Of a stretch of 64,000 nucleotides of DNA, positions 1 through 64,000 are shown in pieces. Numbering within the stretch: the first letter of the stretch is position 1; each line of letters begins with the position of its first letter. This DNA is from Alistipes sp. (GTDB taxonomy: Bacteria; Bacteroidota; Bacteroidia; Bacteroidales; Rikenellaceae): NCBI GenBank assembly GCA_017437045.1, contig JAFSBY010000040.1, positions 157,150 to 221,149 on the forward strand. Direction: 5' to 3'. Position numbers and translations under genes: made by a program. The notes beneath the pieces are model-generated. The model ran no database searches and was not told where the DNA came from. It saw only the letters and a program-made list of their open reading frames with translations.

Positions 1-1562
1 AGGGTACCTATCACCTGCAGTCGATCGGCGCATGGGACGGATTCCAGCCGAAAAAGTTGGTCTTCCGCCACGACAATGGCCGGACATACACCTTTGCAAA
101 AAGCAGCAACTTCCTGCAGAACGAACGCTACAAAAAGGTCCTCGGACGCATCGAGTATGGCGATTTCTTCGAGCGCAACGGCCTGGAGTACTACATGTCC
201 GACCGCGATGACAGGGTGCTTCGGTTGGCGATGAAAGATGGGGAGCTGCCCCTCGCACTCATCGGTTGCTCGAAGAGTTACATCGACGAGCTGTTGAGCC
301 CCGCTTTTGGCTATGCGGGTCCCTCGGTCAGCGAGTATAAAGGCTACGTCTATGGTTTTTACGAAAACCTCATCTGGCCGATGCCCGAGGTGAGAGATGG
401 CTTCTGGGGTGCGGGTGTGATCATCTATTTCGATCAAGAGTTGGTGGCCGTCCACATGGAGAAGATGCCGTGGACCTTCGATTTTGAGTCCGACTACTCC
501 ACGTTGCGCGTCTCGACAAAGCCGAGTGAAAGCTATTCGCCTGAGATAGCCACGGCTATCCGAAAGGCCAAGGGAAAGCCTCGCTACCGCAAAGCCGCCC
601 CGCTGACTGAACGTTATGTCGCCTTGGAGGGTGGTGCCGGCTTAAAATTGAAGGCGCTTTACATCTTCGAGAATCACCTGGGGATTACCAATCGTTGGGC
701 CATTATCGGGTGGCTGCTCGGTGCACTCTTGGTGGTGCAGTTCTTTGCCTACTACCTCGTGCGGTGGTTCTACAAGGGGCCGAATAAATATATTGGTTGG
801 ATCGGGTTCCTGATCGTCTTGCCCTTTACGATCTATGCGCTGATCTACGTGTCGCGTTTCTACATCATTGTGGCCATTATTGCCTTTATTTTTGTGGTTA
901 GTTTCTCGCTCTACGCCTCGCTGGCCTTGTCTACGAATGCCGAGACCAATCGTTGCGATCGTTGCCGCAGATGGCTCGGCCCGTTCAAATATGATCTCTT
1001 GAGCACGGGCGTCCGCCAACGTCCGGTCAAAAGGGGAAAGCCCGCGGCTCGCATGATTTATCAAGAGGTGCGACCGCCCTTTATCTCGGGCGAGGTGAAG
1101 ATCAAGTTGGGTTGGGGCTGTTTGATGTCGCGCTCCGGATCGAGTAGCGTGTCGGGAGGCGTACAGCACACCACCGAGACCCGTGCCTGGAATTTCAAGA
1201 CGAGGGTTAAGATCGTCGTGCCCTATCGGGTGAAGTTGGAGTGTCCGTGCTGCGGCCATGTTTGGGAGCATAGTCTGTCGAGCGAGTACGAGGAGCCCGG
1301 ACCGATATTGTACACCATCTATTCGGACTCGCGTGATAAGTGGACGGAGACCGAACGCATCCAATGGCGAACGACCGATACCGGAGAGTTGGTCTACGAA
1401 GAGTCGCACGACCATGCGCGCTCGCGCTCGCATAGCTATTCGGGCCCTCGCAGCTACGATATAGCGCGTTATAATCACTATCTGAAACGCTACTTCAAAG
1501 GCGATCGTTCGGCCCTTGAGGCGTATGAACGCGAGGCGTTTGGCGATTATTGGGGCGATTAA
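1..1562 (+). CDS. Membrane protein with split zinc ribbon, 5'-truncated
   Basis: No family recognised. The frame is open from base 3, well before the first possible TTG at 57, so the gene very probably begins upstream of the window. Numbering from 57, a soluble N-terminal part of about 210 residues is followed by three hydrophobic segments near 214-236, 245-266 and 270-291. After them comes a CxxC pair (CDRC, about 299), some 95 residues of intervening sequence, and a second pair (CPCC, about 396), which looks like one zinc ribbon split by an insertion. The C-terminus is rich in Ser, Arg and Tyr. The gene ends 18 bases before the YgiQ gene on the same strand, so the two may be cotranscribed. 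Reading frame is secure; function unknown. Confidence 0.75.
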   Translation, partial: GTYHLQSIGAWDGFQPKKLVFRHDNGRTYTFAKSSNFLQNERYKKVLGRIEYGDFFERNGLEYYMSDRDDRVLRLAMKDGELPLALIGCSKSYIDELLSPAFGYAGPSVSEYKGYVYGFYENLIWPMPEVRDGFWGAGVIIYFDQELVAVHMEKMPWTFDFESDYSTLRVSTKPSESYSPEIATAIRKAKGKPRYRKAAPLTERYVALEGGAGLKLKALYIFENHLGITNRWAIIGWLLGALLVVQFFAYYLVRWFYKGPNKYIGWIGFLIVLPFTIYALIYVSRFYIIVAIIAFIFVVSFSLYASLALSTNAETNRCDRCRRWLGPFKYDLLSTGVRQRPVKRGKPAARMIYQEVRPPFISGEVKIKLGWGCLMSRSGSSSVSGGVQHTTETRAWNFKTRVKIVVPYRVKLECPCCGHVWEHSLSSEYEEPGPILYTIYSDSRDKWTETERIQWRTTDTGELVYEESHDHARSRSHSYSGPRSYDIARYNHYLKRYFKGDRSALEAYEREAFGDYWGD

Positions 1563-1580
1563 CCGCTAATTCATCGCACG

Positions 1581-3341
1581 ATGGCTTTTCTACCGACCAC
1601 CCTCAAAGAGGTCCGCGCACGCGGCTGGGATGAATTGGATGTCATCCTCTTTACGGGCGATGCCTACATTGACCACCCCTCGTTTGGGGCGGCCGTGATC
1701 GGTCGTCTGCTCGAATCCGAGGGGTATCGTGTCGCCATTGTTCCGCAACCCAATTGGCGGGATGACCTGCGCGATTTTAAGAAGTTAGGCACTCCGCGCC
1801 TCTTCTTTGCCGTCTCGGGCGGTGCCATGGACTCGATGGTCAATCACTACACGGCCAACCTGCGCCTGCGCCACGACGATGCCTATACGGCCGGTGGCGT
1901 GGCGGGTTTTCGTCCCGATCGGACGGTGACGGTCTATACCCAGATTCTCAAACAGCTCTTTCCCCACACACCGGTGGTGGTGGGCGGTATCGAGGCCTCG
2001 TTGCGTCGTCTGACCCACTATGACTATTGGAGCAATCGGCTGCACCCCTCGATTTTAGCCTCGTCGGGTGCCGATCTGGTAATCTACGGCATGGGCGACC
2101 GCACGATTTTGGAGGTGGCACGTGCCATGCGGAACGGCTATAATGCCAAGCTCTTGCGCAAACTGCCCCAGGTAGCCTTCCTGGCCGATGCGGCCTATGT
2201 CGATCGGCTCGATCCGGCGCAGACGCTACGGCTGCACTCCTTCGAGGAGTGTGAGGCCTCGAAGGAGGCCTTCGGCGAGAATTTTACGATTATCGAGCGC
2301 GAAAGCAATCTGCTGCACCCCACGGCAACGTTGGTAGAAGGGGTTGGTGAGCAGTTTGTGGTGGTCAATCCGCCGGGGGCAATTCTGACCACCGAGGAGC
2401 TGGATCGCTCGTTCGATCTGCCCTATGAGCGAGCGCCCCATCCGCGCTACCGCGACCGTGGAGCGATTCCGGCCTGGGAGATGATTCGCCATTCGGTCAA
2501 TATCCACCGAGGTTGCTTTGGCGGTTGCTCGTTCTGTACGATCTCGGCCCATCAGGGTAAATTTATCCATTCGCGCAGCGAGCAGTCGATCTTGCGCGAG
2601 GTGGAGCGTATCACCCAAATGCCCGATTTTCGGGGGTATCTCTCGGATGTGGGAGCCCCTTCGGCCAACATGTATCGCATGCAGGGCCGCGACCGTACGC
2701 TGTGCGAACGGTGTCGTCGCCCGTCGTGTCTGCATCCGAAGATCTGTCCCAATTTGAACAACGACCATCGGCCGCTTTTGGATCTTTACGCCAAGATTCG
2801 CGCCGTGAAGGGGATCAAGAAGGCCTTTATCGGCAGTGGTATTCGCTACGATCTGTTTGATGATTCGCCCTATCTGGCAACGGTGCTGAAACACCACACG
2901 TCGGGTCGCCTGAAGGTGGCCCCGGAGCACACCGAGGAGCATGTGCTGCAACTGATGCGCAAGCCGCCGTTTGCCCTCTTCGAGCAACTCAATGCCGATT
3001 TTCAGACCATCTGTCGCCGTGAGGGGTTGCGCTACCAACTCATTCCCTACTTCATCTCTTCGCATCCGGGGTGCATGGAACGCGACATGAAGGCCCTCTC
3101 GGAGCGTGTGCTCGGCCGGTTGCATTTCACCTTGGAGCAGGTGCAGGATCTGACCCCGACGCCGATGACCCTCTCGTCGGTGATGTTCTATACGGGGATG
3201 AATCCCTACACAAAAAAGCCGCTCTTTGTGGCTCGCAATCAGGAGGACAAAAAGCGGCAAAAGAGTTATTTCTTTGCCTCAAAGGGGCGGAGTGCGTCTT
3301 CGTCGCAGCAATCGAAACGCAAACCGCACGGAAAGCGTTAA
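1581..3341 (+). CDS. ygiQ: YgiQ family radical SAM protein (UPF0313)
   Basis: A 586-residue protein of the YgiQ group. The radical SAM cluster motif CFGGCSFC (CxxxCxxC) lies about residues 314-321, in the HRGC context typical of the family, and is preceded by the long N-terminal domain that marks YgiQ (GGIEASLRR, YDYWS). A second cysteine group (CERC, then CLHPKIC) about residues 376-390 could bind another metal site. The family is widespread, and I know of no settled reaction for it. It follows the zinc-ribbon membrane gene by 18 bases and converges on an esterase gene with only three bases between the two stops. The basic Lys/Arg-rich tail is usual for the family. Confidence 0.93.
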   Translation: MAFLPTTLKEVRARGWDELDVILFTGDAYIDHPSFGAAVIGRLLESEGYRVAIVPQPNWRDDLRDFKKLGTPRLFFAVSGGAMDSMVNHYTANLRLRHDDAYTAGGVAGFRPDRTVTVYTQILKQLFPHTPVVVGGIEASLRRLTHYDYWSNRLHPSILASSGADLVIYGMGDRTILEVARAMRNGYNAKLLRKLPQVAFLADAAYVDRLDPAQTLRLHSFEECEASKEAFGENFTIIERESNLLHPTATLVEGVGEQFVVVNPPGAILTTEELDRSFDLPYERAPHPRYRDRGAIPAWEMIRHSVNIHRGCFGGCSFCTISAHQGKFIHSRSEQSILREVERITQMPDFRGYLSDVGAPSANMYRMQGRDRTLCERCRRPSCLHPKICPNLNNDHRPLLDLYAKIRAVKGIKKAFIGSGIRYDLFDDSPYLATVLKHHTSGRLKVAPEHTEEHVLQLMRKPPFALFEQLNADFQTICRREGLRYQLIPYFISSHPGCMERDMKALSERVLGRLHFTLEQVQDLTPTPMTLSSVMFYTGMNPYTKKPLFVARNQEDKKRQKSYFFASKGRSASSSQQSKRKPHGKR

Positions 3342-3344
3342 GGG

Positions 3345-4262
3345 CTATTCAACCCCGAAAATCCACTCCAGGGGGATGTGCAGACGGCTCTCCCACGAGC
3401 GCTCGTCGTGGGCATGACCGGCATAGAAGCGGCTGAGGTAGTGGGCCGCATCCCATCCGCGAGCCTCGAAGAGCGAATCGACCTGCTGCTGATAGGGCGG
3501 GTAGAGGGCATCGAGCGTCTGATCGCCACAATCCATGTAAATCTTCACCGTACCGGCCTCGGGTAGTTGTGCGTCGAGGTAGTCGCGCAAGGCCTTCGAC
3601 CAAACGGGGGCCTCCTCGTCGATCTTGTCCAGCGCCATGGGGGTATGGGTCGAGAGGCAGGCAGCTGCCCCAAAGATGGTCGGGTACTCGGCGATGGCGT
3701 AGAGCGAGATCAATCCACCGGCACTCGAGCCGCCAATGGCTGTGTGGGCAGCCTCCGGGCGGGTGGGGTAGTGGCTGTCGATGAAGGGTTTGAGCTCCTC
3801 GACCAGAAAACGCAGATAGGCATCCGAGACGAATTTCTCCTTGTCGCATTGTTGCAGGAGCGGGTCGTTGTCGGGCACAAAGTCCAAGACGCGACGCGGC
3901 ACATAATCGTAGAGGCGGGTAGCATCGTTGTTGTTGATGCCTACGACCAGGAAGGGGGCGACGCGCCCTTGATCAATCAGGGCTTGTGCCACCGAGTCGA
4001 TGTTCCACGACTGTCCGTTCCAGGAGGTCGTCTTATCGAAGAGCATCTGGGCATCGTGCATGTAGAGTACTCCATAACGCTGCTCGGGCGAGTAATCCTC
4101 GGGCAACCAAACCAGCACATCGCGTGCAGCGAAATGTTCCGAAGCAAACGCGGGGTAGTAGTCGATCCGTCCGCGATCGACCTGTTGTGGCGATTGCGGT
4201 GTTTGAGGTGTCGAGCTGCACGCTGCAAGGAGCAGCAAGGCAAGCGTAAGAAGTTGTTTCAT
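3345..4262 (-). CDS. Alpha/beta hydrolase lipoprotein, putative esterase
   Basis: 305 residues. The N-terminus is a lipoprotein signal peptide ending in the lipobox LLAAC (Cys15), so the protein should be lipid-anchored in the envelope. The mature part matches the esterase-D/enterochelin-esterase type of alpha/beta hydrolase (Pfam PF00756): a strand followed by LYMHDAQ, the nucleophile elbow GGSSAGG, an acid in MDCGDQT and a C-terminal GHAHDE histidine. Substrate is unknown; relatives cleave siderophores, feruloyl esters or acyl groups on glycans. It lies six bases after xerD on the same strand and is probably read from the xerD promoter. Fold confident, substrate not. Confidence 0.85.
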   Translation of the reverse strand: MKQLLTLALLLLAACSSTPQTPQSPQQVDRGRIDYYPAFASEHFAARDVLVWLPEDYSPEQRYGVLYMHDAQMLFDKTTSWNGQSWNIDSVAQALIDQGRVAPFLVVGINNNDATRLYDYVPRRVLDFVPDNDPLLQQCDKEKFVSDAYLRFLVEELKPFIDSHYPTRPEAAHTAIGGSSAGGLISLYAIAEYPTIFGAAACLSTHTPMALDKIDEEAPVWSKALRDYLDAQLPEAGTVKIYMDCGDQTLDALYPPYQQQVDSLFEARGWDAAHYLSRFYAGHAHDERSWESRLHIPLEWIFGVE

Positions 4263-4268
4263 GACGTG

Positions 4269-5165
4269 TTATAAAGTTAGATGTTCTTCGAGTGTTTTGC
4301 GCAGATGGCTGCTGTCGAGATGGGTATAGATCTCGGTCGTTAGGATACTTTCGTGCCCCAACAGCTCCTGCACCTGACGAATACCCGCACCCCCTTCGAT
4401 CAGGTGAGTGGCAAACGAATGGCGCAACATGTGGGGGTGGATCTTCTGCTCAATACCGGCACGTTCGGCCGCCTGGCGCAGCAGGGTGAAGATCATCACC
4501 CGCGTGAGGGCCTTGCCGCGGTTGTTCAAGAAGAGCACATCCGAACGATGCTCCTCTTTGCGACGCTCGTCGAGGTAGGCATAGATAAACTCGCGGGCCT
4601 GCTGGCTGATCGGGACGAGTCGTTGTTTGTCCCCCTTACCGATCACACGGATGTAGCCTTCGCCAAAGAAGAGGTCGCTGATGCGCAGCGAGGTGAGCTC
4701 CGAGACGCGTAACCCACAAGAGTAGAGCACCTCGACGATGGCCCGATCGCGCAGCCCCTTTTTGGTTGTGGTATCGAAGGTGGCCAGGATGCGGTCGATC
4801 TGCTCGGTCGAGAGTACATCGGGGAGCTGTCGGGGCAATTTGGGCATCTCGATCAGTTCGGCCGGTGAGGTCTCAATCTTTTCGCGCAGGAGCAGGAAGT
4901 TGAAGAAACTGCGGATGCCACTCAAGCGACGGGCTTGGGAGGTCGATTGAGACCCCTCCTCGTGCAGACGGGTGAGGTACTTCTCGATCATGGCCCGCTC
5001 GACATGGTGGGGTGCTACGTCAAAGCAGCGCAGAATGTAGTGCGCAAAATGGCGCAGATCGTGCATGTAGGCCTCTACCGAGTTGGCCGACAAGCGACGT
5101 TCCATGCGGATGTAGGCGCGATATTTACGCCCAGCATCCTCCCATTTTTTTAGGTTTTCCGCCAT
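4269..5165 (-). CDS. xerD: Tyrosine recombinase XerD
   Basis: 298 residues when started at the ATG at 5165, which matches normal XerC/XerD length; an upstream in-frame start at 5210 would place the promoter inside the gene. It has the N-terminal SAM-like core-binding domain (SANSVEAYMHDL) and the catalytic domain with CGLRVSEL (first Arg), HMLRHSFATH (His-x-x-Arg), LLGHESILTT (His) and the Tyr nucleophile in IYTHL. It should resolve chromosome dimers at dif with a partner Xer protein. XerC and XerD are hard to separate in Bacteroidetes, so the D assignment is provisional. It is divergent from recO and probably cotranscribed with the esterase downstream. Confidence 0.9.
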   Translation of the reverse strand: MAENLKKWEDAGRKYRAYIRMERRLSANSVEAYMHDLRHFAHYILRCFDVAPHHVERAMIEKYLTRLHEEGSQSTSQARRLSGIRSFFNFLLLREKIETSPAELIEMPKLPRQLPDVLSTEQIDRILATFDTTTKKGLRDRAIVEVLYSCGLRVSELTSLRISDLFFGEGYIRVIGKGDKQRLVPISQQAREFIYAYLDERRKEEHRSDVLFLNNRGKALTRVMIFTLLRQAAERAGIEQKIHPHMLRHSFATHLIEGGAGIRQVQELLGHESILTTEIYTHLDSSHLRKTLEEHLTL

Positions 5166-5173
5166 TTTATCCC

Positions 5174-5218
5174 TATCTTTGTAGAAGCAAAGATACAAAT
5201 TTTGGGTCACCCGACAAA
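5174..5218. promoter_or_regulatory. Mirrored divergent promoters of xerD and recO
   Basis: On the minus strand TTTG (5218-5215), 19 bases, then TATCTTTG (5195-5188) matches the Bacteroidetes consensus exactly and would start xerD RNA about 16-20 bases before its ATG. On the plus strand TATCTTTG (5174-5181) sits opposite as the -7 box for recO, with a weak upstream element. The two -7 boxes form a perfect 8-base inverted repeat with a 6-base spacer. Confidence 0.7.
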
Positions 5219-5227
5219 TTTTCTGCT

Positions 5228-5956
5228 TTGAAAAGCTACAAGGGGCGCGGCATCGTGTTGCACACGCTCAAATATGGCGATTCGTCGATGATCGTCTACC
5301 TGCTGACCGACGTGGGTGGACGCCGCAGCTACATGGTGCAGGGGATTCGCTCCCGCATGGGGCGTGGCTCGAAGCAGGCGCTGTTTCAACCCGCCTTTCC
5401 GGTCGAATTCGAGGGGTTAGAGCCGGCACAGAGTAGCCAGATGCACCGCTTTCGGGAGGTGCGGAGCGGTTTTCTGCTGCGCGGTATCCCGTTTGATGTG
5501 CGCCGTTCGACGATGGCTATCTTCTTGGCTGAGGTGGTCTATCGTCTGGTGCGCGAGAGCGAACGCAACGATGCCCTCTTTGAATTTGTGTGGAATTCGG
5601 TGGCTGCTCTTGATGTGATGGAGCAGGGATTGGCCAATTTTCACCTGTGGTTTCTGGCCCATTTGGCCCCCATTGTCGGTTTCTGTCCGGGGAATAGCTA
5701 CACGGAAGGCGATTGGTTCGACATCAAGGAGGGTCTCTATGTCTCGCTTCCACCCCTGCACACACTCGCTATGCGCCCCGAAGAGGCGGCCTTGCTCGAT
5801 CGGTTGCTGGCGTGCGATGTGGCGCAGTTGGATCAAATTGCCCTGCATCGCGGGCAGCGTGTCGCCTTTCTAAATGCCCTGCTCTCCTATTTCGGCTACC
5901 ACCTCGATGCCATCCACTCGGTGCAGTCGGTGCGCATCCTGAGCGAGGTGTTCTAA
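5228..5956 (+). CDS. recO: DNA repair protein RecO
   Basis: 242 residues from a TTG at 5228; the frame is open further upstream, but the RecO family begins within a few residues of the GIVLHTLKYGD motif, and upstream sequence belongs to xerD and the promoter. The N-terminal OB-fold (GIVLHTLKYGDSS, YMVQGIR) and helical C-terminal domain fit RecO, which loads RecA on SSB-coated DNA together with RecR. The zinc-finger cysteines seen in many Gram-negative and Gram-positive RecO proteins are reduced here to a lone Cys in VGFCPGN, as is usual in Bacteroidetes. The rare start codon suggests modest translation. Confidence 0.88.
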   Translation: MKSYKGRGIVLHTLKYGDSSMIVYLLTDVGGRRSYMVQGIRSRMGRGSKQALFQPAFPVEFEGLEPAQSSQMHRFREVRSGFLLRGIPFDVRRSTMAIFLAEVVYRLVRESERNDALFEFVWNSVAALDVMEQGLANFHLWFLAHLAPIVGFCPGNSYTEGDWFDIKEGLYVSLPPLHTLAMRPEEAALLDRLLACDVAQLDQIALHRGQRVAFLNALLSYFGYHLDAIHSVQSVRILSEVF

Positions 5957-6006
5957 TCCGGCGAATCGGAGGTTTTCACTCGTCCCTTAATATATTATAG
6001 GTATTT

Positions 6007-6032
6007 AAGCGTATTGTGAATACGCTTTTTTT
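6007..6032 (+). terminator. Rho-independent terminator after recO
   Basis: Perfect 9-base stem AAGCGTATT / AATACGCTT with a GTG loop, running into seven T. It separates recO from the porin gene. Confidence 0.85.
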
Positions 6033-6104
6033 GCCGACCTTTGTTCAGTAATATGCCAACGTGTGACAAAGGACAATATGTATCACTCAATAAATGTCAG
6101 AATT

Positions 6105-7166
6105 ATGAAGAAAATTTTCCTATGTTTGCTGTTGCTTGCCACCGGTTCGGTCTATGCACAAACCATGAGTAGCGAGGAGCAAGCTGCTGCTATCGAGCGT
6201 CTTACGCGCGAAGTGGAGCAGCTGAAGGCCGAAAGCCAGACCCATACGAAGTGGGATAAGGTAGTGGCTGCCATGCCCAAGATTTCGGGTTATGTGATGG
6301 GCCGCTATACCTACAACGGTGACGAATCGACCTTCCGTCTGCGCCGTGTACGTCTGTCGGTTGCCGGTGATATCGGCAAAAAGATCGACTATAAGTTCCA
6401 GGCCGAGCTCTCGAGCTTCAAGTTGCTCGATGCCTACTTCAACTACAAGCCTTTCGAGCAGTTCAAGGTGAAGGTGGGTCAGTTCAAGGTTCCCTTCTCG
6501 ATCGAGAATACGGAGTATTCGCCTACGAAGATCATCCTGATCGACCATCCGATGGGTATGCAGCGTTTGATGGGTTTCGACGAGAAGATCGGTGAGACGA
6601 CGCTGAAGAATACGGGTCGTGAGCTGGGTATCAACCTCCACGGTTCGGTGCTGAACAAGGCGTTGAGCTATGATTTGGCTGTATTCAATGGTGCCGGCCT
6701 GAACACGACCGACAACAACAAGTCGAAGGACGTAGTGGGTCGTTTGATCTATTCGCCGATTCAGGGTCTGCGCGTTTCGGGATCGTACTATTGGGGTGAG
6801 TTCGGTGAGGAGTTCTATGCACGTGAGCGTTGGACGGTAGGTGCCGCCTACGATAAGGGTGCGTTGATTGCTCGTGCCGAGTACATTGCCGGTACGACGG
6901 GCTTTGAGGATGCCGAAATCGACTCGGAGGGCTGGTATGCGTTGGCCGGCTGGCGTTTCTGCGACGGTAAGTGGTCGGTAGCTGCCCGCTACGACACCTT
7001 CTCGGAGAACACGGAGGTGTCGGCACTCGATCAGACAAACTATACGGTCGGTGTGGCTTGGAAGCCGATCAAAAACTTCCGCATGCAGCTCAACTACCAG
7101 CATGAGGATCGTGGTAGCAAGGGCCACCGCAATTGTGTGATGGTGCAGGCTACGGCATCGTTCTAA
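6105..7166 (+). CDS. Porin of the phosphate-selective OprO/OprP family
   Basis: 353 residues from the ATG at 6105, chosen because it begins a clean signal peptide (MKKIFLCLLLLATG...YAQ); an in-frame GTG at 6063 is less likely. After the signal comes a short coiled coil (EEQAAAIERLTREVEQLKAE) of the type that trimerises or binds peptidoglycan, then repeated amphipathic strands (VMGRYTYNGD, FRLRRVRLSVAGD, KVKVGQFKVPFS) ending in aromatic Phe, all typical of 16-18 strand outer-membrane porins (PF07396). It should be a trimeric outer-membrane channel for anions. Cotranscription with the YeiH-type transporter 35 bases downstream suggests an oxyanion role, but this is inference. Confidence 0.85.
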   Translation: MKKIFLCLLLLATGSVYAQTMSSEEQAAAIERLTREVEQLKAESQTHTKWDKVVAAMPKISGYVMGRYTYNGDESTFRLRRVRLSVAGDIGKKIDYKFQAELSSFKLLDAYFNYKPFEQFKVKVGQFKVPFSIENTEYSPTKIILIDHPMGMQRLMGFDEKIGETTLKNTGRELGINLHGSVLNKALSYDLAVFNGAGLNTTDNNKSKDVVGRLIYSPIQGLRVSGSYYWGEFGEEFYARERWTVGAAYDKGALIARAEYIAGTTGFEDAEIDSEGWYALAGWRFCDGKWSVAARYDTFSENTEVSALDQTNYTVGVAWKPIKNFRMQLNYQHEDRGSKGHRNCVMVQATASF

Positions 7167-7201
7167 TGAAGAGTATCTAATACGAAACAAACGAAATAAG
7201 T

Positions 7202-8500
7202 ATGAGTAAATTATTGAAAAAACTGCTCGTGGAGGATTGGGTGGTTGTGATGCTGTCGATTCCGCTTCTCGTCCTCTGCTACTTTGCAAACTACCTGCCC
7301 TCGATCTCGATTCCGACGAATATGCTCGAGGCGGGTGCCTGGGGTAAGATCGGCATGTTGGCCCTCATCGCGCTGGTGGCTCTCTTTGCCGGTAACAAAC
7401 TCTTGAGCCGTCCGATCAAGGGCATGCTGCTCTCGTTTATCGTGGTCTTTGCCATTGCTGCGTTGGCTATGGTCATCGGTAGCAATAAGTTCATCAAGAG
7501 CGACCTGGGCCTGGAGCCGGTATTCTTCTCGGTGATCTTTGGTCTGATCATTCGCAATGCCTTCCATGTGCCGGAGTGGATGAAGCCGGCTATTCAGGGC
7601 GAGTTCTATATTAAGATCGGTGTGGTCTGCCTCGGTGCTACGATCATGATTGGTGACGTGATGAAGTCGGGTGTGGCCGGTCTGGTGCAGGCTTGTGTGA
7701 TCGTGACGATCGTATGGCTCTTTGCCTACATCGTGGCGCGCAAGATCTTCAAGGTGGAGCGCTCGACGGCGATGACCATGTCGAGTGGTCTTACGATCTG
7801 CGGTGCTTCGGCAGCTATTGCAACGGCCGGTGTGGCCGGTGCCGATAAGAAGAGCCTTTCGTATATCGTGTCGGTCGTATTGATCATTGCCGTGCCGATG
7901 ATCTATCTGATGCCCTGGTTGGGTAATTTGATTGTGCCCCTGCTGACCGATAATCCGGATGTGCAGCAGCAGATTATGGGTGCCTGGATCGGTGGTACGG
8001 TCGATACGACCAGTGGTGTAGCTGCTTCGTCGGAGATGGCCGGTGAGATGGCCAATCAGACGGCTATCATTGTGAAGGCTACGCAGAACGTGCTGATCGG
8101 TGTGGTTGCCTTCTTCATCGCCTTGTATCTTTCGACCAAGGGCGAGAAGGGTGCCAGCCATAGCCCTTCGTTGAAGATCGTATGGGAGAAGTTCCCGAAG
8201 TTTGTCTTGGCGTTTGTGATTGCTTCGCTCGTATTCTCGTGGCTCAAAGAGGCTGATCTGTTGGCTCTGAATCCGAAGGGTAAGCCGATTGCCACCTCGC
8301 TTGCCAAGACCCTCTCGACGCTCTTCTTCTCGTTGTCGTTTGTCTGCATCGGTCTCGATACGCGCCTTAAGGAGATCGTGTCGAAGGAGAATCGCAATGT
8401 GCTCTATGCCTTCTTGACGGGTCAGGCCTTCAATATCGTGGCTACGTTCCTCGTGGCTTGGTTGTTGTTCGGCTATGTGAAGCCGTTGCTGGGCTGGTAA
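7202..8500 (+). CDS. YeiH family putative sulfate/anion exporter
   Basis: 432 residues, about 11 predicted membrane segments, family PF03601 (Cons_hypoth698, YeiH). Recognisable parts are the GLIIRNAF and KIGVVCLGATIMIGD regions, the glycine-rich SSGLTICGASAAIATAG segment and the WIGGTVDTTSGVAAS motif followed by VKATQN, all strongly conserved in the family. Family members are annotated as sulfate exporters, with firm evidence only for a few taurine-linked proteins. It follows the porin by 35 bases and ends at a strong terminator. Membrane inner-leaflet protein; substrate uncertain. Confidence 0.88.
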   Translation: MSKLLKKLLVEDWVVVMLSIPLLVLCYFANYLPSISIPTNMLEAGAWGKIGMLALIALVALFAGNKLLSRPIKGMLLSFIVVFAIAALAMVIGSNKFIKSDLGLEPVFFSVIFGLIIRNAFHVPEWMKPAIQGEFYIKIGVVCLGATIMIGDVMKSGVAGLVQACVIVTIVWLFAYIVARKIFKVERSTAMTMSSGLTICGASAAIATAGVAGADKKSLSYIVSVVLIIAVPMIYLMPWLGNLIVPLLTDNPDVQQQIMGAWIGGTVDTTSGVAASSEMAGEMANQTAIIVKATQNVLIGVVAFFIALYLSTKGEKGASHSPSLKIVWEKFPKFVLAFVIASLVFSWLKEADLLALNPKGKPIATSLAKTLSTLFFSLSFVCIGLDTRLKEIVSKENRNVLYAFLTGQAFNIVATFLVAWLLFGYVKPLLGW

Positions 8501-8520
8501 GAGTAACCGCTATACACACA

Positions 8521-8554
8521 GAGAGGGTGCTAACTCAAACGTTAGCACCCTCTC
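8521..8554. terminator. Bidirectional terminator between yeiH-type gene and GH95
   Basis: Perfect 14-base stem GAGAGGGTGCTAAC / GTTAGCACCCTCTC with loop TCAAAC lies between two convergent genes. It is related in sequence to the terminators at 13406 and 37129. Confidence 0.85.
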
Positions 8555-8572
8555 TGGTTTTGTCCATCATGC

Positions 8573-11047
8573 TTACAGCCACTCGATCTCGGGCAGCTGC
8601 CAGTCGGATACCACCTCGCAACGCTGGCCTGTCTGGCTCTTAATGCGGAGGCTCTTGATGCGACCCTGCTCCCAGCTCATCTCGATCTCGTAGCCGCCTC
8701 GTGCCTTCAAGCCGCGGATCGAACCGCTATGCCACGCTTTCGGCATGGCGGGCATCAATCGAATCTTGCCCTCGTGGCTCTGCATGAGCATCTCGCAGAC
8801 ACCGGCCGTGAAACCGAAATTGCCGTCGATCTGGAAGGGCGGGTGGGCATCGAAGAGGTTGGCATAGAGACCGCCACCATCCGATTGCAACGCCTCGGGG
8901 CCAAAGCCTACGGGTCGCAGCAGGGTGCCGATGAGCTTAAAGGCGCGCTCGCCGTCCATCAGACGTGCCCACAGATTGATCTTCCAGCCACTCGACCAGC
9001 CGGTAGCCTCGTCACCACGCAATTCGAGCGTCTGGCGTGCTGCGGCAAACAGATCGGGCGTCGAAGGGTTGATCTGCCCAAAGGGGTAGAGGCTCACCAG
9101 ATGGGTGACGTGGCGGTGGTGCGGGTCTTGATCCTCGTAATCCTCGCGCCACTCTTGCAGACGACCACCCTTACCGATGCGGAAGGGGAGCAGGTGGGCC
9201 AGACGATCGCGCAACGTATCTTGTAGGCCGGGATCTAAATTGCCCATCTCGGCCGTAGCCAGCGTGTGGGTAAACAGATCGCGGATCATCGACATATCGC
9301 CCGTCGAGCCTTGCGAAACGCCGCAACTTTGGTTCGTGCCGGGGATGATGAAGAGATTCTCGGGCGAGGTGCTGACCGGTGTGATGTAGTAGCCCTCCTT
9401 ATCGCGGATGAGCCAGTCGATGTAGAATCGGGCTGCTTCGCGCATTGTCGGATAGGCCTCCCGGAGTAGGAAGTCGCGGTCGAGCGTATAGGCGTAGTGC
9501 TCCCACAGGTGTGAGGAGAACCAAGCGCCCATCATGGGCCAAAAGACGGTGGCTGCACCACCATCGTTGGGGAAGGTCTCGCGCCAGATCGAGCAGTTGT
9601 GGTGCCCTACCCAGCCACGGCGGTGATACATCTTGCGCGCCGTCTCACGACCCGTCTCGGCACACTCGCCAATCATCTGTAGGAAGGGCTTGTGACACTC
9701 CGAGAGGTTGGTCATCTCGGCCGGCCAGTAGTTCATCTCGACATTGATGTTGGCCGTGTAGCCGCTGTTCCACGAAGGAATCAGATCTTTGTTCCAGATG
9801 CCTTGCAGGTTGAGCGGTTGTCCCCCTTCGCGCGAGCCACTGATCATCAGGTAGCGGCCATATTGGGCCAAGAGGGCCACCAGAGCCTGGTCTTTCGGAG
9901 CACCGGTTTGTCGCGTAGCCGTGGCATAGCGCAGGATGCGCTGGTCGGTGGGCAGCAGCTCCGCCTCGGGATCAGCGGGTAGCGTGAGGGCAAAACGGCC
10001 AAAGAGGGCGCGGTAGTCGGCCTCGTGGGTGGCAAGCAGCTCGTCGTAGCTCTTTTTGCGCACCTGCTTGAGGTAGCCTTCGGCCAATTTGGCGGCATCG
10101 AGACCCTCGCGCGACGGACTCTTGTGGGGGCCGTTGTAGCTCGTTGCGGCCGAGAAGATCAGAACAATCTCCCGAGCATGGCGGATGCGCAGACGATCGC
10201 CCAGGTCGGTCACCTCACCTTTGGGGTCGATGACGCGTACCTCCAGACGTCCCTCGAAGAACATGCCCATGCCGTCGATATCCTCGCCATAGAGCACACG
10301 CGGCTTACCCGTGCGTGAGCCATCCTCGTTGAAGAGGTAGCGGTGGCGAGCCTCGTGGCCCCACGCCTCGAAGTCGGAGTAGTTGCGACGATCGACACGC
10401 CCGGGAGCCTGCCCGCTGAGCGAGAGGGTGCGACGACGGGCATCAATCAGACTCTTTGCAGGGTGCAACGACGAGAGGCTGAGGCCGATATCCCAACCTA
10501 CGGGGCAGTTGGTCGTCAGTCGCATGACGATCACCTGATCGGGATGCGAAGCGAAGATTTCGCGGCGGAATTGGTAGTTGTCTCGCTCGTATTGTACGGT
10601 AGCTACGGCACGCTCCAGATCTAAATAACGACGATAGGCCTTGGCCTTGCCCCCTCGGAAGTCGCGCAGGTGCCAATCCCCGAGCGGTTGGTAGCATTCG
10701 TGCAGTCGTCCGGTCCACTGCTTGAGCAGCTCGGCCGCCTCCGCATGACGCCCCTCCTCCAACAGACGTACCATCTCGGGATAGGTCGGAGTGATGTCCA
10801 GATCGGTGAAACGCGTAGCCGGCTCACCGCTATAGAGGGTGTTCTCGTTGAGTTGTAAGAGCTCGTTGTCGGCATCGCCGAAGATCATGGCGCCCAGGCG
10901 TCCGTTGCCGATCGGCAGCGCAGCGTTCCAATCTGCAGCGGGTTGCTTGTACCAGAGTTTGAGTGCGCCGGCCTCTACGCGGTGGTGAGCCGTGGCAGGC
11001 AGCAGGATCGGGAGCAACAACGCAGCAAATAGTAGTTTTCGTAGCAT
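8573..11047 (-). CDS. Glycoside hydrolase family 95 (alpha-L-fucosidase)
   Basis: 824 residues from the ATG at 11047, which opens a signal peptide ([17 protein letters not shown]). It starts with the GH95 signature [24 protein letters not shown] and [14 protein letters not shown], continues with the (alpha/alpha)6 barrel containing [12 protein letters not shown] (paired Asn that activate water in GH95), STSPEN (region of the general acid Glu) and [11 protein letters not shown] (Asp). GH95 enzymes mostly remove alpha-1,2-linked L-fucose from host glycans; some act on L-galactose of plant xyloglucan. Secreted to the periplasm or surface. No SusC/SusD pair is present beside it, so it is an orphan relative to normal polysaccharide loci. 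It is divergent from the cyclophilin gene. Confidence 0.93.
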
Positions 11048-11123
11048 AATCAGATTCGATTTAGTCGGTTGGGTTGCATAAAGCATGGGACAAGATAACA
11101 ATTTTTTTTGGGATTTACCCGCT

Positions 11124-11157
11124 TTTGTGGCACAATTCCCTTTTTTTTGTAAATTTG
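11124..11157 (+). promoter_or_regulatory. Promoter of the cyclophilin gene
   Basis: TTTG (11124-11127), 22 bases, TAAATTTG (11150-11157). The box ends only five bases before the ATG at 11163, so the RNA may have almost no leader. Confidence 0.6.
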
Positions 11158-11162
11158 TAACC

Positions 11163-11753
11163 ATGAAACGAAAGCTGATTCGAGAATGCGTGGGATGCCT
11201 GCTGCTGGGCCTCGTTGTAGGAGCAGTGGTGACAGGATGGCGGTGGTGGCAGCAGACAAACCACGATAAGGTGCAAGAACAAACAGTTAAAACGATAGAA
11301 ACGATGAGCGAAAAGATGATGTATGCCCTGATCGAGACCGAGAAGGGGACGATGAAGGCCGAGCTGTATGCCGACGCAACACCCGGCACGGTGGCCAACT
11401 TCGTGGAGCTTGCCACCCACAATTTCTACGATGGACTGACCTTCCATCGTGTGATTCCCGACTTTGTGATCCAGGGTGGTTGCCCGCGTGGTGATGGTAC
11501 GGGTGGCCCGGGCTATCGCATCAAGTGCGAGACGGATGCTCCGCGTCAGTATCACGATCGTGGTGTCTTGTCGATGGCACATGCCGGCCGTGATACGGGT
11601 GGTTCGCAGTTCTTCATCTGCCATTGCCGCGAGAATACGCAACACCTCGATGGCCGCCACACCTGCTTCGGTAAGGTGATCGAGGGGTTGGATGTGATTG
11701 ACGACATCCGCCAGGGCGATCGCATCCTCTCGATCCGCATCGTGGAGGAGTAA
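11163..11753 (+). CDS. Peptidyl-prolyl cis-trans isomerase, cyclophilin type
   Basis: 196 residues from the ATG at 11163. An N-terminal hydrophobic segment ([15 protein letters not shown], about 10-26) acts as signal anchor or uncleaved signal, so the enzyme faces the periplasm. The cyclophilin domain follows from about residue 52, with [13 protein letters not shown] (the catalytic Arg), [15 protein letters not shown] and [10 protein letters not shown] in the usual order. It should speed proline isomerisation in exported proteins. It is followed after 37 bases, including an A/C-rich run, by the GH28 gene on the same strand. Cotranscription is possible. Confidence 0.93.
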
Positions 11754-11790
11754 CCACCCCCCCCCAAAAAAAACTGACAAAGAGAACCTT

Positions 11791-13374
11791 ATGAGACGAC
11801 TTTTTAGCCTGTTCTGCAGCCTCTGGGCCCTATCGGCTGTGGCGCAGACCACCCAACCGCTGCCCACGATCGAACAGGTGGGACGCGATGCCCTGCCCGA
11901 GACGATTGCCCCGATCGAGGCTCCGTTCTACATGCCGCAACTGCAGAAACCTGCCATTCCCGATCGTCAGGTGCGCCTGTTGCCCGCCTCCGATGATCGG
12001 ATGCAGACCCGGACGATTCAGCGTGCCATCGACCGCCTTGCCAAGCAGGGAGGTGGTCGTGTCGTGTTGGCCAAAGGTGTATGGCACACGGGACGCATCA
12101 TCCTAAAGAGCAACATCGAGCTGCACTTCGAGGAGGGGACGGAGGTGCGCTTCAGTGGCGAGGTGGAGGATTTCTTGCCGGTGGTCTTTACGACCAATGC
12201 CGGCGTGGAACTCTACTCGCTCGGAGCTTGCATCTATGCCCACAATGCCGAGAATATTGCCGTGACGGGCCGTGCTCGTCTGATTGGCCCGGCACAAGGG
12301 GGTACGATTCGTCAAGGTCGCCCGCAAAACGATGGTGAGATAGACCCCGATACGCCCGTCGAGGAGCGCATCTTCGATGGTAAGGCGGGACGTATGATTC
12401 AGCTGCCCACCTTTTTTGGCCCGATCGGTTGCCGCAATGTCTATCTGGAGGGCCCGACCTTCGAGAATACCTCGTTCTGGAACATCGCGCCGGTCTATTG
12501 CGAGAATGTGGTCATTCGCGGTATCAGCGTCAGCTCCTATGGCATTCCGTGTGGCGATGGTGTCGATATCACCTGCTGCCGTTACGTGTTGGTGGAGTAT
12601 GTGACGACCGATTGCGGCGACGATAATTTCGCGGTCAAAGGCGGTCGTAATGAGTTTGGCTATCGCGTAGGTCGTCCGTCGGAGAATATTGTCTTCCGCC
12701 ACAATCTGGCCTTGCGCGGCATGGGTGGCTTGACCGTTGGTTCGGAGACGGCCGGCTGGTGTCGTAACCTCTATGCACACGACTGCGTGCTGGAGGGTAC
12801 GCGTGTCGGTATTCGTCTCAAGACGCGTCGCCCGCGTGGTGGTGGTGGCGAAAACCTCTATTTCGAGCGCATCCGCATGAAGACCGAGGCGGGAGCTATG
12901 GCCTGGGAGATGCTGGGCACCTCGAACTTTGTGGGTGGTTTGGCTTCGCGTCTGCCGGCTCCGCCGCTGACCCACATGACCCCGGCCTTCCGCAATGTAC
13001 GCATTCGGGAGGTGGCCGTGGAGGGGTGCCGCGAGTTGGTCTATATACAGGGTATTCCCGAGAGCCCGGCGCAGAATATCTTGATCGAAAATGTCACGGC
13101 CGATACGCGCCGCGACACCTCCGTGACTGCCTATGGTCCCTATAAACCCAAACCGTCGCCCTATGTGATCGACATTGTCGATGCCGACGGTGTGGTGCTG
13201 CGCAACTTCAAGGTGGTGAGCGACAAACGGGAGATGCGCATTGTCGATGGTCGTAACATCGCCTTCGAGCAGGTCGATCTCGATCTGTGTGGGCAGGAGT
13301 TGAAGTATGAGATTTCGGGCGACATGGTGCACCACCTGCGCTTTGAGCAGTGTACGCCGCAGATTGTGCCGTAG
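11791..13374 (+). CDS. Glycoside hydrolase family 28 (pectinase-like)
   Basis: 527 residues from the ATG at 11791, chosen for its signal peptide (MRRLFSLFCSLWALSAVAQ). A right-handed beta-helix follows, with the polygalacturonase block in order: FWNIAPVYCENVVI, GDGVDI (Asp), CGDDNFAVK (paired Asp), GMGGLTVGSE and RLKT (the R-x-K subsite motif). The catalytic aspartates are present, but the His usually seen in the G-H-G motif is Met here. The family hydrolyses galacturonan, rhamnogalacturonan or related xylo-galacturonan bonds. With GH95 nearby, a role in plant-glycan or mucin-glycan use is reasonable, although no transport genes accompany it. Confidence 0.87.
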   Translation: MRRLFSLFCSLWALSAVAQTTQPLPTIEQVGRDALPETIAPIEAPFYMPQLQKPAIPDRQVRLLPASDDRMQTRTIQRAIDRLAKQGGGRVVLAKGVWHTGRIILKSNIELHFEEGTEVRFSGEVEDFLPVVFTTNAGVELYSLGACIYAHNAENIAVTGRARLIGPAQGGTIRQGRPQNDGEIDPDTPVEERIFDGKAGRMIQLPTFFGPIGCRNVYLEGPTFENTSFWNIAPVYCENVVIRGISVSSYGIPCGDGVDITCCRYVLVEYVTTDCGDDNFAVKGGRNEFGYRVGRPSENIVFRHNLALRGMGGLTVGSETAGWCRNLYAHDCVLEGTRVGIRLKTRRPRGGGGENLYFERIRMKTEAGAMAWEMLGTSNFVGGLASRLPAPPLTHMTPAFRNVRIREVAVEGCRELVYIQGIPESPAQNILIENVTADTRRDTSVTAYGPYKPKPSPYVIDIVDADGVVLRNFKVVSDKREMRIVDGRNIAFEQVDLDLCGQELKYEISGDMVHHLRFEQCTPQIVP

Positions 13375-13405
13375 TGGCCTGTGCCTGACCTATCCCCCAA
13401 AAAAG

Positions 13406-13439
13406 AGAGGCTGCTTAACCGAAACGTTGAGCAGCCTCT
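13406..13439. terminator. Bidirectional terminator between GH28 and Gate-domain genes
   Basis: 14-base stem AGAGGCTGCTTAAC / GTTGAGCAGCCTCT (one G-T pair), loop CGAAAC, followed by TTTC on the plus strand and preceded by an A run that serves the minus strand. Confidence 0.85.
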
Positions 13440-13454
13440 TTCGTTGATGGAATG

Positions 13455-14405
13455 CTATGCTTTTGCCCCTCGCAGATACCAATAGAGGCGGATCGTCCAG
13501 ACCAGCAACGTCACCAGCACCCAGCGGGCGAGCAGGATCACCCACCAAATGCCCCCGATCGAGGTGTAGAGCAGCAGATCCTCCAGGTTGCTGTGCGAGA
13601 TACCGATGTGGGTATTCAGCAGATGAATGTCGCGTCGGGAGAGGGTTCCGCGTTCCACCTCTTCGATCATGGCGGCCGAGCCATACGACAGCCCGATCAC
13701 GTTGGCCACGATCCAGAGGAAGGATCCCTGACGGGGCAACCCAAAGAGGGCCAACAGCGGGTAGAGTAGCCGCGAAATCCACGCCATGATCCCAAATTCG
13801 TAGAGGATGCGTTGCAGGATATTCAAGAGGTAGATCAGCACGGTCATCATCACGGCCAACCGAATCATCCCCTTGGCCCAATCGCAGAACAGGGGCCAAA
13901 AATCGCCCTGAACGGCGAAGAGCGGCACGTCGGAGAGGTTTACCGAGGCGGCGGCCAGCTCGGGTCGGCCGGGGAGCAAGAGGTTCAATGCCACACCGAG
14001 CAGGATTGAGGCTACGGTGCGCACAGCGATCGAGTAGAGGGGAGGGGTGCCCGTGCGATGCAGGACGGCCCCCTCGACAAAGATGGCGTGTGCGGCGGTG
14101 GACATCGTGGCCAGGATGGTGATCTCCCGAGCCGAGAGTTCGAGCGTCGAGATCACACCGATCGAGGAGTAGATGTTGATGCAGTAGCCACTCACAAAGG
14201 CCATGGCGGCATCCCCCGGCAGACCGAAAATGTGGAATAATGGACTCAAGGCGGCCGAGATCCACGTCAGCAGCCCGGTATATTGCATCAAAAAGACGGC
14301 AAACGAGACCAGCATGGTCAGTTTGACGATCCAGATGATGGTTCGCATGGCTCGAGGCGTGGCCATCGAGACAATTCGCTTCAGTCGGGGAAAGAGTGCT
14401 TGCAT
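13455..14405 (-). CDS. Nucleoside-recognition (Gate) domain membrane protein
   Basis: 316 residues from the ATG at 14405; the frame stays open upstream, even through the tRNA-Glu gene, but that extension has no coding character and lies before the promoter. Two Gate domains (PF07670), one around residues 40-150 and one around 180-290, with about eight membrane segments. Motifs include FVSGYCINIYSSIGV, ATMSTAAHAIFVEGAVL, VIGLSYGSAAM and LLNTHIGISHSNLED. Related proteins are spore maturation SpmA/B-like and YjiH-like transporters of uncertain substrate. A small inner-membrane transporter is likely; naming a substrate would be guessing. Confidence 0.8.
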   Translation of the reverse strand: MQALFPRLKRIVSMATPRAMRTIIWIVKLTMLVSFAVFLMQYTGLLTWISAALSPLFHIFGLPGDAAMAFVSGYCINIYSSIGVISTLELSAREITILATMSTAAHAIFVEGAVLHRTGTPPLYSIAVRTVASILLGVALNLLLPGRPELAAASVNLSDVPLFAVQGDFWPLFCDWAKGMIRLAVMMTVLIYLLNILQRILYEFGIMAWISRLLYPLLALFGLPRQGSFLWIVANVIGLSYGSAAMIEEVERGTLSRRDIHLLNTHIGISHSNLEDLLLYTSIGGIWWVILLARWVLVTLLVWTIRLYWYLRGAKA

Positions 14406-14425
14406 GGTCGGTTGGGTTGTCGGGA

Positions 14426-14433
14426 CAAAGGTA
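14426..14433 (-). promoter_or_regulatory. -7 box of the Gate-domain gene
   Basis: TACCTTTG on the minus strand, 20 bases before the ATG at 14405. No clear -33 element. Slightly upstream is the perfect 14-base palindrome TTTGGTCGACCAAA (14460-14473), a possible operator. Confidence 0.5.
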
Positions 14434-14484
14434 CACTTTTTGGCGCGAATAGCCATGTTTTTGGTCGACCAAAGAACGAAAAAC

Positions 14485-14510
14485 CCCTCAAACCCAAAAG
14501 AGCTTGAGGG
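14485..14510 (-). terminator. Hairpin between tRNA-Glu and Gate-domain gene
   Basis: CCCTCAA / TTGAGGG stem with an 12-base loop, followed on the minus strand by GTTTTTC. It could end transcription from upstream of the Gate-domain gene. Confidence 0.4.
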
Positions 14511-14603
14511 CGTGGTAGAGAAATAGGTGGCTGAATTATTACAACACGCACGGCTATAGCAAAAAACCTTTATATTGGCGTAAGATTTGGCAGATGAACC
14601 GAA

Positions 14604-14666
14604 TGTGTGGTTACGAGCGATGTGCTGGTAGCCGGCAATCCGGCCGAGGTAACGCGACACCTGTAG
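14604..14666 (+). pseudogene. C-terminal stub of a hexapeptide acetyltransferase
   Basis: Twenty in-frame codons and a TAG on the plus strand read VVTSDVLVAGNPAEV then TRHL, matching the last residues of the intact acetyltransferase at 15222-15773 (VVTRDVPSDVLVAGNPAVV, KRHL). A TGA lies just upstream in frame and no more of the gene is visible. It is on the opposite strand to the intact copy, with tRNA-Glu between them. Confidence 0.75.
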
Positions 14667-14779
14667 TTGGTACATACCGAGGTTTCCGAAGTAGATCCGG
14701 ATTTTCGGACTGATCCCATTTTTCACAGTTTTTGATTGGGGGTGAATCGCCCTAACTGCTTCAGAATGAATAAAAAATA

Positions 14780-14802
14780 AAGGAGTGCGATTGGCACTCC
14801 TT
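14780..14802 (-). terminator. Terminator of tRNA-Glu
   Basis: Perfect 9-base stem AAGGAGTGC / GCACTCCTT, loop of five, followed on the minus strand by TTATTTTTTA, 19 bases after the tRNA. A T run on the other side would let it act in both directions. Confidence 0.75.
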
Positions 14803-14821
14803 ATATTTTTTGTTTCTTTTG

Positions 14822-14893
14822 TAGTGGATAGGGGATTCGAACCCCTATGTCGTGCGTGAGAGGCACGTATCCTAGCCCTTAGATGAATCCACC
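14822..14893 (-). tRNA. tRNA-Glu (CUC)
   Basis: 72 bases, no encoded CCA. Acceptor GGTGGAT pairs with ATCCACT (one G-U), anticodon stem CGTGC/GCACG with loop CTCTCAC (anticodon CUC), T arm AGGGG TTCGAAT CCCCT. It lies alone on the minus strand. Confidence 0.92.
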
Positions 14894-15221
14894 ATTGGTT
14901 TGATGGTGCAAAGATAAGGCAAGTTTTTCGTTCCTGCAAACTATTTCAGCATTTTTTTTGAAAAAATCATACCAAAATTCGCCAACCGGCTGTTTTTTAG
15001 CACAATAAAAATTTGCTTATCACCGCCATCTTCTGTCTCGTTCGGGCGGTTTGGTGGACTCAAGGCTCTTTTCGGACAACAAAAGCCGCCCTCCGCTTCC
15101 CGCTCGCCAAAATCGCTATAGCTCGAAATCGCAGTAGCAGCAAGCCCTTCGAATCCGCCAATACCGCTTTGCCGCAGGCCAAATCACACCCCAGCTTGCA
15201 TCGGCCGTAAGCCCGTTCGGC
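14894..15221. other. Intergenic stretch without recognised gene
   Basis: 328 bases between tRNA-Glu and the acetyltransferase. A 65-codon plus-strand frame (15013-15210) has no family resemblance and no promoter or ribosome site, and I treat it as chance. Together with the acetyltransferase stub it looks like debris of rearrangement. Confidence 0.5.
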
Positions 15222-15773
15222 CTACAGGTGTCGCTTCACCACTGCCGGATTGCCGGCTACCAGCACATCGCTCGGTACGTCGCGCGTAACTACGCTTCCG
15301 GCGGCGACAATCACGCGATCGCCAATCGTGACTCCCGGGCAGACGATCACGCCCCCTCCGAGCCAGCAATCCTCGCCAATCGTGATCGGATAGGCCGTCT
15401 CCTTCGTCTCGCGGCGCAGGACGTGATCCTTCGGGTGGCTGGGCGTGTAGAGCTGGCAATTCGGCCCGATGAGCGTATTCCGCCCGATCGTCACCCATCC
15501 GCCATCCAAAATCGTACACCCATAGTTCAAGAAGGCCCCCTCGCCTAACCGTATGCCGTGGCCGTGGTCGCAATGAAAGGGCGGGCAGATCGAAGCCGAT
15601 GCCGGAATCCCCGGTATCAACTCCTCCAACAACGGGCGACACTCAGCATCATAGGGGCTCACCGTCTGCAGCCGTGCACACAACTGTTTGGCATGGCGCA
15701 GCGAGGCGTCAATTTCGGGATCCGAGAAGTCGTACAACTCCTCCGATCGCATCTTTTCGATTTCACGTTTCAT
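15222..15773 (-). CDS. Maltose O-acetyltransferase-like hexapeptide protein
   Basis: 183 residues, the normal size for Maa/NodL-type acetyltransferases. An N-terminal Mac domain (MRSEELYDFSDPEI) precedes a left-handed beta-helix with hexapeptide repeats (ILDGGWVTIGRNTLIGPNC, ITIGEDCWLGGGVIVCPGV) and the closing VAGNPAVV. The catalytic His is probably in YTPSHP. Transfers acetyl from acetyl-CoA to a sugar hydroxyl in the cytoplasm; exact acceptor unknown. It starts 43 bases after the LytTR regulator on the same strand and may be its target or operon partner. A stub of a close relative lies at 14604-14666. Confidence 0.9.
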   Translation of the reverse strand: MKREIEKMRSEELYDFSDPEIDASLRHAKQLCARLQTVSPYDAECRPLLEELIPGIPASASICPPFHCDHGHGIRLGEGAFLNYGCTILDGGWVTIGRNTLIGPNCQLYTPSHPKDHVLRRETKETAYPITIGEDCWLGGGVIVCPGVTIGDRVIVAAGSVVTRDVPSDVLVAGNPAVVKRHL

Positions 15774-15816
15774 GGTCTCTGGTTTTTAGACGAAAACGCC
15801 GCTGGATGGCCTCGGC

Positions 15817-16182
15817 CTATCGTGACTGACCGATATAGAGCTCCTTCAGATTCTTCAGCGCATCCTTCGAGATATCGAGTGTGAAGGCAAATTGCTCGCC
15901 ATCGCTCAAGATCAGCTTTTGTCGCTGCACCTGGATCTGGTAGAGGTACGCCAGATTCACGATATACTTCTTGCCCACGCGGGCAAAGATCGAGGCCTGA
16001 TCCTTCAGACGCTCGCTGAGCACCTGCTGCATGTGGGTCAGATTCATGCAAATGACCCCTTTGAGTTGGTTTTTCAACACAATATTCGTGTAGTTGCCGT
16101 CCGACTCGAAATAGACAATCTTCGAGACATCGATACGCAGATACTCATCGCGCGAATTGAGGTGAAGGTAGATGTTTTTCAT
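15817..16182 (-). CDS. Stand-alone LytTR DNA-binding regulator
   Basis: 121 residues from the ATG at 16182; another ATG at 16215 adds 11 basic residues and overlaps the presumed -7 box TATCTTTA (16212-16205). The whole protein is one LytTR domain (PF04397): YFESDGNYTNIVL, the helix around FARVGKKYIVNLAYL and the closing strand. There is no receiver domain, so regulation by a histidine kinase is not encoded here. Such single-domain LytTR proteins often autoregulate or act with a membrane partner. Probably controls the acetyltransferase downstream. Confidence 0.85.
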   Translation of the reverse strand: MKNIYLHLNSRDEYLRIDVSKIVYFESDGNYTNIVLKNQLKGVICMNLTHMQQVLSERLKDQASIFARVGKKYIVNLAYLYQIQVQRQKLILSDGEQFAFTLDISKDALKNLKELYIGQSR

Positions 16183-16356
16183 CCGTTTTCGGGTTTTTGT
16201 TCGATAAAGATACAACTTTTTTCCGAGAAACCCAAAGCACCGCCACTATCGAATAATTTCTTCGCTCGGCCGACCGGCCGACGGCTTGATTGCTTACCCC
16301 CCCCATCGGCACAAACGATCAGCGCGACCCGATGGCGTTCGGGGTGTGAGAAAAAA

Positions 16357-16384
16357 TCAGCGCGACCCCGAAAGGTCGCGCTGA
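16357..16384 (-). terminator. Terminator of the kinase operon
   Basis: Perfect 11-base stem TCAGCGCGACC / GGTCGCGCTGA, loop of six, followed on the minus strand by six T. Its GCGCGACC core recurs in the terminator at 22414-22437 at the other end of the five-gene operon. A partial extra arm (AGCGCGACC) lies at 16321. Confidence 0.85.
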
Positions 16385-16416
16385 AAGTATAAAGCCCAAA
16401 GCGAAAAGCCTAAAGA

Positions 16417-18414
16417 TTAAAAAGCGGAGACGGCGCGCACATAGTTGTAGTTGCTCTTATTGGCGTTGTAGGGGTAGCCATCGCCCATATTGACATACCA
16501 CGCGCAGGAATAACCGGAGTATTGACGATTCTCCTCCGTCGAAGACCAATAGCTCTTGGTCTCTCCCTTGTTGTATAATCTCGTACCCCCTTTGGCCGCT
16601 AAAGTACGATTTACAGCGTCGTGTACGCTATTATTCAGCGTAAACAGTTCTAACTCCTCGATAGCGGGCAGATACCAACCCGAACCTAAATTGGCACACC
16701 AGGCAAAGGCAGGATAGTCCGCACGCCAATTCGGGCGTTGCTGGACGGCTTGCATATTGGCTGCGCCATCTGTTTCGCTGGAGGCTCCGATCAGCTGTTT
16801 TTGTTCGCTCGTATTAGATGACCATTCCAATTCTCCACTCGATTGGGTCATGCTGACAATCTTGCCATGTCGGCCCGAGGCATCCACATAGAAAACCACG
16901 CCCTCTTTACCATTGACATTGTAGTAGTCACCTACTCGGTAAACACCGTCTCGTCCTTTTCCTGCATTGACCATTGGAGCAAAACGTTCCTCTGTTTCCT
17001 TTTCAGCTGCCTCACGCGCTTCGCGCTCACGACGCTCCTTTTCAGCCTTTTCAGCCGCTAATCGCTCTTGCTCGGCCTTCTCTTTGGCAGCTTTCTCCTC
17101 GGCTAACCGTTTCTCCTCGGCTGCTTTCTCTTTGGCCAACCGCTCCTTTTCGGCTTTTTCAGCCGCAGCATTGGCTTTCTCGGTGCTATCTTGAACAAAA
17201 GCGGCACGTTCGGCCTCCGCCAGAGCAATACTATCAGCAATGGCTTGTTGCTCGCGGAGGTGGGTCATGGCGGTGCGGCCGCCCCAGAAACCAGCGGCTA
17301 CCAACAACAGAATCACTATCGTCCATAACCATTTTTTGGATCCCTTTTTCTTGGGGGTAGGGGTGATGGGATGCTCCTTGACTGCAGCCGATTGAGGTGC
17401 CGATTGTGGCGCAGGTTGTGGTGTAGGTTGCGGTTTTGGTTGCGGTGCGGGCTTGGGTGTGGGTTTAGAAGTCGATTTCGGAGTCTCGTCCACGGCTGTA
17501 GCCTCGACGGCAGGCTCATCGAACGAGGTCTCCTGCTCGTTCGCAGAAGCGGCAGGGGTCTCCAGGGCCTGCAAAAAGTCCGCCACCGAGCTGTAGCGGT
17601 CGCGCTTGGCGGGCGACATGGCGCGGCGAATGGGGGCAATAAGGTTTGCGGGGATTGTGGCAGGGAAGGTCAGCTCCTCGTTGATCAGTTTCGGGGCTTC
17701 GGTCGGGGTCTCGCCCGAGAGCAGGTAGTAGAGCGTAGCTCCGAGGGCATAGATGTCGGTCTCGGGGCTGAAGAGGCTGACACCGCCCGTATTGTATTGC
17801 TCCATCGGGGCGTAGCCGTGCGAAATGCCCACCGGGGTCGAGGTGGTTTGGTGACCTCCCTCGTCATACTGCTTTGCCAATCCAAAGTCGATGAGTGTCG
17901 GCTGACCGGTTGCCTGCGAGAGCATGATGTTGGCCGGCTTCACATCGAGGTGGTTCATCTTCAGGCCGTGGATGTAGCTCAAGGCATCGCCCACGCACCG
18001 CACCAGGTGCAGGGCACGCGCTGAAGCCAAGGGCCCTTCACGACGGACAAGCGCCGAGAGCGACTCGCCCTCGATGTAGTCCATGACGTAGTAGGCCGTA
18101 TCGTTCTCCTCGAAGATGTCGTGAATCTGCACAATGGCCGAGTGCGAGAGGCGCGAGATATTGCGGGCCTCCTTGATGAATTTGAGGCGGAATCGCTCGA
18201 CCAGCTCGGCCGCACTGAGCGTGCCCAGTACGACGCGGCTGGTGGAACTATCGCGGTTGCAGAAGCTTTGGGGGAAGAACTCCTTGATGGCCACCCGCTT
18301 GTCGAGCATCGTGTGGCAGGCCAGGTAGGTGATGCCGAAGCCACCTTGTCCCAAGACGCGCTCGATGCGGTATTTGCCACCCAGGAGGGTCTTTCCAATA
18401 GCAAGCGTACTCAT
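16417..18414 (-). CDS. Transmembrane Ser/Thr protein kinase with Lcl-like domain
   Basis: 665 residues. Kinase domain about 13-275: glycine loop GQGGFG (22-27), VAIK Lys44, Glu82, catalytic loop HLDVKPAN (Asp157, Asn162) and DFG (176-178). The Arg of the usual HRD is Leu, so this is a non-RD kinase, but all catalytic residues are there. A Pro-rich linker (about 315-345) leads to one membrane segment (about 357-376), then a charged Ala/Glu/Lys coiled coil (about 405-475), then an Lcl/DUF1566-like C-terminal domain (about 485-665; YYNVNGKEGVV, WYLPAIEEL, YWSSTE). The kinase should be cytoplasmic and the Lcl-like domain outside the inner membrane, as a sensor or wall/glycan-binding part. Last gene of the operon with PP2C, FHA, caspase-like and EF-hand proteins. 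Confidence 0.92.
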   Translation of the reverse strand: MSTLAIGKTLLGGKYRIERVLGQGGFGITYLACHTMLDKRVAIKEFFPQSFCNRDSSTSRVVLGTLSAAELVERFRLKFIKEARNISRLSHSAIVQIHDIFEENDTAYYVMDYIEGESLSALVRREGPLASARALHLVRCVGDALSYIHGLKMNHLDVKPANIMLSQATGQPTLIDFGLAKQYDEGGHQTTSTPVGISHGYAPMEQYNTGGVSLFSPETDIYALGATLYYLLSGETPTEAPKLINEELTFPATIPANLIAPIRRAMSPAKRDRYSSVADFLQALETPAASANEQETSFDEPAVEATAVDETPKSTSKPTPKPAPQPKPQPTPQPAPQSAPQSAAVKEHPITPTPKKKGSKKWLWTIVILLLVAAGFWGGRTAMTHLREQQAIADSIALAEAERAAFVQDSTEKANAAAEKAEKERLAKEKAAEEKRLAEEKAAKEKAEQERLAAEKAEKERREREAREAAEKETEERFAPMVNAGKGRDGVYRVGDYYNVNGKEGVVFYVDASGRHGKIVSMTQSSGELEWSSNTSEQKQLIGASSETDGAANMQAVQQRPNWRADYPAFAWCANLGSGWYLPAIEELELFTLNNSVHDAVNRTLAAKGGTRLYNKGETKSYWSSTEENRQYSGYSCAWYVNMGDGYPYNANKSNYNYVRAVSAF

Positions 18415-18450
18415 GGTATAAGTAGGGTTAATCGGTTTTGCGGCAGGGGA

Positions 18451-19905
18451 TTATTCCTCCTCCTCTTTCTCATCATCTTCGTCGTCGGGCTCGTCGGCAG
18501 CGAGAGCAGCAGCGGCTGCCTCCTGCTTTTGCTTGAGCTTATTGGTCGTCTCCTTGGCTTGCTGCTCGGCCTGTTTTGCCGCTTGTTCAGCCTGTTGAGC
18601 CGCGTTTTGGGCCGCCTGCTCGGCGTTTTGCACAGCCTGCTCGGCGTTTTGGGCGGCCTGCTGAACAGCCTGCTCGGCATTTTGTACAGCCTGCTCGGCC
18701 TCCGACGCGGCCTTCGACGCAGCCTCCGAGGCGTTCGTGACGGCTTGCTCCACCATTTGCTGGGCATCCGGCATGGCCGGCTTCTCCTCTTCGGTAGTGC
18801 CCTCCATGGCTTTCGGAGTGCCTTTGGCCGATTTGCTCTGTCCTCGCGATGGTGAGCCGGTGAACTCCTTCTTGATATCGGATTTACTCAAGCGGGTATA
18901 GAGGTAGAAACCGCCACCGCCACACAGCAGGGCCATGAGCAGAATCAAGAGCCAGATCATCGGATTGGACTGCGGCTTCGCGGGCTTCGTGGGCTGCTTC
19001 GTCGGGGCAGCCTTCGTCGGGGCAGCCTTCGGACGTACGGTCGGACGGGCGGCCGGACGGGGCGAGGGCGAACCATACATCACCGCGATGCGCTCCGGTT
19101 GGGGGGCGGACAGCTCGAGCACCTCGGGCGTGCCAATCACCTCGTCGATGCGCACCAAGACGGCCGTGTGGTTGTCGTGGTTTTGCTCCGTGACGCGGAT
19201 CAGCATGTCGGCCTTCTGCGCCAGGTTGCCCGTCTTTTCGGAGAAGATATATTGCAGATTCTCATCCTCCATCTGCTCCAAGATGCCATCCGAGCACATC
19301 AGGAAATAGTCGCCGGCAGCCAGGTCGCTCGTGTGGTAGATGTCGGCCTTCGGACGACGCTCCATGTTGGGCTGCATGGCTCGCGTGATGACATTCTTAT
19401 GGGGCGAGGTCTTGGCCTCCTCGGGCGTAAGCTCCCCGACGCGCACCAGGTCATTGACCAACGAGTGGTCGGTGGTTTGGAACAGAATGCGGGTCTCGGC
19501 AGCCGTAGCACCCGAGCGGATATGATAGACGCGGCTGTCGCCGATATGGGCGATGGTGCAACCTCCGCTGTGGAACTTCAGGAAGGTCATCGTCGTGCCC
19601 ATCTTCTTGGCTGCGCCATTATCTTTGCTGTCGAGGGCATCGAATGCCTCGGAGAGGGCTTCGCGGAACTGATCGTCCGTAAAGGGGCCCTCGGCATTGG
19701 GCACATGGGCCAAGATGGCGTGTCCCATCGCCTCGGCTACGGTGCTGCTGGCTATATCGCCCGCATCGTGGCCGCCCATGCCGTCGCAGAGGACAAAGAG
19801 ACGGTCCTCGGCCGTGATCTTGCCATAGGGCGGGAAGATCGAATCCTCTTGGCGGGCACGCTGCCCCAGCTCCCAGATGTTACAGGCCTGTAATTTTAAT
19901 TTCAT
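18451..19905 (-). CDS. PP2C-type Ser/Thr phosphatase with membrane segment
   Basis: 484 residues. PP2C domain about 1-250 with the metal-binding motifs ARQED (Asp21), LCDGMGGHDAGD (Asp41), IGDSRVYHI and CSDGILEQ, so it looks active. A Lys/Pro/Ala-rich linker (about 280-315) precedes one membrane segment (about 318-340). The C-terminal third, outside the membrane if the phosphatase is inside, is a long Ala/Gln/Glu coiled coil made of AEQAVQN-type heptads (about 395-460) with an acidic Glu/Asp tail. It lies 36 bases before the kinase gene, whose phosphorylation it presumably reverses. The heptads are coded by 21-base DNA repeats that could vary in number. Confidence 0.92.
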   Translation of the reverse strand: MKLKLQACNIWELGQRARQEDSIFPPYGKITAEDRLFVLCDGMGGHDAGDIASSTVAEAMGHAILAHVPNAEGPFTDDQFREALSEAFDALDSKDNGAAKKMGTTMTFLKFHSGGCTIAHIGDSRVYHIRSGATAAETRILFQTTDHSLVNDLVRVGELTPEEAKTSPHKNVITRAMQPNMERRPKADIYHTSDLAAGDYFLMCSDGILEQMEDENLQYIFSEKTGNLAQKADMLIRVTEQNHDNHTAVLVRIDEVIGTPEVLELSAPQPERIAVMYGSPSPRPAARPTVRPKAAPTKAAPTKQPTKPAKPQSNPMIWLLILLMALLCGGGGFYLYTRLSKSDIKKEFTGSPSRGQSKSAKGTPKAMEGTTEEEKPAMPDAQQMVEQAVTNASEAASKAASEAEQAVQNAEQAVQQAAQNAEQAVQNAEQAAQNAAQQAEQAAKQAEQQAKETTNKLKQKQEAAAAALAADEPDDEDDEKEEEE

Positions 19906-19929
19906 GGTAGTTGCAATTTTTGTGAATGG

Positions 19930-20514
19930 TTACAAACCGGTATGTGGCTCGTCGTTAATCTCGAACCGTAGCACCGTATCGGGCAGACGCAGGAGGTCGC
20001 CCGAGCGCAAGATGACGCAATCGCCAAATTCGAGGCGCACGTCATTGACAAAGGTAGCATTGCAACGCTCCTTGTAGAGCGAGGCGTAGTGCACCAACCC
20101 CTTGCCCGGCACCTCTTTGGCCTCGATGACCAGATGCTCGCGGCTCAAGCGGTTGCTCGAGACCACCTGGACGGTTGCCGACGAACCCTCGGCTTTGCGT
20201 CCGACGACGTTGCGACCCATCTGCAACGGATAGCGCTCGGCTGCGGCCGTCAGGGTCAGAAGATAGCCCAATTGGGTATTCTTCGTGCCCCCATAGTGGG
20301 TCGGGCCCTCGCCGCCGTATTGGGTGCGCTCGCTGCCGCCATACTGCGTGCCCGGCTCGGCCTCCTCGCGCACGCGTTTGTAGGCCGTGAAGGGAGATTT
20401 CTCCTTGCAGACAGGGCAGGTGATCGACTTTTGCTCAAGCCCCGGGATGTTACTGTTGAGCTTGAGCGTCACACCGCAATGGGGACACTTGATCTTTATG
20501 ATTGATTCTTCCAT
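19930..20514 (-). CDS. Zinc-ribbon FHA domain protein
   Basis: 194 residues. The N-terminus is a zinc ribbon (CPHC at 10-13 and CPVC at 33-36), followed by a short Gly/Tyr/Gln linker with three repeats of the type TQYGG (56-60, 64-68, 72-76 as THYGG), then an FHA domain from about 85 with the phospho-threonine-binding signature: GRNVVGRK, SSNRLSREH (Ser124, Arg125, His127) and an Asn in FVND. It should read phosphothreonine made by the adjacent kinase. The linker threonines in TQYGG/THYGG are themselves good candidates for the phosphorylated sites. Cytoplasmic. Operon position: between the caspase-like and PP2C genes with gaps of 18 and 24 bases. Confidence 0.92.
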   Translation of the reverse strand: MEESIIKIKCPHCGVTLKLNSNIPGLEQKSITCPVCKEKSPFTAYKRVREEAEPGTQYGGSERTQYGGEGPTHYGGTKNTQLGYLLTLTAAAERYPLQMGRNVVGRKAEGSSATVQVVSSNRLSREHLVIEAKEVPGKGLVHYASLYKERCNATFVNDVRLEFGDCVILRSGDLLRLPDTVLRFEINDEPHTGL

Positions 20515-20532
20515 GGTTTTCGTTTGTTAAAA

Positions 20533-21264
20533 TTACCACTGCATGACCGTCATCGTGTGGGGGAAGTTGCCCCACATGACCGGATGTTGTTGGTCATCCG
20601 TGATCCGCACGACCTGGTTGTGTACATAGTCGAACAACTCGCGGGCCGTGATGATGCGGTTCCGATTTTTGTCGGCACCACCGCGCAATCCTCGCTCCAG
20701 ATAGGTCGTGAAGAAGCCATTCTTCATGCCGGGATTTTCGAGGGAGTACTCGTTGCTCCGCGATGAGAGAAAGAGCATCACATTGGCCCGTTTGGCAGCA
20801 TTCACCTCGCTCTGTGACGAGCGTTGCTGTTGGCGAATCCTGCCCGAGAAGCAGGCATCGGCAAAGACCATCTTGTTGCGCGATTTGCTGCGCGCCATCG
20901 CTTTGCGAATCTCCTGGTAGCTCAATCCGCCATCATAGAGGGCAAAGGCCCCCGGATAGCCGTGGCCACTGAAGAAGAATACGACGATGTCATTGGGTCC
21001 TGCCACCGCATACAGGCGGTTCATCGCCGCACGCGTGGCGGCTACCGTCGCCCGCTGATTGAGCAGCTGGATCGACTCGACTCCGGTGTTGCGGTTGTAG
21101 AGCTGCGTGATGGTTTGTGCATCACGGGCCGGCAGTCTCAGGTCATTTTTTGTGCCCGGGTAATCGGCTATACCGACTGATACCAGGTACACCTTCGAGA
21201 AGGTGTACGCCGGTATCAGCAGGATAATGAGTAACAGAATCAGACGGCGATTATACCATGTCAT
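20533..21264 (-). CDS. Caspase-like (peptidase C14) protein with signal anchor
   Basis: 243 residues from the ATG at 21264 (another at 21279 adds five residues). A hydrophobic N-terminus (about 8-22) is a signal peptide or anchor. The caspase p20-like fold follows: VYLVSVGIADYPG, ARDAQTITQLY, the catalytic His in FFFSGHG (His101) and the catalytic Cys in FADACFSG (Cys138), then the C-terminal LSSRSNEYSLE and GFFTTYLERGL parts. Both dyad residues are present, so proteolysis is expected; bacterial relatives (orthocaspases, metacaspases) cleave after Arg/Lys or Asp. The start overlaps the end of the EF-hand gene by 14 bases, which suggests coupled translation. The leader implies action at or outside the inner membrane, unusual for a death-type protease. 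Confidence 0.9.
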   Translation of the reverse strand: MTWYNRRLILLLIILLIPAYTFSKVYLVSVGIADYPGTKNDLRLPARDAQTITQLYNRNTGVESIQLLNQRATVAATRAAMNRLYAVAGPNDIVVFFFSGHGYPGAFALYDGGLSYQEIRKAMARSKSRNKMVFADACFSGRIRQQQRSSQSEVNAAKRANVMLFLSSRSNEYSLENPGMKNGFFTTYLERGLRGGADKNRNRIITARELFDYVHNQVVRITDDQQHPVMWGNFPHTMTVMQW

Positions 21265-22204
21265 AACCCGTGTCGGCATCGTTTACATAGTCGGGCTCAC
21301 CCTCGTAGGAGGCATAGGTAGGATCCTCCACACCGGCTGCCGCAGCTACATCGGCCACCGACAGGTTCTCCTCCGTGATATCCACGATCTCGTTGTCGCT
21401 GATCTCACCGTCGTGGTTGGCGTCGGCCACCAAGGCGTCGAACGTACCGTCGGTATCCACATCGATGAGCAGTACCTCCTCACCGTCCACCGTCACAGCA
21501 CCTACCGTGCCCAGTTCCTCGTCGTGAACTACGCCCAGGATCTCCACCTCGGGATCAACTTCAGCTACGGGCTCCTCAATAGTGGGCTCCTCAACAACAG
21601 GCTCCTCAACGACAGGCTCCTCAACGACAGGCTCCTCTGCGGCAGGCTCCTCTGCGGCGGGCTCCTCTGCGGCAGGCTCCTCCGGCTGGGGCTCAACCAC
21701 CTCACCATCGCCATCTACGGGCTGTACATCAGCCTCTGAGCGGTTATTCCAGTTGAAGTTGTCCTGATAAGCCTCACGCTCCTCGGCGGTCATATTGGCC
21801 CACTCGTCAGCCGTATAGGTGCCATAGACACCACCGCGCCACTCGAATGCACCACCCGGGCCTACCTCTGCGCGTGCTGCGGCAAAGGCCTCGCCGAACG
21901 ACATCTCGTCCGTTACGCCCGTAGCAACAGCCATTGCCTCCTGCGCCCACTCCGGAACTACCTCATCGACCATCTCCTCGGCCTCCTCGGTCAGCTCATC
22001 GATCATGGCCGTCGTACCAAACGAGGTCAAACCACCGATCAAAATACCGGCACCTACGCCAAGGGCTACCTTACCGGCTACGCCACCCTTCTTGGGCTCC
22101 TCTTTTACCTCTTCGGCGGCCTGCTCCTGCAGCTGCTCGGGGGCCTCATTGACTGCCTGGTTCTCCATGCGCTCGTTGTCGTAAATAGTCTCTTCAGTTT
22201 TCAT
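21251..22204 (-). CDS. Acidic membrane protein with EF-hand and EEP repeats
   Basis: 317 residues; no named family. Layout: acidic N-terminus (1-40), one Gly-rich membrane segment (about 45-67), a conserved-looking module (about 100-150: MSFGEAFAAARAEVGPGG, FEWRGGVYGTY, DEWANM), eight five-residue EEPAA/EEPVV-type repeats (about 175-213), then two calcium-binding-like loops: a degenerate DVDTDG (249-) and a canonical EF loop DANHDGEISDNE (261-272). Very acidic overall. First gene of the operon with the caspase-like protein, FHA, PP2C and kinase; stop overlaps the caspase start. It may be a calcium-responsive substrate, scaffold or inhibitor for the caspase, which is inference. Confidence 0.8.
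   Translation of the reverse strand: MKTEETIYDNERMENQAVNEAPEQLQEQAAEEVKEEPKKGGVAGKVALGVGAGILIGGLTSFGTTAMIDELTEEAEEMVDEVVPEWAQEAMAVATGVTDEMSFGEAFAAARAEVGPGGAFEWRGGVYGTYTADEWANMTAEEREAYQDNFNWNNRSEADVQPVDGDGEVVEPQPEEPAAEEPAAEEPAAEEPVVEEPVVEEPVVEEPTIEEPVAEVDPEVEILGVVHDEELGTVGAVTVDGEEVLLIDVDTDGTFDALVADANHDGEISDNEIVDITEENLSVADVAAAAGVEDPTYASYEGEPDYVNDADTGYDMV
21570..21689. repeat. Eight 15-base tandem repeats inside the EF-hand gene
   Basis: Units of the type GGCTCCTCAACGACA or GGCTCCTCTGCGGCA, coding the EEPVV/EEPAA repeats of the acidic protein. In-frame units could be gained or lost by slippage without frameshift. Confidence 0.85.
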
Positions 22205-22256
22205 AGTTGTAAAATTTTAAGGTTATTAAATTGTGTTTATTTCCTGTTTCCGAAAG

Positions 22257-22264
22257 CAAAGATA
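22257..22264 (-). promoter_or_regulatory. -7 box of the five-gene signalling operon
   Basis: TATCTTTG on the minus strand, about 53 bases before the ATG at 22204. A -33 TTTG is not evident, so extra activation may be needed. The surrounding 330-base gap (22205-22534) also holds the 22414 terminator and an alternating GTACGCGTAC stretch near 22375. Confidence 0.55.
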
Positions 22265-22413
22265 GGGGGTAAATCTCCGTTTTCCTAACATTTTTGGCCA
22301 TTTTACACAAAACCCCCGGATTAATGTATGAAATTGCTCGTCAGCAAAGGATCTTTGTTTTTCCCCATCCCTACGTACGCGTACGCGCGTGAGTGCATCC
22401 CTATAAAAACATA

Positions 22414-22437
22414 AGCGCGACCCGAAAAGGTCGCGCT
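22414..22437 (-). terminator. Terminator after the FHA-like membrane gene
   Basis: Perfect 9-base stem AGCGCGACC / GGTCGCGCT, six-base loop, followed on the minus strand by TATGTTTTTA. Same core as the terminator at 16357. Confidence 0.75.
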
Positions 22438-22534
22438 CAAGGGTGTTATGCAAGAAGGCCTCCGCTTAAAATGTGGCGACGATACTTCTCATTCTGAAGT
22501 AGTGCTCCAATCGGCAGGTGTGACGTGGCGCAGA

Positions 22535-23305
22535 CTATTTCTCGTTGTACTTACATTTGCAATAAGGGCAGGTGTCGGCTTGAGCCATCAGGCGGTAGGA
22601 TTGATACCCCTTGAATCGACCACATTTGGGGTTCGGGCAGATGTACCGACGCTCGAAATCCTCCTTGATACGCTCGCGCTCGGCAATGCTATCATCCGAT
22701 TTGGTCTTATAAAAACCATAGAGCATAACGGCCAAACTGAGCACGGTGAAGATCACGGCATAGGGACGGATCGCATCGCCACCAAGCGTTGTCACCAAAC
22801 CACCAATCAAGGTGGGGACCATCGTTAAACGAGCCAGCAAACCGGTGTTGCGCTGCCGATACTGAATCTCCAACTCCTTCTTGTGGTAGTCGTCCCACAC
22901 CTTCTCTAACGGTTTGATCGAAAACTCCTGCGGCGGGGGAGGAAGCGTGCCGACCAACTTTTTGGAGGCCTCCAAAACCTGCGTCAGATTGAGCGGATAT
23001 TTGTCGCGCGAGAGGGCAATGTGGCTCGTCGGGTTGATCACTTTGGATTGAATCTCCACGCCATTGACCCAGGTGACATTCTGCGGTTTGATGTTGGTAA
23101 TCTTCATCACACCGGCCCCATCAATCTCGATTTTGCAGTGGGCAATCTCCTCGGCCGGTTGGCAACGGCTCACGCTGCCGGGGACGGACTGCACCTCACC
23201 GAGGAAGCCCGACTTGTATTGTCCAGCCAACTTCATGGCGATCTGCAAACGCCCGTTTTTAGGATCTTTTCCGATCAGAATGGTTTGATTTTTTAAGGTC
23301 TCCAT
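22535..23305 (-). CDS. Divergent FHA-like protein with two membrane segments and zinc ribbon
   Basis: 256 residues. N-terminal 1-105 looks like a divergent FHA domain: LIGKDPKNG, the SVSRCQ region where FHA proteins carry Ser-Arg, IAHCKIEI and TWVNGVEI; the usual His and Asn are partly replaced, so phospho-binding is uncertain. A Pro-rich stretch (121-125) and a helix lead to two membrane segments (about 158-175 and 181-199), then a charged helix and a C-terminal zinc ribbon (CPNPKC 223-228, CPYC 246-249). It has its own promoter (TATATTTG, minus strand, 23415-23408) and terminator, just upstream of the five-gene operon, and shares the FHA and zinc-ribbon theme of that operon. Confidence 0.75.
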   Translation of the reverse strand: METLKNQTILIGKDPKNGRLQIAMKLAGQYKSGFLGEVQSVPGSVSRCQPAEEIAHCKIEIDGAGVMKITNIKPQNVTWVNGVEIQSKVINPTSHIALSRDKYPLNLTQVLEASKKLVGTLPPPPQEFSIKPLEKVWDDYHKKELEIQYRQRNTGLLARLTMVPTLIGGLVTTLGGDAIRPYAVIFTVLSLAVMLYGFYKTKSDDSIAERERIKEDFERRYICPNPKCGRFKGYQSYRLMAQADTCPYCKCKYNEK

Positions 23306-23407
23306 GCTTTTTTTAGAGGGTTAAAGGTCGCAAGAAACGACATCACACCCTCCTCCCGATTCCGTGGGCGGATCGTCGAAAGGAGAACTGCAACGCGATT
23401 CTTTATG

Positions 23408-23415
23408 CAAATATA
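23408..23415 (-). promoter_or_regulatory. -7 box of the FHA-like membrane gene
   Basis: TATATTTG on the minus strand, giving a leader of about 100 bases before the ATG at 23305. No clear -33. Confidence 0.5.
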
Positions 23416-23510
23416 ACAAGAAAATTGCTTCTTTCCACCTTTTTGTCGGCTAATTTGGTGCGGATGGATGCTTTTCGGTTTTTTCGGCACTCTTCGAGGG
23501 GCGGCAGGCG

Positions 23511-23541
23511 TTGGAAATCTCGGATCGAAACACTACCTTTG
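23511..23541 (+). promoter_or_regulatory. Promoter of the radical SAM gene
   Basis: TTG (23511-23513), 20 bases, TACCTTTG (23534-23541), 30 bases before the ATG at 23572. Confidence 0.75.
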
Positions 23542-23571
23542 GGGCAGAAAAACCGCTAAAAAAGAGAATCC

Positions 23572-24345
23572 ATGACAGCCCTGTTTGAAGAGGTGATTTT
23601 TGGTCCCGTGCGCTCGCGCCGTTTGGGCGTTTCGTTGGGGGTGAATCTGCTCCCGATTCACGCCAAGCTCTGTTCGTTCGACTGCATCTACTGCGAGTGC
23701 GGCTGGAATGCCGAGCGGCGCGGTCAGATGCGTTTCAACAGCCGCGAAGAGGTCCGCGAAGCGTTGGCTGCCAAGCTGATGCAGATGCAGGCCGAAGGCG
23801 TGTTGCCCGACGTGATCACCTTTGCCGGCAATGGTGAGCCGACGCTCCATCCCGATTTTGAGGCGGTGATCGACGATACGATCGCCTTGCGCGATCGCTT
23901 TGCCCCCTCGGCCAAGATCTCGGTGTTGTCCAACGCCACACAACTCCACCGCGCCGAGGTGGTGCGTGCCCTGCGACGCGTCGATAACAACATCCTGAAA
24001 CTCGATTCAGCCTTTGATGAGACGGTGCGACGGATCAATCGTCCGCAGCAGGCCTCCTACTCGGTTGCTCGCCTGGTCGAACAGCTCGGCTGCTTTGAGG
24101 GGGCTTTCATCCTTCAGACGATGTTTCTGCGGGGTTGTTGCGAGGGGGAGCCGATCGACAATACGACGCCTGCCGAGGTGGCAGCCTGGCTTGACATTGT
24201 TGCCAAACTGCACCCACGGCAGGTGATGGTCTATTCGATTGATCGGGATACGCCATGCCAAACCTTAGAGCGCGTCTCGCGCGAAGAGTTGCAACAGATC
24301 GCCGCGCAGGTCGAGGCGCTCGGTGTTGCCTGCTCGGTCGCCTAA
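23572..24345 (+). CDS. Radical SAM protein (COG0731-like)
   Basis: 257 residues. It opens with FGPVRSRRLGVSLGVNLLP, typical of the COG0731 group related to the tRNA wybutosine enzyme Tyw1, followed by the cluster motif CSFDCIYCECG (CxxxCxxC) near residues 34-41 and FAGNGEPTLHPDF, where Gly and Glu contact SAM. No flavodoxin domain is present. Substrate is unknown; bacterial members are usually unassigned. It has its own promoter and overlaps the convergent lipocalin gene by four bases at the stops, with no terminator hairpin between them. Confidence 0.88.
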   Translation: MTALFEEVIFGPVRSRRLGVSLGVNLLPIHAKLCSFDCIYCECGWNAERRGQMRFNSREEVREALAAKLMQMQAEGVLPDVITFAGNGEPTLHPDFEAVIDDTIALRDRFAPSAKISVLSNATQLHRAEVVRALRRVDNNILKLDSAFDETVRRINRPQQASYSVARLVEQLGCFEGAFILQTMFLRGCCEGEPIDNTTPAEVAAWLDIVAKLHPRQVMVYSIDRDTPCQTLERVSREELQQIAAQVEALGVACSVA

Positions 24346-24872
24346 TGGGTTGGCATCGGGCGGTTCCAGATCAGTTTTGAGGTCGAATAACCCCGCTGTT
24401 GTGCCAATCGCAGGATGTAATTGAGTGTCTGCATGTCGAGGTGTGGCGTACGCGACAGAATCCAAAGATAGTTGGGCGATTTACTGCCGATTAAGGCCCA
24501 CTCGTAGTTCTCATCCAGCTCTAAAATGTTGTAATCGGAGTAGAAGAAGAGGAAAAACGACACCCGCAGCCGACCCGGTTGGTCGGTCAGCTTGGCCTTG
24601 CCACGAGCTACCTTCTCCTTGCCTGTACGGCGGTCGATGCCACGATTGACCACCTCGATCTTCCCGTTGGGAAGCAACGTGTAATCAGTCTCGACCGACT
24701 CTAAATTCCGCTCAAAGGAGTGGTCATAGCGGGCAATCTCATACCAATGGCCCAAAAAACGGTTCAGATCGAGCGTCGGAACGGTCTGACGATCGAGCGT
24801 GGGGGCTGCCGATGCAGATAGTACACAGCTCACGAGCAGCACAACGGTCAAAGTAATCAGGATATATTTCAT
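24342..24872 (-). CDS. Lipocalin family protein (Blc-like)
   Basis: 176 residues. N-terminal signal with a Cys at VSCVLS that could be a lipobox variant, then the lipocalin GxW motif (FLGHWYEIARYDHSFER), a middle NRG and a C-terminal YLWILSRTP block, matching bacterial Blc. Such proteins bind fatty acids or lysophospholipids in the envelope and often respond to membrane stress. It is preceded by dxs on the same strand with a 63-base gap, so it may be read through from dxs. Its 3' end overlaps the radical SAM gene. Confidence 0.9.
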   Translation of the reverse strand: MKYILITLTVVLLVSCVLSASAAPTLDRQTVPTLDLNRFLGHWYEIARYDHSFERNLESVETDYTLLPNGKIEVVNRGIDRRTGKEKVARGKAKLTDQPGRLRVSFFLFFYSDYNILELDENYEWALIGSKSPNYLWILSRTPHLDMQTLNYILRLAQQRGYSTSKLIWNRPMPTH

Positions 24873-24935
24873 AGCGAGCTATCCTCCGCACAGACCGTGC
24901 CATAGCTCACGAAAGGCCTCTTTGACGAGATGGAT

Positions 24936-26807
24936 TTATTGCCGAATAGCCGCCAAGATGGCTGCACTGTCATACCCGCAGGCGGCGTGCAGTTGAGCCG
25001 GTGTGCCGTGTTCTACCCATTGATCGCCAATGCCGAGGCGGATCACCTCGGGGTGTAACCCCTGATCGCTCAAGCAGGCCACGACCGCCTCGCCGACACC
25101 TCCGCGCAAGACCCCATCCTCGACCGTAATAATACGGCGATAGGTGCGCCCTATGGTGGTAATCAGCTCCTGATCGAGCGGTTTGGCAAAGCGCAGGTCG
25201 TAGTGAGCCACTTCGATACCCTCGGTAGCAGCCTGCTCAATGGCCTTGATCGCCGCTTGGGCGGTTGTTCCCAACGTCAGCACGGCAATTTCGCTGCCGG
25301 CACGCAACATCCGTCCCCGACCCTCCGGCAACAGCTCGAAAGGCTCATTTTCCCAAGCCACACCGGCACCTTCGCCGCGCGGATAGCGGATCATCCAGGG
25401 CGTGCCGCTTTGCAGGGCAGTGTACATCATGTTGCGCAATTCGCGCTCGTTGGCCGGAGCTGCAATTGTCAGCGAGGGAACGGCTCCATAGGAGGCCAAA
25501 TCGAACACACCGTGGTGTGTGACACCATCTTCGCCCACCAGACCGCTCCGATCGAGGCAGAAGACTACCGGTAGATTTTGAATCGCCACGTCGTGGATCA
25601 CGTTGTCGTAGGCGCGTTGCATAAAGGTCGAATAGATGGCACAGAAGGGCACTTTCCCTCCGGCGGCCAATCCGGCTGCAAAGGTCACGGCGTGCCCCTC
25701 GGCAATGCCGACATCGAAGGTGCGCTCGGGCATCTGTTCCATCATGCGGGTCATGCCGCATCCTGAAGGCATGGCGGCCGTAATGCCGACTACGCGCTCG
25801 TCTTGTTGTGCCAGATCAACGAGCGTCTGTCCGAAGACATCTTGGTAGCGAGCCACCTTTTTGGGCGAGCTGGCGCGTTGACCGGTCTCGACCTCGAAAC
25901 GGCCCGGCGCATGCCAGGTGGTGGGGTCCTGCTCGGCCGGTGCATAGCCCTTGCCCTTGCGGGTCATGACATGGAGCAGCTTGGGCCCCGGAATGTCGCG
26001 CAGCGCACGCAGTGTGCGCACCAACTCGGTGAGATTATGGCCGTCAATCGGGCCAAAATAGCGAAAATTCAGACTCTCGAACAGATTGCTCTGGTGCAAC
26101 AACACCTGTTTGATGGCGTTGCCCGTTTTTTGGCAGAGACGCAACAGGCGCGGCGTATGGGAGAGCAGATTCCATAGGCGTCGCTTGAAGCGGTTGTATC
26201 GTTTCGAGGAGGTGATCTTCACCAGATAACTCTTCAGGGCGCCGGTGGCCTGGTCGATGGCCATGTTGTTGTCGTTGAGGATCACCAGCAGATCGCTCTT
26301 GCGATCGGCTCCGGCATTATTCAAGCCCTCGAACGACAGGCCTCCGGTCATCGAGCCGTCCCCGATGATGGCCACAATCTTCTCGTCCCGACCCGCCAAT
26401 TCGGCCGCCTTTGCCATGCCGAAAGCTGCTGATATCGAGACCGATGCGTGACCTCCGCCAAAGGCATCGTATTCGCTTTCGCTCATGCGCGGGAAGCCGC
26501 TGATGCCGCCCACCTTGCGTTGCGAAAGGAAGGCTTCGCGTCGCCCCGTGATCACCTTGTGGGCATAGGTTTGGTGGCCCACATCCCACACCAATTTATC
26601 CTTGGGTGTGTCGTACACATAGTGCAACGCAGCCGTCAGCTCAATGGCTCCGAGGCTCGATCCGAGGTGTCCCGGATTGTCCGAACAGCAGGCAATGATG
26701 TATTGACGCAGCTCGTCGCAGTAGAGACGCAACTCTGCCTCCGAGAGTGCTTTGAGCTCCTTCGGAGAGTTGATCTTTTCCAAATATTTTTGCTGCTGTT
26801 GGCTCAT
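24936..26807 (-). CDS. dxs: 1-deoxy-D-xylulose-5-phosphate synthase
   Basis: 623 residues from the ATG at 26807, the normal size. Thiamine diphosphate and substrate motifs are intact: HQTYAHKVITGR, GGGHASVSISAAFG, IIGDGSMTGGLSFEGLNNAG, GPIDGHN, and the transketolase-like half with GIAEGHAVTFAAGLA and DRSGLVGEDGVTHHG. First step of the non-mevalonate isoprenoid pathway: pyruvate plus glyceraldehyde-3-phosphate to DXP, in the cytoplasm. The -7 box TATCTTTG (26822-26815) ends only seven bases before this ATG. It is divergent from pyrH. Confidence 0.97.
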   Translation of the reverse strand: MSQQQQKYLEKINSPKELKALSEAELRLYCDELRQYIIACCSDNPGHLGSSLGAIELTAALHYVYDTPKDKLVWDVGHQTYAHKVITGRREAFLSQRKVGGISGFPRMSESEYDAFGGGHASVSISAAFGMAKAAELAGRDEKIVAIIGDGSMTGGLSFEGLNNAGADRKSDLLVILNDNNMAIDQATGALKSYLVKITSSKRYNRFKRRLWNLLSHTPRLLRLCQKTGNAIKQVLLHQSNLFESLNFRYFGPIDGHNLTELVRTLRALRDIPGPKLLHVMTRKGKGYAPAEQDPTTWHAPGRFEVETGQRASSPKKVARYQDVFGQTLVDLAQQDERVVGITAAMPSGCGMTRMMEQMPERTFDVGIAEGHAVTFAAGLAAGGKVPFCAIYSTFMQRAYDNVIHDVAIQNLPVVFCLDRSGLVGEDGVTHHGVFDLASYGAVPSLTIAAPANERELRNMMYTALQSGTPWMIRYPRGEGAGVAWENEPFELLPEGRGRMLRAGSEIAVLTLGTTAQAAIKAIEQAATEGIEVAHYDLRFAKPLDQELITTIGRTYRRIITVEDGVLRGGVGEAVVACLSDQGLHPEVIRLGIGDQWVEHGTPAQLHAACGYDSAAILAAIRQ

Positions 26808-26814
26808 AATTGCA

Positions 26815-26863
26815 CAAAGATACATATTTATGTGTGTTTTTTCAAAGAATTTTGCTATCTTCG
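26815..26863. promoter_or_regulatory. Divergent promoters of dxs and pyrH
   Basis: dxs: TATCTTTG on the minus strand at 26822-26815. pyrH: TATCTTCG on the plus strand at 26856-26863, leaving a 33-base leader before the ATG at 26897. Confidence 0.6.
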
Positions 26864-26896
26864 CGTAACGAAGCAACGAATCCAACTTTTTGAACG

Positions 26897-27604
26897 ATGA
26901 AATACAATCGCATATTACTTAAATTGAGCGGCGAATCGCTCCAGGGGGCACAAAAGTATGGCATCGACCCCGCGATGCTCCAATCCTATGCCGAGCAGAT
27001 CAAGACGGTGGCCGAGGCCGGTGTGCAGGTCGGTATCGTGATCGGTGGCGGCAATATTTTCCGTGGCATGAGCGGCGCCAAACGCGGTTTTGATCGCGTC
27101 AAGGGCGACCAGATGGGCATGCTCGCGACGATCATCAATTCGCTGGCTCTGCAGTCGGCCTTGGAGGATAATGGCGTGAAGGCCAAGGTCCTCACCTCGA
27201 TCCGCATGGAGCCGATCGGCGAATATTTCTCCAAGGCGCGCGCCATCGAATACCTCGAGCAGGGTTATGTGGTCATCATTGGTGGCGGCACGTCGAATCC
27301 CTACTTTACGACCGATACGGCATCGGCTTTGCGTGGTATCGAGATCGAGGCCGAGGTGATGCTCAAGGGTACGCGCGTCGATGGTGTCTATACAGCCGAT
27401 CCGGAGAAGGACCCCACGGCGGTGAAGTTCGACGAGATTACCTTTGACGAGGTGATTGATCGCCGCCTGAAGGTGATGGATCAAACCGCCTTTACCCTGT
27501 GTCGCGAAAATAAATTAGAGATTATCGTCTTCGATATGGATACACCGGGCAACCTCGAGAAGGTGCTTTCGGGCGAGACGGTAGGCACACTTGTAAAACT
27601 TTAA
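26897..27604 (+). CDS. pyrH: UMP kinase
   Basis: 235 residues, hexameric bacterial UMP kinase of the amino-acid kinase fold. Visible motifs: LLKLSGESL, VIGGGNIFRG, GDQMGMLATIINSLAL, IIGGGTSNPYFTTDTA and VDGVYTADPEKDP. It makes UDP from UMP and ATP for pyrimidine nucleotides. It begins a small operon with the thioredoxin-like gene (4-base gap) and frr; pyrH and frr are neighbours in many bacteria, here separated by tlpA. Confidence 0.97.
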   Translation: MKYNRILLKLSGESLQGAQKYGIDPAMLQSYAEQIKTVAEAGVQVGIVIGGGNIFRGMSGAKRGFDRVKGDQMGMLATIINSLALQSALEDNGVKAKVLTSIRMEPIGEYFSKARAIEYLEQGYVVIIGGGTSNPYFTTDTASALRGIEIEAEVMLKGTRVDGVYTADPEKDPTAVKFDEITFDEVIDRRLKVMDQTAFTLCRENKLEIIVFDMDTPGNLEKVLSGETVGTLVKL

Positions 27605-27608
27605 TAGT

Positions 27609-28241
27609 ATGGCTATTCAAACACGTAAAAAGCGCAAGAGCGCGCTTCAGTTATGGATCATGTTGGCCCTCATCATTGCCATCTTGGTCGTCTTGGCACT
27701 TCCCTTTGGCGAGCAGAACGAGCCGGCTCAAGAGCAGGCTACCGAGCAAACCGAGGAGCCGACAGATGTCTATGCCGCCACGACGCTGGTCAAGGAGGGC
27801 ATGGAGGCACCTGATTTCACGGTGCAGATGTTCGATGGGAGACAGATCACCCTCAGCAACGAGCGTGGCAAGGTTGTGTTGGTCAATTTTTGGGCTACCT
27901 GGTGCCCTCCTTGCCGCGAGGAACTTACGCGTGTCGGGAGCGATCTGATCGAGCGTTTCAAGGGACAGAACTTCCTCTTCCTCCCCATCTCGCGTGGTGA
28001 GGAGCGTGAGGCCGTAGCCGATTTCCGTACGCAGATGGGCTACACCTTCCCGATGGGTCTGGACCCCGAACGGAAGATCTACGATCTGTATGCCTCAAAT
28101 TACATTCCGCGCAACTTCTTGATCAACGAGGAGGGTAAGGTGGTCATGACCTCGATCGGCTATACGGCCGAGGAGTTTGACGCGCTGATTGCCAAGATCG
28201 AGTCGCTGCTGCAGGCACAACAAGAAGTCAATAAACAATAA
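27609..28241 (+). CDS. TlpA-like membrane-anchored thioredoxin
   Basis: 210 residues. N-terminal hydrophobic anchor (about 15-32, LWIMLALIIAILVVLALPF), an acidic Glu/Gln linker, and a thioredoxin-fold domain with the redox motif WATWCPPCREEL. The fold with the cis-Pro region (YIPRNFLINEEGKV) matches TlpA/ResA reductases, which face the periplasm and keep cytochrome or other exported Cys proteins reduced. Wedged between pyrH and frr with a 4-base gap to pyrH; function in this operon is not clear. Confidence 0.9.
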   Translation: MAIQTRKKRKSALQLWIMLALIIAILVVLALPFGEQNEPAQEQATEQTEEPTDVYAATTLVKEGMEAPDFTVQMFDGRQITLSNERGKVVLVNFWATWCPPCREELTRVGSDLIERFKGQNFLFLPISRGEEREAVADFRTQMGYTFPMGLDPERKIYDLYASNYIPRNFLINEEGKVVMTSIGYTAEEFDALIAKIESLLQAQQEVNKQ

Positions 28242-28254
28242 AAACAAGAGAACT

Positions 28255-28812
28255 ATGGATACCAAAACGATTCTTAATGATGCCTCTGTTCGCATGCAGA
28301 AGGCTGTGGACCACCTCGAGGAGGAGCTGCTCAACATTCGCGCTGGCAAGGCTTCGGTCAATGTGCTCAATGGTGTGATGGTCGACTATTATGGCTCGCA
28401 GGTACCCGTTTCGGGAGCTGCATCGGTGACCGTACCCGATGCCAAGACGGTGCTCATTCAGCCGTGGGATAAGAATTTGATTCGTGTGATCGAGAAGGCG
28501 ATCATCGACTCGAACATCGGTCTGACCCCCTCGAACAACGGTGAGCAGATTCGTCTGACGATGCCGCCGCTGACCGAGGAGCGTCGTAAGGAGCTGGTGA
28601 AGCGTTCGCGAGGCGAGGCCGAGACGGCACGTGTCAGCCTGCGCAATGCCCGTCGTGATGCTATCGAGGCCTTCAAGAAGGCACAGAAGGAGGGTATGCC
28701 CGAGGATGAGGCAAAGGATGGCGAGACGCAGGTGCAGAAGCTCCTGGATAAATTCTCGAAGCAGCTCGATGAGGTGCTGGCCAAGAAGGAGAAGGAGATC
28801 ATGACCGTATAG
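28255..28812 (+). CDS. frr: Ribosome recycling factor
   Basis: 185 residues from the ATG at 28255. Family features: MQKAVDHLEEELLNIRAGKASV at the start of the first long helix, the small alpha/beta domain (GSQVPVSGAASV, VLIQPWDK), the conserved LTPSNNGEQIRLTMPPLTEERRKEL spread over the hinge and the Arg/Lys-rich last helix. With EF-G it splits ribosomes after termination. Followed by a terminator shared with the convergent nfnB gene. Confidence 0.97.
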   Translation: MDTKTILNDASVRMQKAVDHLEEELLNIRAGKASVNVLNGVMVDYYGSQVPVSGAASVTVPDAKTVLIQPWDKNLIRVIEKAIIDSNIGLTPSNNGEQIRLTMPPLTEERRKELVKRSRGEAETARVSLRNARRDAIEAFKKAQKEGMPEDEAKDGETQVQKLLDKFSKQLDEVLAKKEKEIMTV

Positions 28813-28837
28813 TGTACGGTGCTTCCTGCAAAAAAAA

Positions 28838-28865
28838 GGGCTGTTCAACATCGGTTGAACAGCCC
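28838..28865. terminator. Bidirectional terminator between frr and nfnB
   Basis: Perfect 12-base stem GGGCTGTTCAAC / GTTGAACAGCCC, loop ATCG, flanked by A7 and T5 so it works for both convergent genes. Confidence 0.9.
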
Positions 28866-28891
28866 CTTTTTGTAGGCAGATCGCCCGAGCC

Positions 28892-30283
28892 TTACGCTTT
28901 GCTCTTCAGATAGGCGTCGATGGCTTTGGCAGCCTTGCGTCCTGCCCCCATGGCCAGAATAACTGTAGCGGCACCCGTCACGGCATCACCACCGGCAAAG
29001 ACCCCCTCACGGGTGGTTTGTCCCTGCTCGTCAGCCGTGATGCAACCACGACGGTTGGTCTCCAAACCGGCCGTAGTCGAGGCAATCAGCGGATTGGGCG
29101 AGGTGCCTAACGCCATGATGACCACATCGGCCTCGATCTCAAACTCCGAACCGGCCTTGACCACGGGCGAACGACGTCCGCTCTCGTCCGGCTCACCCAG
29201 CTCCATCTCCACACAACGGATGCCGGCGACCCAGCCCTGCTCATTGCCCAAGATAGCCACCGGGTTGGTCAGCATGCGGAATTCGATGCCCTCCTCTTTG
29301 GCATGATGTACCTCCTCGACACGTGCCGGAAGCTCCTTCTCGCTACGACGATAGACGATCGTAGCCTCAGCGCCCAAGCGTTTCGCCGTGCGCACGGCAT
29401 CCATGGCTACGTTGCCACCGCCCACGACGACGACGCGCTTGCCGACATAGATCGGCGTATCGTAATTTGCATCATAGGCGTGCATCAGATTGGCGCGCGT
29501 CAGGAACTCGTTGGCCGAGACCACACCATTGAGGTTTTCGCCCTCGATCCCCATAAAACGGGGCAGACCGGCGCCCGAACCGACAAAGACCGCCTCGAAA
29601 CCCTCCTCGTCGAGCAGGGAGTCGATCGTTACGGTACGACCAACGATCACGTTGGTCTCAAATTTTACGCCCAGACGCTCCACGTTGCCAATCTCACGAG
29701 CCACGATGCGCTCTTTGGGCAGACGGAACTCCGGAATACCATAGACCAGCACGCCTCCCACCTGATGCAGTGCCTCGAAGATCGTCACCTCGTAGCCCCA
29801 TTTTGCCAAATCGCTGGCGCAGGCTAAACCGGCCGGGCCACTACCGATAACCGCCACCTTGTGTCCGTTGCGCGGCGTCGTGGCAGCAGCCTCTGCAGTC
29901 GGATTCTCCAACTTCCAATCGCCGATGAATCGCTCGATCTTGCCGATGGCCACCGGCTCACCCTTAATACCCAGGATGCAAGCCCCCTCGCATTGGCTCT
30001 CTTGCGGACAGACGCGGCCGCAGATCGACGGCAGCGAGCTGTCGGCGGCAATCACTTCAGCAGCCAAAGGCAGATCCCCGGCATGCAGGGCCGCAATGAA
30101 ACGCGGAATCTGCAAACCTACCGGGCAGGCGGCTACACAACGTGGATTTTTACAATCGAGGCAACGCGACGCCTCTAACCGAGCCTCCTCGAGATTATAG
30201 CCATAGCAGACCTCCTCAAAATTGGTAGCACGAATGGCCGGATCTTGCTCGCGCACCGGCACGCGCGGTATCTTATTTGCCAT
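28892..30283 (-). CDS. nfnB: NfnB / GltD-like NADPH oxidoreductase subunit
   Basis: 463 residues. N-terminal double iron-sulfur part (CLDCKNPRCVAACPV and CGRVCPQESQCEGAC), FAD-binding VIGSGPAGLACASDLA, and NADP-binding VVVVGGGNVAMDAVRTAK, the order of GltD-like proteins (homotetrameric glutamate synthase annotation). The neighbour 10 bases upstream on the same strand is an NfnA-like partner, so the pair more likely forms NADH-dependent reduced ferredoxin:NADP+ oxidoreductase (NfnAB), which uses electron bifurcation in anaerobes. No large GltB subunit is near, supporting this reading over glutamate synthase. Confidence 0.85.
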   Translation of the reverse strand: MANKIPRVPVREQDPAIRATNFEEVCYGYNLEEARLEASRCLDCKNPRCVAACPVGLQIPRFIAALHAGDLPLAAEVIAADSSLPSICGRVCPQESQCEGACILGIKGEPVAIGKIERFIGDWKLENPTAEAAATTPRNGHKVAVIGSGPAGLACASDLAKWGYEVTIFEALHQVGGVLVYGIPEFRLPKERIVAREIGNVERLGVKFETNVIVGRTVTIDSLLDEEGFEAVFVGSGAGLPRFMGIEGENLNGVVSANEFLTRANLMHAYDANYDTPIYVGKRVVVVGGGNVAMDAVRTAKRLGAEATIVYRRSEKELPARVEEVHHAKEEGIEFRMLTNPVAILGNEQGWVAGIRCVEMELGEPDESGRRSPVVKAGSEFEIEADVVIMALGTSPNPLIASTTAGLETNRRGCITADEQGQTTREGVFAGGDAVTGAATVILAMGAGRKAAKAIDAYLKSKA

Positions 30284-30293
30284 AACTCTCTCG

Positions 30294-31175
30294 CTATTTA
30301 TCCAAACCGATTCTACATTTGTGTCCCGCCTCGCGCTCGGCCTCTATGGCGGCGGCGCGCTGCTCCTGGCTACGATACATGCCTTGGCGACGCATCGCCT
30401 CGTCGAAATCAACCTTGTGAGCATCGAACTCAGGGCCCTCAACACACGTAAAGCGCGTCTTCCCATCGACCGTGACGCGGCAAGCACCACACATACCCGT
30501 TCCATCGACCATCAGAGCGTTGAGTGAAACGGTCGTCTTGAGTGCATATTTCAAGGTGGTCAGCGCGACAAACTTCATCATGATCATCGGACCGATGGCC
30601 ACACACTCGTCGTAGTGGTTGCCCGCAGTGATCAACTCCTCGAGCTTGGCCGTCACGAGCCCCTTGGAGCCGGCCGAACCATCGTCGGTCGTGATATGGA
30701 GCGTATTGCAGACGCGTGCCATCTCCTCGGTGTAGATCAGCATATCGCGGTTTTTGGCACCGATGATCACATCGACAGCCACGCCGTGCTCGTGCAGCCA
30801 CTTCACCTGCGGATAGACCGGAGCTGTGCCAACGCCACCGCCAATAAAGACGAAGCGACGCTTTTGGAGCTCCTCGATCGGCTCGTGTACGAACTCCGAC
30901 GGGCGACCCAGCGGACCGGCAAAATCCGACAGATACTCCCCGGCCTCGAGTGCGCAGATCTTGCGCGTCGAGACGCCCAACGTTTGGATGACGATGGTGA
31001 CGCTGCCCTCGTTCGGGTCAAAATCCGCAATCGTCAAGGGCACACGTTCGCCCGTGGCATCGGCGCGCACGATGACAAACTGCCCGGGCAGTGCCGCGTG
31101 TGCTACGCGCGGTGCCTCGATTCGCATGGCGTAGATATTCTCAGCCAACAGTTTCTTCTCAAGAATCTTATACAT
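30294..31175 (-). CDS. nfnA: NfnA-like ferredoxin-NADP reductase subunit
   Basis: 293 residues from the ATG at 31175. A flavin-binding beta-barrel (LPGQFVIVRAD, RVPLTIADFDP), an NAD-binding domain (FIGGGVGTAPVYPQ) and a C-terminal [2Fe-2S] site with Asp/Cys ligands (DGTGMCGACRV, FTCVEGPEFD) match the sulfide/dihydroorotate dehydrogenase-like family that forms NfnA. Partner of the gene 10 bases downstream. Cytoplasmic; links NADH, NADPH and ferredoxin pools. Confidence 0.85.
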   Translation of the reverse strand: MYKILEKKLLAENIYAMRIEAPRVAHAALPGQFVIVRADATGERVPLTIADFDPNEGSVTIVIQTLGVSTRKICALEAGEYLSDFAGPLGRPSEFVHEPIEELQKRRFVFIGGGVGTAPVYPQVKWLHEHGVAVDVIIGAKNRDMLIYTEEMARVCNTLHITTDDGSAGSKGLVTAKLEELITAGNHYDECVAIGPMIMMKFVALTTLKYALKTTVSLNALMVDGTGMCGACRVTVDGKTRFTCVEGPEFDAHKVDFDEAMRRQGMYRSQEQRAAAIEAEREAGHKCRIGLDK

Positions 31176-31226
31176 CTTTCTATCTTCTATTCGGGGCTTC
31201 CTCAAAACGCTATTCGGTGCCCCTGT

Positions 31227-32294
31227 TTATCCTTCAATAGTTGCCATGATACGCACACGTCGCATCGGGCGATCCGGCTCGTTGGTGATCAGCGTGAGCC
31301 ACTCGGTCATAAACCCATAATCGGCCTTCGACGGGTCGAGGAGAACCTGACAGGTGACCTCGGCACCGGGTGCGATCTGCAGATCGGGCTGCAGGTCGGT
31401 CGATAGCGGCTCCTCGCACGAAACGGCTCGGATGATCAACTCACTTTTTCCGCTATTGCGGATGGTGAGCTGCTTTTTCACCGGAGCGGATTGCTGTTTT
31501 ACCGCGCCAAATTTAAGCATATTTTCGCTCAATTCCATCTTCGGAGGCGACTCTTTGATCGTTTTTGTGGGCCGATCGACTCCGATACCGTGCGTAACGA
31601 CCACCTTTTCGCTCATCCGGCCATTGATTTTGAGGCGCAAAGCATCGCGGATGGTCCCATAACGAGGCGTTGTAGCCGGCACCTCATAGCAGAAGTTGAT
31701 GGCCGCTTGCTCGCCCGGAGCCAATTGCTGGGGGTATTCCACCGCCAACAGACCACTCTCGACCGAGGGAATTAACTCGAGGGTGATCGGTTGCTCGGAG
31801 CTGTTGATCATCGAGATGGCCGAGCGAATCGACGTTCCTATATATATATAAGTAAAGGTTTGCATCGTGGAGGCCAACCGCAGCCCATCCCCGGCCTCGA
31901 TCGGATATCGCTCTTCGATCGAACGCTCGCGGGGTGTCACCTCGCCCCGAATCGTCAGTGTCGCCAACCGTTCGCGCGAAGGACCGTAGAGGTAGAGTTT
32001 GCGATCGAAACTTCCGGGACGCCCATAAGGGTCGTAGGTCACCGTGATGAGGCTCTGCTCACCCGGTCGAATCGGTTTGCGTGAAAATTCGGGAACGGTA
32101 CATCCGCAGCTGGTCACCACATCGAGAATCACAATCGGTTTGTCGCCCACATTGACCCCCACAAAGCTGCAAGTTTGCTTTCCGCCCTCTTCGGTGAGCG
32201 TTCCGAAGTCGTAATCGGCTTTTTCAAAACGAAGTTGCGCAAATAGTGAATTTGCCGATAAGACGATGATTAACAATATGATAAGCCGTTTCAT
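31227..32294 (-). CDS. DUF1573 family exported protein
   Basis: 355 residues from the ATG at 32294 with a signal peptide (MKRLIILLIIVLSANSLFAQ). Two Ig-like DUF1573 units, the first with the hallmark DYDFGTLTEEGGK...CSF, SCGCTVPEF and PIRPGEQSLITVTYDP. The second unit is in the C-terminal third (NMLKFGAVKQQ, KQLTIRNSGKSEL). Common in Bacteroidetes, function unknown, periplasmic or surface-exposed. It precedes nfnAB by 51 bases on the same strand; this neighbourhood is probably incidental. Confidence 0.85.
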   Translation of the reverse strand: MKRLIILLIIVLSANSLFAQLRFEKADYDFGTLTEEGGKQTCSFVGVNVGDKPIVILDVVTSCGCTVPEFSRKPIRPGEQSLITVTYDPYGRPGSFDRKLYLYGPSRERLATLTIRGEVTPRERSIEERYPIEAGDGLRLASTMQTFTYIYIGTSIRSAISMINSSEQPITLELIPSVESGLLAVEYPQQLAPGEQAAINFCYEVPATTPRYGTIRDALRLKINGRMSEKVVVTHGIGVDRPTKTIKESPPKMELSENMLKFGAVKQQSAPVKKQLTIRNSGKSELIIRAVSCEEPLSTDLQPDLQIAPGAEVTCQVLLDPSKADYGFMTEWLTLITNEPDRPMRRVRIMATIEG

Positions 32295-32322
32295 GGTCGT
32301 TTTTTTGAACAAGAGAACATTG

Positions 32323-32330
32323 CAAAGTTA
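32323..32330 (-). promoter_or_regulatory. -7 box of the DUF1573 gene
   Basis: TAACTTTG on the minus strand, 28 bases before the ATG at 32294, with a T-rich upstream stretch in place of a clear TTTG. Confidence 0.5.
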
Positions 32331-32359
32331 CATTTTTTGTAAAAAAATCGTGCATTTTT

Positions 32360-32390
32360 TTTGCGAGAAACAAAAATTGCCGTATATTTG
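32360..32390 (+). promoter_or_regulatory. Promoter of tRNA-Asn
   Basis: TTTG (32360-32363), 19 bases, TATATTTG (32383-32390), 32 bases before the tRNA. Confidence 0.7.
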
Positions 32391-32422
32391 CAGTCGCAAA
32401 ACGGGTTAAGCCGGTTGTGAAT

Positions 32423-32496
32423 GCCTGAATAGCTCAGTTGGTTAGAGCACATGACTGTTAATCATGGGGTCCTAGGTTCAAGTCCTTGTTCAGGCG
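32423..32496 (+). tRNA. tRNA-Asn (GUU)
   Basis: 74 bases, no encoded CCA. Acceptor GCCTGAA/TTCAGGC, D stem GCTC/GAGC, anticodon stem CATGA/TCATG with loop CTGTTAA (GUU). The T stem has one T-T mismatch (CTAGG/CCTTG). Confidence 0.93.
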
Positions 32497-32611
32497 CAGA
32501 TGCGCGAGGGTTGCGTAAGGTTCTTTACAAAGTGCAAAGGTGTCGGTACGGGAAAAGATGCCGTGCGAACGGAACGCCAAATGGAGGGTGATGAAAAAAG
32601 TTGCCAAAAAA

Positions 32612-32642
32612 TTTGGAGTTTGTGAAAAAAGAGTTACCTTTG
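32612..32642 (+). promoter_or_regulatory. Promoter of tRNA-Val
   Basis: TTTG (32612-32615), 19 bases, TACCTTTG (32635-32642), 20 bases before the tRNA. A perfect consensus match that separates tRNA-Val from tRNA-Asn. Confidence 0.8.
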
Positions 32643-32662
32643 CAGTCCCAAGCCATTTTTAA

Positions 32663-32737
32663 GGGAGCTTAGCTCAGCTGGTTCAGAGCGTCTGCCTTAC
32701 AAGCAGAGGGTCGGGGGTTCGAATCCCTCAGCTCCCA
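32663..32737 (+). tRNA. tRNA-Val (UAC)
   Basis: 75 bases, no encoded full CCA. Acceptor GGGAGCT/AGCTCCC, anticodon stem TCTGC/GCAGA with loop CTTACAA (UAC). Its last 20 bases recur 228 bases downstream. Confidence 0.95.
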
Positions 32738-33039
32738 CAAACGAAACGAAAGCAGTCAGATTGACTGCTTTTTTTTGTTTTGGTCGGGTTTGCAAGCAAG
32801 CTTTCACCCGCCCACAACAAAAACCCTCGGCAACAAGTTGCCGCCGTTCGTTTCTATGTGTCCACAAAGCGAGTTCGGAACCAGGAAGGGGGTTGCGCAA
32901 GCAAAGGTGTTTTATTTTCAATGGTGATTGCGCGAGTGCTTCGCACTTCGAATCCCTCAGCTCCCACAAACGAAACGAAAGCAGTCAAATTGACTGCTTT
33001 TTTTTGTTTTGGTCGGGTTTGCAAGCAAGCTTTCACCCG
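32718..33039. repeat. Direct repeat of the tRNA-Val 3' end and its terminator
   Basis: 32718-32810 (93 bases) and 32946-33039 (94 bases) are almost identical, differing by one substitution and one T in the run. Each holds the last 20 bases of tRNA-Val, the hairpin AAAGCAGTCA / TGACTGCTTT with T8 or T9 (32749-32771 and 32977-33000), and a following GC-rich tail. The unit between them (32811-32945) has no gene. Confidence 0.9.
32749..32778 (+). terminator. Terminator of tRNA-Val
   Basis: Perfect 10-base stem AAAGCAGTCA / TGACTGCTTT with GAT loop and a run of eight T. A second copy is at 32977-33005. Confidence 0.9.
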
Positions 33040-33096
33040 ACCACACCTCCTCCCGCTATTCCCAGCCTCCTCATCAAACAAGCCGTTTTGCCATGC

Positions 33097-34257
33097 TTAA
33101 AATTTGGCGATGGGTCTGACATCCTGCTTAAACTCTTTGATAAGCGCTTCGTAACCGGCGTCGCTACGGTAAACCCAGTTAATCACCAAGGCCCACGTTC
33201 CGCCATGTGATGACTCGGTCGAAGACCAAGTGTTATAAATCGGTTCTCCGCCGATTTCAGCCAATTTGGGGTTAATCACATCCTGTATCAGATTGAGTTG
33301 CTGATTCTCGAACAGATGTTTCAACTCATCAACAGCAGGCAGATACCACCCCTCGCCCATTTGTGCGCATTGTGCCGCCGCGGGATAGTTGTTTTGCCAA
33401 TTGGGGCGTTGCCGAATCACACGCATGTTGGCCTCGCCATCCGTCCTGCTTGATGCTCCGATCACCTTGTTGGCCTCCGTTTGGTCGATACACCACGGAG
33501 TCCACGATTTCTTGAGACTCACGATTTTACCGTGACGTCCATCGGCCGATACCTGAATCACAACACCCTCCTTGCCGTTTTCGCAGTAGTAGTCTCCCAC
33601 CTTGTAGGGTGCCGATGTGGGTTGAGCGACCCGACTGGTTGGTGTGGTCTGGGCCGCTGCACGAGGGGCGGGCGCAGGAGTCGCCGCGGGACGAGACTGA
33701 CTCGCAGAAGCTGCCGCCGGGGCATGACGCCGTTGCTGTTCTTCAGCCAACTTGCGCTGCTGCTCCTCGTAATTTTTCCGTTTGGTATTGATCGGAGCAG
33801 AGGTGTAACGCCGGAAATTGTAACGGTCATTGCGGAGATAGTTGTTGTAGTGGTAAATAATGCGCAACCAATCGCCGTCAACGTGCAAGAGGAGCGTTGT
33901 GGATTCGTCATAGATCTGATCGATCGCAGCCTCGGGGTAGATGAGAGCCAGAAACATAGGGTCAGGGGCACCCACCTCTTTGTAGTTATAAAGACGGTCG
34001 CCTCCGGGCAACGTCTCGATGTAGTAAAAAGCCCCCTCAAAGTTGGCAGCCTTGACCCAGACGACCTTTTTGTCGTTCGAGATACTCAATATAGGGGTAT
34101 TCCCGAACAGACGACCCTCGTGTTGCACATAGGCTGCGTTCCAACTTCCTTGGGTATTCTTGTAGCACGTACTCAGATACTCGTAAACGACGTGCTCATC
34201 GGCTGCAGCAAGACGTGCAGCAAGCACCATCACCAGAAAAACAAACCACTTTTTCAT
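33097..34257 (-). CDS. Secreted protein with Lcl/DUF1566-like C-terminal domain
   Basis: 386 residues with a signal peptide (MKKWFVFLVMVLAARLAAA). An N-terminal domain of about 130 residues has no recognised family; a Lys/Glu/Gln helix and an Ala/Pro/Thr-rich linker (about 160-215) lead to an Lcl/DUF1566-like domain (YYCENGKEGVV, WYLPAVDEL, TWSSTES). This C-terminal domain is clearly related to that of the Ser/Thr kinase at 16417 (shared GKEGVV, GRHGKIVS, QRPNW, GWYLPA and SSTE), so both may recognise the same ligand outside the membrane. Minus strand, no operon partner, placed between the tRNA-Val and tRNA-Thr 3'-end duplications. Confidence 0.85.
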   Translation of the reverse strand: MKKWFVFLVMVLAARLAAADEHVVYEYLSTCYKNTQGSWNAAYVQHEGRLFGNTPILSISNDKKVVWVKAANFEGAFYYIETLPGGDRLYNYKEVGAPDPMFLALIYPEAAIDQIYDESTTLLLHVDGDWLRIIYHYNNYLRNDRYNFRRYTSAPINTKRKNYEEQQRKLAEEQQRRHAPAAASASQSRPAATPAPAPRAAAQTTPTSRVAQPTSAPYKVGDYYCENGKEGVVIQVSADGRHGKIVSLKKSWTPWCIDQTEANKVIGASSRTDGEANMRVIRQRPNWQNNYPAAAQCAQMGEGWYLPAVDELKHLFENQQLNLIQDVINPKLAEIGGEPIYNTWSSTESSHGGTWALVINWVYRSDAGYEALIKEFKQDVRPIAKF

Positions 34258-34475
34258 CGTTTATTGCTTATTATATATATGCGAATATTTCCATCAATGC
34301 CACGGTTGCTTGGCCGATTGAACCTATCTATACAAAAATAGCAAAAAAAGATAATAATCCAAAGACCCCAATGTATGATTGGATGCAAGAATGACTATTA
34401 AGCGGTGTTGAATGGGTGTATAAAAAACTGATTACCATATTTTTTGAAGAGAAGAAAGGAGGGGAAATCTCCTCC

Positions 34476-34782
34476 TTGATATAGACAAACCCTCTAAACC
34501 TCCCTTTGAAAAGGGAGGCTTCGGGGTCCCGAGTTCAGAGTAGGCGCATACAAAAGAAGAGGAGATAACCGTTTGGTAATCTCCTCTTTCTTTGAGCCGA
34601 AACCGAGATTTGAACTCGGGGGATAAATCCCCCATTTTGATATAGACAAACCCTCCAAACCTCCCTTTGAAAAGGGAGGCTTCGGGGTCCCGAGTTCAAG
34701 GCAGGCCAAATACAAAAGAAGAGGAGATAACCGTTTGGTAATCTCCTCTTTCTTTGAGCCGAAACCGAGATTTGAACTCGGG
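34476..34782. repeat. Direct repeat containing the tRNA-Thr 3' end
   Basis: 34476-34620 and 34637-34782 (about 145 bases each) are nearly identical. Reading the minus strand, each has the tRNA-Thr 3' part (T arm and acceptor), the tRNA terminator hairpin, and then a palindromic element (CCTCCCTTT GAAA AGGGAGG, plus strand) and the AT-rich TTGATATAGACAAACCC. Each also holds GGGGTCCCGAGTTC in the opposite direction, an inverted piece of the same tRNA T arm. No gene lies in 34258-34756. Confidence 0.88.
34720..34749 (-). terminator. Terminator of tRNA-Thr
   Basis: Stem AGAGGAGAT / ATCTCCTCT with an inner ACC/GGT pairing, followed on the minus strand by TCTTTTG. A second copy is at 34558-34587. 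Confidence 0.75.
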
Positions 34783-34828
34783 ACCCCTTCATTACGAGTG
34801 AAGTGCTCTACCGCTGAGCTATTTCGGC
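34757..34828 (-). tRNA. tRNA-Thr (CGU)
   Basis: 72 bases on the minus strand, no complete CCA. Acceptor GCCGAAA/TTTCGGC, D stem GCTC/GAGC, anticodon stem CTTCA/TGAAG with loop CTCGTAA (CGU), T arm CCGAG TTCAAAT CTCGG. Its 3' half recurs at 34590-34620. Confidence 0.94.
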
Positions 34829-34895
34829 CTTTCGGGTGCTTGTTGTCCCGTTTCGGAGTGCAAATATCAGAAAAAAATTTAATTCTCGCAACTAT

Positions 34896-34929
34896 TTTGC
34901 AAAAAAAAGCACATTTCTTTGTATCTTCG
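34896..34929 (+). promoter_or_regulatory. Promoter of the CstA-family gene
   Basis: TTTG (34896-34899), 22 bases, TATCTTCG (34922-34929), 17 bases before the ATG at 34947. Confidence 0.6.
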
Positions 34930-34946
34930 CATAAAATTGCCACCAA

Positions 34947-36431
34947 ATGATCACTTTTAGCTGTTGTTTAGTCCTGCTTGTAGCCGCCTATTTTACCTAT
35001 GGCCGCTATCTGGAACGTCAAGCCGGCATCGACGCTTCGGCGAAAACGCCTTGCCATCGGCTCTATGATGGTGTCGATTATGTGCCGCTGCCGCGCTGGC
35101 GCATCTTTCTGATCCAGCTGCTCAATATTGCCGGTACGGGGCCGATCTTCGGTGCGGTGCTGGGTGCTTGCTTTGGGCCTGTAGCCTTCTTGTGGATTAC
35201 GTTCGGAGGTATCTTGATGGGCGCTATGCATGATTTTCTGTCGGGTGTGATGCTGGTGCGCCATGATGGCTTGAGCATCCCGGAGGTGGCAGGACACTAT
35301 TTGGGTGGCGGCATGCGCCAATTTATGCGTCTGTTCTCCATCGTGTTGTTGATTTTGGTGGGTGCCGTCTTCCTCTTGAGCCCGGCACAACTCTTGGCCG
35401 GTATGACCGATTCGATCTCCTTGCCGAATTGGGAGTGGCTCGCCTCGATGGATCTGTCGGGTGAATTCGCCATTCCGGTCTCGACGTGGGTGTGGATCAT
35501 CCTGGCCTACTATTTTGTAGCCACGTTGTTGCCCGTGGATAAGATCATCGGTAAGATCTATCCCCTGTTTGGCATTGCCTTGGTCGCTATGGCGGTGGGG
35601 CTGTTGGGCGCATTACTCGTTGGCGATTACACGATTCCGGAGCTCACTTCGGTGCAGAATGAACATTACCAGGCCTCCAGTCTGCCGATTGTCCCGACGC
35701 TCTTTATCACGATCGCTTGTGGTGCTATTTCGGGCTTCCATGCCACGCAGTCGCCCTTGATGGCTCGCTGTGTGGGTAACGAGAAGGAGTGCCGCTCGGT
35801 CTTCTATGGCGCGATGATCGCCGAGAGTATCATTGCTCTGATCTGGGCCGCTGCAGCGATGGCCTTCTTTGGTGGGGCCGATGGATTGGGTATAGCCTTG
35901 AGTGACCATGGTGGCAGTGCTGCATGGGCCGTAGATGCTGTCTCGAATGGCATGCTGGGTACGATCGGTGGCGTGTTGGCTCTGTTAGGTGTGGTTGCCG
36001 CGCCGATCACTTCGGGTGATACGGCCTTCCGTTCGGCGCGCTTGATCATTGCCGACATTCTTAAACTCGATCAACGCCCCTATCTGAAACGTCTCTTGAT
36101 CTGTATCCCGCTCTTCGTGATCGGATATTGGATCACAACGGTCGAGTTCGATATCGTTTGGCGTTATTTTGCCTGGTCGAATCAGACGCTTGCCACGGTG
36201 GTGCTGTGGGCCATTACGGTCTTCCTGGTACGTCGCCGGGCCAACTATTGGATTGCGCTCCTGCCGGCGCTCTTCATGACCTATATCTGTGCGTCGTTCC
36301 TCTTTATTTCAAATCAGTTCTTGGGGATGGAGAATCGCCTGCTGGCCTATCTGTTGGGTGGCGTACTGACCCTGCTGATTGCCCTTGTCATGATCTTCAA
36401 ATTGCGTAAAGATGCAACCATTCGAGCTTAA
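34947..36431 (+). CDS. CstA family carbon-starvation transporter
   Basis: 494 residues, about 12-13 membrane segments. The conserved CstA start (YGRYLERQAGIDA, TPCHRLYDGVDYVPLPRW) and the GTGPIFGAVLGACFGP, GGILMGAMHDFLSG, GAISGFHATQSPLMARCV and APITSGDTAFRSARLI motifs are all present. It is the short form lacking the long C-terminal extension of E. coli CstA. Enterobacterial members import pyruvate or peptides under starvation; substrate here is not shown by sequence. Its end overlaps the next gene by 20 bases. Confidence 0.93.
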   Translation: MITFSCCLVLLVAAYFTYGRYLERQAGIDASAKTPCHRLYDGVDYVPLPRWRIFLIQLLNIAGTGPIFGAVLGACFGPVAFLWITFGGILMGAMHDFLSGVMLVRHDGLSIPEVAGHYLGGGMRQFMRLFSIVLLILVGAVFLLSPAQLLAGMTDSISLPNWEWLASMDLSGEFAIPVSTWVWIILAYYFVATLLPVDKIIGKIYPLFGIALVAMAVGLLGALLVGDYTIPELTSVQNEHYQASSLPIVPTLFITIACGAISGFHATQSPLMARCVGNEKECRSVFYGAMIAESIIALIWAAAAMAFFGGADGLGIALSDHGGSAAWAVDAVSNGMLGTIGGVLALLGVVAAPITSGDTAFRSARLIIADILKLDQRPYLKRLLICIPLFVIGYWITTVEFDIVWRYFAWSNQTLATVVLWAITVFLVRRRANYWIALLPALFMTYICASFLFISNQFLGMENRLLAYLLGGVLTLLIALVMIFKLRKDATIRA

Positions 36432-37101
36432 ACCCACTGCCGATCAGACCTTTGAACTGATCGGGCGAGGCCCTTATGATTTTATCCGCGTGTTGCGCGA
36501 TGCACAAGCCAACCAACAACAAGGTCGTGTTGAGCAGGCATGCAACCTGCGTTTTCAGGCCTCCCAACGATTGATGGAGGCCCTGCCGGAGGATGAGGAG
36601 GTGATTCTGGAGTGGAATCATGCCAATTCACGGGCGGCGATCGAGGTGCTGCATGCCTCGGCCATCGACCATTTTCTGATCAGTGATTTCGAGCTGTCGG
36701 CTGCGCTGTTAGAGTTGCAGTTGGAGCTCGATCCGGAGGACCATTTGGAGGGTTCGACCCTCTTGGCCTTCGATTACCAGGCGATGGACGAGCAGGAGCT
36801 GTTCGATGAGGTGATCAACGATATTTCGGACAAACAGCCGGAGCGTGTCCTGCTGATGCTTTGGGCAGGATTTCGTCGTGATGGCAAGTTGCCGATCGGG
36901 GAACTGAAGCGTTTCAAGGAGCGATTTGCTCCCTATTATGCAGAGTTTGTGGCCGACCTTCATCCGGCTGATGAGGCCTACTTGCAGGCTATCGAGTCGG
37001 AGCGTCCGACCCGAGAGGCCGAGGCGCGTGAGCTGTGGCTGCGCACGGAGCCGTTGTGGCAACAGTTCCCGGAGTTTATTGAGGCGCTGCGTCGCGCCTA
37101 A
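36412..37101 (+). CDS. Helical, TPR-like hypothetical protein
   Basis: 229 residues, no signal or membrane segment, rich in Leu, Glu and Ala with pairs of predicted helices that resemble tetratricopeptide or similar solenoid repeats, but no repeat is clean enough to assign. Also noteworthy are DFIRVLRDAQANQQQ and WNHANSRAAIEVLHA. It starts 20 bases inside the CstA-family gene, so expression is likely coupled to it. A cytoplasmic helper for the transporter is a guess. Confidence 0.75.
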   Translation: MQPFELKPTADQTFELIGRGPYDFIRVLRDAQANQQQGRVEQACNLRFQASQRLMEALPEDEEVILEWNHANSRAAIEVLHASAIDHFLISDFELSAALLELQLELDPEDHLEGSTLLAFDYQAMDEQELFDEVINDISDKQPERVLLMLWAGFRRDGKLPIGELKRFKERFAPYYAEFVADLHPADEAYLQAIESERPTREAEARELWLRTEPLWQQFPEFIEALRRA

Positions 37102-37128
37102 AAGCCGACTGCATCACCTTCAAACCAC

Positions 37129-37162
37129 AGAGGCTGCCTAACGCGAACGTTAGACAGCCTCT
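37129..37162. terminator. Bidirectional terminator ending the arginine operon
   Basis: 14-base stem AGAGGCTGCCTAAC / GTTAGACAGCCTCT with one C-A mismatch and loop GCGAAC, then six T on the plus strand. Placed between the convergent TPR-like gene and argH. Confidence 0.85.
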
Positions 37163-37188
37163 CTTTTTTGTGAGATAGGAGTTGATTT

Positions 37189-38487
37189 TTAAGCCAATTG
37201 AGCCATGACGCGCTCCATCTTCTGCCGAATCTGCTCGGTGCAGAGGTTGCCGATACTGCCCTCGTGGGTGTGGTTCACCGAACGGGTGGGGCGATACTCG
37301 CCGCGCTGCACCTGCATGCCGATCTCACGATAGGCCTCGCGGAATGGTACACCGCTCAGCGCCAGCCGATTGACATCCTCGACCGTGAAGAGATAGTCGT
37401 ACTTCGGGTCCTCGATAATCTGTTCATTGATCTGCAGGTTTGCGAGCATAAAGTCGGCCATTTCGAGCGTCTGACGCAATTCGGTGGTTGCCGGGAAGAG
37501 GATATCCTTCAAGAGCTGCATCTCGCGGTGATAACCTACGGGCAGATTGGTCAGCATCAGGGCCATCTCGTTGGGGAGGGCCTGCAGACGGTTGCACTTG
37601 CCGCGCATGATCTCGAAGACATCGGGATTCTTTTTGTGGGGCATGATCGACGAGCCGGTCGTCAGGTTGTCGGGCAACTTGACGAACCCGAAATTCTGGC
37701 TCATAAAGAGACACAGGTCCATCGCCATGCGTCCTACGGTGGCTGCTACGGCGGCCATGGCATTGGCTGCGGCGCGTTCGCTCTTGCCGCGGCTCATCTG
37801 GGCTGCTACGACGTTGTAATGCAGGGTCTCGAAGCCCAAGAGTTGTGTGGTCAATGTACGGTTGAGCGGGAACGACGATCCGTAGCCGGCCGCTGATCCG
37901 AGCGGATTCTGGTTGGCAATGTCGTAGGCCGCTACGATCAGCCGCATGTCGTCGATCAGCGTCTCGGCATAGGCCCCAAACCAAAGACCGAACGACGAGG
38001 GCATGGCCACCTGCAGGTGGGTGTAGCCGGGCATCAGCACCGCCTTGTGCTGCTCTGAGAGCTCCTGCAAACGGTCAAAGAGCATGCGCACGGCTTCGGC
38101 TAACTGACGCATCTCATCGCGCAGGAAGAGCTTCAGATCGACCAGCACCTGGTCGTTGCGCGAGCGTCCCGAGTGGATCTTTTTGCCTACATCGCCCAAT
38201 CGACGGGTCAGGAGCAGCTCGACCTGCGAGTGAATATCCTCCGACTCGGGTTCGATGCGGAACTCTCCGCGCTCGATCTCTTCGGCGATCTGTTGCAGCC
38301 CTTCGAGCAGGATGGCCAACTCTTCGGCCGTCAGCAGACCAATCGTCTCCAACATGCGGATATGGGCCATCGACCCCTCGACATCGTAGCGAGCCAGGCG
38401 CATATCCAACTCCTGGTCGCGTCCGACCGTGTAATTCTCTACCAGGGCGTTCGTGTCGAAGCCCTTATCCCAAAGTTTTGTTGCCAT
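37189..38487 (-). CDS. argH: Argininosuccinate lyase
   Basis: 432 residues, somewhat shorter than the usual 450-470, as in other Bacteroidales. Fumarase-superfamily signature GSSIMPHKKNPD (about 275), with HSGRSRNDQ, TH in MPGYTHLQVAMP, and the SAAGYGSSFPLNR loop. It cleaves argininosuccinate to arginine and fumarate, the last step. Its start lies 23 bases inside argE-like, and it is the last gene of the arginine operon before the terminator. Confidence 0.97.
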   Translation of the reverse strand: MATKLWDKGFDTNALVENYTVGRDQELDMRLARYDVEGSMAHIRMLETIGLLTAEELAILLEGLQQIAEEIERGEFRIEPESEDIHSQVELLLTRRLGDVGKKIHSGRSRNDQVLVDLKLFLRDEMRQLAEAVRMLFDRLQELSEQHKAVLMPGYTHLQVAMPSSFGLWFGAYAETLIDDMRLIVAAYDIANQNPLGSAAGYGSSFPLNRTLTTQLLGFETLHYNVVAAQMSRGKSERAAANAMAAVAATVGRMAMDLCLFMSQNFGFVKLPDNLTTGSSIMPHKKNPDVFEIMRGKCNRLQALPNEMALMLTNLPVGYHREMQLLKDILFPATTELRQTLEMADFMLANLQINEQIIEDPKYDYLFTVEDVNRLALSGVPFREAYREIGMQVQRGEYRPTRSVNHTHEGSIGNLCTEQIRQKMERVMAQLA

Positions 38488-39574
38488 ATAGCTTTGCTAA
38501 ATTTTCAATAATTCTTACATAAGTTGCGATTCCCTGCTCGATCTCCTCGATCAGGATGTACTCATCGGCTGTATGCGAACGTGCCGAATCTCCCGGGCCG
38601 ATCTTGAGGGCGGGGAAGGGCATCAGCGTACGATCCGACGTGGTGGTCGATACGAAGGGTTTGGCCCCAGCTTTTATCGCTGCCCGAACGAGCGGATGCT
38701 GTTTGTCGATGACCGAGGCGCGGATGCGGGTCGAGCGGGGTGTCACCTCGCTTTGAAGAGCTGCGCGGATGATCTCGACGGTCTGCTCATTGGTATAGGC
38801 GTCGGTCGTGCGTACATCGACCACAAAACGGCACGTATCTGGCACCACGTTGTGTTGTGTGCCACAGTTGATCATCGTTGTCGTGAGGCGTATCGGCCCC
38901 AAGGTGGGCGAGACCCGATTGAATTGGGCATGGCGCAACTTCTGGATGTCGTCGAGTGCTATGTAGAGGGCATTGACCCCCTCGCCCCGGGCGGCGTGGC
39001 CACTTTTTCCCTTTGCCTCGCAGTCCAGGACTACCAATCCGGGCTCGGCAATGGCAGCCTGCATCGAGGTCGGCTCACCGACGATGGCCATCTCCACATC
39101 TCTCAGGTGGTCGTAGCAGGCGCGAATGCCATGCTCGCCTCCACACTCCTCTTCGGCCGAGAGGAGCAACATGATATCGAAGGGAAGGGCATCAGCATCC
39201 TTGTTCCAGCTTCCCGTACGATTGACCAACCGCAAAAAGGTAGCCAGCAGAGCTACTGCCGATGCTCCGGCATCATTTGCCCCGAGTCCATAGAGCCGCC
39301 CATTTTCAATCGTAGGGGCATAGGGATCGCGCGTATAGCTTGCAGCGGGGCGCACGGTGTCGATGTGCGAGTTGAGGAGCAGGCGGGGGCGCCCGATCGT
39401 GTGATTTCCATGAAGTATGAGGTTGTTGTGCAACCGCTCGTGTTTGATACCGTTCGTATCGAAGAAACGGCACAGCAAATCGGCTGCCGCCCCCTCATCA
39501 CGCGTGTGTGACGGAGTGGCTATGAGCTGCTGCAACAACTCGACAAAGGGTTCGGTGCTCCAATAGTTAAACAT
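38465..39574 (-). CDS. argE: M20 family deacylase, N-acylornithine type
   Basis: 369 residues. M20 metallopeptidase motifs: LLNSHIDTV (His, Asp), GANDAGASAVALL (bridging Asp), LSAEEECGGEHG (Glu-Glu), GEPTS and the dimerisation domain with a final HTADEYILIEE. Within an arginine operon it should release ornithine from N-acyl-ornithine. Since the neighbouring transcarbamylase is of the succinyl type, the substrate is more likely N-succinylcitrulline or N-succinylornithine than the acetyl form. Ends 23 bases inside argH. Confidence 0.88.
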   Translation of the reverse strand: MFNYWSTEPFVELLQQLIATPSHTRDEGAAADLLCRFFDTNGIKHERLHNNLILHGNHTIGRPRLLLNSHIDTVRPAASYTRDPYAPTIENGRLYGLGANDAGASAVALLATFLRLVNRTGSWNKDADALPFDIMLLLSAEEECGGEHGIRACYDHLRDVEMAIVGEPTSMQAAIAEPGLVVLDCEAKGKSGHAARGEGVNALYIALDDIQKLRHAQFNRVSPTLGPIRLTTTMINCGTQHNVVPDTCRFVVDVRTTDAYTNEQTVEIIRAALQSEVTPRSTRIRASVIDKQHPLVRAAIKAGAKPFVSTTTSDRTLMPFPALKIGPGDSARSHTADEYILIEEIEQGIATYVRIIENLAKLYGNKTLG

Positions 39575-39583
39575 GCCTTCTGA

Positions 39584-40357
39584 TTATTGATTTTCAATGG
39601 TGGTGCCTGCCTCGCGGAGCAGATCGTCCGCGTGTTTGATCCGCACGGAACGTACGCCTTGTGCCACCGCCTTTAGTGCATTCTCGATCTTCGGGATCAT
39701 GCCTCCTTTGACAGCCCCTTCGGCCTTCAAGGCGGTATAGTTTGCGGCCGTGATGCGCTCGATGACCGAACTTTCGTCGTCAGCATCTCGCAGCACCCCG
39801 CGTTTCTCAAAGCAGAAGATGAGGTCGGTCGGAGCAACCACTGCCGCTCCGAGTGCTACGGCCGTAGCCACGCTGTCGGCATTGCAATTCAGCAGCGACC
39901 CTTCGCCATCGTGCATGATGGCCGAAAAGACGGGTGTCAGCCCTTGCTCGAGCAGCGAGGCCAACAGGCGACTGTCTACGCCATCAATATCGCCTACGTA
40001 GCCATAATCGATCGGCGTGGCCGGGCGACGGTGGGCACGGACGATGTTGCCGTCGGCACCCGACAATCCGATGGCGTTGCATCCGGCAGCTTGCAGGGCG
40101 GCAACGATCTGTTTATTGACCAATCCGGCATAGACCATCGTCACGATGTCGAGCGTCGGACGATCGGTGATGCGGCGACCCTCGATCATCTTCACCTCGA
40201 TCTGCATCTGCTCGGCCAGACGGGTCGCCAACTTTCCCCCTCCATGGATGAGGATCTTGGGCCCTTCGAGGGCGGCAAAACGCTCCACGAAGCGGGCCAG
40301 CGCCTCGGCATTGTCGATCACGTTGCCGCCGATCTTGATGACGGTTATCTGTTCCAT
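39584..40357 (-). CDS. argB: N-acylglutamate kinase
   Basis: 257 residues. Amino-acid kinase fold: KIGGNVIDN, LIHGGGKLATRLAEQM, GLVNKQIVAALQAAGCNAIGLSG and GGMIPKIENALKAV. Phosphorylates N-acetylglutamate or, in Bacteroidales with the succinyl route, N-succinylglutamate. Ten bases after it comes argE-like, 16 bases before it argF'. Confidence 0.96.
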   Translation of the reverse strand: MEQITVIKIGGNVIDNAEALARFVERFAALEGPKILIHGGGKLATRLAEQMQIEVKMIEGRRITDRPTLDIVTMVYAGLVNKQIVAALQAAGCNAIGLSGADGNIVRAHRRPATPIDYGYVGDIDGVDSRLLASLLEQGLTPVFSAIMHDGEGSLLNCNADSVATAVALGAAVVAPTDLIFCFEKRGVLRDADDESSVIERITAANYTALKAEGAVKGGMIPKIENALKAVAQGVRSVRIKHADDLLREAGTTIENQ

Positions 40358-40373
40358 CCTTTTTGGGCGTGTT

Positions 40374-41327
40374 TTAGAGGTTCTCCAGCAAGCGTTTGAG
40401 GACTACCTGAGCCGAGATCTCTCGGTTGGCGGCCTCGGGAATCACGAGCGAACGCTCCGACTCGATCACCTCGTCCGTCACGATCATGTTGCGACGCACG
40501 GGCAGGCAGTGCATGAAGTAGGCGTTGTTCGTGAGGGCCATCTTCTCGCTATCGACTGTCCACGAGCGATCCTTCGAGAGCACCTCACCATAGTGCGGGT
40601 CGGCATAGGCGGCCCAGTTCTTGGCATAGATGAAGTCTGCCCCCTCGAAGGCTTTGCGCTGGTCATACTCGACGCGTGCCGAGCCGACAAATTGCGGATC
40701 CAGCTCATAACCCTCGGGATGGGTGATCACAAAGTCATAGTCGGTGGCATTCATCCACTCGGCAAACGAGTTGGGTACAGCCTGCGGCAGGGCCTTGGGG
40801 TGGGGTGCCCAGGTCAGCACCACCTTCGGGCGAGCCGTGGTCTTGTGCTCCTCGATCGTGATCAGGTCGGCAAAACTCTGCAACGGGTGGCGCGTAGCGG
40901 CCTCCATCGAGAAGACAGGACGACCCGAGTAGCGGATAAACTGCTCCAAGATACGCTCCTCGTAATCCTCGGCCTTGTCGCGGAATTGGGCAAACGAGCG
41001 GATACCGATGATGTCGCAATAGGAGCCCATGACGGGGATTGCCTCCAACAGATGTTCGGGCTTATCGCCATCCATGATGACACCGCGCTCGGTCTCGAGT
41101 TTCCAAGCTCCTTGGTTTACGTCGAGCACCATGACATTCATGCCCAGGTTCATGGCGGCCTTCTGGGTCGAGAGGCGGGTGCGGAGGCTCGAATTGAAGA
41201 AGAGCATGAGCAGCGTTTTGTTCTTCCCCAGGTGGGTATAGGCAAAACGGTCGCGCTTGACCTCCAGGGCCTCGGCTACCGCAGCGTCGAGGTTGCCAAT
41301 ATCAGCTACACAGGTAAATTTTTTCAT
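40374..41327 (-). CDS. argF': N-succinylornithine carbamoyltransferase
   Basis: 317 residues. Carbamoyl-phosphate motif SSLRTR (46-51), AATRHPLQSFADL and the HCLPVRRN loop. Residue 90 is Pro in GDKPEHLLEA. From memory, structural work on the Bacteroides fragilis enzyme links Pro at this place to N-succinylornithine, while the Xanthomonas acetylornithine enzyme has Glu. The rest of the protein also resembles the B. fragilis enzyme closely. It makes N-succinylcitrulline. Cytoplasmic. Sixteen bases before argB; 21 bases after the MG2/plug gene. Confidence 0.95.
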   Translation of the reverse strand: MKKFTCVADIGNLDAAVAEALEVKRDRFAYTHLGKNKTLLMLFFNSSLRTRLSTQKAAMNLGMNVMVLDVNQGAWKLETERGVIMDGDKPEHLLEAIPVMGSYCDIIGIRSFAQFRDKAEDYEERILEQFIRYSGRPVFSMEAATRHPLQSFADLITIEEHKTTARPKVVLTWAPHPKALPQAVPNSFAEWMNATDYDFVITHPEGYELDPQFVGSARVEYDQRKAFEGADFIYAKNWAAYADPHYGEVLSKDRSWTVDSEKMALTNNAYFMHCLPVRRNMIVTDEVIESERSLVIPEAANREISAQVVLKRLLENL

Positions 41328-41348
41328 CGTGATCTATTTTTTAATTTG

Positions 41349-44039
41349 TTATTTCTTGGCTTTCAACAGATAGGTGGCTCGGCATAACTCCCCCTCGTCG
41401 GTAACGCCTTCGAGCACCACCTGATAGTCGTTGGGGCGGTCCGCCGTCCAAAAAGTGAGCGATGCTGCCCCTTCGGTATTGCTCTGCAGATTCGGCTCCC
41501 AGGCGATCGTCGTACGCAGATCTTTGCGCTCCGTTTGGGGGGCGATGTCGTAGCGCGGGGCGTAGAACTCGGCCGGTTTGGCATAGCCTCCGACCAGCAC
41601 CTCGGCTAACGATTCGTTGGTGATATTGACGCGACGATTGCTGTTGCGAACCTCCATGACGATCATGCCGTTGTGCGTGAATCCGCCCAAACCGGCCGCC
41701 TCTCGGGCATCTATATAGGCAAGTCGTGTAATATCCTCCATCGGGTAGGTGTCCAACTCGCTAATGTCGGCCGTCACGCCGTTGATCAGCACATCGGGCG
41801 TGCGATCCTGATCGTCAAACAGATCGACCGAGAACTCCTCCTCGCTCGGCTCCATCCACATGCTCGATGTAGCAGGATCCTTGCGCACACGTACCTCGGT
41901 ACCGATGACCTCGAGTTGGCGGAATCGTTGCAAGGCATCATAAACCGAGGCGTAGTGAGCCAACTCCTCGCCCAGCGAGTTGAATCCGTCGATGAGCGTC
42001 GAATAGGAGTAGGAGGGTTCGCGTTTGGCGGTGACCACTACCGCGTCAATGTCGATAACACGCATGCCACCCTCGGTGTAGTATTTCTCTTTTGCCCCCA
42101 GCAACATCTCCTCCGTTACAGCGGGTTTGTAGGCCTGAAAATGTGGTCTTGGGAGCGGGATGTGGGTCGAAGGGAAGGTCTCGGGGTCGATGCGGAGGGT
42201 GACCGTGCGGGAACTTCCTTTGCGGTTGAGGGCCTGGATGTAGTAATAGGCCGTGTCGGGCATGTCGATGCCCGAAATCTTAAAATGATTGCTGGCCGTG
42301 AGCGGGAATACACCGAGCATCTCTCCCCCCTTTTGGAAGATGGCAATACTCGGATGCTTGGCCTTGCCCAACAACCCCGAGACTTTGCCCTTAATGTATT
42401 GCGTCTTTTCGATCTCGTGCACTATTTTCGGGTGGTCGCCTTGGAAAATCTTGCTCACATCGTAACGTCGCCAACCATTGGTGAGCATGATCAGATCGAG
42501 AAATTCTCTTCGCCCAACCCCTTGTCGGAGGAAATAGGCTCCCGGTCGCTCGATCGGCCCATGCAGATCGGAGCTGAGCAACAGGTAGCTGAAGATCGTT
42601 TCGCTTTCCGGATCCATGGCCACCGCCTCCGCATCCGTGACCGACACGGCAAATCGCCCCGATGTCGGGAGCCCCCGGCTGTTGCGAATGCGGAGGTCTA
42701 ATGCGATCTTTTCGCGGGGTGCGAAGGATGGCTTGTCGGCAAGGATTTCGGCGGTGGCAAAATCGTTGTTATCGACAAAGACCAATCGCTCGGCGACTAT
42801 CTGCCGATGCTCCTTATCTACGATCGAGATCAGCGCAATACCGCTCTTCATATTCTTCGTGTCAATGCGCTTGAGTCGGGAGAGATCCTCGATAACGGCC
42901 TCGATCGTTCCGCGCGATTGTACGATGGCCGCCAACCGCTCGATGGGCAGATCGGGCGTTGTTTCGACCTTCATAAAGAGCATATTTGCGGCATTCCGTT
43001 TGATCTGCAAGGCGCAGCCCGACGTGGGCACGGCGGGCAACTCGAAGGTGCGCGTCAGCCCCTTGTGCGAGGTGAGTGTTGCCGTATAGCGGGCGTTGGG
43101 TTCGGTTGTCAGCAGACATACGCCCATGCCGTTGTGGAGCGAGCGAAGGTCGCAGAGTGTATCGCGCTTGTGGTTGCAGATGAAACCCTCAACCTCGACC
43201 GCTTTACCGTCGATGCCAATGGCTTTGAAGGCCACCGTTTGGGTCATGCCGGCAATCAGATCGCCACCCTCGGGGAAGAATTGTACCGCGAAATCATCCG
43301 AGAAGGAGGGGAGTTGAATGGTCCGGTCGAGCAGGCGACTATTGGCCGAAATCTTCAGCCGCAGACAATCATCCGGAGTATTCGAGGGGCGAAATTTGAT
43401 CGTGACAACGCCCTGCTCGTCGCTTTTGGTGAGATAGGTCTTGGCCTTACCGCGCAGGTTGAGCGTGTATTGTAGCTCCTGATGGGCGAGGCGCTTGCGC
43501 TGATGATCCATCAAGGTGATGCGAGCCAACACCGACCGATCCTCTAACAGACTGTATGTGATTGGCGTTTGGATGGCATCGTCGATGTAGTTGCCGATCT
43601 CGATCTCTTTGCGGAAGAGAAACTGCTCGTCGAAGTTACTCATCCATTTCGTGTAGGCGCGCAACGTGTAGCGTCCGGCATCCAATTTTGGGGAGAGCGG
43701 CATGGCATTCGCAAAGGCTCCTTGCTCGCCCATCACCTTCATACGGGAGATCAATCGTCCATCGGCACTGATTAACTCGACATAGAGAAACGAGGACTCG
43801 GCAGCCGGCGTGAAAAGCATCGGGTGGAGCAGAAAAGCACTGAAATAGATGCTTTCGCCCGCGCTATAGCAGGGCTTGTCGGTCACCACATAGAGCTTCT
43901 CTTGCAATCCGACCTTCTGGTAGTAATCGAGAAACGCATGCTCGGTTTGCGCACGAAAGTCCCCCTCTGCGGTCTGTGCAAAGGTTGCAGACCACAGCAT
44001 CGATAGGCAAAAGGCCCAAAACAGCTGGTTCTTACGCAT
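41349..44039 (-). CDS. MG2/TonB-plug-domain outer-membrane-type protein
   Basis: 896 residues with a signal peptide (MRKNQLFWAFCLSMLWSATFAQ). N-terminal macroglobulin-like domains (YVVTDKPCYSAGESIYFSAF, LDAGRYTLRAYTKWM), several more beta domains and a TonB-receptor plug-like part near 770-830 (VLINGVTADISELD, PMEDITRLAYIDAREAAG) without the barrel. This architecture is common in Bacteroidetes, function unknown. It is inserted in the arginine operon between argD (38 bases upstream) and argF' (21 bases downstream), all on one strand. Confidence 0.85.
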   Translation of the reverse strand: MRKNQLFWAFCLSMLWSATFAQTAEGDFRAQTEHAFLDYYQKVGLQEKLYVVTDKPCYSAGESIYFSAFLLHPMLFTPAAESSFLYVELISADGRLISRMKVMGEQGAFANAMPLSPKLDAGRYTLRAYTKWMSNFDEQFLFRKEIEIGNYIDDAIQTPITYSLLEDRSVLARITLMDHQRKRLAHQELQYTLNLRGKAKTYLTKSDEQGVVTIKFRPSNTPDDCLRLKISANSRLLDRTIQLPSFSDDFAVQFFPEGGDLIAGMTQTVAFKAIGIDGKAVEVEGFICNHKRDTLCDLRSLHNGMGVCLLTTEPNARYTATLTSHKGLTRTFELPAVPTSGCALQIKRNAANMLFMKVETTPDLPIERLAAIVQSRGTIEAVIEDLSRLKRIDTKNMKSGIALISIVDKEHRQIVAERLVFVDNNDFATAEILADKPSFAPREKIALDLRIRNSRGLPTSGRFAVSVTDAEAVAMDPESETIFSYLLLSSDLHGPIERPGAYFLRQGVGRREFLDLIMLTNGWRRYDVSKIFQGDHPKIVHEIEKTQYIKGKVSGLLGKAKHPSIAIFQKGGEMLGVFPLTASNHFKISGIDMPDTAYYYIQALNRKGSSRTVTLRIDPETFPSTHIPLPRPHFQAYKPAVTEEMLLGAKEKYYTEGGMRVIDIDAVVVTAKREPSYSYSTLIDGFNSLGEELAHYASVYDALQRFRQLEVIGTEVRVRKDPATSSMWMEPSEEEFSVDLFDDQDRTPDVLINGVTADISELDTYPMEDITRLAYIDAREAAGLGGFTHNGMIVMEVRNSNRRVNITNESLAEVLVGGYAKPAEFYAPRYDIAPQTERKDLRTTIAWEPNLQSNTEGAASLTFWTADRPNDYQVVLEGVTDEGELCRATYLLKAKK

Positions 44040-44077
44040 CGCTGGTGGGGATTTCGGTGGCTGACAAGGTATGGCTC

Positions 44078-45199
44078 TTACAACAACTTTTTCAAGGCCT
44101 GAACGAATTGCTCGGCCTGCTCTTGGCTGACTGACAGGGCCGGCAACAGCCGTACGGTGGTCGCTCCGGCACCACCCGTAAAGATATGCTCCTCGAAGAG
44201 CAACTTTTTACGCAACTCCGAGGCCGAACCCTCGATCTCCATGCCGATCATCAAGCCGCGTCCGCGCACCTCTTTGAGTTGCGGTATCTTCTTCAGCTCC
44301 TCGATCAGGTATTCGCCTACCCGGGCGGCATTTTCGATCAGTTGCTCCTCACGCATCACATCCAATACGGCAATGGCTGCGGCGCAGGCTAAGTGGTTAC
44401 CGCCGAAGGTCGTACCGAGCATGCCTGTCCAAGTCTCAAAGTGCGGAGCGACGAGTACACCACCGATCGGAAATCCGTTACCCATGCCCTTGGCCATGGT
44501 GATCAGATCGGGACGAATGCCACTGTATTGGTGGGCAAAGAAGCGGCCGGAACGGCCATAGCCGGACTGAATCTCATCTAAGATGAGCTGCGTGCCGGTC
44601 TCGGTGCAGAGGGTACGCACGCCTTGCAGGAATTCGTCGCTGGGCAGGTGGATACCAGCCACACCCTGAATACCCTCGATGATCAAGGCGGCAAATTGGC
44701 GGGTAGCGAGACGCTCCCGTACCGCCTCCAGATCGTTGAGCGGAGCAAATTCCACCTTCTCGGTACGGTTGAACGGAGCGACGATCTTCGGATTGTCGGT
44801 CGCAGCTACTGCTCCCGATGTGCGCCCGTGGAAGGCGCGGCTGATGGCCAGCACCTTCTCGCGTCCGGTCTGGAATGAGGCTATCTTGAGGGCATTTTCG
44901 TTGGCCTCGGCTCCCGAATTGCAGAGAAAGAGGCGATAATCGTCATAGCCCGACAGAGCCCCCAGCCGATCGGCCAATTGCTGTTGCAGACTGTTCTCGA
45001 CCGAGTTGGAGTAGAATCCGAGTTGGCCAACTTGTTGGCTGATGCGCTCCACATAGTGCGGATGTGCGTGGCCGATCGAGATGACGGCATGACCGCCATA
45101 CAAATCGAGATACTCCTGACCATCGGCCGTATAGACATAGCTCCCCCGACCGCGTACCGGCTCAATCGGGTAGAGTGCATAGACATTCAAAAGTTCCAT
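44078..45199 (-). CDS. argD: N-acylornithine aminotransferase
   Basis: 373 residues. Class-III aminotransferase with NSGAEANENALKIA, LDEIQSGYGRSG (Asp binding PLP) and the PLP lysine in MAKGMGNGFPIGG. Converts N-acylglutamate semialdehyde to N-acylornithine, using glutamate. Starts four bases after argC. Confidence 0.96.
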   Translation of the reverse strand: MELLNVYALYPIEPVRGRGSYVYTADGQEYLDLYGGHAVISIGHAHPHYVERISQQVGQLGFYSNSVENSLQQQLADRLGALSGYDDYRLFLCNSGAEANENALKIASFQTGREKVLAISRAFHGRTSGAVAATDNPKIVAPFNRTEKVEFAPLNDLEAVRERLATRQFAALIIEGIQGVAGIHLPSDEFLQGVRTLCTETGTQLILDEIQSGYGRSGRFFAHQYSGIRPDLITMAKGMGNGFPIGGVLVAPHFETWTGMLGTTFGGNHLACAAAIAVLDVMREEQLIENAARVGEYLIEELKKIPQLKEVRGRGLMIGMEIEGSASELRKKLLFEEHIFTGGAGATTVRLLPALSVSQEQAEQFVQALKKLL

Positions 45200-45203
45200 A
45201 GGC

Positions 45204-46166
45204 TTAAAATGCGCTTGCCTTGAGCTTCAATCCGGTTTTAGGATCGAGCCCGAAGATGCGGTTCATATTCTCTACGGCCTGCCCCGATGCCCCTTTCAGC
45301 AGGTTGTCGATGGCGGTCGTGATGTGTACTTTCGAGCCATATTTGGCCACGTGCACCAACGCTTTGTTCGTATTGACGACCTGTTTTAGGTCAATCGGAC
45401 GCGTGGCCACATGGGTAAAGGCGGCCTCGGCATAGTAATTGGCATAGAGTTGTCGTACCTCCTCTTCCGATGCGGCACATTCGGTATAGACGCTGGCCAA
45501 AATGCCGCGCGTAAAGTCGCCACGCATCGGGACGAAATTGATTGCCCGATCAAACGAGGGTTGCAGCAGACGCAGGTTGCGCCCGATCTCGTTCAGGTGT
45601 TGATGCGTAAAGGCTTTATAGACCGAGATGTTTGAATCGCGCCAACTAAAGTGAGTCGTAGCCGAGGGCTTGACACCAGCACCGGTCGATCCGGTGATGG
45701 CCGTGACGTGTACCTCGTCGGTCAGCAGGCCGGCAGCTGCCAACGGCAGCAGCGCCAACTGGATCGCCGTGGCAAAACAGCCCGGATTGGCAATCTTCTC
45801 GGCCGAGGCAATCTTCTCGGCCTGCCACTCGGCCAATCCATAGACAAATCCGTCGTGCTCGTCGCGGAAGTCTTGGGCCAGATCGACCACCTTGACCCCT
45901 TCGGGCAGCGGATGCTCCTCGAGCCATACGGAACTTTGGCCGTGAGCCGAGCAGAGGAAGAGCACATCCACCTCGTCGAGCCGAGCCTCCGAGGCGAAGC
46001 AAAGCTCCGTATCCCCCTCCAGACCGCCATGTACGGCCGTGAGCGGATTGCCGGCATTCGAGGTGCTGTGCACCCAACGCAGCTCCACCTCGGGGTGGTT
46101 CAGCAGCAGACGAATCAGCTCTCCGGCCGTATAACCGGCTCCTCCGATAATACCGGCACGAATCAT
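45204..46166 (-). CDS. argC: N-acyl-gamma-glutamyl-phosphate reductase
   Basis: 320 residues, type-2-like length. Rossmann start IIGGAGYTAGELIRLLLNHP, catalytic Cys in NPGCFATAI, His in FTHQHLNEIGRN. NADPH-dependent reduction of the acyl-glutamyl phosphate. Overlaps argG by four bases (ATGA). Confidence 0.96.
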   Translation of the reverse strand: MIRAGIIGGAGYTAGELIRLLLNHPEVELRWVHSTSNAGNPLTAVHGGLEGDTELCFASEARLDEVDVLFLCSAHGQSSVWLEEHPLPEGVKVVDLAQDFRDEHDGFVYGLAEWQAEKIASAEKIANPGCFATAIQLALLPLAAAGLLTDEVHVTAITGSTGAGVKPSATTHFSWRDSNISVYKAFTHQHLNEIGRNLRLLQPSFDRAINFVPMRGDFTRGILASVYTECAASEEEVRQLYANYYAEAAFTHVATRPIDLKQVVNTNKALVHVAKYGSKVHITTAIDNLLKGASGQAVENMNRIFGLDPKTGLKLKASAF

Positions 46167-47362
46167 CGCTTGTTGCGTTTTTGGACGTTGTGGTAGATCT
46201 TGATCTGGTTGCCGAGGATCTTCGTGAAGCCCTTCACGTCGTCAGCCGTCCACGCCTTGTTCACCTCGCCATACTCGCCAAAGTCGGTCTTCATCAGGTC
46301 GAACGACGAATCAACACCCACCAACGTGTAACCCAGCGGACGCAACGTGAGCTCGACCGTACCGGTTACGTTGCGCTGCGAGGAGAGCAACATAGCCTCG
46401 ATGTCGCGCATGACAGGCTCCAGGTATTGCGCCTCATGCAGGAACATGCCGTACCACGTAGCCACCTGCTCCTTCCAGTAGAGCTGCCACTTCGTGAGCG
46501 TATGTTTCTCGAGCATCTTGTGGGCAGCGATGATCAGCATCGGGGCTGCAGCCTCGAAACCTACACGGCCCTTGATGCCGATGATCGTGTCACCGATGTG
46601 CATATCGCGGCCGATACCAAAAGCACCGCCAATAGCCTCGACGGCACGGATAGCCTCCACCTTATCGGTGTACTCCTGGCCGTTTACGCCGGTCAGCTCA
46701 CCCTCGGTGAAGGTCAGGCGCAGGGTCTCCTCCTGCTCCTTGACCACCTGGCTCGGATAGGCCTCCTCGGGCAACGTCTGCTCCGAGTGGAGCGTCTCCT
46801 TACCACCGATCGAGGTGCCCCAAAGGCCCTTGTTGATCGAATACTCCATCTTGCGGAAGTCGGCCTCGAAGCCGTGCTCCTTGAGGTAGTTGATCTCGTA
46901 CTCACGCGTGAGGGTCATGTCGCGGGTTGGGGTGATGATCTCGATCTCCGGTGCGAGGGTCTGGAACGTCAGGTCGAAACGTACCTGGTCGTTGCCGGCA
47001 CCCGTCGAGCCGTGTGCTACGGCATCGGCACCGATCGACTTGGCATACTCGATGATGGCGATGGCCTGGAAGATGCGCTCCGAGCTGACCGAAATGGGGT
47101 AGGTGCCGTTACGCAGCACGTTGCCATAGACCATGTAGCGGATCGACTTCTCGTAATACTCCTGCTCGATGTTGAGCGTTGCGTGCTCGACGGCCCCCAA
47201 CTCGATGGCGCGCGCCTCGATCTTCTGCAACTCCTCGGCCGAGAAGCCGCCCGTATTGGCAATAGCCGTATAGACATCATATCCCTGCTCCTCGCTCAAA
47301 TACTTTACGCAGAACGAGGTATCCAAACCGCCGCTAAAGGCGAGAACTACTTTCTTTTTCAT
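46163..47362 (-). CDS. argG: Argininosuccinate synthase
   Basis: 399 residues. ATP pyrophosphatase P-loop VLAFSGGLDTSFCVKYL at the start, GSTGAGNDQVRFD, EKGLWG-type KGLWGTSIGGKE, and C-terminal PLGYTLVGVDSSF. Joins citrulline and aspartate. Its 22-base gap from the GNAT gene and ATGA overlap with argC place it near the head of the operon. Confidence 0.97.
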   Translation of the reverse strand: MKKKVVLAFSGGLDTSFCVKYLSEEQGYDVYTAIANTGGFSAEELQKIEARAIELGAVEHATLNIEQEYYEKSIRYMVYGNVLRNGTYPISVSSERIFQAIAIIEYAKSIGADAVAHGSTGAGNDQVRFDLTFQTLAPEIEIITPTRDMTLTREYEINYLKEHGFEADFRKMEYSINKGLWGTSIGGKETLHSEQTLPEEAYPSQVVKEQEETLRLTFTEGELTGVNGQEYTDKVEAIRAVEAIGGAFGIGRDMHIGDTIIGIKGRVGFEAAAPMLIIAAHKMLEKHTLTKWQLYWKEQVATWYGMFLHEAQYLEPVMRDIEAMLLSSQRNVTGTVELTLRPLGYTLVGVDSSFDLMKTDFGEYGEVNKAWTADDVKGFTKILGNQIKIYHNVQKRNKR

Positions 47363-47383
47363 GGTTTTATTGCGTTTTTTTGA

Positions 47384-48001
47384 TTATTTCAAGTGGAAAA
47401 TCTTTTTGAAGGCATTCTTCAGATACATAGCATAGGGCTTCAAGCGCGAGTGCTTGGGCTCCTCCTTGGCCGGGTCGTAGAGCATGCCCGTGCAGAGGCA
47501 CATGCGACGGTTATTGCGTTGCAAAATATCGTAGTTGCAACACCCCTCACATCCCTTCCAAAACTCGTCATCCTCGGTGATCTCCGAGAAGGTAACCGGC
47601 ATATAACCCATACGCGAATTGAGCTTCATGACAGCCAATGAGGTGGTGATCGAGAAGAGCTTCGCGTACGGGAATCGTCGTCGGGCTAACTCGAAGGTTC
47701 GTCGTTTGATTTGCTCGGCAAGTCCCATGTGACGGTACTCGGGATCGACAATCAGACCGGAGGTGGCGACAAAATCACCATGCTCCCAACACTCGATGTA
47801 GCTGAATCCGACCAGCTTTTCTCCCTCCAACGCCACGACGGCCTTGCCGCCTGTGATCTTTGCTGCAATGTACTCGGGGCTACGCTTGGCGATACCCGTG
47901 CCACGCTGCAATGCCGACTCGTAGATCAGCGTACAGATGCGTTCGGCATACTGTGCGTGTTCCGGTTCGGCAAAAATGACGTTGATCGTTTTGTTACTCA
48001 T
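47384..48001 (-). CDS. GNAT acyltransferase, probable N-acylglutamate synthase
   Basis: 205 residues. GNAT core: LIYESALQRGTGIA, VALEGEKLVGFSYIE, the CoA-binding VDPEYRHMGLAEQIKRRTFELAR region and FSITTSLAVMKLNSRMGY. The C-terminal part is Cys-rich (CEGCC, then MCLC), unusual for GNAT. First gene of the arginine operon, and no argA or argJ is seen, so it is a good candidate for the enzyme that makes N-succinyl- or N-acetylglutamate. I recall that genetic work in Bacteroides thetaiotaomicron linked such a GNAT to this step, but I cannot check it here. Confidence 0.8.
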   Translation of the reverse strand: MSNKTINVIFAEPEHAQYAERICTLIYESALQRGTGIAKRSPEYIAAKITGGKAVVALEGEKLVGFSYIECWEHGDFVATSGLIVDPEYRHMGLAEQIKRRTFELARRRFPYAKLFSITTSLAVMKLNSRMGYMPVTFSEITEDDEFWKGCEGCCNYDILQRNNRRMCLCTGMLYDPAKEEPKHSRLKPYAMYLKNAFKKIFHLK

Positions 48002-48079
48002 CTCAGTAATGAAAAAAGTGGATTAGTGATGTATAATGGTTTATCTTATTTTGGGTAATCTGCGAAAAGTTACGGCGGC

Positions 48080-50293
48080 TTAGTTTAATCGGTAGGCTCG
48101 TTGCACACCCTTGATGCGCAGGATGTTATGTATGAGTGCATCGGCGGCCGTTGCCGAGGGTACCTCCACGGCAATCGTACCCGAGACGATGCCGCCCTGC
48201 CCCAGCTCGAAGTTTAGGGCTCGGATGTTGAGCTTCAGCTCGCGGCTGATCACCTCCGTGATGTGGTTGGCCATACCCGTCGTGTCGGCGGCCACGACGC
48301 GAATCGTGACGCGGAAGGCCCCCTCGCTGTTTTGTCGCCAACGGGCATCAATGATGCGATAGGGGTAGTTCTCGTGCATGCGCTTGGCATTGGGGCAGTC
48401 CGTGCGGTGGATCGTGATACCCGAGTTGATCGTGATGAATCCGAAGACCTCATCGCCCTTGATCGGGTTGCAACATTTGGCCAATTTGTATTGGATCTTC
48501 GAGATGTCGTCGTCGATGACCAGCGCATCGGTCGAGCGATGATCCTGCTTCTCGGCCTGCCGCTCGGCATAGGCAGCCTGCTTCTGACGCTCCTGCTCGG
48601 CGGCTGCAGCACGACGCTCCTCCTCGGCCTCGCCCGAGAGGTGGCGTGTGAGTACCTCTTTGATGGTCTGGAAGTCGAGTTTGTTTGTGGCGATCAAGGC
48701 ATAGACCTCTGTGCCGAGGCGCAATTTGTATTGCTTCGAGAGGTAATTGACCGCTTCATCGACCGTGAGCGAGAGCTTCCAATTTTTGAGTTTGCGCTCC
48801 AACTCCTCGCGTCCCATGCGCGTATGTTTGGCCTGCTCCTCGCGCAAGAAGGCCTTGATCTTGTTCTTGGCCTTCGACGTGACAACACATGCCAACCAGT
48901 CTGCTTTCGGAGTTTGGTTTTTCTGGGTCAGGATCTCGACAATGTCACCATTGCGCAGCACCTCGCGAATCGGCACCGGGCGGTTATTGACCTTTCCTCC
49001 GGCACAGATGGCTCCCAGGTTGGAGTGGATGTCGAAGGCAAAGTCGAGCACCGTGGCTCCTTCGGGCAGTTTGCGCAGGTCGCCATTGGGCGTAAAGACA
49101 AAGATCTCACCCGAGGCCGGCTTGGCATCGAAACGCTGTGCCAGCGAGTGGGTGGTCTCTTCGAGGGCAGCACGCAGTCGGCTGAGCCACTGCTCGGAGG
49201 TTTGTGCCCCCTGCTGCACACCCTTGTATCGCCAGTGAGCGGCAATACCACGCTCGGCTACCTCGTCCATGCGCTCGGTACGGATCTGTACCTCGACCCA
49301 GCGACCCTCGGCCGAAACCGTGGCATGTAACGACTCGTAACCGTTCGATTTGGGGATCGAGATCCAGTCGCGCATGCGATTCGGATTGGGGGTATAGAAG
49401 TCGGTGACTACCGAGAAGGTGGTCCAACATTGGGTCTTCTCCAACTCCTTCGGACAGTCGATGATGATGCGCAGGGCGAAGATGTCATAGACGCCCTCGA
49501 ACGGCACACGCTGTTTGCGCATCTTGTTCCAAATCGAATAGACCGACTTGGTGCGACTCTTGATGTGGTAACGGATGCCCAACGCCTGCAACTTCTCCTC
49601 GATCGGAACGAGGAATTTGGCAATGAAGGCGCGACGCTCCTCGGCGCTCTCCTCGAGTTTGGTGGTGATGTGCTCGAAATCTTTCGGCTCGAGGTATTTC
49701 AGAGCCAGATCCTCCAACTCGCTCTTGATGGCATACAGACCCAGCTTGTGTGCAATCTGGGCGTAGAGGTTCATCGCCTCCCAGCTCTTCTTACGACGCT
49801 TCTCGGGTGGGAAAATAGCCAGCGAACGCATCACCTCCAGGCGGTCTGCCAATTTGATGAGGATCACACGCGGATCTTCGGAGTAGCTGACAATCAGATC
49901 GCGGAAATTCTCGGCCTGCTCTTTGGCCACTTTGAGCTTCAGATCCGAGATGTTGGCCAGTCCGACGGTGATGCCGACCACCTCCGTGCCGAACATTTCG
50001 CGCAGCTCCTCGGTGAGCGTAACGAAATCCTCGGCGGAGAGCCGTTTGTGAGCCAGGCGCACCACATCGTGGAGGATGGCGGCAATGGTCGAGTTGCGAC
50101 CCAGACCCACCTCCTGCATGACGATCTGTGCTACGGCTACGGCATGATCGAGCATCGGACGCCCATCGTAACGACGCTCCTCGGACAAATGTGACAGGGC
50201 ATAGCGCAACGCCTCATCGACCATTTCGGCCGTCTTTGCCGAAAAGGTGCTTCGTACCAGCGTGCGCAATTTTTCATACCTAACCAACTCCAT
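48080..50293 (-). CDS. RelA/SpoT family (p)ppGpp enzyme
   Basis: 737 residues. N-terminal HD domain (DHAVAVAQIVMQ, ILHDVVRLAHKR), synthetase domain (SRTKSVYSIWNKM, EGVYDIFALRIII, SNGYESLHATV), TGS (FVFTPNGDLRKLPEGATVLDF), helical and C-terminal ACT domain. The synthetase residues look intact. In the HD site the Glu-Asp that normally follows HD at HDxxED is replaced (HDVVRL), so hydrolysis may be weak or lost. Cytoplasmic, ribosome-associated stress enzyme. It is upstream of the arginine operon by 78 bases on the same strand. Confidence 0.93.
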   Translation of the reverse strand: MELVRYEKLRTLVRSTFSAKTAEMVDEALRYALSHLSEERRYDGRPMLDHAVAVAQIVMQEVGLGRNSTIAAILHDVVRLAHKRLSAEDFVTLTEELREMFGTEVVGITVGLANISDLKLKVAKEQAENFRDLIVSYSEDPRVILIKLADRLEVMRSLAIFPPEKRRKKSWEAMNLYAQIAHKLGLYAIKSELEDLALKYLEPKDFEHITTKLEESAEERRAFIAKFLVPIEEKLQALGIRYHIKSRTKSVYSIWNKMRKQRVPFEGVYDIFALRIIIDCPKELEKTQCWTTFSVVTDFYTPNPNRMRDWISIPKSNGYESLHATVSAEGRWVEVQIRTERMDEVAERGIAAHWRYKGVQQGAQTSEQWLSRLRAALEETTHSLAQRFDAKPASGEIFVFTPNGDLRKLPEGATVLDFAFDIHSNLGAICAGGKVNNRPVPIREVLRNGDIVEILTQKNQTPKADWLACVVTSKAKNKIKAFLREEQAKHTRMGREELERKLKNWKLSLTVDEAVNYLSKQYKLRLGTEVYALIATNKLDFQTIKEVLTRHLSGEAEEERRAAAAEQERQKQAAYAERQAEKQDHRSTDALVIDDDISKIQYKLAKCCNPIKGDEVFGFITINSGITIHRTDCPNAKRMHENYPYRIIDARWRQNSEGAFRVTIRVVAADTTGMANHITEVISRELKLNIRALNFELGQGGIVSGTIAVEVPSATAADALIHNILRIKGVQRAYRLN

Positions 50294-50320
50294 CTTCCTT
50301 TGTTTTTAGTTTGTAAGCTA

Positions 50321-50328
50321 CAAAGGTA
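50321..50328 (-). promoter_or_regulatory. -7 box of the RelA/SpoT gene
   Basis: TACCTTTG on the minus strand, 27 bases before the ATG at 50293. The upstream -33 element is not clear. Confidence 0.5.
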
Positions 50329-50364
50329 CGAATTTGGTTTGGATTTTTGGCACTTTTTAGGGGT

Positions 50365-51135
50365 TTATTTATGTATTACATAAATATGATCCTCGGGAAG
50401 GGCAAAACGTGTGCGCTCCTCGGCGGTCAGGCGGGCAGCATAATTCAGATCTTCGACCTCGAATCCGGCTTGGCGCAGGCGGTCGGCGAAGTCGTTGCCG
50501 TAGAGACGACGGTGGTCGTATTGGCCGAAGATGCGGGTGCGCTCCGCAGGGTCGGTGATCGAGTCATCCTCGAAAGTCTCGGCCCGATTCAGATCGACCG
50601 GCGAGAGCAGGACGCCCCACCCGCCGGGACGGAGGATGCGATGCAGCTCGCGCATGGCCTGCAGATCATCCTCGACATGCTCCATCAGGTGGTTGCAGAT
50701 CACCACGTCGAACTGCTCTTCTTGGATTGGAATCTGCTGAATATCAAAATGTAAGTCTGCCAGCGGACTCTCCAGGTCAGCCGTCGTGTAATGGGCTTTG
50801 TTGTGCCGATAGTGCGGCTTGAGGTGGCGCATCAGACAGACCTCGGGGGCGATGTGCAACAAGTGCGGCAGCGTTGTCAGCAGATCGGTTTCGCGTTGCA
50901 GATAGAGCCACAGCAGTCGGTGCCGTTCGAGCGAAAGGCAGTGGGGACAGAGGGCGTTTTTGCGCGAGGTGACGTAGCCGTAAGGCAGCAATTTACGGAA
51001 CTTTTTGCCGCAGAGCGGACACGCAAATTTCCGGCCGCGATAGAAGAGCCCGATCACGGGTAACATCCATCCGGCAAGTCGCTGAATGAGCGGTCGGGGC
51101 AGGTGGTTCAACACCCATTTGATGATCCCTTTCAT
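50365..51135 (-). CDS. SAM-dependent methyltransferase with zinc ribbon
   Basis: 256 residues. An N-terminal basic/hydrophobic stretch, then a treble-clef-like zinc site (CPLCGKKF, NALCPHCLSLERHR), then a Rossmann methyltransferase (LLHIAPEVCL, TTADLESP, DVVICNHLMEHVEDD, ILRPGGWGVL). The zinc-plus-methyltransferase arrangement is known from several Bacteroidetes proteins of unknown substrate. It starts in an ATGA overlap with xseB, so translation is coupled. Confidence 0.85.
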   Translation of the reverse strand: MKGIIKWVLNHLPRPLIQRLAGWMLPVIGLFYRGRKFACPLCGKKFRKLLPYGYVTSRKNALCPHCLSLERHRLLWLYLQRETDLLTTLPHLLHIAPEVCLMRHLKPHYRHNKAHYTTADLESPLADLHFDIQQIPIQEEQFDVVICNHLMEHVEDDLQAMRELHRILRPGGWGVLLSPVDLNRAETFEDDSITDPAERTRIFGQYDHRRLYGNDFADRLRQAGFEVEDLNYAARLTAEERTRFALPEDHIYVIHK

Positions 51136-51326
51136 GCCTCTCCGAGCGTCTTTGCAATCTCCTGTTCGGCCTTCAGCAGTCGTTCGCGACAGGCTTGGAT
51201 CAGCTGCGAGGCGCGTTTTACCTCTTCGGCCAATTGATCGACGTCCATCTCTTCGGTGCGGAATCGCTCGAGAATCTGCTCGATCTCGTGCATGGACGCG
51301 GTGTAGTTGAAATTCTTTTTTGTCAT
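51132..51326 (-). CDS. xseB: Exodeoxyribonuclease VII small subunit
   Basis: 64 residues, small acidic helical protein with the XseB pattern (FNYTASMHEIEQILERF, LAEEVKRASQLIQACRERLLKAEQEI). Forms the many-copy small subunit of exonuclease VII. Lies 15 bases after an esterase gene that separates it from xseA. Confidence 0.92.
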   Translation of the reverse strand: MTKKNFNYTASMHEIEQILERFRTEEMDVDQLAEEVKRASQLIQACRERLLKAEQEIAKTLGEA

Positions 51327-51341
51327 AGGACTATCTTCGTT

Positions 51342-52283
51342 TTATTGCTTCGAGGTCTCATTTTTCGGGCCATAGAGCAGGTCGATCCACCGCTCGGTCA
51401 GCTCTTTCCAAAGCTCCGTGCCGGCCGGTTGTGTTTCGAGCGAGATGGCGTGTCCTCCTTCGGGGAAGATATGCAACGAGGCCACGACGCCTTGTGCACG
51501 CAACGCCTCATACATGCGGATCGAATTTTCACACGCCACCGAGCGGTCGTTGTGGGCATGGAACAGCAGGGTCGGAGGGGTCTTGGCTGTGACCTGCTCG
51601 TCGATTGAATAGTGATGCAGTTGCTCCTCGGTGGGGTGCTCGCCCAGTAAGGCGGCCCGACTGCCACGGTGGGTGTAGGGGTCACGCAGCGTGATGACGG
51701 GCGAGACTAACACCATGAAATTGGGGTGGTGCGGCTCGTGGCTGATGGCATCGCTGCGGGGGTAGAGTAGTTCCGTTGCCACGCCGGCCGTAGCTGCCAA
51801 ATGGCCTCCCGCCGAGGAGCCTTCGACACCGATTTTTTCGGGATCAATGCCCCACTCCGAAGCGTGCGCACGGATGAGTTGCAAGGCACGCTGAAGATCC
51901 TGTGTGCCAATCAATTCGGGCGTCACGGTGTCGGGCGAAAGGGGCAATCGGGCCGTCAGAATAAAGCCCGTGATTCCCTCTTTGGCCAACCAACGGGCAA
52001 TGTCCCATCCGGCCACCTCCCAGGCGTAACGTTGATAGCCTCCTCCGGGGCAAATCACCATGGCGATGCCTCGATTCTCGTCGGGAGCCGGAGCTACGCG
52101 ATAGAGGGCCGGTCGCCCCACCTTGTACACGCGGTGGTTGGCAATGCTGTCGGCTACCTCCACGCCCCGCGAATTGGGCATCGGGATCCCCTCCCAGAGG
52201 TCGATGCGCTCCTGAGCCGAAGCGGTTGCAAGGCTGAAAAAGAGGAGCATGAGGGTACAAAAACGAATCATGATCGTGTGCAT
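51342..52283 (-). CDS. Secreted alpha/beta hydrolase, acetylesterase type
   Basis: 313 residues from the ATG at 52283 (alternative 52271); it begins a signal peptide (MIRFCTLMLLFFSLATASAQ within). Motifs: AMVICPGGGYQRYAW (oxyanion), VEGSSAGGHLAA (nucleophile), HAHNDRSV (Asp) and EGGHAISL (His), as in BD-FAE/acetylxylan-esterase-like enzymes of Bacteroidetes. Likely removes acetyl groups from polysaccharides or other esters in the periplasm. It sits between xseA and xseB on the same strand; a similar enzyme is at 55366. Confidence 0.87.
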   Translation of the reverse strand: MHTIMIRFCTLMLLFFSLATASAQERIDLWEGIPMPNSRGVEVADSIANHRVYKVGRPALYRVAPAPDENRGIAMVICPGGGYQRYAWEVAGWDIARWLAKEGITGFILTARLPLSPDTVTPELIGTQDLQRALQLIRAHASEWGIDPEKIGVEGSSAGGHLAATAGVATELLYPRSDAISHEPHHPNFMVLVSPVITLRDPYTHRGSRAALLGEHPTEEQLHHYSIDEQVTAKTPPTLLFHAHNDRSVACENSIRMYEALRAQGVVASLHIFPEGGHAISLETQPAGTELWKELTERWIDLLYGPKNETSKQ

Positions 52284-52299
52284 GTTGGTCTGTTTTAGG

Positions 52300-53550
52300 C
52301 TATTTTGAAAGGTTGTATTTCTCGGGTCGAACTTCGCGTATTCCATCGCTTACCTCGATGGTGATTTGGTCTGCTTGGTCGATCTCCTCGACACGCTTGA
52401 GGGCTCGCCCCTCGCTGCGCACGATGGCAAATCCGAGCCGCAAGAGTTGTTGTGGCGAGTGGCTTGCAACCACCTCGGCTGCTAAATCGAGCCGTTGTCG
52501 GGCGTGCGTGAGGAGTTGCTCGATGCGCTCGGGCAGTTGCCTGCCGGCCAGCTCGATGGTTGTGCGCTCGCGGAGCAATCGCTCGCGGCTTTCGTGGCGG
52601 AGGCTGCTTTGCAGGTGCTGCAAACGTAGCTCCTCGCCGTGTATGCGCTCGCGCGTCGCATCGCGCAACAGCAGGGCCGCGTCGGTCAACCATCCGGCAA
52701 TCTGAAGCATGCGTTCAACGAGCCAAGTGGCTGTTGCTGTGGGTGTTTTGAGGGCTGTGTGAGCCACTAAATCGGCCACCGATTGATCTTTGTCATGTCC
52801 GATACCCGTGATGACGGGGAGCGGGAATTGGGCGATATGGTTGCAGAGGTTGTAGCTGTTGAAACAGTTCAGATCGCTCGTGGCACCTCCGCCACGGATG
52901 ATGACGACGACGTCGAAATCCTCCTCGCGGTCGGCTACCTCTCCTAAGGCGGCAATGAGCGAATCTTCGGCCGTTGAGCCCTGCATCGAAGCCTCGAAAA
53001 GGGTGGTCTCGAAGCGATAGACCGATGCTCCGAGCTCTTTCATAAAGTCTTGGTATCCGGCAGCTTGTGCGCTCGAAATGATGGCAATACGTTGTACAAC
53101 AGCGGGCAGCTCGAGCTCTTGATTCATCGTCATCACCCCCTCCTCTTCTAATCGCAGGATCGTTTCGCGGCGTTGCCGCTCCATGTCGCCCAACGTAAAG
53201 GAGGCATCCAGGGCGATGATCTCCAACGAGAAGCCGTAGAGTTCGTGGTAGGTGACTATGACCGAGGCCATGATCTGTAGACCGACGGCGAGCCGTTGTC
53301 CGGTCTCTTGCTCGAAGTAGCTGCTTAAGGCCGGGTAGTTGGAGCGCCAGATGACGGCTCGGGCCTGTGCCTTCGGAACCCCCTCACGGGACCCCTTCTC
53401 GACCAGATTCAGGTAGCAGTGGCCGCTGGCGTGGCTCTTGAGCTCGGCAATCTCGGCCACGACCCATACCGGATCGGGGTATTGGTCGTAGAGGGTCTGT
53501 TTGATGTGCCGTTGCAGTTGATGCAGCGTGAAGGCTTGAGTAGCTGCCAT
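52300..53550 (-). CDS. xseA: Exodeoxyribonuclease VII large subunit
   Basis: 416 residues. N-terminal OB fold (YPDPVWVVAEIAELKSHASGHCYLNLVEKG), catalytic domain with PAVVQRIAIISSAQAAGYQDF, DVVVIIRGGGATSDLNCFNSY and GIGHDKDQSVADLVAH (broken by coiled coil), then the long coiled-coil and C-terminal segment. Digests single-stranded DNA from either end with XseB. Located 17 bases before the esterase start and 10 after the plug/TonB-like gene. Confidence 0.95.
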   Translation of the reverse strand: MAATQAFTLHQLQRHIKQTLYDQYPDPVWVVAEIAELKSHASGHCYLNLVEKGSREGVPKAQARAVIWRSNYPALSSYFEQETGQRLAVGLQIMASVIVTYHELYGFSLEIIALDASFTLGDMERQRRETILRLEEEGVMTMNQELELPAVVQRIAIISSAQAAGYQDFMKELGASVYRFETTLFEASMQGSTAEDSLIAALGEVADREEDFDVVVIIRGGGATSDLNCFNSYNLCNHIAQFPLPVITGIGHDKDQSVADLVAHTALKTPTATATWLVERMLQIAGWLTDAALLLRDATRERIHGEELRLQHLQSSLRHESRERLLRERTTIELAGRQLPERIEQLLTHARQRLDLAAEVVASHSPQQLLRLGFAIVRSEGRALKRVEEIDQADQITIEVSDGIREVRPEKYNLSK

Positions 53551-53560
53551 GGCTTGACTG

Positions 53561-54109
53561 TTAGCGAATTACGAGTTCGATTTGGCGCGGCATCCGACGT
53601 CCGATCGGCAGTTGCAGCCGCAGCGTCCCCTCCATGGCTACCGGCTTTCCGGCTTTGGTCGCCGGCTCCCAGCGGGGCGATTCCTCCAAGGCCTTGAGGA
53701 GGCGACGACGCAGTCGTTTGTCGGTCGATTCCAGCTCACGCACGACGGTCAATCGGCCGTCCTCTTCGATGCGATAGCGCAGAATGATGCGCGCCGTAGG
53801 GTCGGTCTCACCCCATTCGATGCGTTGGGCCAGGTAGTCGGCAAAGGCGAGTGTGTCGGCCGTAAAACGAGCCGGCGTGTCGTATTTGAGGGTGATCAAC
53901 ACCACGCCATTGGCCGCTTCAGGCCCATATTGGGCGATCGTGAACTCGTCGGCCGGCAACTCCTCGATGCGCTCGATCACCTCGGGATCAATCTCGGCCG
54001 TGGTCTGATAACGTTCGCCATTGACAATATAGAGAGGTTGCTGGGCCATGGCTGTGGTTACCCCCAACAGCACCCCTGCCAAAACTCCTAAAATTCTCAA
54101 TATGCTCAA
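53561..54109 (-). CDS. Small plug-motif/TonB-C-terminal-like exported protein
   Basis: 182 residues with a signal peptide (MSILRILGVLAGVLLGVTTAMAQ). The first 50 mature residues resemble a short plug segment (YIVNGERYQTTAEIDPEVIERI, GPEAANGVVLITLK), and the remainder resembles a TonB C-terminal domain (ARIILRYRIEEDGRLTVVRELES, LLKALEESPRWEPA). No TonB-box or transmembrane anchor of TonB itself. Probably periplasmic, between outer-membrane receptors and TonB. Family membership is by pattern, not certain. Confidence 0.7.
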   Translation of the reverse strand: MSILRILGVLAGVLLGVTTAMAQQPLYIVNGERYQTTAEIDPEVIERIEELPADEFTIAQYGPEAANGVVLITLKYDTPARFTADTLAFADYLAQRIEWGETDPTARIILRYRIEEDGRLTVVRELESTDKRLRRRLLKALEESPRWEPATKAGKPVAMEGTLRLQLPIGRRMPRQIELVIR

Positions 54110-54153
54110 ACCAATTCTGAATGCTAAAGGTTGAAGGCTACACCCTGCACGGT

Positions 54154-55239
54154 TTACAACTCGCTCTCCTTCAATCGCTCGGCATTCTCGGCCACGATCA
54201 GGTGGTCGATGCAGTCCTGGATGTCGCCATCCATGAAGGCCGAGAGGTTGTAGATCGTGTAGTTGATGCGGTGATCGGTGATGCGACCCTGCGGATAGTT
54301 GTAGGTGCGGATCTTGGCCGAACGGTCACCGGTCGAAACCATCGTCTTACGCTTCGAGGCGATCTCGTCGAGGTACTTTGAGTACTCGAGGTTGAAGACA
54401 CGCGTACGCAACTCCTCGAAGGCCTTATCGAAGTTTTTGAGCTGCGATTTCTGATCCTGACACTGCACGACAATACCCGTCGGAATGTGGGTCAGACGGA
54501 TGGCCGAATAGGTCGTATTGACCGACTGACCGCCCGGACCCGAGGCGCAGAAGATATCCTTGCGGATGTCGTTCATCGAGATCTCGACATCGAACTCCTC
54601 GGCTTCGGGCAACACGGCTACCGAGGCTGCCGAGGTGTGTACACGGCCCTGCGTCTCGGTCTGCGGCACGCGCTGCACGCGGTGTACTCCCGATTCGTAT
54701 TTGAGCGTACCATAGACATTCGATCCGGTGACCTTCATAACCACCTCCTTGAAACCGCCCACGGCACCCTCGCTTGACGAGGTAATCTCGTAACGCCACC
54801 CCTTCGACTCGATGTATTTGGTGTACATGCGCAGCAAATCGCCGGCGAAGATGGCGGCCTCGTCGCCACCCGTACCACCACGAATCTCGACGATGGCATT
54901 CTTCGAGTCTTGCGGATCTTTCGGGATGAGCAGCAGTTTGATCTCCTCCTCGAGGCGTGCAATCTCGGGTTCGAGCTCGGAGACCATCTCGCGGGCCATC
55001 TCGCGCATCTCCTCATCCTTGTCGTTGAGCAACGTATCTTTGGCCTCGGCCAGGTTGGCAATGGCGGTGCGGAAACGGTCGGAGGTCTCGATGATCGGCT
55101 CCAACTCTTTATACTCCTTGGTGAGCTGGATGAACTGCTTGACATCGGCAATCACCTCGGGGTCGGTCAATTTCTGGCCAATCTCCTCGTATTTGAGTTT
55201 CAGACCGTCCAGACGAATCAAAATGCTGTTATCTGCCAT
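54154..55239 (-). CDS. prfA: Peptide chain release factor 1
   Basis: 361 residues from the ATG at 55239. GGQ hydrolysis motif in GPGGQSVNTTYSAIRLTHIPTG, HTSAASVAVLPEAEEF and the coiled N-terminal domain. RF1 rather than RF2: codon-recognition context GRVHTSAASV and full length without the RF2 frameshift. Reads UAA and UAG stops. The ORF stays open upstream to 55293, but the promoter lies there. Confidence 0.95.
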   Translation of the reverse strand: MADNSILIRLDGLKLKYEEIGQKLTDPEVIADVKQFIQLTKEYKELEPIIETSDRFRTAIANLAEAKDTLLNDKDEEMREMAREMVSELEPEIARLEEEIKLLLIPKDPQDSKNAIVEIRGGTGGDEAAIFAGDLLRMYTKYIESKGWRYEITSSSEGAVGGFKEVVMKVTGSNVYGTLKYESGVHRVQRVPQTETQGRVHTSAASVAVLPEAEEFDVEISMNDIRKDIFCASGPGGQSVNTTYSAIRLTHIPTGIVVQCQDQKSQLKNFDKAFEELRTRVFNLEYSKYLDEIASKRKTMVSTGDRSAKIRTYNYPQGRITDHRINYTIYNLSAFMDGDIQDCIDHLIVAENAERLKESEL

Positions 55240-55242
55240 AGA

Positions 55243-55301
55243 AAAAAGTGTATCTTGCTTTATTTTCGGCAAAGATACACTTTTTCCCTGCAAAATTCAA
55301 A
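55243..55301 (-). promoter_or_regulatory. Promoter of prfA overlapping an inverted repeat
   Basis: TTTG (55301-55298), 20 bases, TATCTTTG (55277-55270) on the minus strand. The -7 box is one arm of a near-perfect inverted repeat: 55243-55258 against 55269-55285, differing by one base. The RNA would begin inside the repeat. Confidence 0.65.
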
Positions 55302-55365
55302 ATTCGGTATTCAAATTCCGATGTAGATTGCTCGTTTTAGCGGATTTGGATCGTGATGTTAAGGT

Positions 55366-56247
55366 TTATTGAACACTCTTTTCGATCCAGTCGAGCATCA
55401 GCGGCATCCACGACGGTTTGTAATGGAACGAGTCGCGCATGCCGAAGCCATGACCGCCGTAGGGGTAGATGTGCAGCGAGGCCTTGATCCCTTTGGCTTT
55501 GAGCGCCATGTAGTAGAGCGGGCCGTTGATCGAGGGCACCGTGCGATCATCGTCGGCAAAGAGGATGAAGGCGGGCGGTGTCTGCTCCGTTACGCGGTTC
55601 TGCAACGAGTAGTATTCGCTCTGCTCCGCGGTGCGATCCTTGCCTAACAGGTTGTCGAATGATCCCTTGTGTTGGCGCTTCTCTCCGGCCGAGATCACGG
55701 GGTAGAAGAGTAGCGTGAAGTCGGGGCGTTCGTCGCCCATCGTGGAGGTCATGGCTGCCAGGTGTCCACCGGCTGACGAGCCGACGATGCCGACCGTCGA
55801 GACCTGCCACTCGGCCGGAATGCCCTCGGCCTTGCCACGCAGCAGGCGAATAGCCTGGCAGGCATCCTCGAGGGGCACTTCGGGGTGTCCGTTGGGCATA
55901 CGGTAGTGCAACACGGCCGCTACGTAGCCGTTGGCGGCAAACCATTCGGCCATGCGTGCCCCTTCGTTTTCCATCGAGAGGTGCTGGTAACCGCCACCCG
56001 GGCAGATCACCACGCCGCGACCATTCTTCGCCCCTCTGGGGGTGTAGAGATAGAGTTTTGTCTCGATCGTGAAGGAGGGTCGTCCGTTGCGCATCGGGCC
56101 GGCTTGCGCCAGCTCGTTCGAGTGTGGGGCTGTTTGATTATCCCACACGTTGAGTGTCAGTTTTACGTCGCCCATCTCCTGGGCCGAGGCCGAAAAGGCC
56201 AAAAAGCTCAAAAGGATCAGCAGGTATCTCATACTCAATTGCTTCAA
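55366..56247 (-). CDS. Secreted alpha/beta hydrolase, acetylesterase type
   Basis: 293 residues (288 if started at 56232). Signal peptide (MRYLLILLSFLAFSASAQ), then GVVICPGGGYQHLSM, GIVGSSAGGHLAAM (nucleophile), FADDDRTV (Asp) and YGGHGFG (His). Related to the enzyme at 51342-52283 in order and motifs. Likely removes acetyl esters in the periplasm. It is downstream of leuS by 31 bases on the same strand, so it may share its transcript. Confidence 0.87.
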   Translation of the reverse strand: MKQLSMRYLLILLSFLAFSASAQEMGDVKLTLNVWDNQTAPHSNELAQAGPMRNGRPSFTIETKLYLYTPRGAKNGRGVVICPGGGYQHLSMENEGARMAEWFAANGYVAAVLHYRMPNGHPEVPLEDACQAIRLLRGKAEGIPAEWQVSTVGIVGSSAGGHLAAMTSTMGDERPDFTLLFYPVISAGEKRQHKGSFDNLLGKDRTAEQSEYYSLQNRVTEQTPPAFILFADDDRTVPSINGPLYYMALKAKGIKASLHIYPYGGHGFGMRDSFHYKPSWMPLMLDWIEKSVQ

Positions 56248-56278
56248 AAAGTGTGTTGTATGTTGCCTTTCAATGTCG

Positions 56279-59035
56279 TTAGATAACGATATTGATAATC
56301 TTGCCCTTGACGACGATCACCTTCTTCGGGGTCTTACCCTCGATCCACTTCTGCGCCTCGGGCAGCGTCACGACATCCGCCTGAATAGCCGCCGGATCCA
56401 TCGACAGATCGTAAGCGTGCTTGAAACGCAGCTTGCCATTGATCGATACGGGGTACTCGAAGCTGCTGAGCGTCAGGTGTTTCTCGTCGAAGGTGGGGTA
56501 GGCAGCGTTGCAGATCGACTCCTCGTGACCGAGCGTAGCCCACAACTCCTCGCAGATGTGCGGTGCAAAGGGAGCCAGCAGGATCGTCAGCGGCTCCAGA
56601 ATGGCTCGCTTCGAGCAATCACCCAGCTCATTCAGGCAGATCATGAAGGCCGCCACCGAGGTGTTGAACGAGAAGTTCTCGATGTCCTCGCTTACCTTCT
56701 TGATCGTCTTGTGCAGCGTGCGCAGCTCCTGCTCGGTGGGAGCCTCGTCGGTGAGCAGCAACTTGCCGTCGCGGTCGTAGAAGAGGCGCCACAGACGCTT
56801 CAAGAACTTATGTACACCGTCGATGCCGTTCGTATCCCAAGGCTTGGACTGCTCCAGCGGACCGAGGAACATCTCGTACATACGCAGCGTGTCGGCACCA
56901 TAATTCTCGACGATGTAGTCCGGATTGACGACGTTGAACATCGATTTCGACATCTTCTCGATAGCCCAGCCGCAGATGTATTTGCCATCCTCGAGGATAA
57001 ACTCGGCGTTGGCAAAGTCGGGCATCCAGCGCTTGAAGGCCTCCGTGTCGAGGATGTCGTTCTTGACGATATTGACATCGACATGGATCTCCTGCGTCTC
57101 GTATTGATCCTTCAGCCCCAACGAGACAAATTTGTTGGTACCTACGACGCGATAGACGAAGTTTGAGCGGCCCTGGATCATACCCTGGTTCACCAACTTG
57201 CGGAAGGGCTCCTGCTCGCAGACGTAGCCTAAGTCGAAGAGGAACATGTTCCAGAAACGGGAGTACATCAGGTGGCCCGTAGCATGCTCGATACCACCGA
57301 CATAGAGATCGACCTGACGCCAGTAGCTGTTCACGTCACGATCGACCAACGCCTCCTCGTTGTGCGGATCCATGTAGCGCAGGTAGTAGGCCGACGAACC
57401 GGCAAAGCCCGGCATGGTCGAGAGCTCGAACGGCTCTCCGGCCTCCGTGCACCACTTCTCGGCACGTGCCAAAGGAGGCTCACCCTGCTCCGTGGGACCG
57501 AAGTTGGCAATCGGTGGCAACTCCAAGGGGAGCTGGTCGGCCGAGAGCGGATAGGCCGTATCGTTCTTGTAGTAGATCGGGAAGGGCTCGCCCCAGTAAC
57601 GCTGGCGTGAGAAGATGGCATCGCGCAGGCGGTAGTTCACTAATCGCTTGCCCAGCTTGCGCGCCTCGACCTCCTTGAACATGAGTCGAATTGCATCCTT
57701 GACATCGAGACCGGTGAGGATGCCCGAATTGATCATGCGACCCTCTTTGGCGTCGTACGAAGCCTGCTCGACATCACCACCCTCGACCACGGGGATGATC
57801 TCCAGACCGAAGTGGCGGGCAAAGGCCCAGTCGCGCGAATCGTGTGCCGGTACGGCCATGATGGCACCCGTGCCATAGCCCGAAAGGACATAATCCGAGG
57901 CGTAGATCGGAATCTGTCGCCCCGAGAAGGGGTTGATGGCATACGAACCGGTGAAGACACCGCTGACGCGCTTCGTCTCGGTCATGCGCTCGCGCTCCGA
58001 ACGCTTCTTCGTAGCGGCTACGTAGGCCTCCACCTCGGCACGTTGCGCCTCGGTGGTCAGCTCCTCCAGACGCTCATGCTCGGGGGCAATAACCATGAAG
58101 GTGACACCATAGATCGTATCGGGACGCGTGGTGAAGATCTCTAATTTCTCGGTAGCTCCGACCACCTCGAAGAAGACTTGTGCACCCTCCGAGCGGCCGA
58201 TCCAGTTGCGCTGAATCTCCTTGAGCGAGTCGCTCCACTCCAGACGCTCCAACCCGTCGAGCATACGCTGTGCATAGGCCGAAACGCGCAGCAGCCATTG
58301 CTTCATGCGACGCTGCTCCACGGGGTGACCACCACGCACCGAGAGACCGTCGCGTACCTCGTCGTTGGCCAATACCGTACCCAACTTGGGACACCAATTG
58401 ACCATCGTGTCGGCACGGAAGGCCAAGCGGTAGTTCTGCAAGACACGCTCCTGCTCCTGCTCGTTCATGGCTGCCCATTGCTCGGCTGTGAGGTGCAGCT
58501 CCTGCGTCTCGGCGGCCTGCAACCCTGCGGTGCCCTGTGCGGCCAGGTGAGCCTTCAGCTCCTCGATCGGGCGGGCGCATTGCTGCTGCTGGTCGTACCA
58601 GTGGTCAAACATCTGCAAGAAGGCCCACTGCGTCCATTTGTAATAGGAGGGATCGGAGGTGCGTACCTCGCGCTCCCAGTCGAACGAGAAGCCGATCTTG
58701 TCCAACTGCTCACGGTAGCGGGCGATGTTCTTCTCGGTCGTCACGGCGGGGTGCTGACCCGTCTGGATGGCATACTGCTCGGCCGGCAGACCGAAGGCGT
58801 CGTAGCCCATCGGGTGGAGGACATTGAAGCCCTTCAGACGCTTGTAACGCGAATAGATATCCGAGGCGATGTAGCCCAGCGGGTGACCCACATGCAGACC
58901 GGCTCCCGAAGGATAGGGGAACATGTCGAGCACGTAGAATTTGGGTCGGGTGTTGTCCACCGCTACGCGGTAGGTCTTTTGGTCGCGCCAGTATTGTTGC
59001 CAACGCTCCTCAATAGCTTTGAAATTGTATTCCAT
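56279..59035 (-). CDS. leuS: Leucyl-tRNA synthetase
   Basis: 918 residues from the ATG at 59035. Catalytic HIGH variant in [21 protein letters not shown] motif (about 690) and editing domain ([21 protein letters not shown], with TTRPDT Asp). Charges tRNA-Leu and edits mischarged isoleucine/methionine. The -7 box TATCTTTG (59070-59063) lies 28 bases before this start. Confidence 0.97.
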
Positions 59036-59062
59036 GGTGTGTTGAAATTTCCTTTTAAGCGG

Positions 59063-59070
59063 CAAAGATA
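59063..59070 (-). promoter_or_regulatory. -7 box of leuS
   Basis: TATCTTTG on the minus strand, 27 bases before the ATG at 59035. No clear -33 element. Confidence 0.5.
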
Positions 59071-59108
59071 GCTAAAAAATGGTAAATAGATGCCGAGTTG
59101 CTCCAAAA

Positions 59109-61328
59109 TCACTGACTTACCGTGGCAGTTTCCCACGATGAAGGAGTGATGTGGTGGCCGGCGCGCGCCGCCTCGGCACGGATGCGCCGCATGTCGTTTT
59201 GGGCCTTGCGTAGCTCGTTTTTCATGTCGGTGTAACGTGATCCCTGCCATGTCCCGGCCGTCGAACCGGCGTGCGAGCCATCGTCGTAGGTGACCGAAAC
59301 GCCGATGGCGGTGAGGCTGTTGTAGGCCGATTCGGCCACTCGGGCATATTGGTTGTACATATCTTGGTAGTAGGCGGCACTCATGCCCGATTGCACATTG
59401 GCCGGTGTGTAGCTGCTTCCGCCTCCGTTGCCACCGCCACTCATTTGCTCAAATTGCTCGGTGAGTTGGATGGATGTCTGGTTGCCGCGAAGGAACTCCT
59501 CTTTGGTGATGTGGCGATTGAAGGAGCCTAACTTTCCTCCGTGATATTGCAGGAGGTCTACCCGGCTCCAATCCTTCTGGACAACGAGTCTGAATCCGCT
59601 GTAGAAGGGCGACCACGCCACATTATTAAAGGCTAAACCGGGGCCGGGTCCGAGGTTGGCTTGGCAGAAGGTGTAGCTGTCGGCATTCTCTTCGATGAGC
59701 AGCATGGTCATCGTCGCTTTATCCTTGTTGTAGTGCACCAATTGCTGATGGCCCGCTCTGCGGAATTGGAGATGAATGGCTGTCAGCGAGGATTGGTCGG
59801 ATTGCATATAGACATTTTCCGGAAGTTGGCCGTAAGCGGGGCGTGCTGCCGAATGGGACACCTGCCCCGCAGCCTGGTTGGTGCGCCCTGCCGAATGGTT
59901 CGGGCGAGCCGGTTGGGGGTTGTTGGGTCGGGGATTCAATTTGGCCGATACGCGCTGGACGCATTCGGCGGCCAGCGGACGATTTAGGGGTGTGCAATGT
60001 TGCTGGAAGAGCTGGAAATAGTGCAACGCCGTGCGGTAGTTGCGGGGCGCATATTCCCCATTCTCATAAACGCAACCCAACATGAAACAGCTGAACCAAT
60101 AGTCGCGCGATGAGGGCAGATTGTGTTTGATGGTGAGCTTGCGCCAGGGAATCGAACGTTTGATATCGACATATTTGCAGGTCTGCATGCTGTAACAATC
60201 GGCCAACGGCCCATAGGCCAAAGTCTCTCCCTTCTCGGCGGCATATTTCAACCACGGAAAGGCCTCGTCGTATTTGTTTTGGCGGAAGAGCTCTAAGCCC
60301 CGGTGTAAGCAGGAGTTGAGGGTGTAGTTCTCCATGTTGGGGTGTTCCAACTCGTAGGTGAACCGTTTGACAAGGTTTTCGCCCGTTGCCTGTGCGGGTA
60401 ATGCACGCATCAGGCGGTCGTGCTCCATGCGGCGCGCTGTGTAGGGCACGTTGATCTGCTCGTTGTAACGCTGTTTGTAGGCTCCATAGGTTTGGAAGAG
60501 GGGGCGCAGATACTTTTTGTAGACGCTATTGAGCAGTTTGTGGCGATTTTTGTATTTGATCGGCGGCGTGATGGCGCGACCCGAAGGCTCAAAAATGGTG
60601 GCATACTCCCCGTGGAGGGCAATGCAGAAGATAACCTCGCGGATCAACTGATCCGAAAAGCCATCTTTTTGCAAGCGATTTGAGAGATTGAACCAATGGG
60701 CGTTTCCGGTGTCAATGGATCTGTATCGTGCCGGGATCAGGACCTTGCCGTTGGCATTCATGATGCCGTAGCCGCTCTCGGTGCAGAAGGTGATGATGCC
60801 GGGGTTGTAAATCTCGGTCTCAAAACTGGTGGCGCGTACGGTCGAAATCGGTCGAAAACTCAAATCGCACAACTGCACCCAACGATCCCCTTTGCTGCGA
60901 AGGAGAAACAGATTCGGATCGTTGCGGTGATTGTAGTCGTCTATGGGGGTGACCTGCTTTCCTTGTGGCGAGATTTGCCGGCCGGTGAGATCTGTAAGGC
61001 GCTGTTCGGATTTGTGATAGAGGATGCGAGCCCGGGACTCCGGCATTTTGCTCAACTCCTTGTAGCGCACGCCATCCACCCAACGGCCCGCGCGATCCAT
61101 GAGGTAGTAATAGTCGCCAAATCGCACCTCGGTAGCCAGCTGGTTGGTGTTGAACGAGCCGGCCCCATCGAACACGTGGGGAATGACGCAACGGTTAGAT
61201 TCGTCGTAAAAACCATATTTGCCCGAGGCGTCTTTTTGGGCACTGAGGTACATTTGATCGGATTGTGCCGAGGCTGTCTGGAGTAGGCCTGCCAGAAGCA
61301 GTATCAGCAGTATTCTTGGATAGCGCAT
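59109..61328 (-). CDS. Large secreted WG/Sel1-like repeat protein
   Basis: 739 residues with a signal peptide (MRYPRILLILLLAGLLQTASAQ). The N-terminal third has WG-like strand pairs (KDASGKYGFYDESNRCVIPHVFDGAG, YYLMDRAGRWVDGVRY), the middle has Sel1/TPR-like helices (FRQNKYDEAFPWLKYAAEKGE, LADCYSMQT, FMLGCVYENGEYAPRNYRTALHYF), then a linker rich in Pro, Asn and Gln, and a C-terminal domain without known family. The N-terminal part resembles proteins that bind ligands by repeat edges. Function unknown; probably periplasmic or surface. Own -7 box TATCTTTG (61367-61360). Confidence 0.8.
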   Translation of the reverse strand: MRYPRILLILLLAGLLQTASAQSDQMYLSAQKDASGKYGFYDESNRCVIPHVFDGAGSFNTNQLATEVRFGDYYYLMDRAGRWVDGVRYKELSKMPESRARILYHKSEQRLTDLTGRQISPQGKQVTPIDDYNHRNDPNLFLLRSKGDRWVQLCDLSFRPISTVRATSFETEIYNPGIITFCTESGYGIMNANGKVLIPARYRSIDTGNAHWFNLSNRLQKDGFSDQLIREVIFCIALHGEYATIFEPSGRAITPPIKYKNRHKLLNSVYKKYLRPLFQTYGAYKQRYNEQINVPYTARRMEHDRLMRALPAQATGENLVKRFTYELEHPNMENYTLNSCLHRGLELFRQNKYDEAFPWLKYAAEKGETLAYGPLADCYSMQTCKYVDIKRSIPWRKLTIKHNLPSSRDYWFSCFMLGCVYENGEYAPRNYRTALHYFQLFQQHCTPLNRPLAAECVQRVSAKLNPRPNNPQPARPNHSAGRTNQAAGQVSHSAARPAYGQLPENVYMQSDQSSLTAIHLQFRRAGHQQLVHYNKDKATMTMLLIEENADSYTFCQANLGPGPGLAFNNVAWSPFYSGFRLVVQKDWSRVDLLQYHGGKLGSFNRHITKEEFLRGNQTSIQLTEQFEQMSGGGNGGGSSYTPANVQSGMSAAYYQDMYNQYARVAESAYNSLTAIGVSVTYDDGSHAGSTAGTWQGSRYTDMKNELRKAQNDMRRIRAEAARAGHHITPSSWETATVSQ

Positions 61329-61866
61329 CGAAGGTTGATTTTAGTGATAAATGTTTCTGCAAAGATAGTGTTTTATGGTCAAAAAAAGCCTCTGTGCGGC
61401 TTGGTTTTTTCAGGCTTGTGCAGGTGGTCGGACAGCCCCTCTTGGCGAACGCTTCGATGTCGAATTTTGGCAGCTGATAGTCTTCGCTCGCGTATATCTA
61501 TAAATAGGCGTTAAATGGCTGTTTTGCAGCCGCCAATTGGACTCTTGTTGTTTTGTTTTCTGCTTTTTGGTTTTTGATTTTTGACAGAAAATTTTTTGGC
61601 AGTGTTGAAGGCCATGGCTGCTTGGTTCTTCCATTGTTCGATGTAAATGCAAAATGTAGAAAATCAGTCGATTATCGAAATAGATATAAATAAAATAAAA
61701 TAAGATTGAAAATTTTATAAGAAAAAAGAATGGATAAGGGGTCGAAAAAGGCCGAAAAAGGCTGAAAAAGATGCCATATATATTGTAATTTCAAAAAAAA
61801 TGCGTACCTTTGCAGTCCATTTTGGACAATGGAGATAGAAAATTAACAATTTAAAAGGACAACAAA
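61329..61866. other. Long upstream region of the str operon
   Basis: 538 bases with the -7 box of the WG/Sel1 gene at 61360-61367 and the rpsL promoter at 61783-61812. An 80-codon minus-strand frame (61410-61652) has no coding character. Near 61743 three near-copies of GGCCGAAAAA form a short tandem repeat. The rest is AT-rich and shows no RNA gene that I can recognise. Confidence 0.5.
61783..61812 (+). promoter_or_regulatory. Promoter of the str operon
   Basis: TTG (61783-61785), 19 bases, TACCTTTG (61805-61812), with a 54-base leader before the rpsL ATG. Confidence 0.75.
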
Positions 61867-62250
61867 ATGCCTACTATTCAACAGTTAGTACGTAACGGCC
61901 GAGTAGCAATGGAGGACAAATCGAAGTCGCCTGCACTCGCCGCGTGTCCGCAGCGCCGTGGCGTTTGTACCCGTGTGTACACGACGACCCCGAAGAAGCC
62001 TAACTCGGCTATGCGTAAAGTGGCACGTGTAAGATTGACCAATGGCAAGGAGGTCAACGCCTACATCCCTGGTGAAGGTCACAACTTGCAGGAGCACTCG
62101 ATTGTGCTTGTCCGTGGTGGTCGTGTGAAGGACCTCCCGGGTGTTCGTTATCACCTCGTTCGCGGTGCGCTTGATTCGGCCGGTGTAGATGGTCGTCGTC
62201 AGCGTCGTTCGAAGTACGGTGCAAAGCGCCCCAAGGCCGCTAAGAAGTAA
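61867..62250 (+). CDS. rpsL: Ribosomal protein S12
   Basis: 127 residues. [20 protein letters not shown] and [15 protein letters not shown] are standard. The two lysines where streptomycin-resistance changes fall in other bacteria (Lys43 and the Lys of GRVKDLP) are wild type. First gene of the str operon, 54 bases after its promoter. Confidence 0.98.
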
Positions 62251-62281
62251 TCTAACTAACAATTAAGAGTTTTTAATAGCA

Positions 62282-62758
62282 ATGAGAAAAGCTAAGCCAA
62301 GAAAGCGAATTCTACTTCCGGATCCGAAGTTCGGTGACGTGGCAGTGACCCGTTTCGTGAACAACCTTATGCTGGATGGTAAGAAGAGTATTGCCTACAC
62401 GATCTTCTATGATGCGTTGGAGCTTGTAGGTAAGAAGATGAAGGATGCTGATAAATCTCCGCTGGAAATCTGGAAACAGGCCCTCGAGAACGTCACGCCC
62501 CAAGTCGAAGTGAAGTCGAAGCGTATCGGTGGTGCAACCTTCCAGGTACCTATGGAGGTTCGTCCGGAGCGCAAGATTTCTATTTCCATGAAGAACCTTG
62601 TCCTGTTCTCGCGTAAGCGCGCCGGTAAGACGATGGCCGAGAAGCTTTCAGCAGAGATCGTGGATGCCTACAACCAGCAGGGTGCTGCCTTCAAGCGTAA
62701 GGAGGAGATGCACCGCATGGCAGAGGCCAACAAGGCATTCGCACACTTCCGTTTCTAA
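62282..62758 (+). CDS. rpsG: Ribosomal protein S7
   Basis: 158 residues; the [11 protein letters not shown] start, [16 protein letters not shown] and [20 protein letters not shown] end are typical. Nucleates the 30S head. 31 bases after rpsL. Confidence 0.98.
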
Positions 62759-62773
62759 TCACAGAGTACAGCA

Positions 62774-64000
62774 ATGGCAAGAGATCTTAAATATACGCGT
62801 AATATCGGTATCATGGCTCACATCGATGCCGGTAAGACTACGACGTCGGAGCGTATTCTGTTCTACACGGGTAAGACCCACAAGATCGGTGAGACCCATG
62901 AGGGTGCCGCCACGATGGACTGGATGGTTCAGGAGCAGGAGCGTGGTATTACGATTACCTCGGCTGCTACGACGGCCTTCTGGAACTATATGGGTAAGCA
63001 GTACCAGATCAACCTGATCGACACCCCGGGACACGTTGACTTTACGGTCGAGGTGGAGCGTTCGCTGCGCGTACTCGACGGTGCTATCGCAACGTTCTGC
63101 GCCGTGGGTGGTGTGGAGCCGCAGTCGGAGACTGTATGGCGTCAGGCTGACAAGTACAACGTTCCCCGTATCGGTTATGTGAACAAGATGGACCGCACGG
63201 GTGCTGACTTCCTGTCGGTGTGCGCCCAGATCAAGGAGCACTTCGGTGCTACGGCTCTGCCGGTTGTTCTGCCGATCGGTGTTGAGGATAAATTCGAGGG
63301 TCTGGTAGACCTTATTTATAATAACGCGATCTACTATTACGACGACAAAACCGTACGTGATAACTTCGAGCTCCGTGAGATTCCGGAGAACATGAAGGCT
63401 GAGGCTGAGGAGTGGCGTAACAAGCTCATCGAGGAGGTTGCCGCTACGGACGACGCCCTGATGGAGAAGTTCTTCGAGGATCCCAACTCGATTACGCCGG
63501 AGGAGTTGCTGGAGGCTATCCGCAAGGCTACGATGTCGATGACGCTCGTGCCGATGCTCTGCGGTTCGTCGTTCCACAACAAGGGTGTGCAGAAGCTGCT
63601 CGACTATGTGATGGCTTTCCTGCCCTCGCCGCTGGATGTTCCCGCTGTTGAGGGTACGAATCCCAAGACCGAGGAGGCTGAGACGCGTAACGCTACCGAG
63701 GAGGATCCCTTCTGCGGTTTGGCCTTCAAGATCGCTACCGACCCCTTCGTAGGTCGTTTGGCTTTCGTACGTGTTTACTCGGGTAAGCTCGATGCAGGTT
63801 CGTATGTGCTGAATGCTCGTAGCGGTAAGCGTGAGCGCATCAGCCGTATCTACCAGATGCACGCTAACAAGCAGAACCCGCTGGAGACCGTAGGTGCTGG
63901 TGATATCTGCGCAGCTGTAGGTTTCAAGGAGATCCGCACGGGTGATACGCTCTGCGCCGAGAATGCTCCGATCGTACTCGAGCAGATGACCTTCCCCGAG
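62774..64000 (+). CDS. fusA: Elongation factor G, 3'-truncated
   Basis: First 409 residues, cut by the window end. Contains the GTP-binding parts: [15 protein letters not shown] (P-loop), [15 protein letters not shown] (switch I/II start), [12 protein letters not shown] and [10 protein letters not shown], then the domain II start. EF-G drives translocation and, with RRF, ribosome recycling. The ATG at 62774 lies 15 bases after rpsG, so the str order rpsL-rpsG-fusA is kept. Confidence 0.97.

Follow-up and report, generated by a model that had tools for sequence, protein, structure and literature searches.

A set of genes in the 64,000-nucleotide stretch of DNA analysed here (the window), which recurs in relatives, appears to connect a protease of caspase fold, across the membrane of a bacterium, with a eukaryote-like kinase, a phosphatase and readers of phosphothreonine. 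The apparent link is a membrane protein, here termed Mot, that would form clusters between the phospho-switch and the protease on the far side. Our main reading is that an exported caspase would be governed by a transmembrane phospho-switch, as a general system of bacteria, and we hold it modestly probable that the set is a transmembrane threonine-phosphorylation system with the protease as a frequent output. The core of the system is Mot, FHA1 and PP2C, and the caspase is a frequent module. It is related to the proteases that carry out cell death in plants and animals, and animal caspases are activated by clustering on signalling platforms.

Layout of the gene set in the window

Coordinates are positions within the window, and the whole gene set lies on the minus strand. 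It consists of six genes described in a first-pass annotation, all recovered at the same positions and on that strand, and a LytTR gene that the annotation had overlooked:

15817..16182, minus strand: LytTR, with a DNA-binding LytTR domain and no receiver domain; start taken as the ATG of MKNIYLHL
16357..16384, minus strand: intrinsic-terminator-like hairpin 3' of the kinase gene, 12 pairs, then TTTTTT
16417..18414, minus strand: kinase, with an N-terminal Hanks-type Ser/Thr kinase domain, predicted membrane segment 365-383, coiled region and C-terminal Lcl_C ectodomain
18451..19905, minus strand: PP2C phosphatase (Pfam PP2C_2, E 1.2e-12), predicted to have a membrane segment at 317-335, with a charged tail
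19930..20514, minus strand: FHA1, with an N-terminal zinc ribbon, a linker with four T-[QH]-[YL]-G repeats and an FHA domain
20533..21279, minus strand: caspase, a predicted exported metacaspase/paracaspase-like protease with His106/Cys143 (Pfam C14, E 1.7e-18)
21251..22204, minus strand: Mot, the hallmark protein of the set, with E-E-T-I-Y-D in its cytoplasmic tail, a glycine-zipper membrane segment at 41-59, the motif of 46 residues, an acidic stretch and the EF-hand loop DANHDGEISDNE
21779..21916, minus strand: the 46-residue motif, Mot residues 97-142 (G000:C38:178928-179065)
22257..22264, minus strand: TATCTTTG, putative Bacteroidota-type -7 element before mot
22412..22439, minus strand: intrinsic-terminator-like hairpin between FHA2 and mot, 12 pairs
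22535..23305, minus strand: FHA2, with a divergent FHA domain, two predicted membrane segments and a C-terminal zinc ribbon
23408..23415, minus strand: TATATTTG, putative Bacteroidota-type -7 element before FHA2

Five of the genes form an operon that, as annotated, has short gaps and one overlap: the intergenic gaps are 36, 24 and 18 bases, and the mot and caspase reading frames share 29 bases when counted from the first ATG. A strong terminator hairpin lies at each end of the operon (22439-22412 and 16384-16357); the two are near-identical, and the former sets FHA2 apart from the operon. The two putative -7 elements, found by inspection, are sequences that we take to match the Bacteroidota consensus TAnnTTTG; a weak sigma-70-type match covers TATATTTG.

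A Pfam scan of nine window proteins agreed with the annotated Ser/Thr kinase (Pkinase, E 1e-36; Lcl_C, E 1e-10), PP2C phosphatase (PP2C_2, E 1e-12) and zinc-ribbon FHA protein (FHA1; FHA, E 4e-6). K44, H155, N162 and D176-F177-G178 of the kinase are invariant among 59 aligned cluster kinases. The Lcl-like domain, which had been proposed as the input, is one of several kinase ectodomains and occurs in 4 of the 59 kinases scanned, alongside FGE-sulfatase (7/59), FKBP and TonB_C (1/59 each); one of the 59 carries an FHA domain, and the 21 families recorded in them do not include CSD. FHA1 has no predicted membrane segment, and its core residues G105-R106, S124-R125, H127 and N152 are invariant in four sequences. 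FHA2 matches Pfam FHA at E 0.005, below the curated cut-off; the description of it as a divergent FHA-like protein with a zinc ribbon is borne out by eight relatives, which share with it an FHA core (G12, S46, H56 and G82 invariant across the nine sequences) and, in the C-terminal zinc ribbon, four invariant cysteines. Both proteins keep phosphothreonine-binding core residues and are predicted to bind phosphothreonine. LytTR (Pfam E 2.7e-11 on the longer frame 15817-16215) lies directly before FHA2 in other loci (53 neighbour pairs in 89 loci) and so belongs to the set despite lying at its other end in the window; it is probably the transcription regulator of the set.

Recurrence of the set around Mot

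Genome and locus searches used only the 46-residue motif of Mot as query. Of 393 genomes from the order, 14 contain the motif. The 92 loci were reduced to 86 by removing duplicates (L047, L049, L058, L060, L070, L098), and neighbour pairs were counted in 89 loci, from which three duplicates had been removed; 76 loci come from the best 80 of 220 motif matches and are biased to window-like motifs. Within 8 kb of mot, the 86 non-redundant loci contain FHA1 in 81 cases, PP2C in 75, the kinase in 68, FHA2 in 67, the caspase in 59 and LytTR in 53, many contigs ending early. Almost all of these set genes (471/475) are on the same strand as mot; 64 loci have FHA1, PP2C and kinase together, and 47 have an uninterrupted mot-caspase-FHA1-PP2C order. 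A radical SAM gene, present in only 2/86 loci, was rejected as a member of the set.

Recurrence was also seen from the side of the protease: a caspase profile, built partly from those same caspases, gave 11 best matches (230-361 bits) in the 393 genomes; these lie in 10 motif-bearing genomes, none of them farther than about 8 kb from the motif. The pairwise distances for caspase, FHA1, PP2C, FHA2 and LytTR agree with one another (r 0.69-0.85; largest permuted value 0.31), for which shared descent alone may be the cause. The first-pass annotation had stated that independent occurrence of the genes in relatives would refute a functional system, and the motif-only counts contradict such independence. 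That the genes are unrelated and became neighbours by chance is scarcely credible: every part except the motif does come from a large, common family, but a search with the motif alone returns the same neighbours, in up to 81/86 loci, in many genera and in constant order. The notion of the caspase as a fixed part did not survive, since it is absent near mot in 27/86 loci (some on contigs that end early); it is thus neither obligatory nor core, and in those loci the switch would need another output.

Genes for two exported proteins adjoin mot where present, an LRR_5 protein (29/86 loci) and a 130-residue protein (25/86). They lend weight to a possible, if unlikely, explanation in which the set controls a surface or secretion function (adhesion, matrix or export); in it the caspase would be a protease for maturation, Mot would organise the surface and the LRR_5 protein would be part of the cargo; type VI secretion (T6SS) is elsewhere under kinase/PP2C/FHA control (PMC3953482, in excerpt). 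Against this, both genes are absent from the window, and the T6SS sheath protein VipB/TssC (PF05943) was found in none of 19 cluster-bearing genomes, in a search of limited sensitivity for Bacteroidota-type T6SS, whose control matched one of 14 named genomes (E. coli); on this count control of T6SS itself was provisionally set aside.

Among the carriers are genera of common gut-dwelling bacteria; Bacteroides caecigallinarum, B. bouchesdurhonensis and Segatella copri (the last with no caspase within 8 kb) have been cultured, which opens the set to deletion tests. Its patchy presence (the 14 of 393 genomes, and FHA2 in 2 of 25 genomes of the same genus), including presence or absence at a shared genomic site, would suit an anti-phage or other conflict system that senses infection at the envelope and whose caspase kills or disables the cell. 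We regard this as quite unlikely. Bacterial caspases and kinase-phosphatase sets can act in conflict (PMC7159879 and PMC11341870, both in excerpt), and relatives of the Mot motif occur in proteins of phages, in 28 viral contigs and in proteins other than Mot. However, no PADLOC system fits: PD-T4-6 (E 1e-51) and mad6 are generic kinase matches, the caspase match is weak (E 1.7e-9), Mot and FHA2 have no match, PP2C and FHA1 have no specific match, and no full set was obtained. The conflict caspases in the excerpted survey (PMC7159879) have vWA, MoxR and EACC1 contexts, none of which was detected among the window proteins scanned, and the exported protease, LytTR, the secreted LRR protein and the FKBP and TonB_C ectodomains point instead to envelope physiology. 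Although entered as a phage, MT838606 has a mot itself, its motif near-identical to the one in the Segatella copri locus (L100), and it was dropped as phage evidence. Residence of the set on phages or plasmids was also rejected, as the caspase had no match in the phage collection and the motif none in the plasmids searched. A more doubtful proposal is an envelope checkpoint, in which the Mot mini-domain is shared with phage virion-region proteins, a phage copy competes with or joins Mot at entry, the phospho-switch detects this change, and the caspase executes; if true, it would mean a caspase-based death or immunity pathway driven by threonine phosphorylation across a bacterial membrane.

Mot, the caspase and a proposed switch across the membrane

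Mot seems to be a membrane protein that forms clusters and whose family has not been described, with a topology assigned by hydropathy only. Its membrane segment 41-59, predicted from hydropathy, is a glycine zipper: GxxxG occurs in 78/82 Mot membrane segments (shuffle mean 48.8, largest 58), compared with 12/103 kinase membrane segments. A threonine motif is found in the cytoplasmic tail of 69/90 Mot proteins (shuffle mean 4.2, largest 10); its strict form occurs in 36/90 (shuffle 2.2; one in the stretches after the motif) and is absent in 54/90. The tail, FHA1-linker and zipper patterns were framed after the first sequences had been inspected. The label of EF-hand protein holds in part: the window protein has no Pfam EF-hand match, but it carries the loop DANHDGEISDNE, and a strict 12-residue calcium loop of EF-hand or dockerin-like type, D-x-[DN]-x-[DN]-G-x-[IV]-x3-E, is present in 35/92 Mot proteins against a shuffle mean of 0.1 and a largest value of 2. 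Calcium as an input, also put forward, is a guess.

The caspase-like protease stands as annotated by its Peptidase_C14 match, its catalytic pair being His106/Cys143 from the first ATG rather than His101/Cys138. Among 62 caspases, which include a few from outside the slot next to mot, H106 and D141-A-C143 are kept in all, D53 in 61, and a hydrophobic export-type N-terminus in 59. Asp53 and Asp141 align with the acidic positions of metacaspases (ND, DSC); two acidic residues line the S1 pocket of metacaspases and underlie their Lys/Arg specificity, and cleavage after Lys/Arg is the predicted preference here. An AlphaFold2 model of the caspase (pLDDT 88.5, from a 15-row alignment) retrieved MALT1 (E 2e-11, TM 0.67-0.69 on the query) and metacaspases (E about 1e-9) with Foldseek, and the sequence profile matches metacaspase-4 (E 1.8e-10). 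In one case PP2C and caspase are naturally fused, in a 521 aa protein with no segment between the two above the hydropathy threshold for a membrane segment, so that the fusion ties the domains together and leaves the topology unsupported.

Mot ectodomains are poor in lysine and arginine where a caspase is present (1.6%, n=59) relative to loci without one (3.2%, n=27). The depletion holds in each GC band and persists in a phylogenetic regression (t = -2.8) over 70 loci, across which caspase presence changes at least 13 times; no such difference was detected in the Mot cytoplasmic tail (p 0.55) or in FHA1 (p 0.17). This pattern bears on an alternative, to which we give a minority share of belief, of outside-in regulated proteolysis: a caspase that acts as sensor or is triggered in the envelope would cut Mot or the LRR protein, FHA proteins and kinases would read the result, and transcription through LytTR would follow, which makes the caspase an input rather than an output. 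The ectodomains would then offer few cut sites (at most four Lys/Arg in 37/59 with caspase versus 6/27 without), the mot and caspase genes overlap or adjoin as enzyme and partner might (53 neighbour pairs in 89 loci, median gap -4 bases), and LytTR is in the set at 53/86 loci. Yet the depletion fits protection from the protease equally well, and the kinases' own ectodomains already give an input. Moreover, Arg15 of the motif, the most conserved basic residue, is kept equally without caspase (100%, n=31; 95% with caspase, n=69), and cleavage at this site, as the specific act of the caspase, was rejected as unsupported.

We infer the signalling steps, their direction and the biological purpose of the set as follows. 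Receptor kinases with varied extracytoplasmic domains would sense the state of the envelope or surroundings and phosphorylate threonines in the Mot cytoplasmic tail, where the window protein has E-E-T-I-Y-D; the FHA1 linker is a probable further target. FHA1, and probably FHA2, would bind the resulting phosphothreonines, and this binding, together with the glycine-zipper segment, would gather Mot into clusters, whose ectodomains, with their 46-residue motif and EF-hand loops, may recruit or activate the exported caspase outside the inner membrane. The metacaspase-like protease would cut after Lys/Arg, PP2C would reset the switch, and LytTR would set the expression level. A threonine-phosphorylation switch acting on a membrane-side protease, as first suggested, is thus the best reading in view of the kept catalytic residues, the exported caspase, the tail threonine motif and the PP2C-caspase fusion, but with a caspase that is not obligatory. 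To our knowledge, the targets of bacterial threonine kinases are mostly unknown in this phylum, and the Mot-tail threonine is a named candidate substrate site for them.

Comparison with known systems

Every domain except the motif is known, and the apparent novelty rests on none of the named systems tested fitting; a search of open papers yielded no description of the system. The window caspase shares fold, profile and acidic residues with metacaspases, paracaspase MALT1 and orthocaspases, and differs from them in being small, exported and in an operon with a phospho-switch. Its closest named NCBIfam model is the EACC1-associated bacterial caspase (NF047832, E 2.5e-23), at 82.7 bits under a cut-off of 140, and NCBIfam family scans of window proteins gave no EACC1 neighbour. 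The best NCBIfam models for the kinase (181 bits) and PP2C (162 bits) are those of PknB/Stp1 pairs, from which the window proteins are distinguished by scores under the cut-offs of 450 and 230, no PASTA domains and other partners.

Caspases, FHA proteins, kinases and PP2C are among the parts of vWA-MoxR ternary and GTPase-centric conflict systems (PMC7159879, in excerpt), whereas a Pfam scan of nine proteins from the window detected none of the vWA, MoxR and GTPase families. The KKP (kinase-kinase-phosphatase) system likewise has kinases and a phosphatase in one cluster with FHA involved; as excerpted, it is prophage-borne and requires a CSD-bearing kinase together with a kinase-FHA fusion (PMC11341870). 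By Pfam the window kinase has neither feature, and here the FHA proteins are separate, the kinase has an Lcl_C ectodomain, and Mot, caspase and LytTR are added. The T6SS pathway (PpkA/PppA/Fha/TssL) resembles the window set in its receptor-type kinase, PP2C and FHA reader, and matches what is proposed for Mot in that its FHA ligand is an N-terminal-region threonine in a membrane protein; binding of FHA to a kinase-phosphorylated threonine in the cytoplasmic domain of a membrane protein is established there (PMC3953482, in excerpt). The two differ in that Mot is not TssL-like by Pfam and that an exported caspase would be among the outputs here.

The gene set in the window

The first-pass annotation had described six clustered genes, and their positions hold as it gave them; with a LytTR gene, they form the set considered here. 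Pfam matches were obtained for the kinase (which also carries Lcl_C), PP2C, LytTR, the caspase (C14) and FHA1, a phosphothreonine-reader-type protein (FHA). The second such protein, FHA2, scored below the FHA cut-off, and its alignment with eight relatives reveals an FHA core and four zinc-ribbon cysteines that are invariant. The hallmark membrane protein, mot (annotated earlier as an EF-hand protein), gave no relevant Pfam match.

Features of the gene set, in minus-strand order
23305-22535, minus: FHA2, first
22439-22412, minus: terminator-like hairpin GCGCGACC, 3' of FHA2
22204-21251, minus: mot, second, after FHA2
21279-20533, minus: caspase, third, after mot
20514-19930, minus: FHA1, fourth, after caspase
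19905-18451, minus: PP2C, fifth, after FHA1
18414-16417, minus: kinase, sixth, after PP2C
16384-16357, minus: terminator-like hairpin near-identical to that of FHA2, 3' of kinase
16182-15817, minus: LytTR, last, after kinase

FHA2 is probably one transcription unit and mot-caspase-FHA1-PP2C-kinase a second, because hairpins follow FHA2 and the kinase, and elements resembling the Bacteroidota -7 consensus lie upstream of FHA2 and of mot. The hairpin has these two cluster copies and no other in the window (search tolerating up to 3 mismatches).

Flanking acetyltransferase (15222-15773) and radical SAM (23572-24345) genes are separated in the window by 7.8 kb holding the set; in the same-genus genome G024 they lie 4 bases apart with nothing in between, and the acetyltransferase of the window is inverted relative to that genome. 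FHA2 is present in 2 of 25 same-genus genomes, and the copy in one of them (G011) occupies another site, adjoining genes that are presumably GMP synthase and IMP dehydrogenase. Judged from these genome sequences, the gene set is accessory. The source assembly comprises 45 contigs (2.22 Mb).

The mot motif and its distribution

Comparison of mot with its first relatives placed peak conservation in a 46-residue motif (consensus VxDxMSFxEAFAAARxEVGAGGxFEWxGxxYGTYYAxEW), not in the EF-hand. Of 393 genomes from the order, 14 contain the motif when it is used alone as a query, and these matches (all E < 1e-18) are sharply set off from the other genomes, which gave nothing; across the phylum it occurs in 5 of 395 genomes, the source genome counted. 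A scan of the genome_contigs collection, from which the best 80 of 220 relatives were retained, yielded 76 loci whose record titles are Bacteroidota except for one 'Clostridium' MAG, in which the same operon is present. With 16 loci from the genome searches these make 92, or 86 after removal of six duplicates. Two motif copies in one mot, or two mot genes per locus, occur in L029, L059, L064, L067, L077, L083, L115 and L118.

The motif also matches 28 viral contigs (L127-L154), several of them near-copies of one another. The bacterial profile detects it in 24 of the 28 with E values, scaled to a million sequences, of at most 1e-6; these values are over-favourable because the contigs were selected by part of the motif; F-x-W-x-G-x2-Y-x-T, the half outside the selection pattern, is retained in most. 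Annotated phages gave weak matches only (E 0.09-8), including a Rhizobium phage RHEph01 gene flanked by genes for the head-tail connector and for capsid assembly, and a 'tail lysozyme' of a crAss-like phage. Ten phage proteins with the motif have no Pfam or PHROG family over it. The likeness could stem from shared ancestry or from a binding motif that both sides have in common. Phage relatives of the mot motif (written here as SFxEAFxxARxExGxGxxFxWxGxxYxT) include those at L156 2995-3495 and L155 1507-3927. MT838606.1 (L157), titled bacteriophage, carries a bacterial mot gene with a motif nearly identical to that of Segatella copri, and is probably a misassigned contig.

Recurrence and probable co-inheritance of the set

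The co-occurrence for which the first-pass annotation proposed a neighbourhood search was borne out: within 8 kb of mot at the 86 loci lie FHA1 (81), PP2C (75), kinase (68), FHA2 (67), caspase (59) and LytTR (53), 471 of 475 such neighbour genes being on the strand of mot, and mot-caspase-FHA1-PP2C is uninterrupted at 47. Among 43 loci with 7 kb or more on each side, the counts are FHA1 41, PP2C 39, FHA2 38, kinase 35, LytTR 33 and caspase 32. The usual order is LytTR, FHA2, (kinase), LRR_5 protein, 130-residue protein, mot, caspase, FHA1, PP2C, kinase(s). The exported LRR_5 protein occurs at 29 of 86 loci and the exported 130-residue protein, which has no Pfam family, at 25; the window lacks them both. 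At L050 the two (LRR_5 protein of ~350 residues) lie upstream of mot at 8099-9160 and 9185-9568. At five loci from less closely related genomes within the class, FHA2, mot and FHA1 always occur together, with PP2C in four, kinase in four and caspase in two; one encodes a single 521-residue protein joining PP2C (residues 11-246) to caspase (275-517), with no intervening segment reaching the membrane threshold used (L121 7372-8937, minus strand, a more distant Bacteroidota genome).

L119 (9522-10472, minus) encodes a mot-like protein with a membrane segment and an acidic EF-hand-like end, without the motif, in a cluster that retains LytTR, FHA2, caspase, FHA1 and PP2C. A radical SAM/SPASM-type gene, possibly indicating peptide modification, lies close to some clusters (L056 1726-2787; L058 14943-16458, adjoining a small membrane protein bearing YGG motifs; L103).

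As a control, the same 393 genomes were searched with a profile built from 15 of the cluster caspases. C14-like matches at E 1e-20 or better occur in 108, and caspases are therefore common. The top 11 matches (230-361 bits) all belong to motif genomes (10 of the 14) and lie about 8 kb or less from the motif, and the remainder score at most 211 bits, a gap that looks better than it deserves because the profile was partly made from these same caspases. G163 has one more stand-alone caspase (206 bits); FHA2 and FHA1-PP2C lie on either side of it, and a motif-less mot-like protein is its neighbour. Outside the system, the cluster caspase has its closest relatives in WD40-repeat proteins with a fused caspase domain (G034, G152, G250; L025 8106-9791). 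Pairwise distances computed for caspase, FHA1, PP2C, FHA2 and LytTR are mutually correlated (r 0.69-0.85 versus a largest permuted value of 0.31), as co-inheritance predicts.

The caspase, the mot protein and a candidate phospho-switch

His106 and Asp141-Ala-Cys143 are kept in 62 of 62 caspases, Asp53 in 61 and a hydrophobic N-terminal segment in 59. Profile comparison puts metacaspases closest among solved structures (E 1.8e-10), and the predicted model (pLDDT 88.5, pTM 0.85) matches GSU0716, MALT1, metacaspases and legumain. Asp53 and Asp141 align with the acidic residues of the ND and DSC positions in metacaspases, where these confer Lys/Arg preference. Orthocaspases are reported to cleave after positively charged residues (PMC6426788).

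Lys plus Arg make up 1.6% of the mot ectodomain with a caspase nearby (n=59) versus 3.2% without (n=27). The difference persists across four GC bands, and no such difference was found in the mot cytoplasmic tail (p 0.55) or FHA1 (p 0.17). In a tree-based regression on 70 loci, where caspase presence changed at least 13 times, the effect is smaller yet remains (slope -0.0085, t -2.8). This compositional depletion fits a Lys/Arg protease active in the same compartment as the ectodomain. A specific caspase cut in the motif was considered and rejected, Arg15 being conserved in 95% with caspase and 100% without.

The cytoplasmic tail of mot, ahead of its membrane segment, contains [DEN][DEKNTAS]T[IVLMFRQYK][IVLYFW] in 69 of 90 proteins (shuffle mean 4.2, largest 10), with Asp or Glu usual at position +3. 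A strict form, [DE][DEKNQ]T..[DEG], occurs in 36 of 90 tails (shuffle 2.2) and in just 1 of the stretches that follow the motif. FHA1 linkers carry T-x-[IVLYF]-G in 28 of 82 (shuffle 7.7, largest 16). GxxxG is present in 78 of 82 mot membrane segments (shuffle 48.8, largest 58), in 12 of 103 from kinases and in 5 of 62 from PP2C. EF loops number 35 (strict) or 54 (loose) among 92 mot proteins (shuffle 0.1 and 0.7). Ectodomain families in 59 cluster kinases (58 of 67 listed, plus that of the window) include FGE-sulfatase (7), Lcl_C (4), PEGA (2), FKBP (1) and TonB_C (1); most had none detected at the threshold applied.

The reading that we consider most likely, and hold with modest confidence, is that a phospho-switch would act on mot, with the FHA proteins as its readers, and would be coupled to an exported caspase; the direction of signalling is its least secure element. 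No published description of the set was found in the openly accessible papers searched, and none of the named systems compared with it was found to fit.
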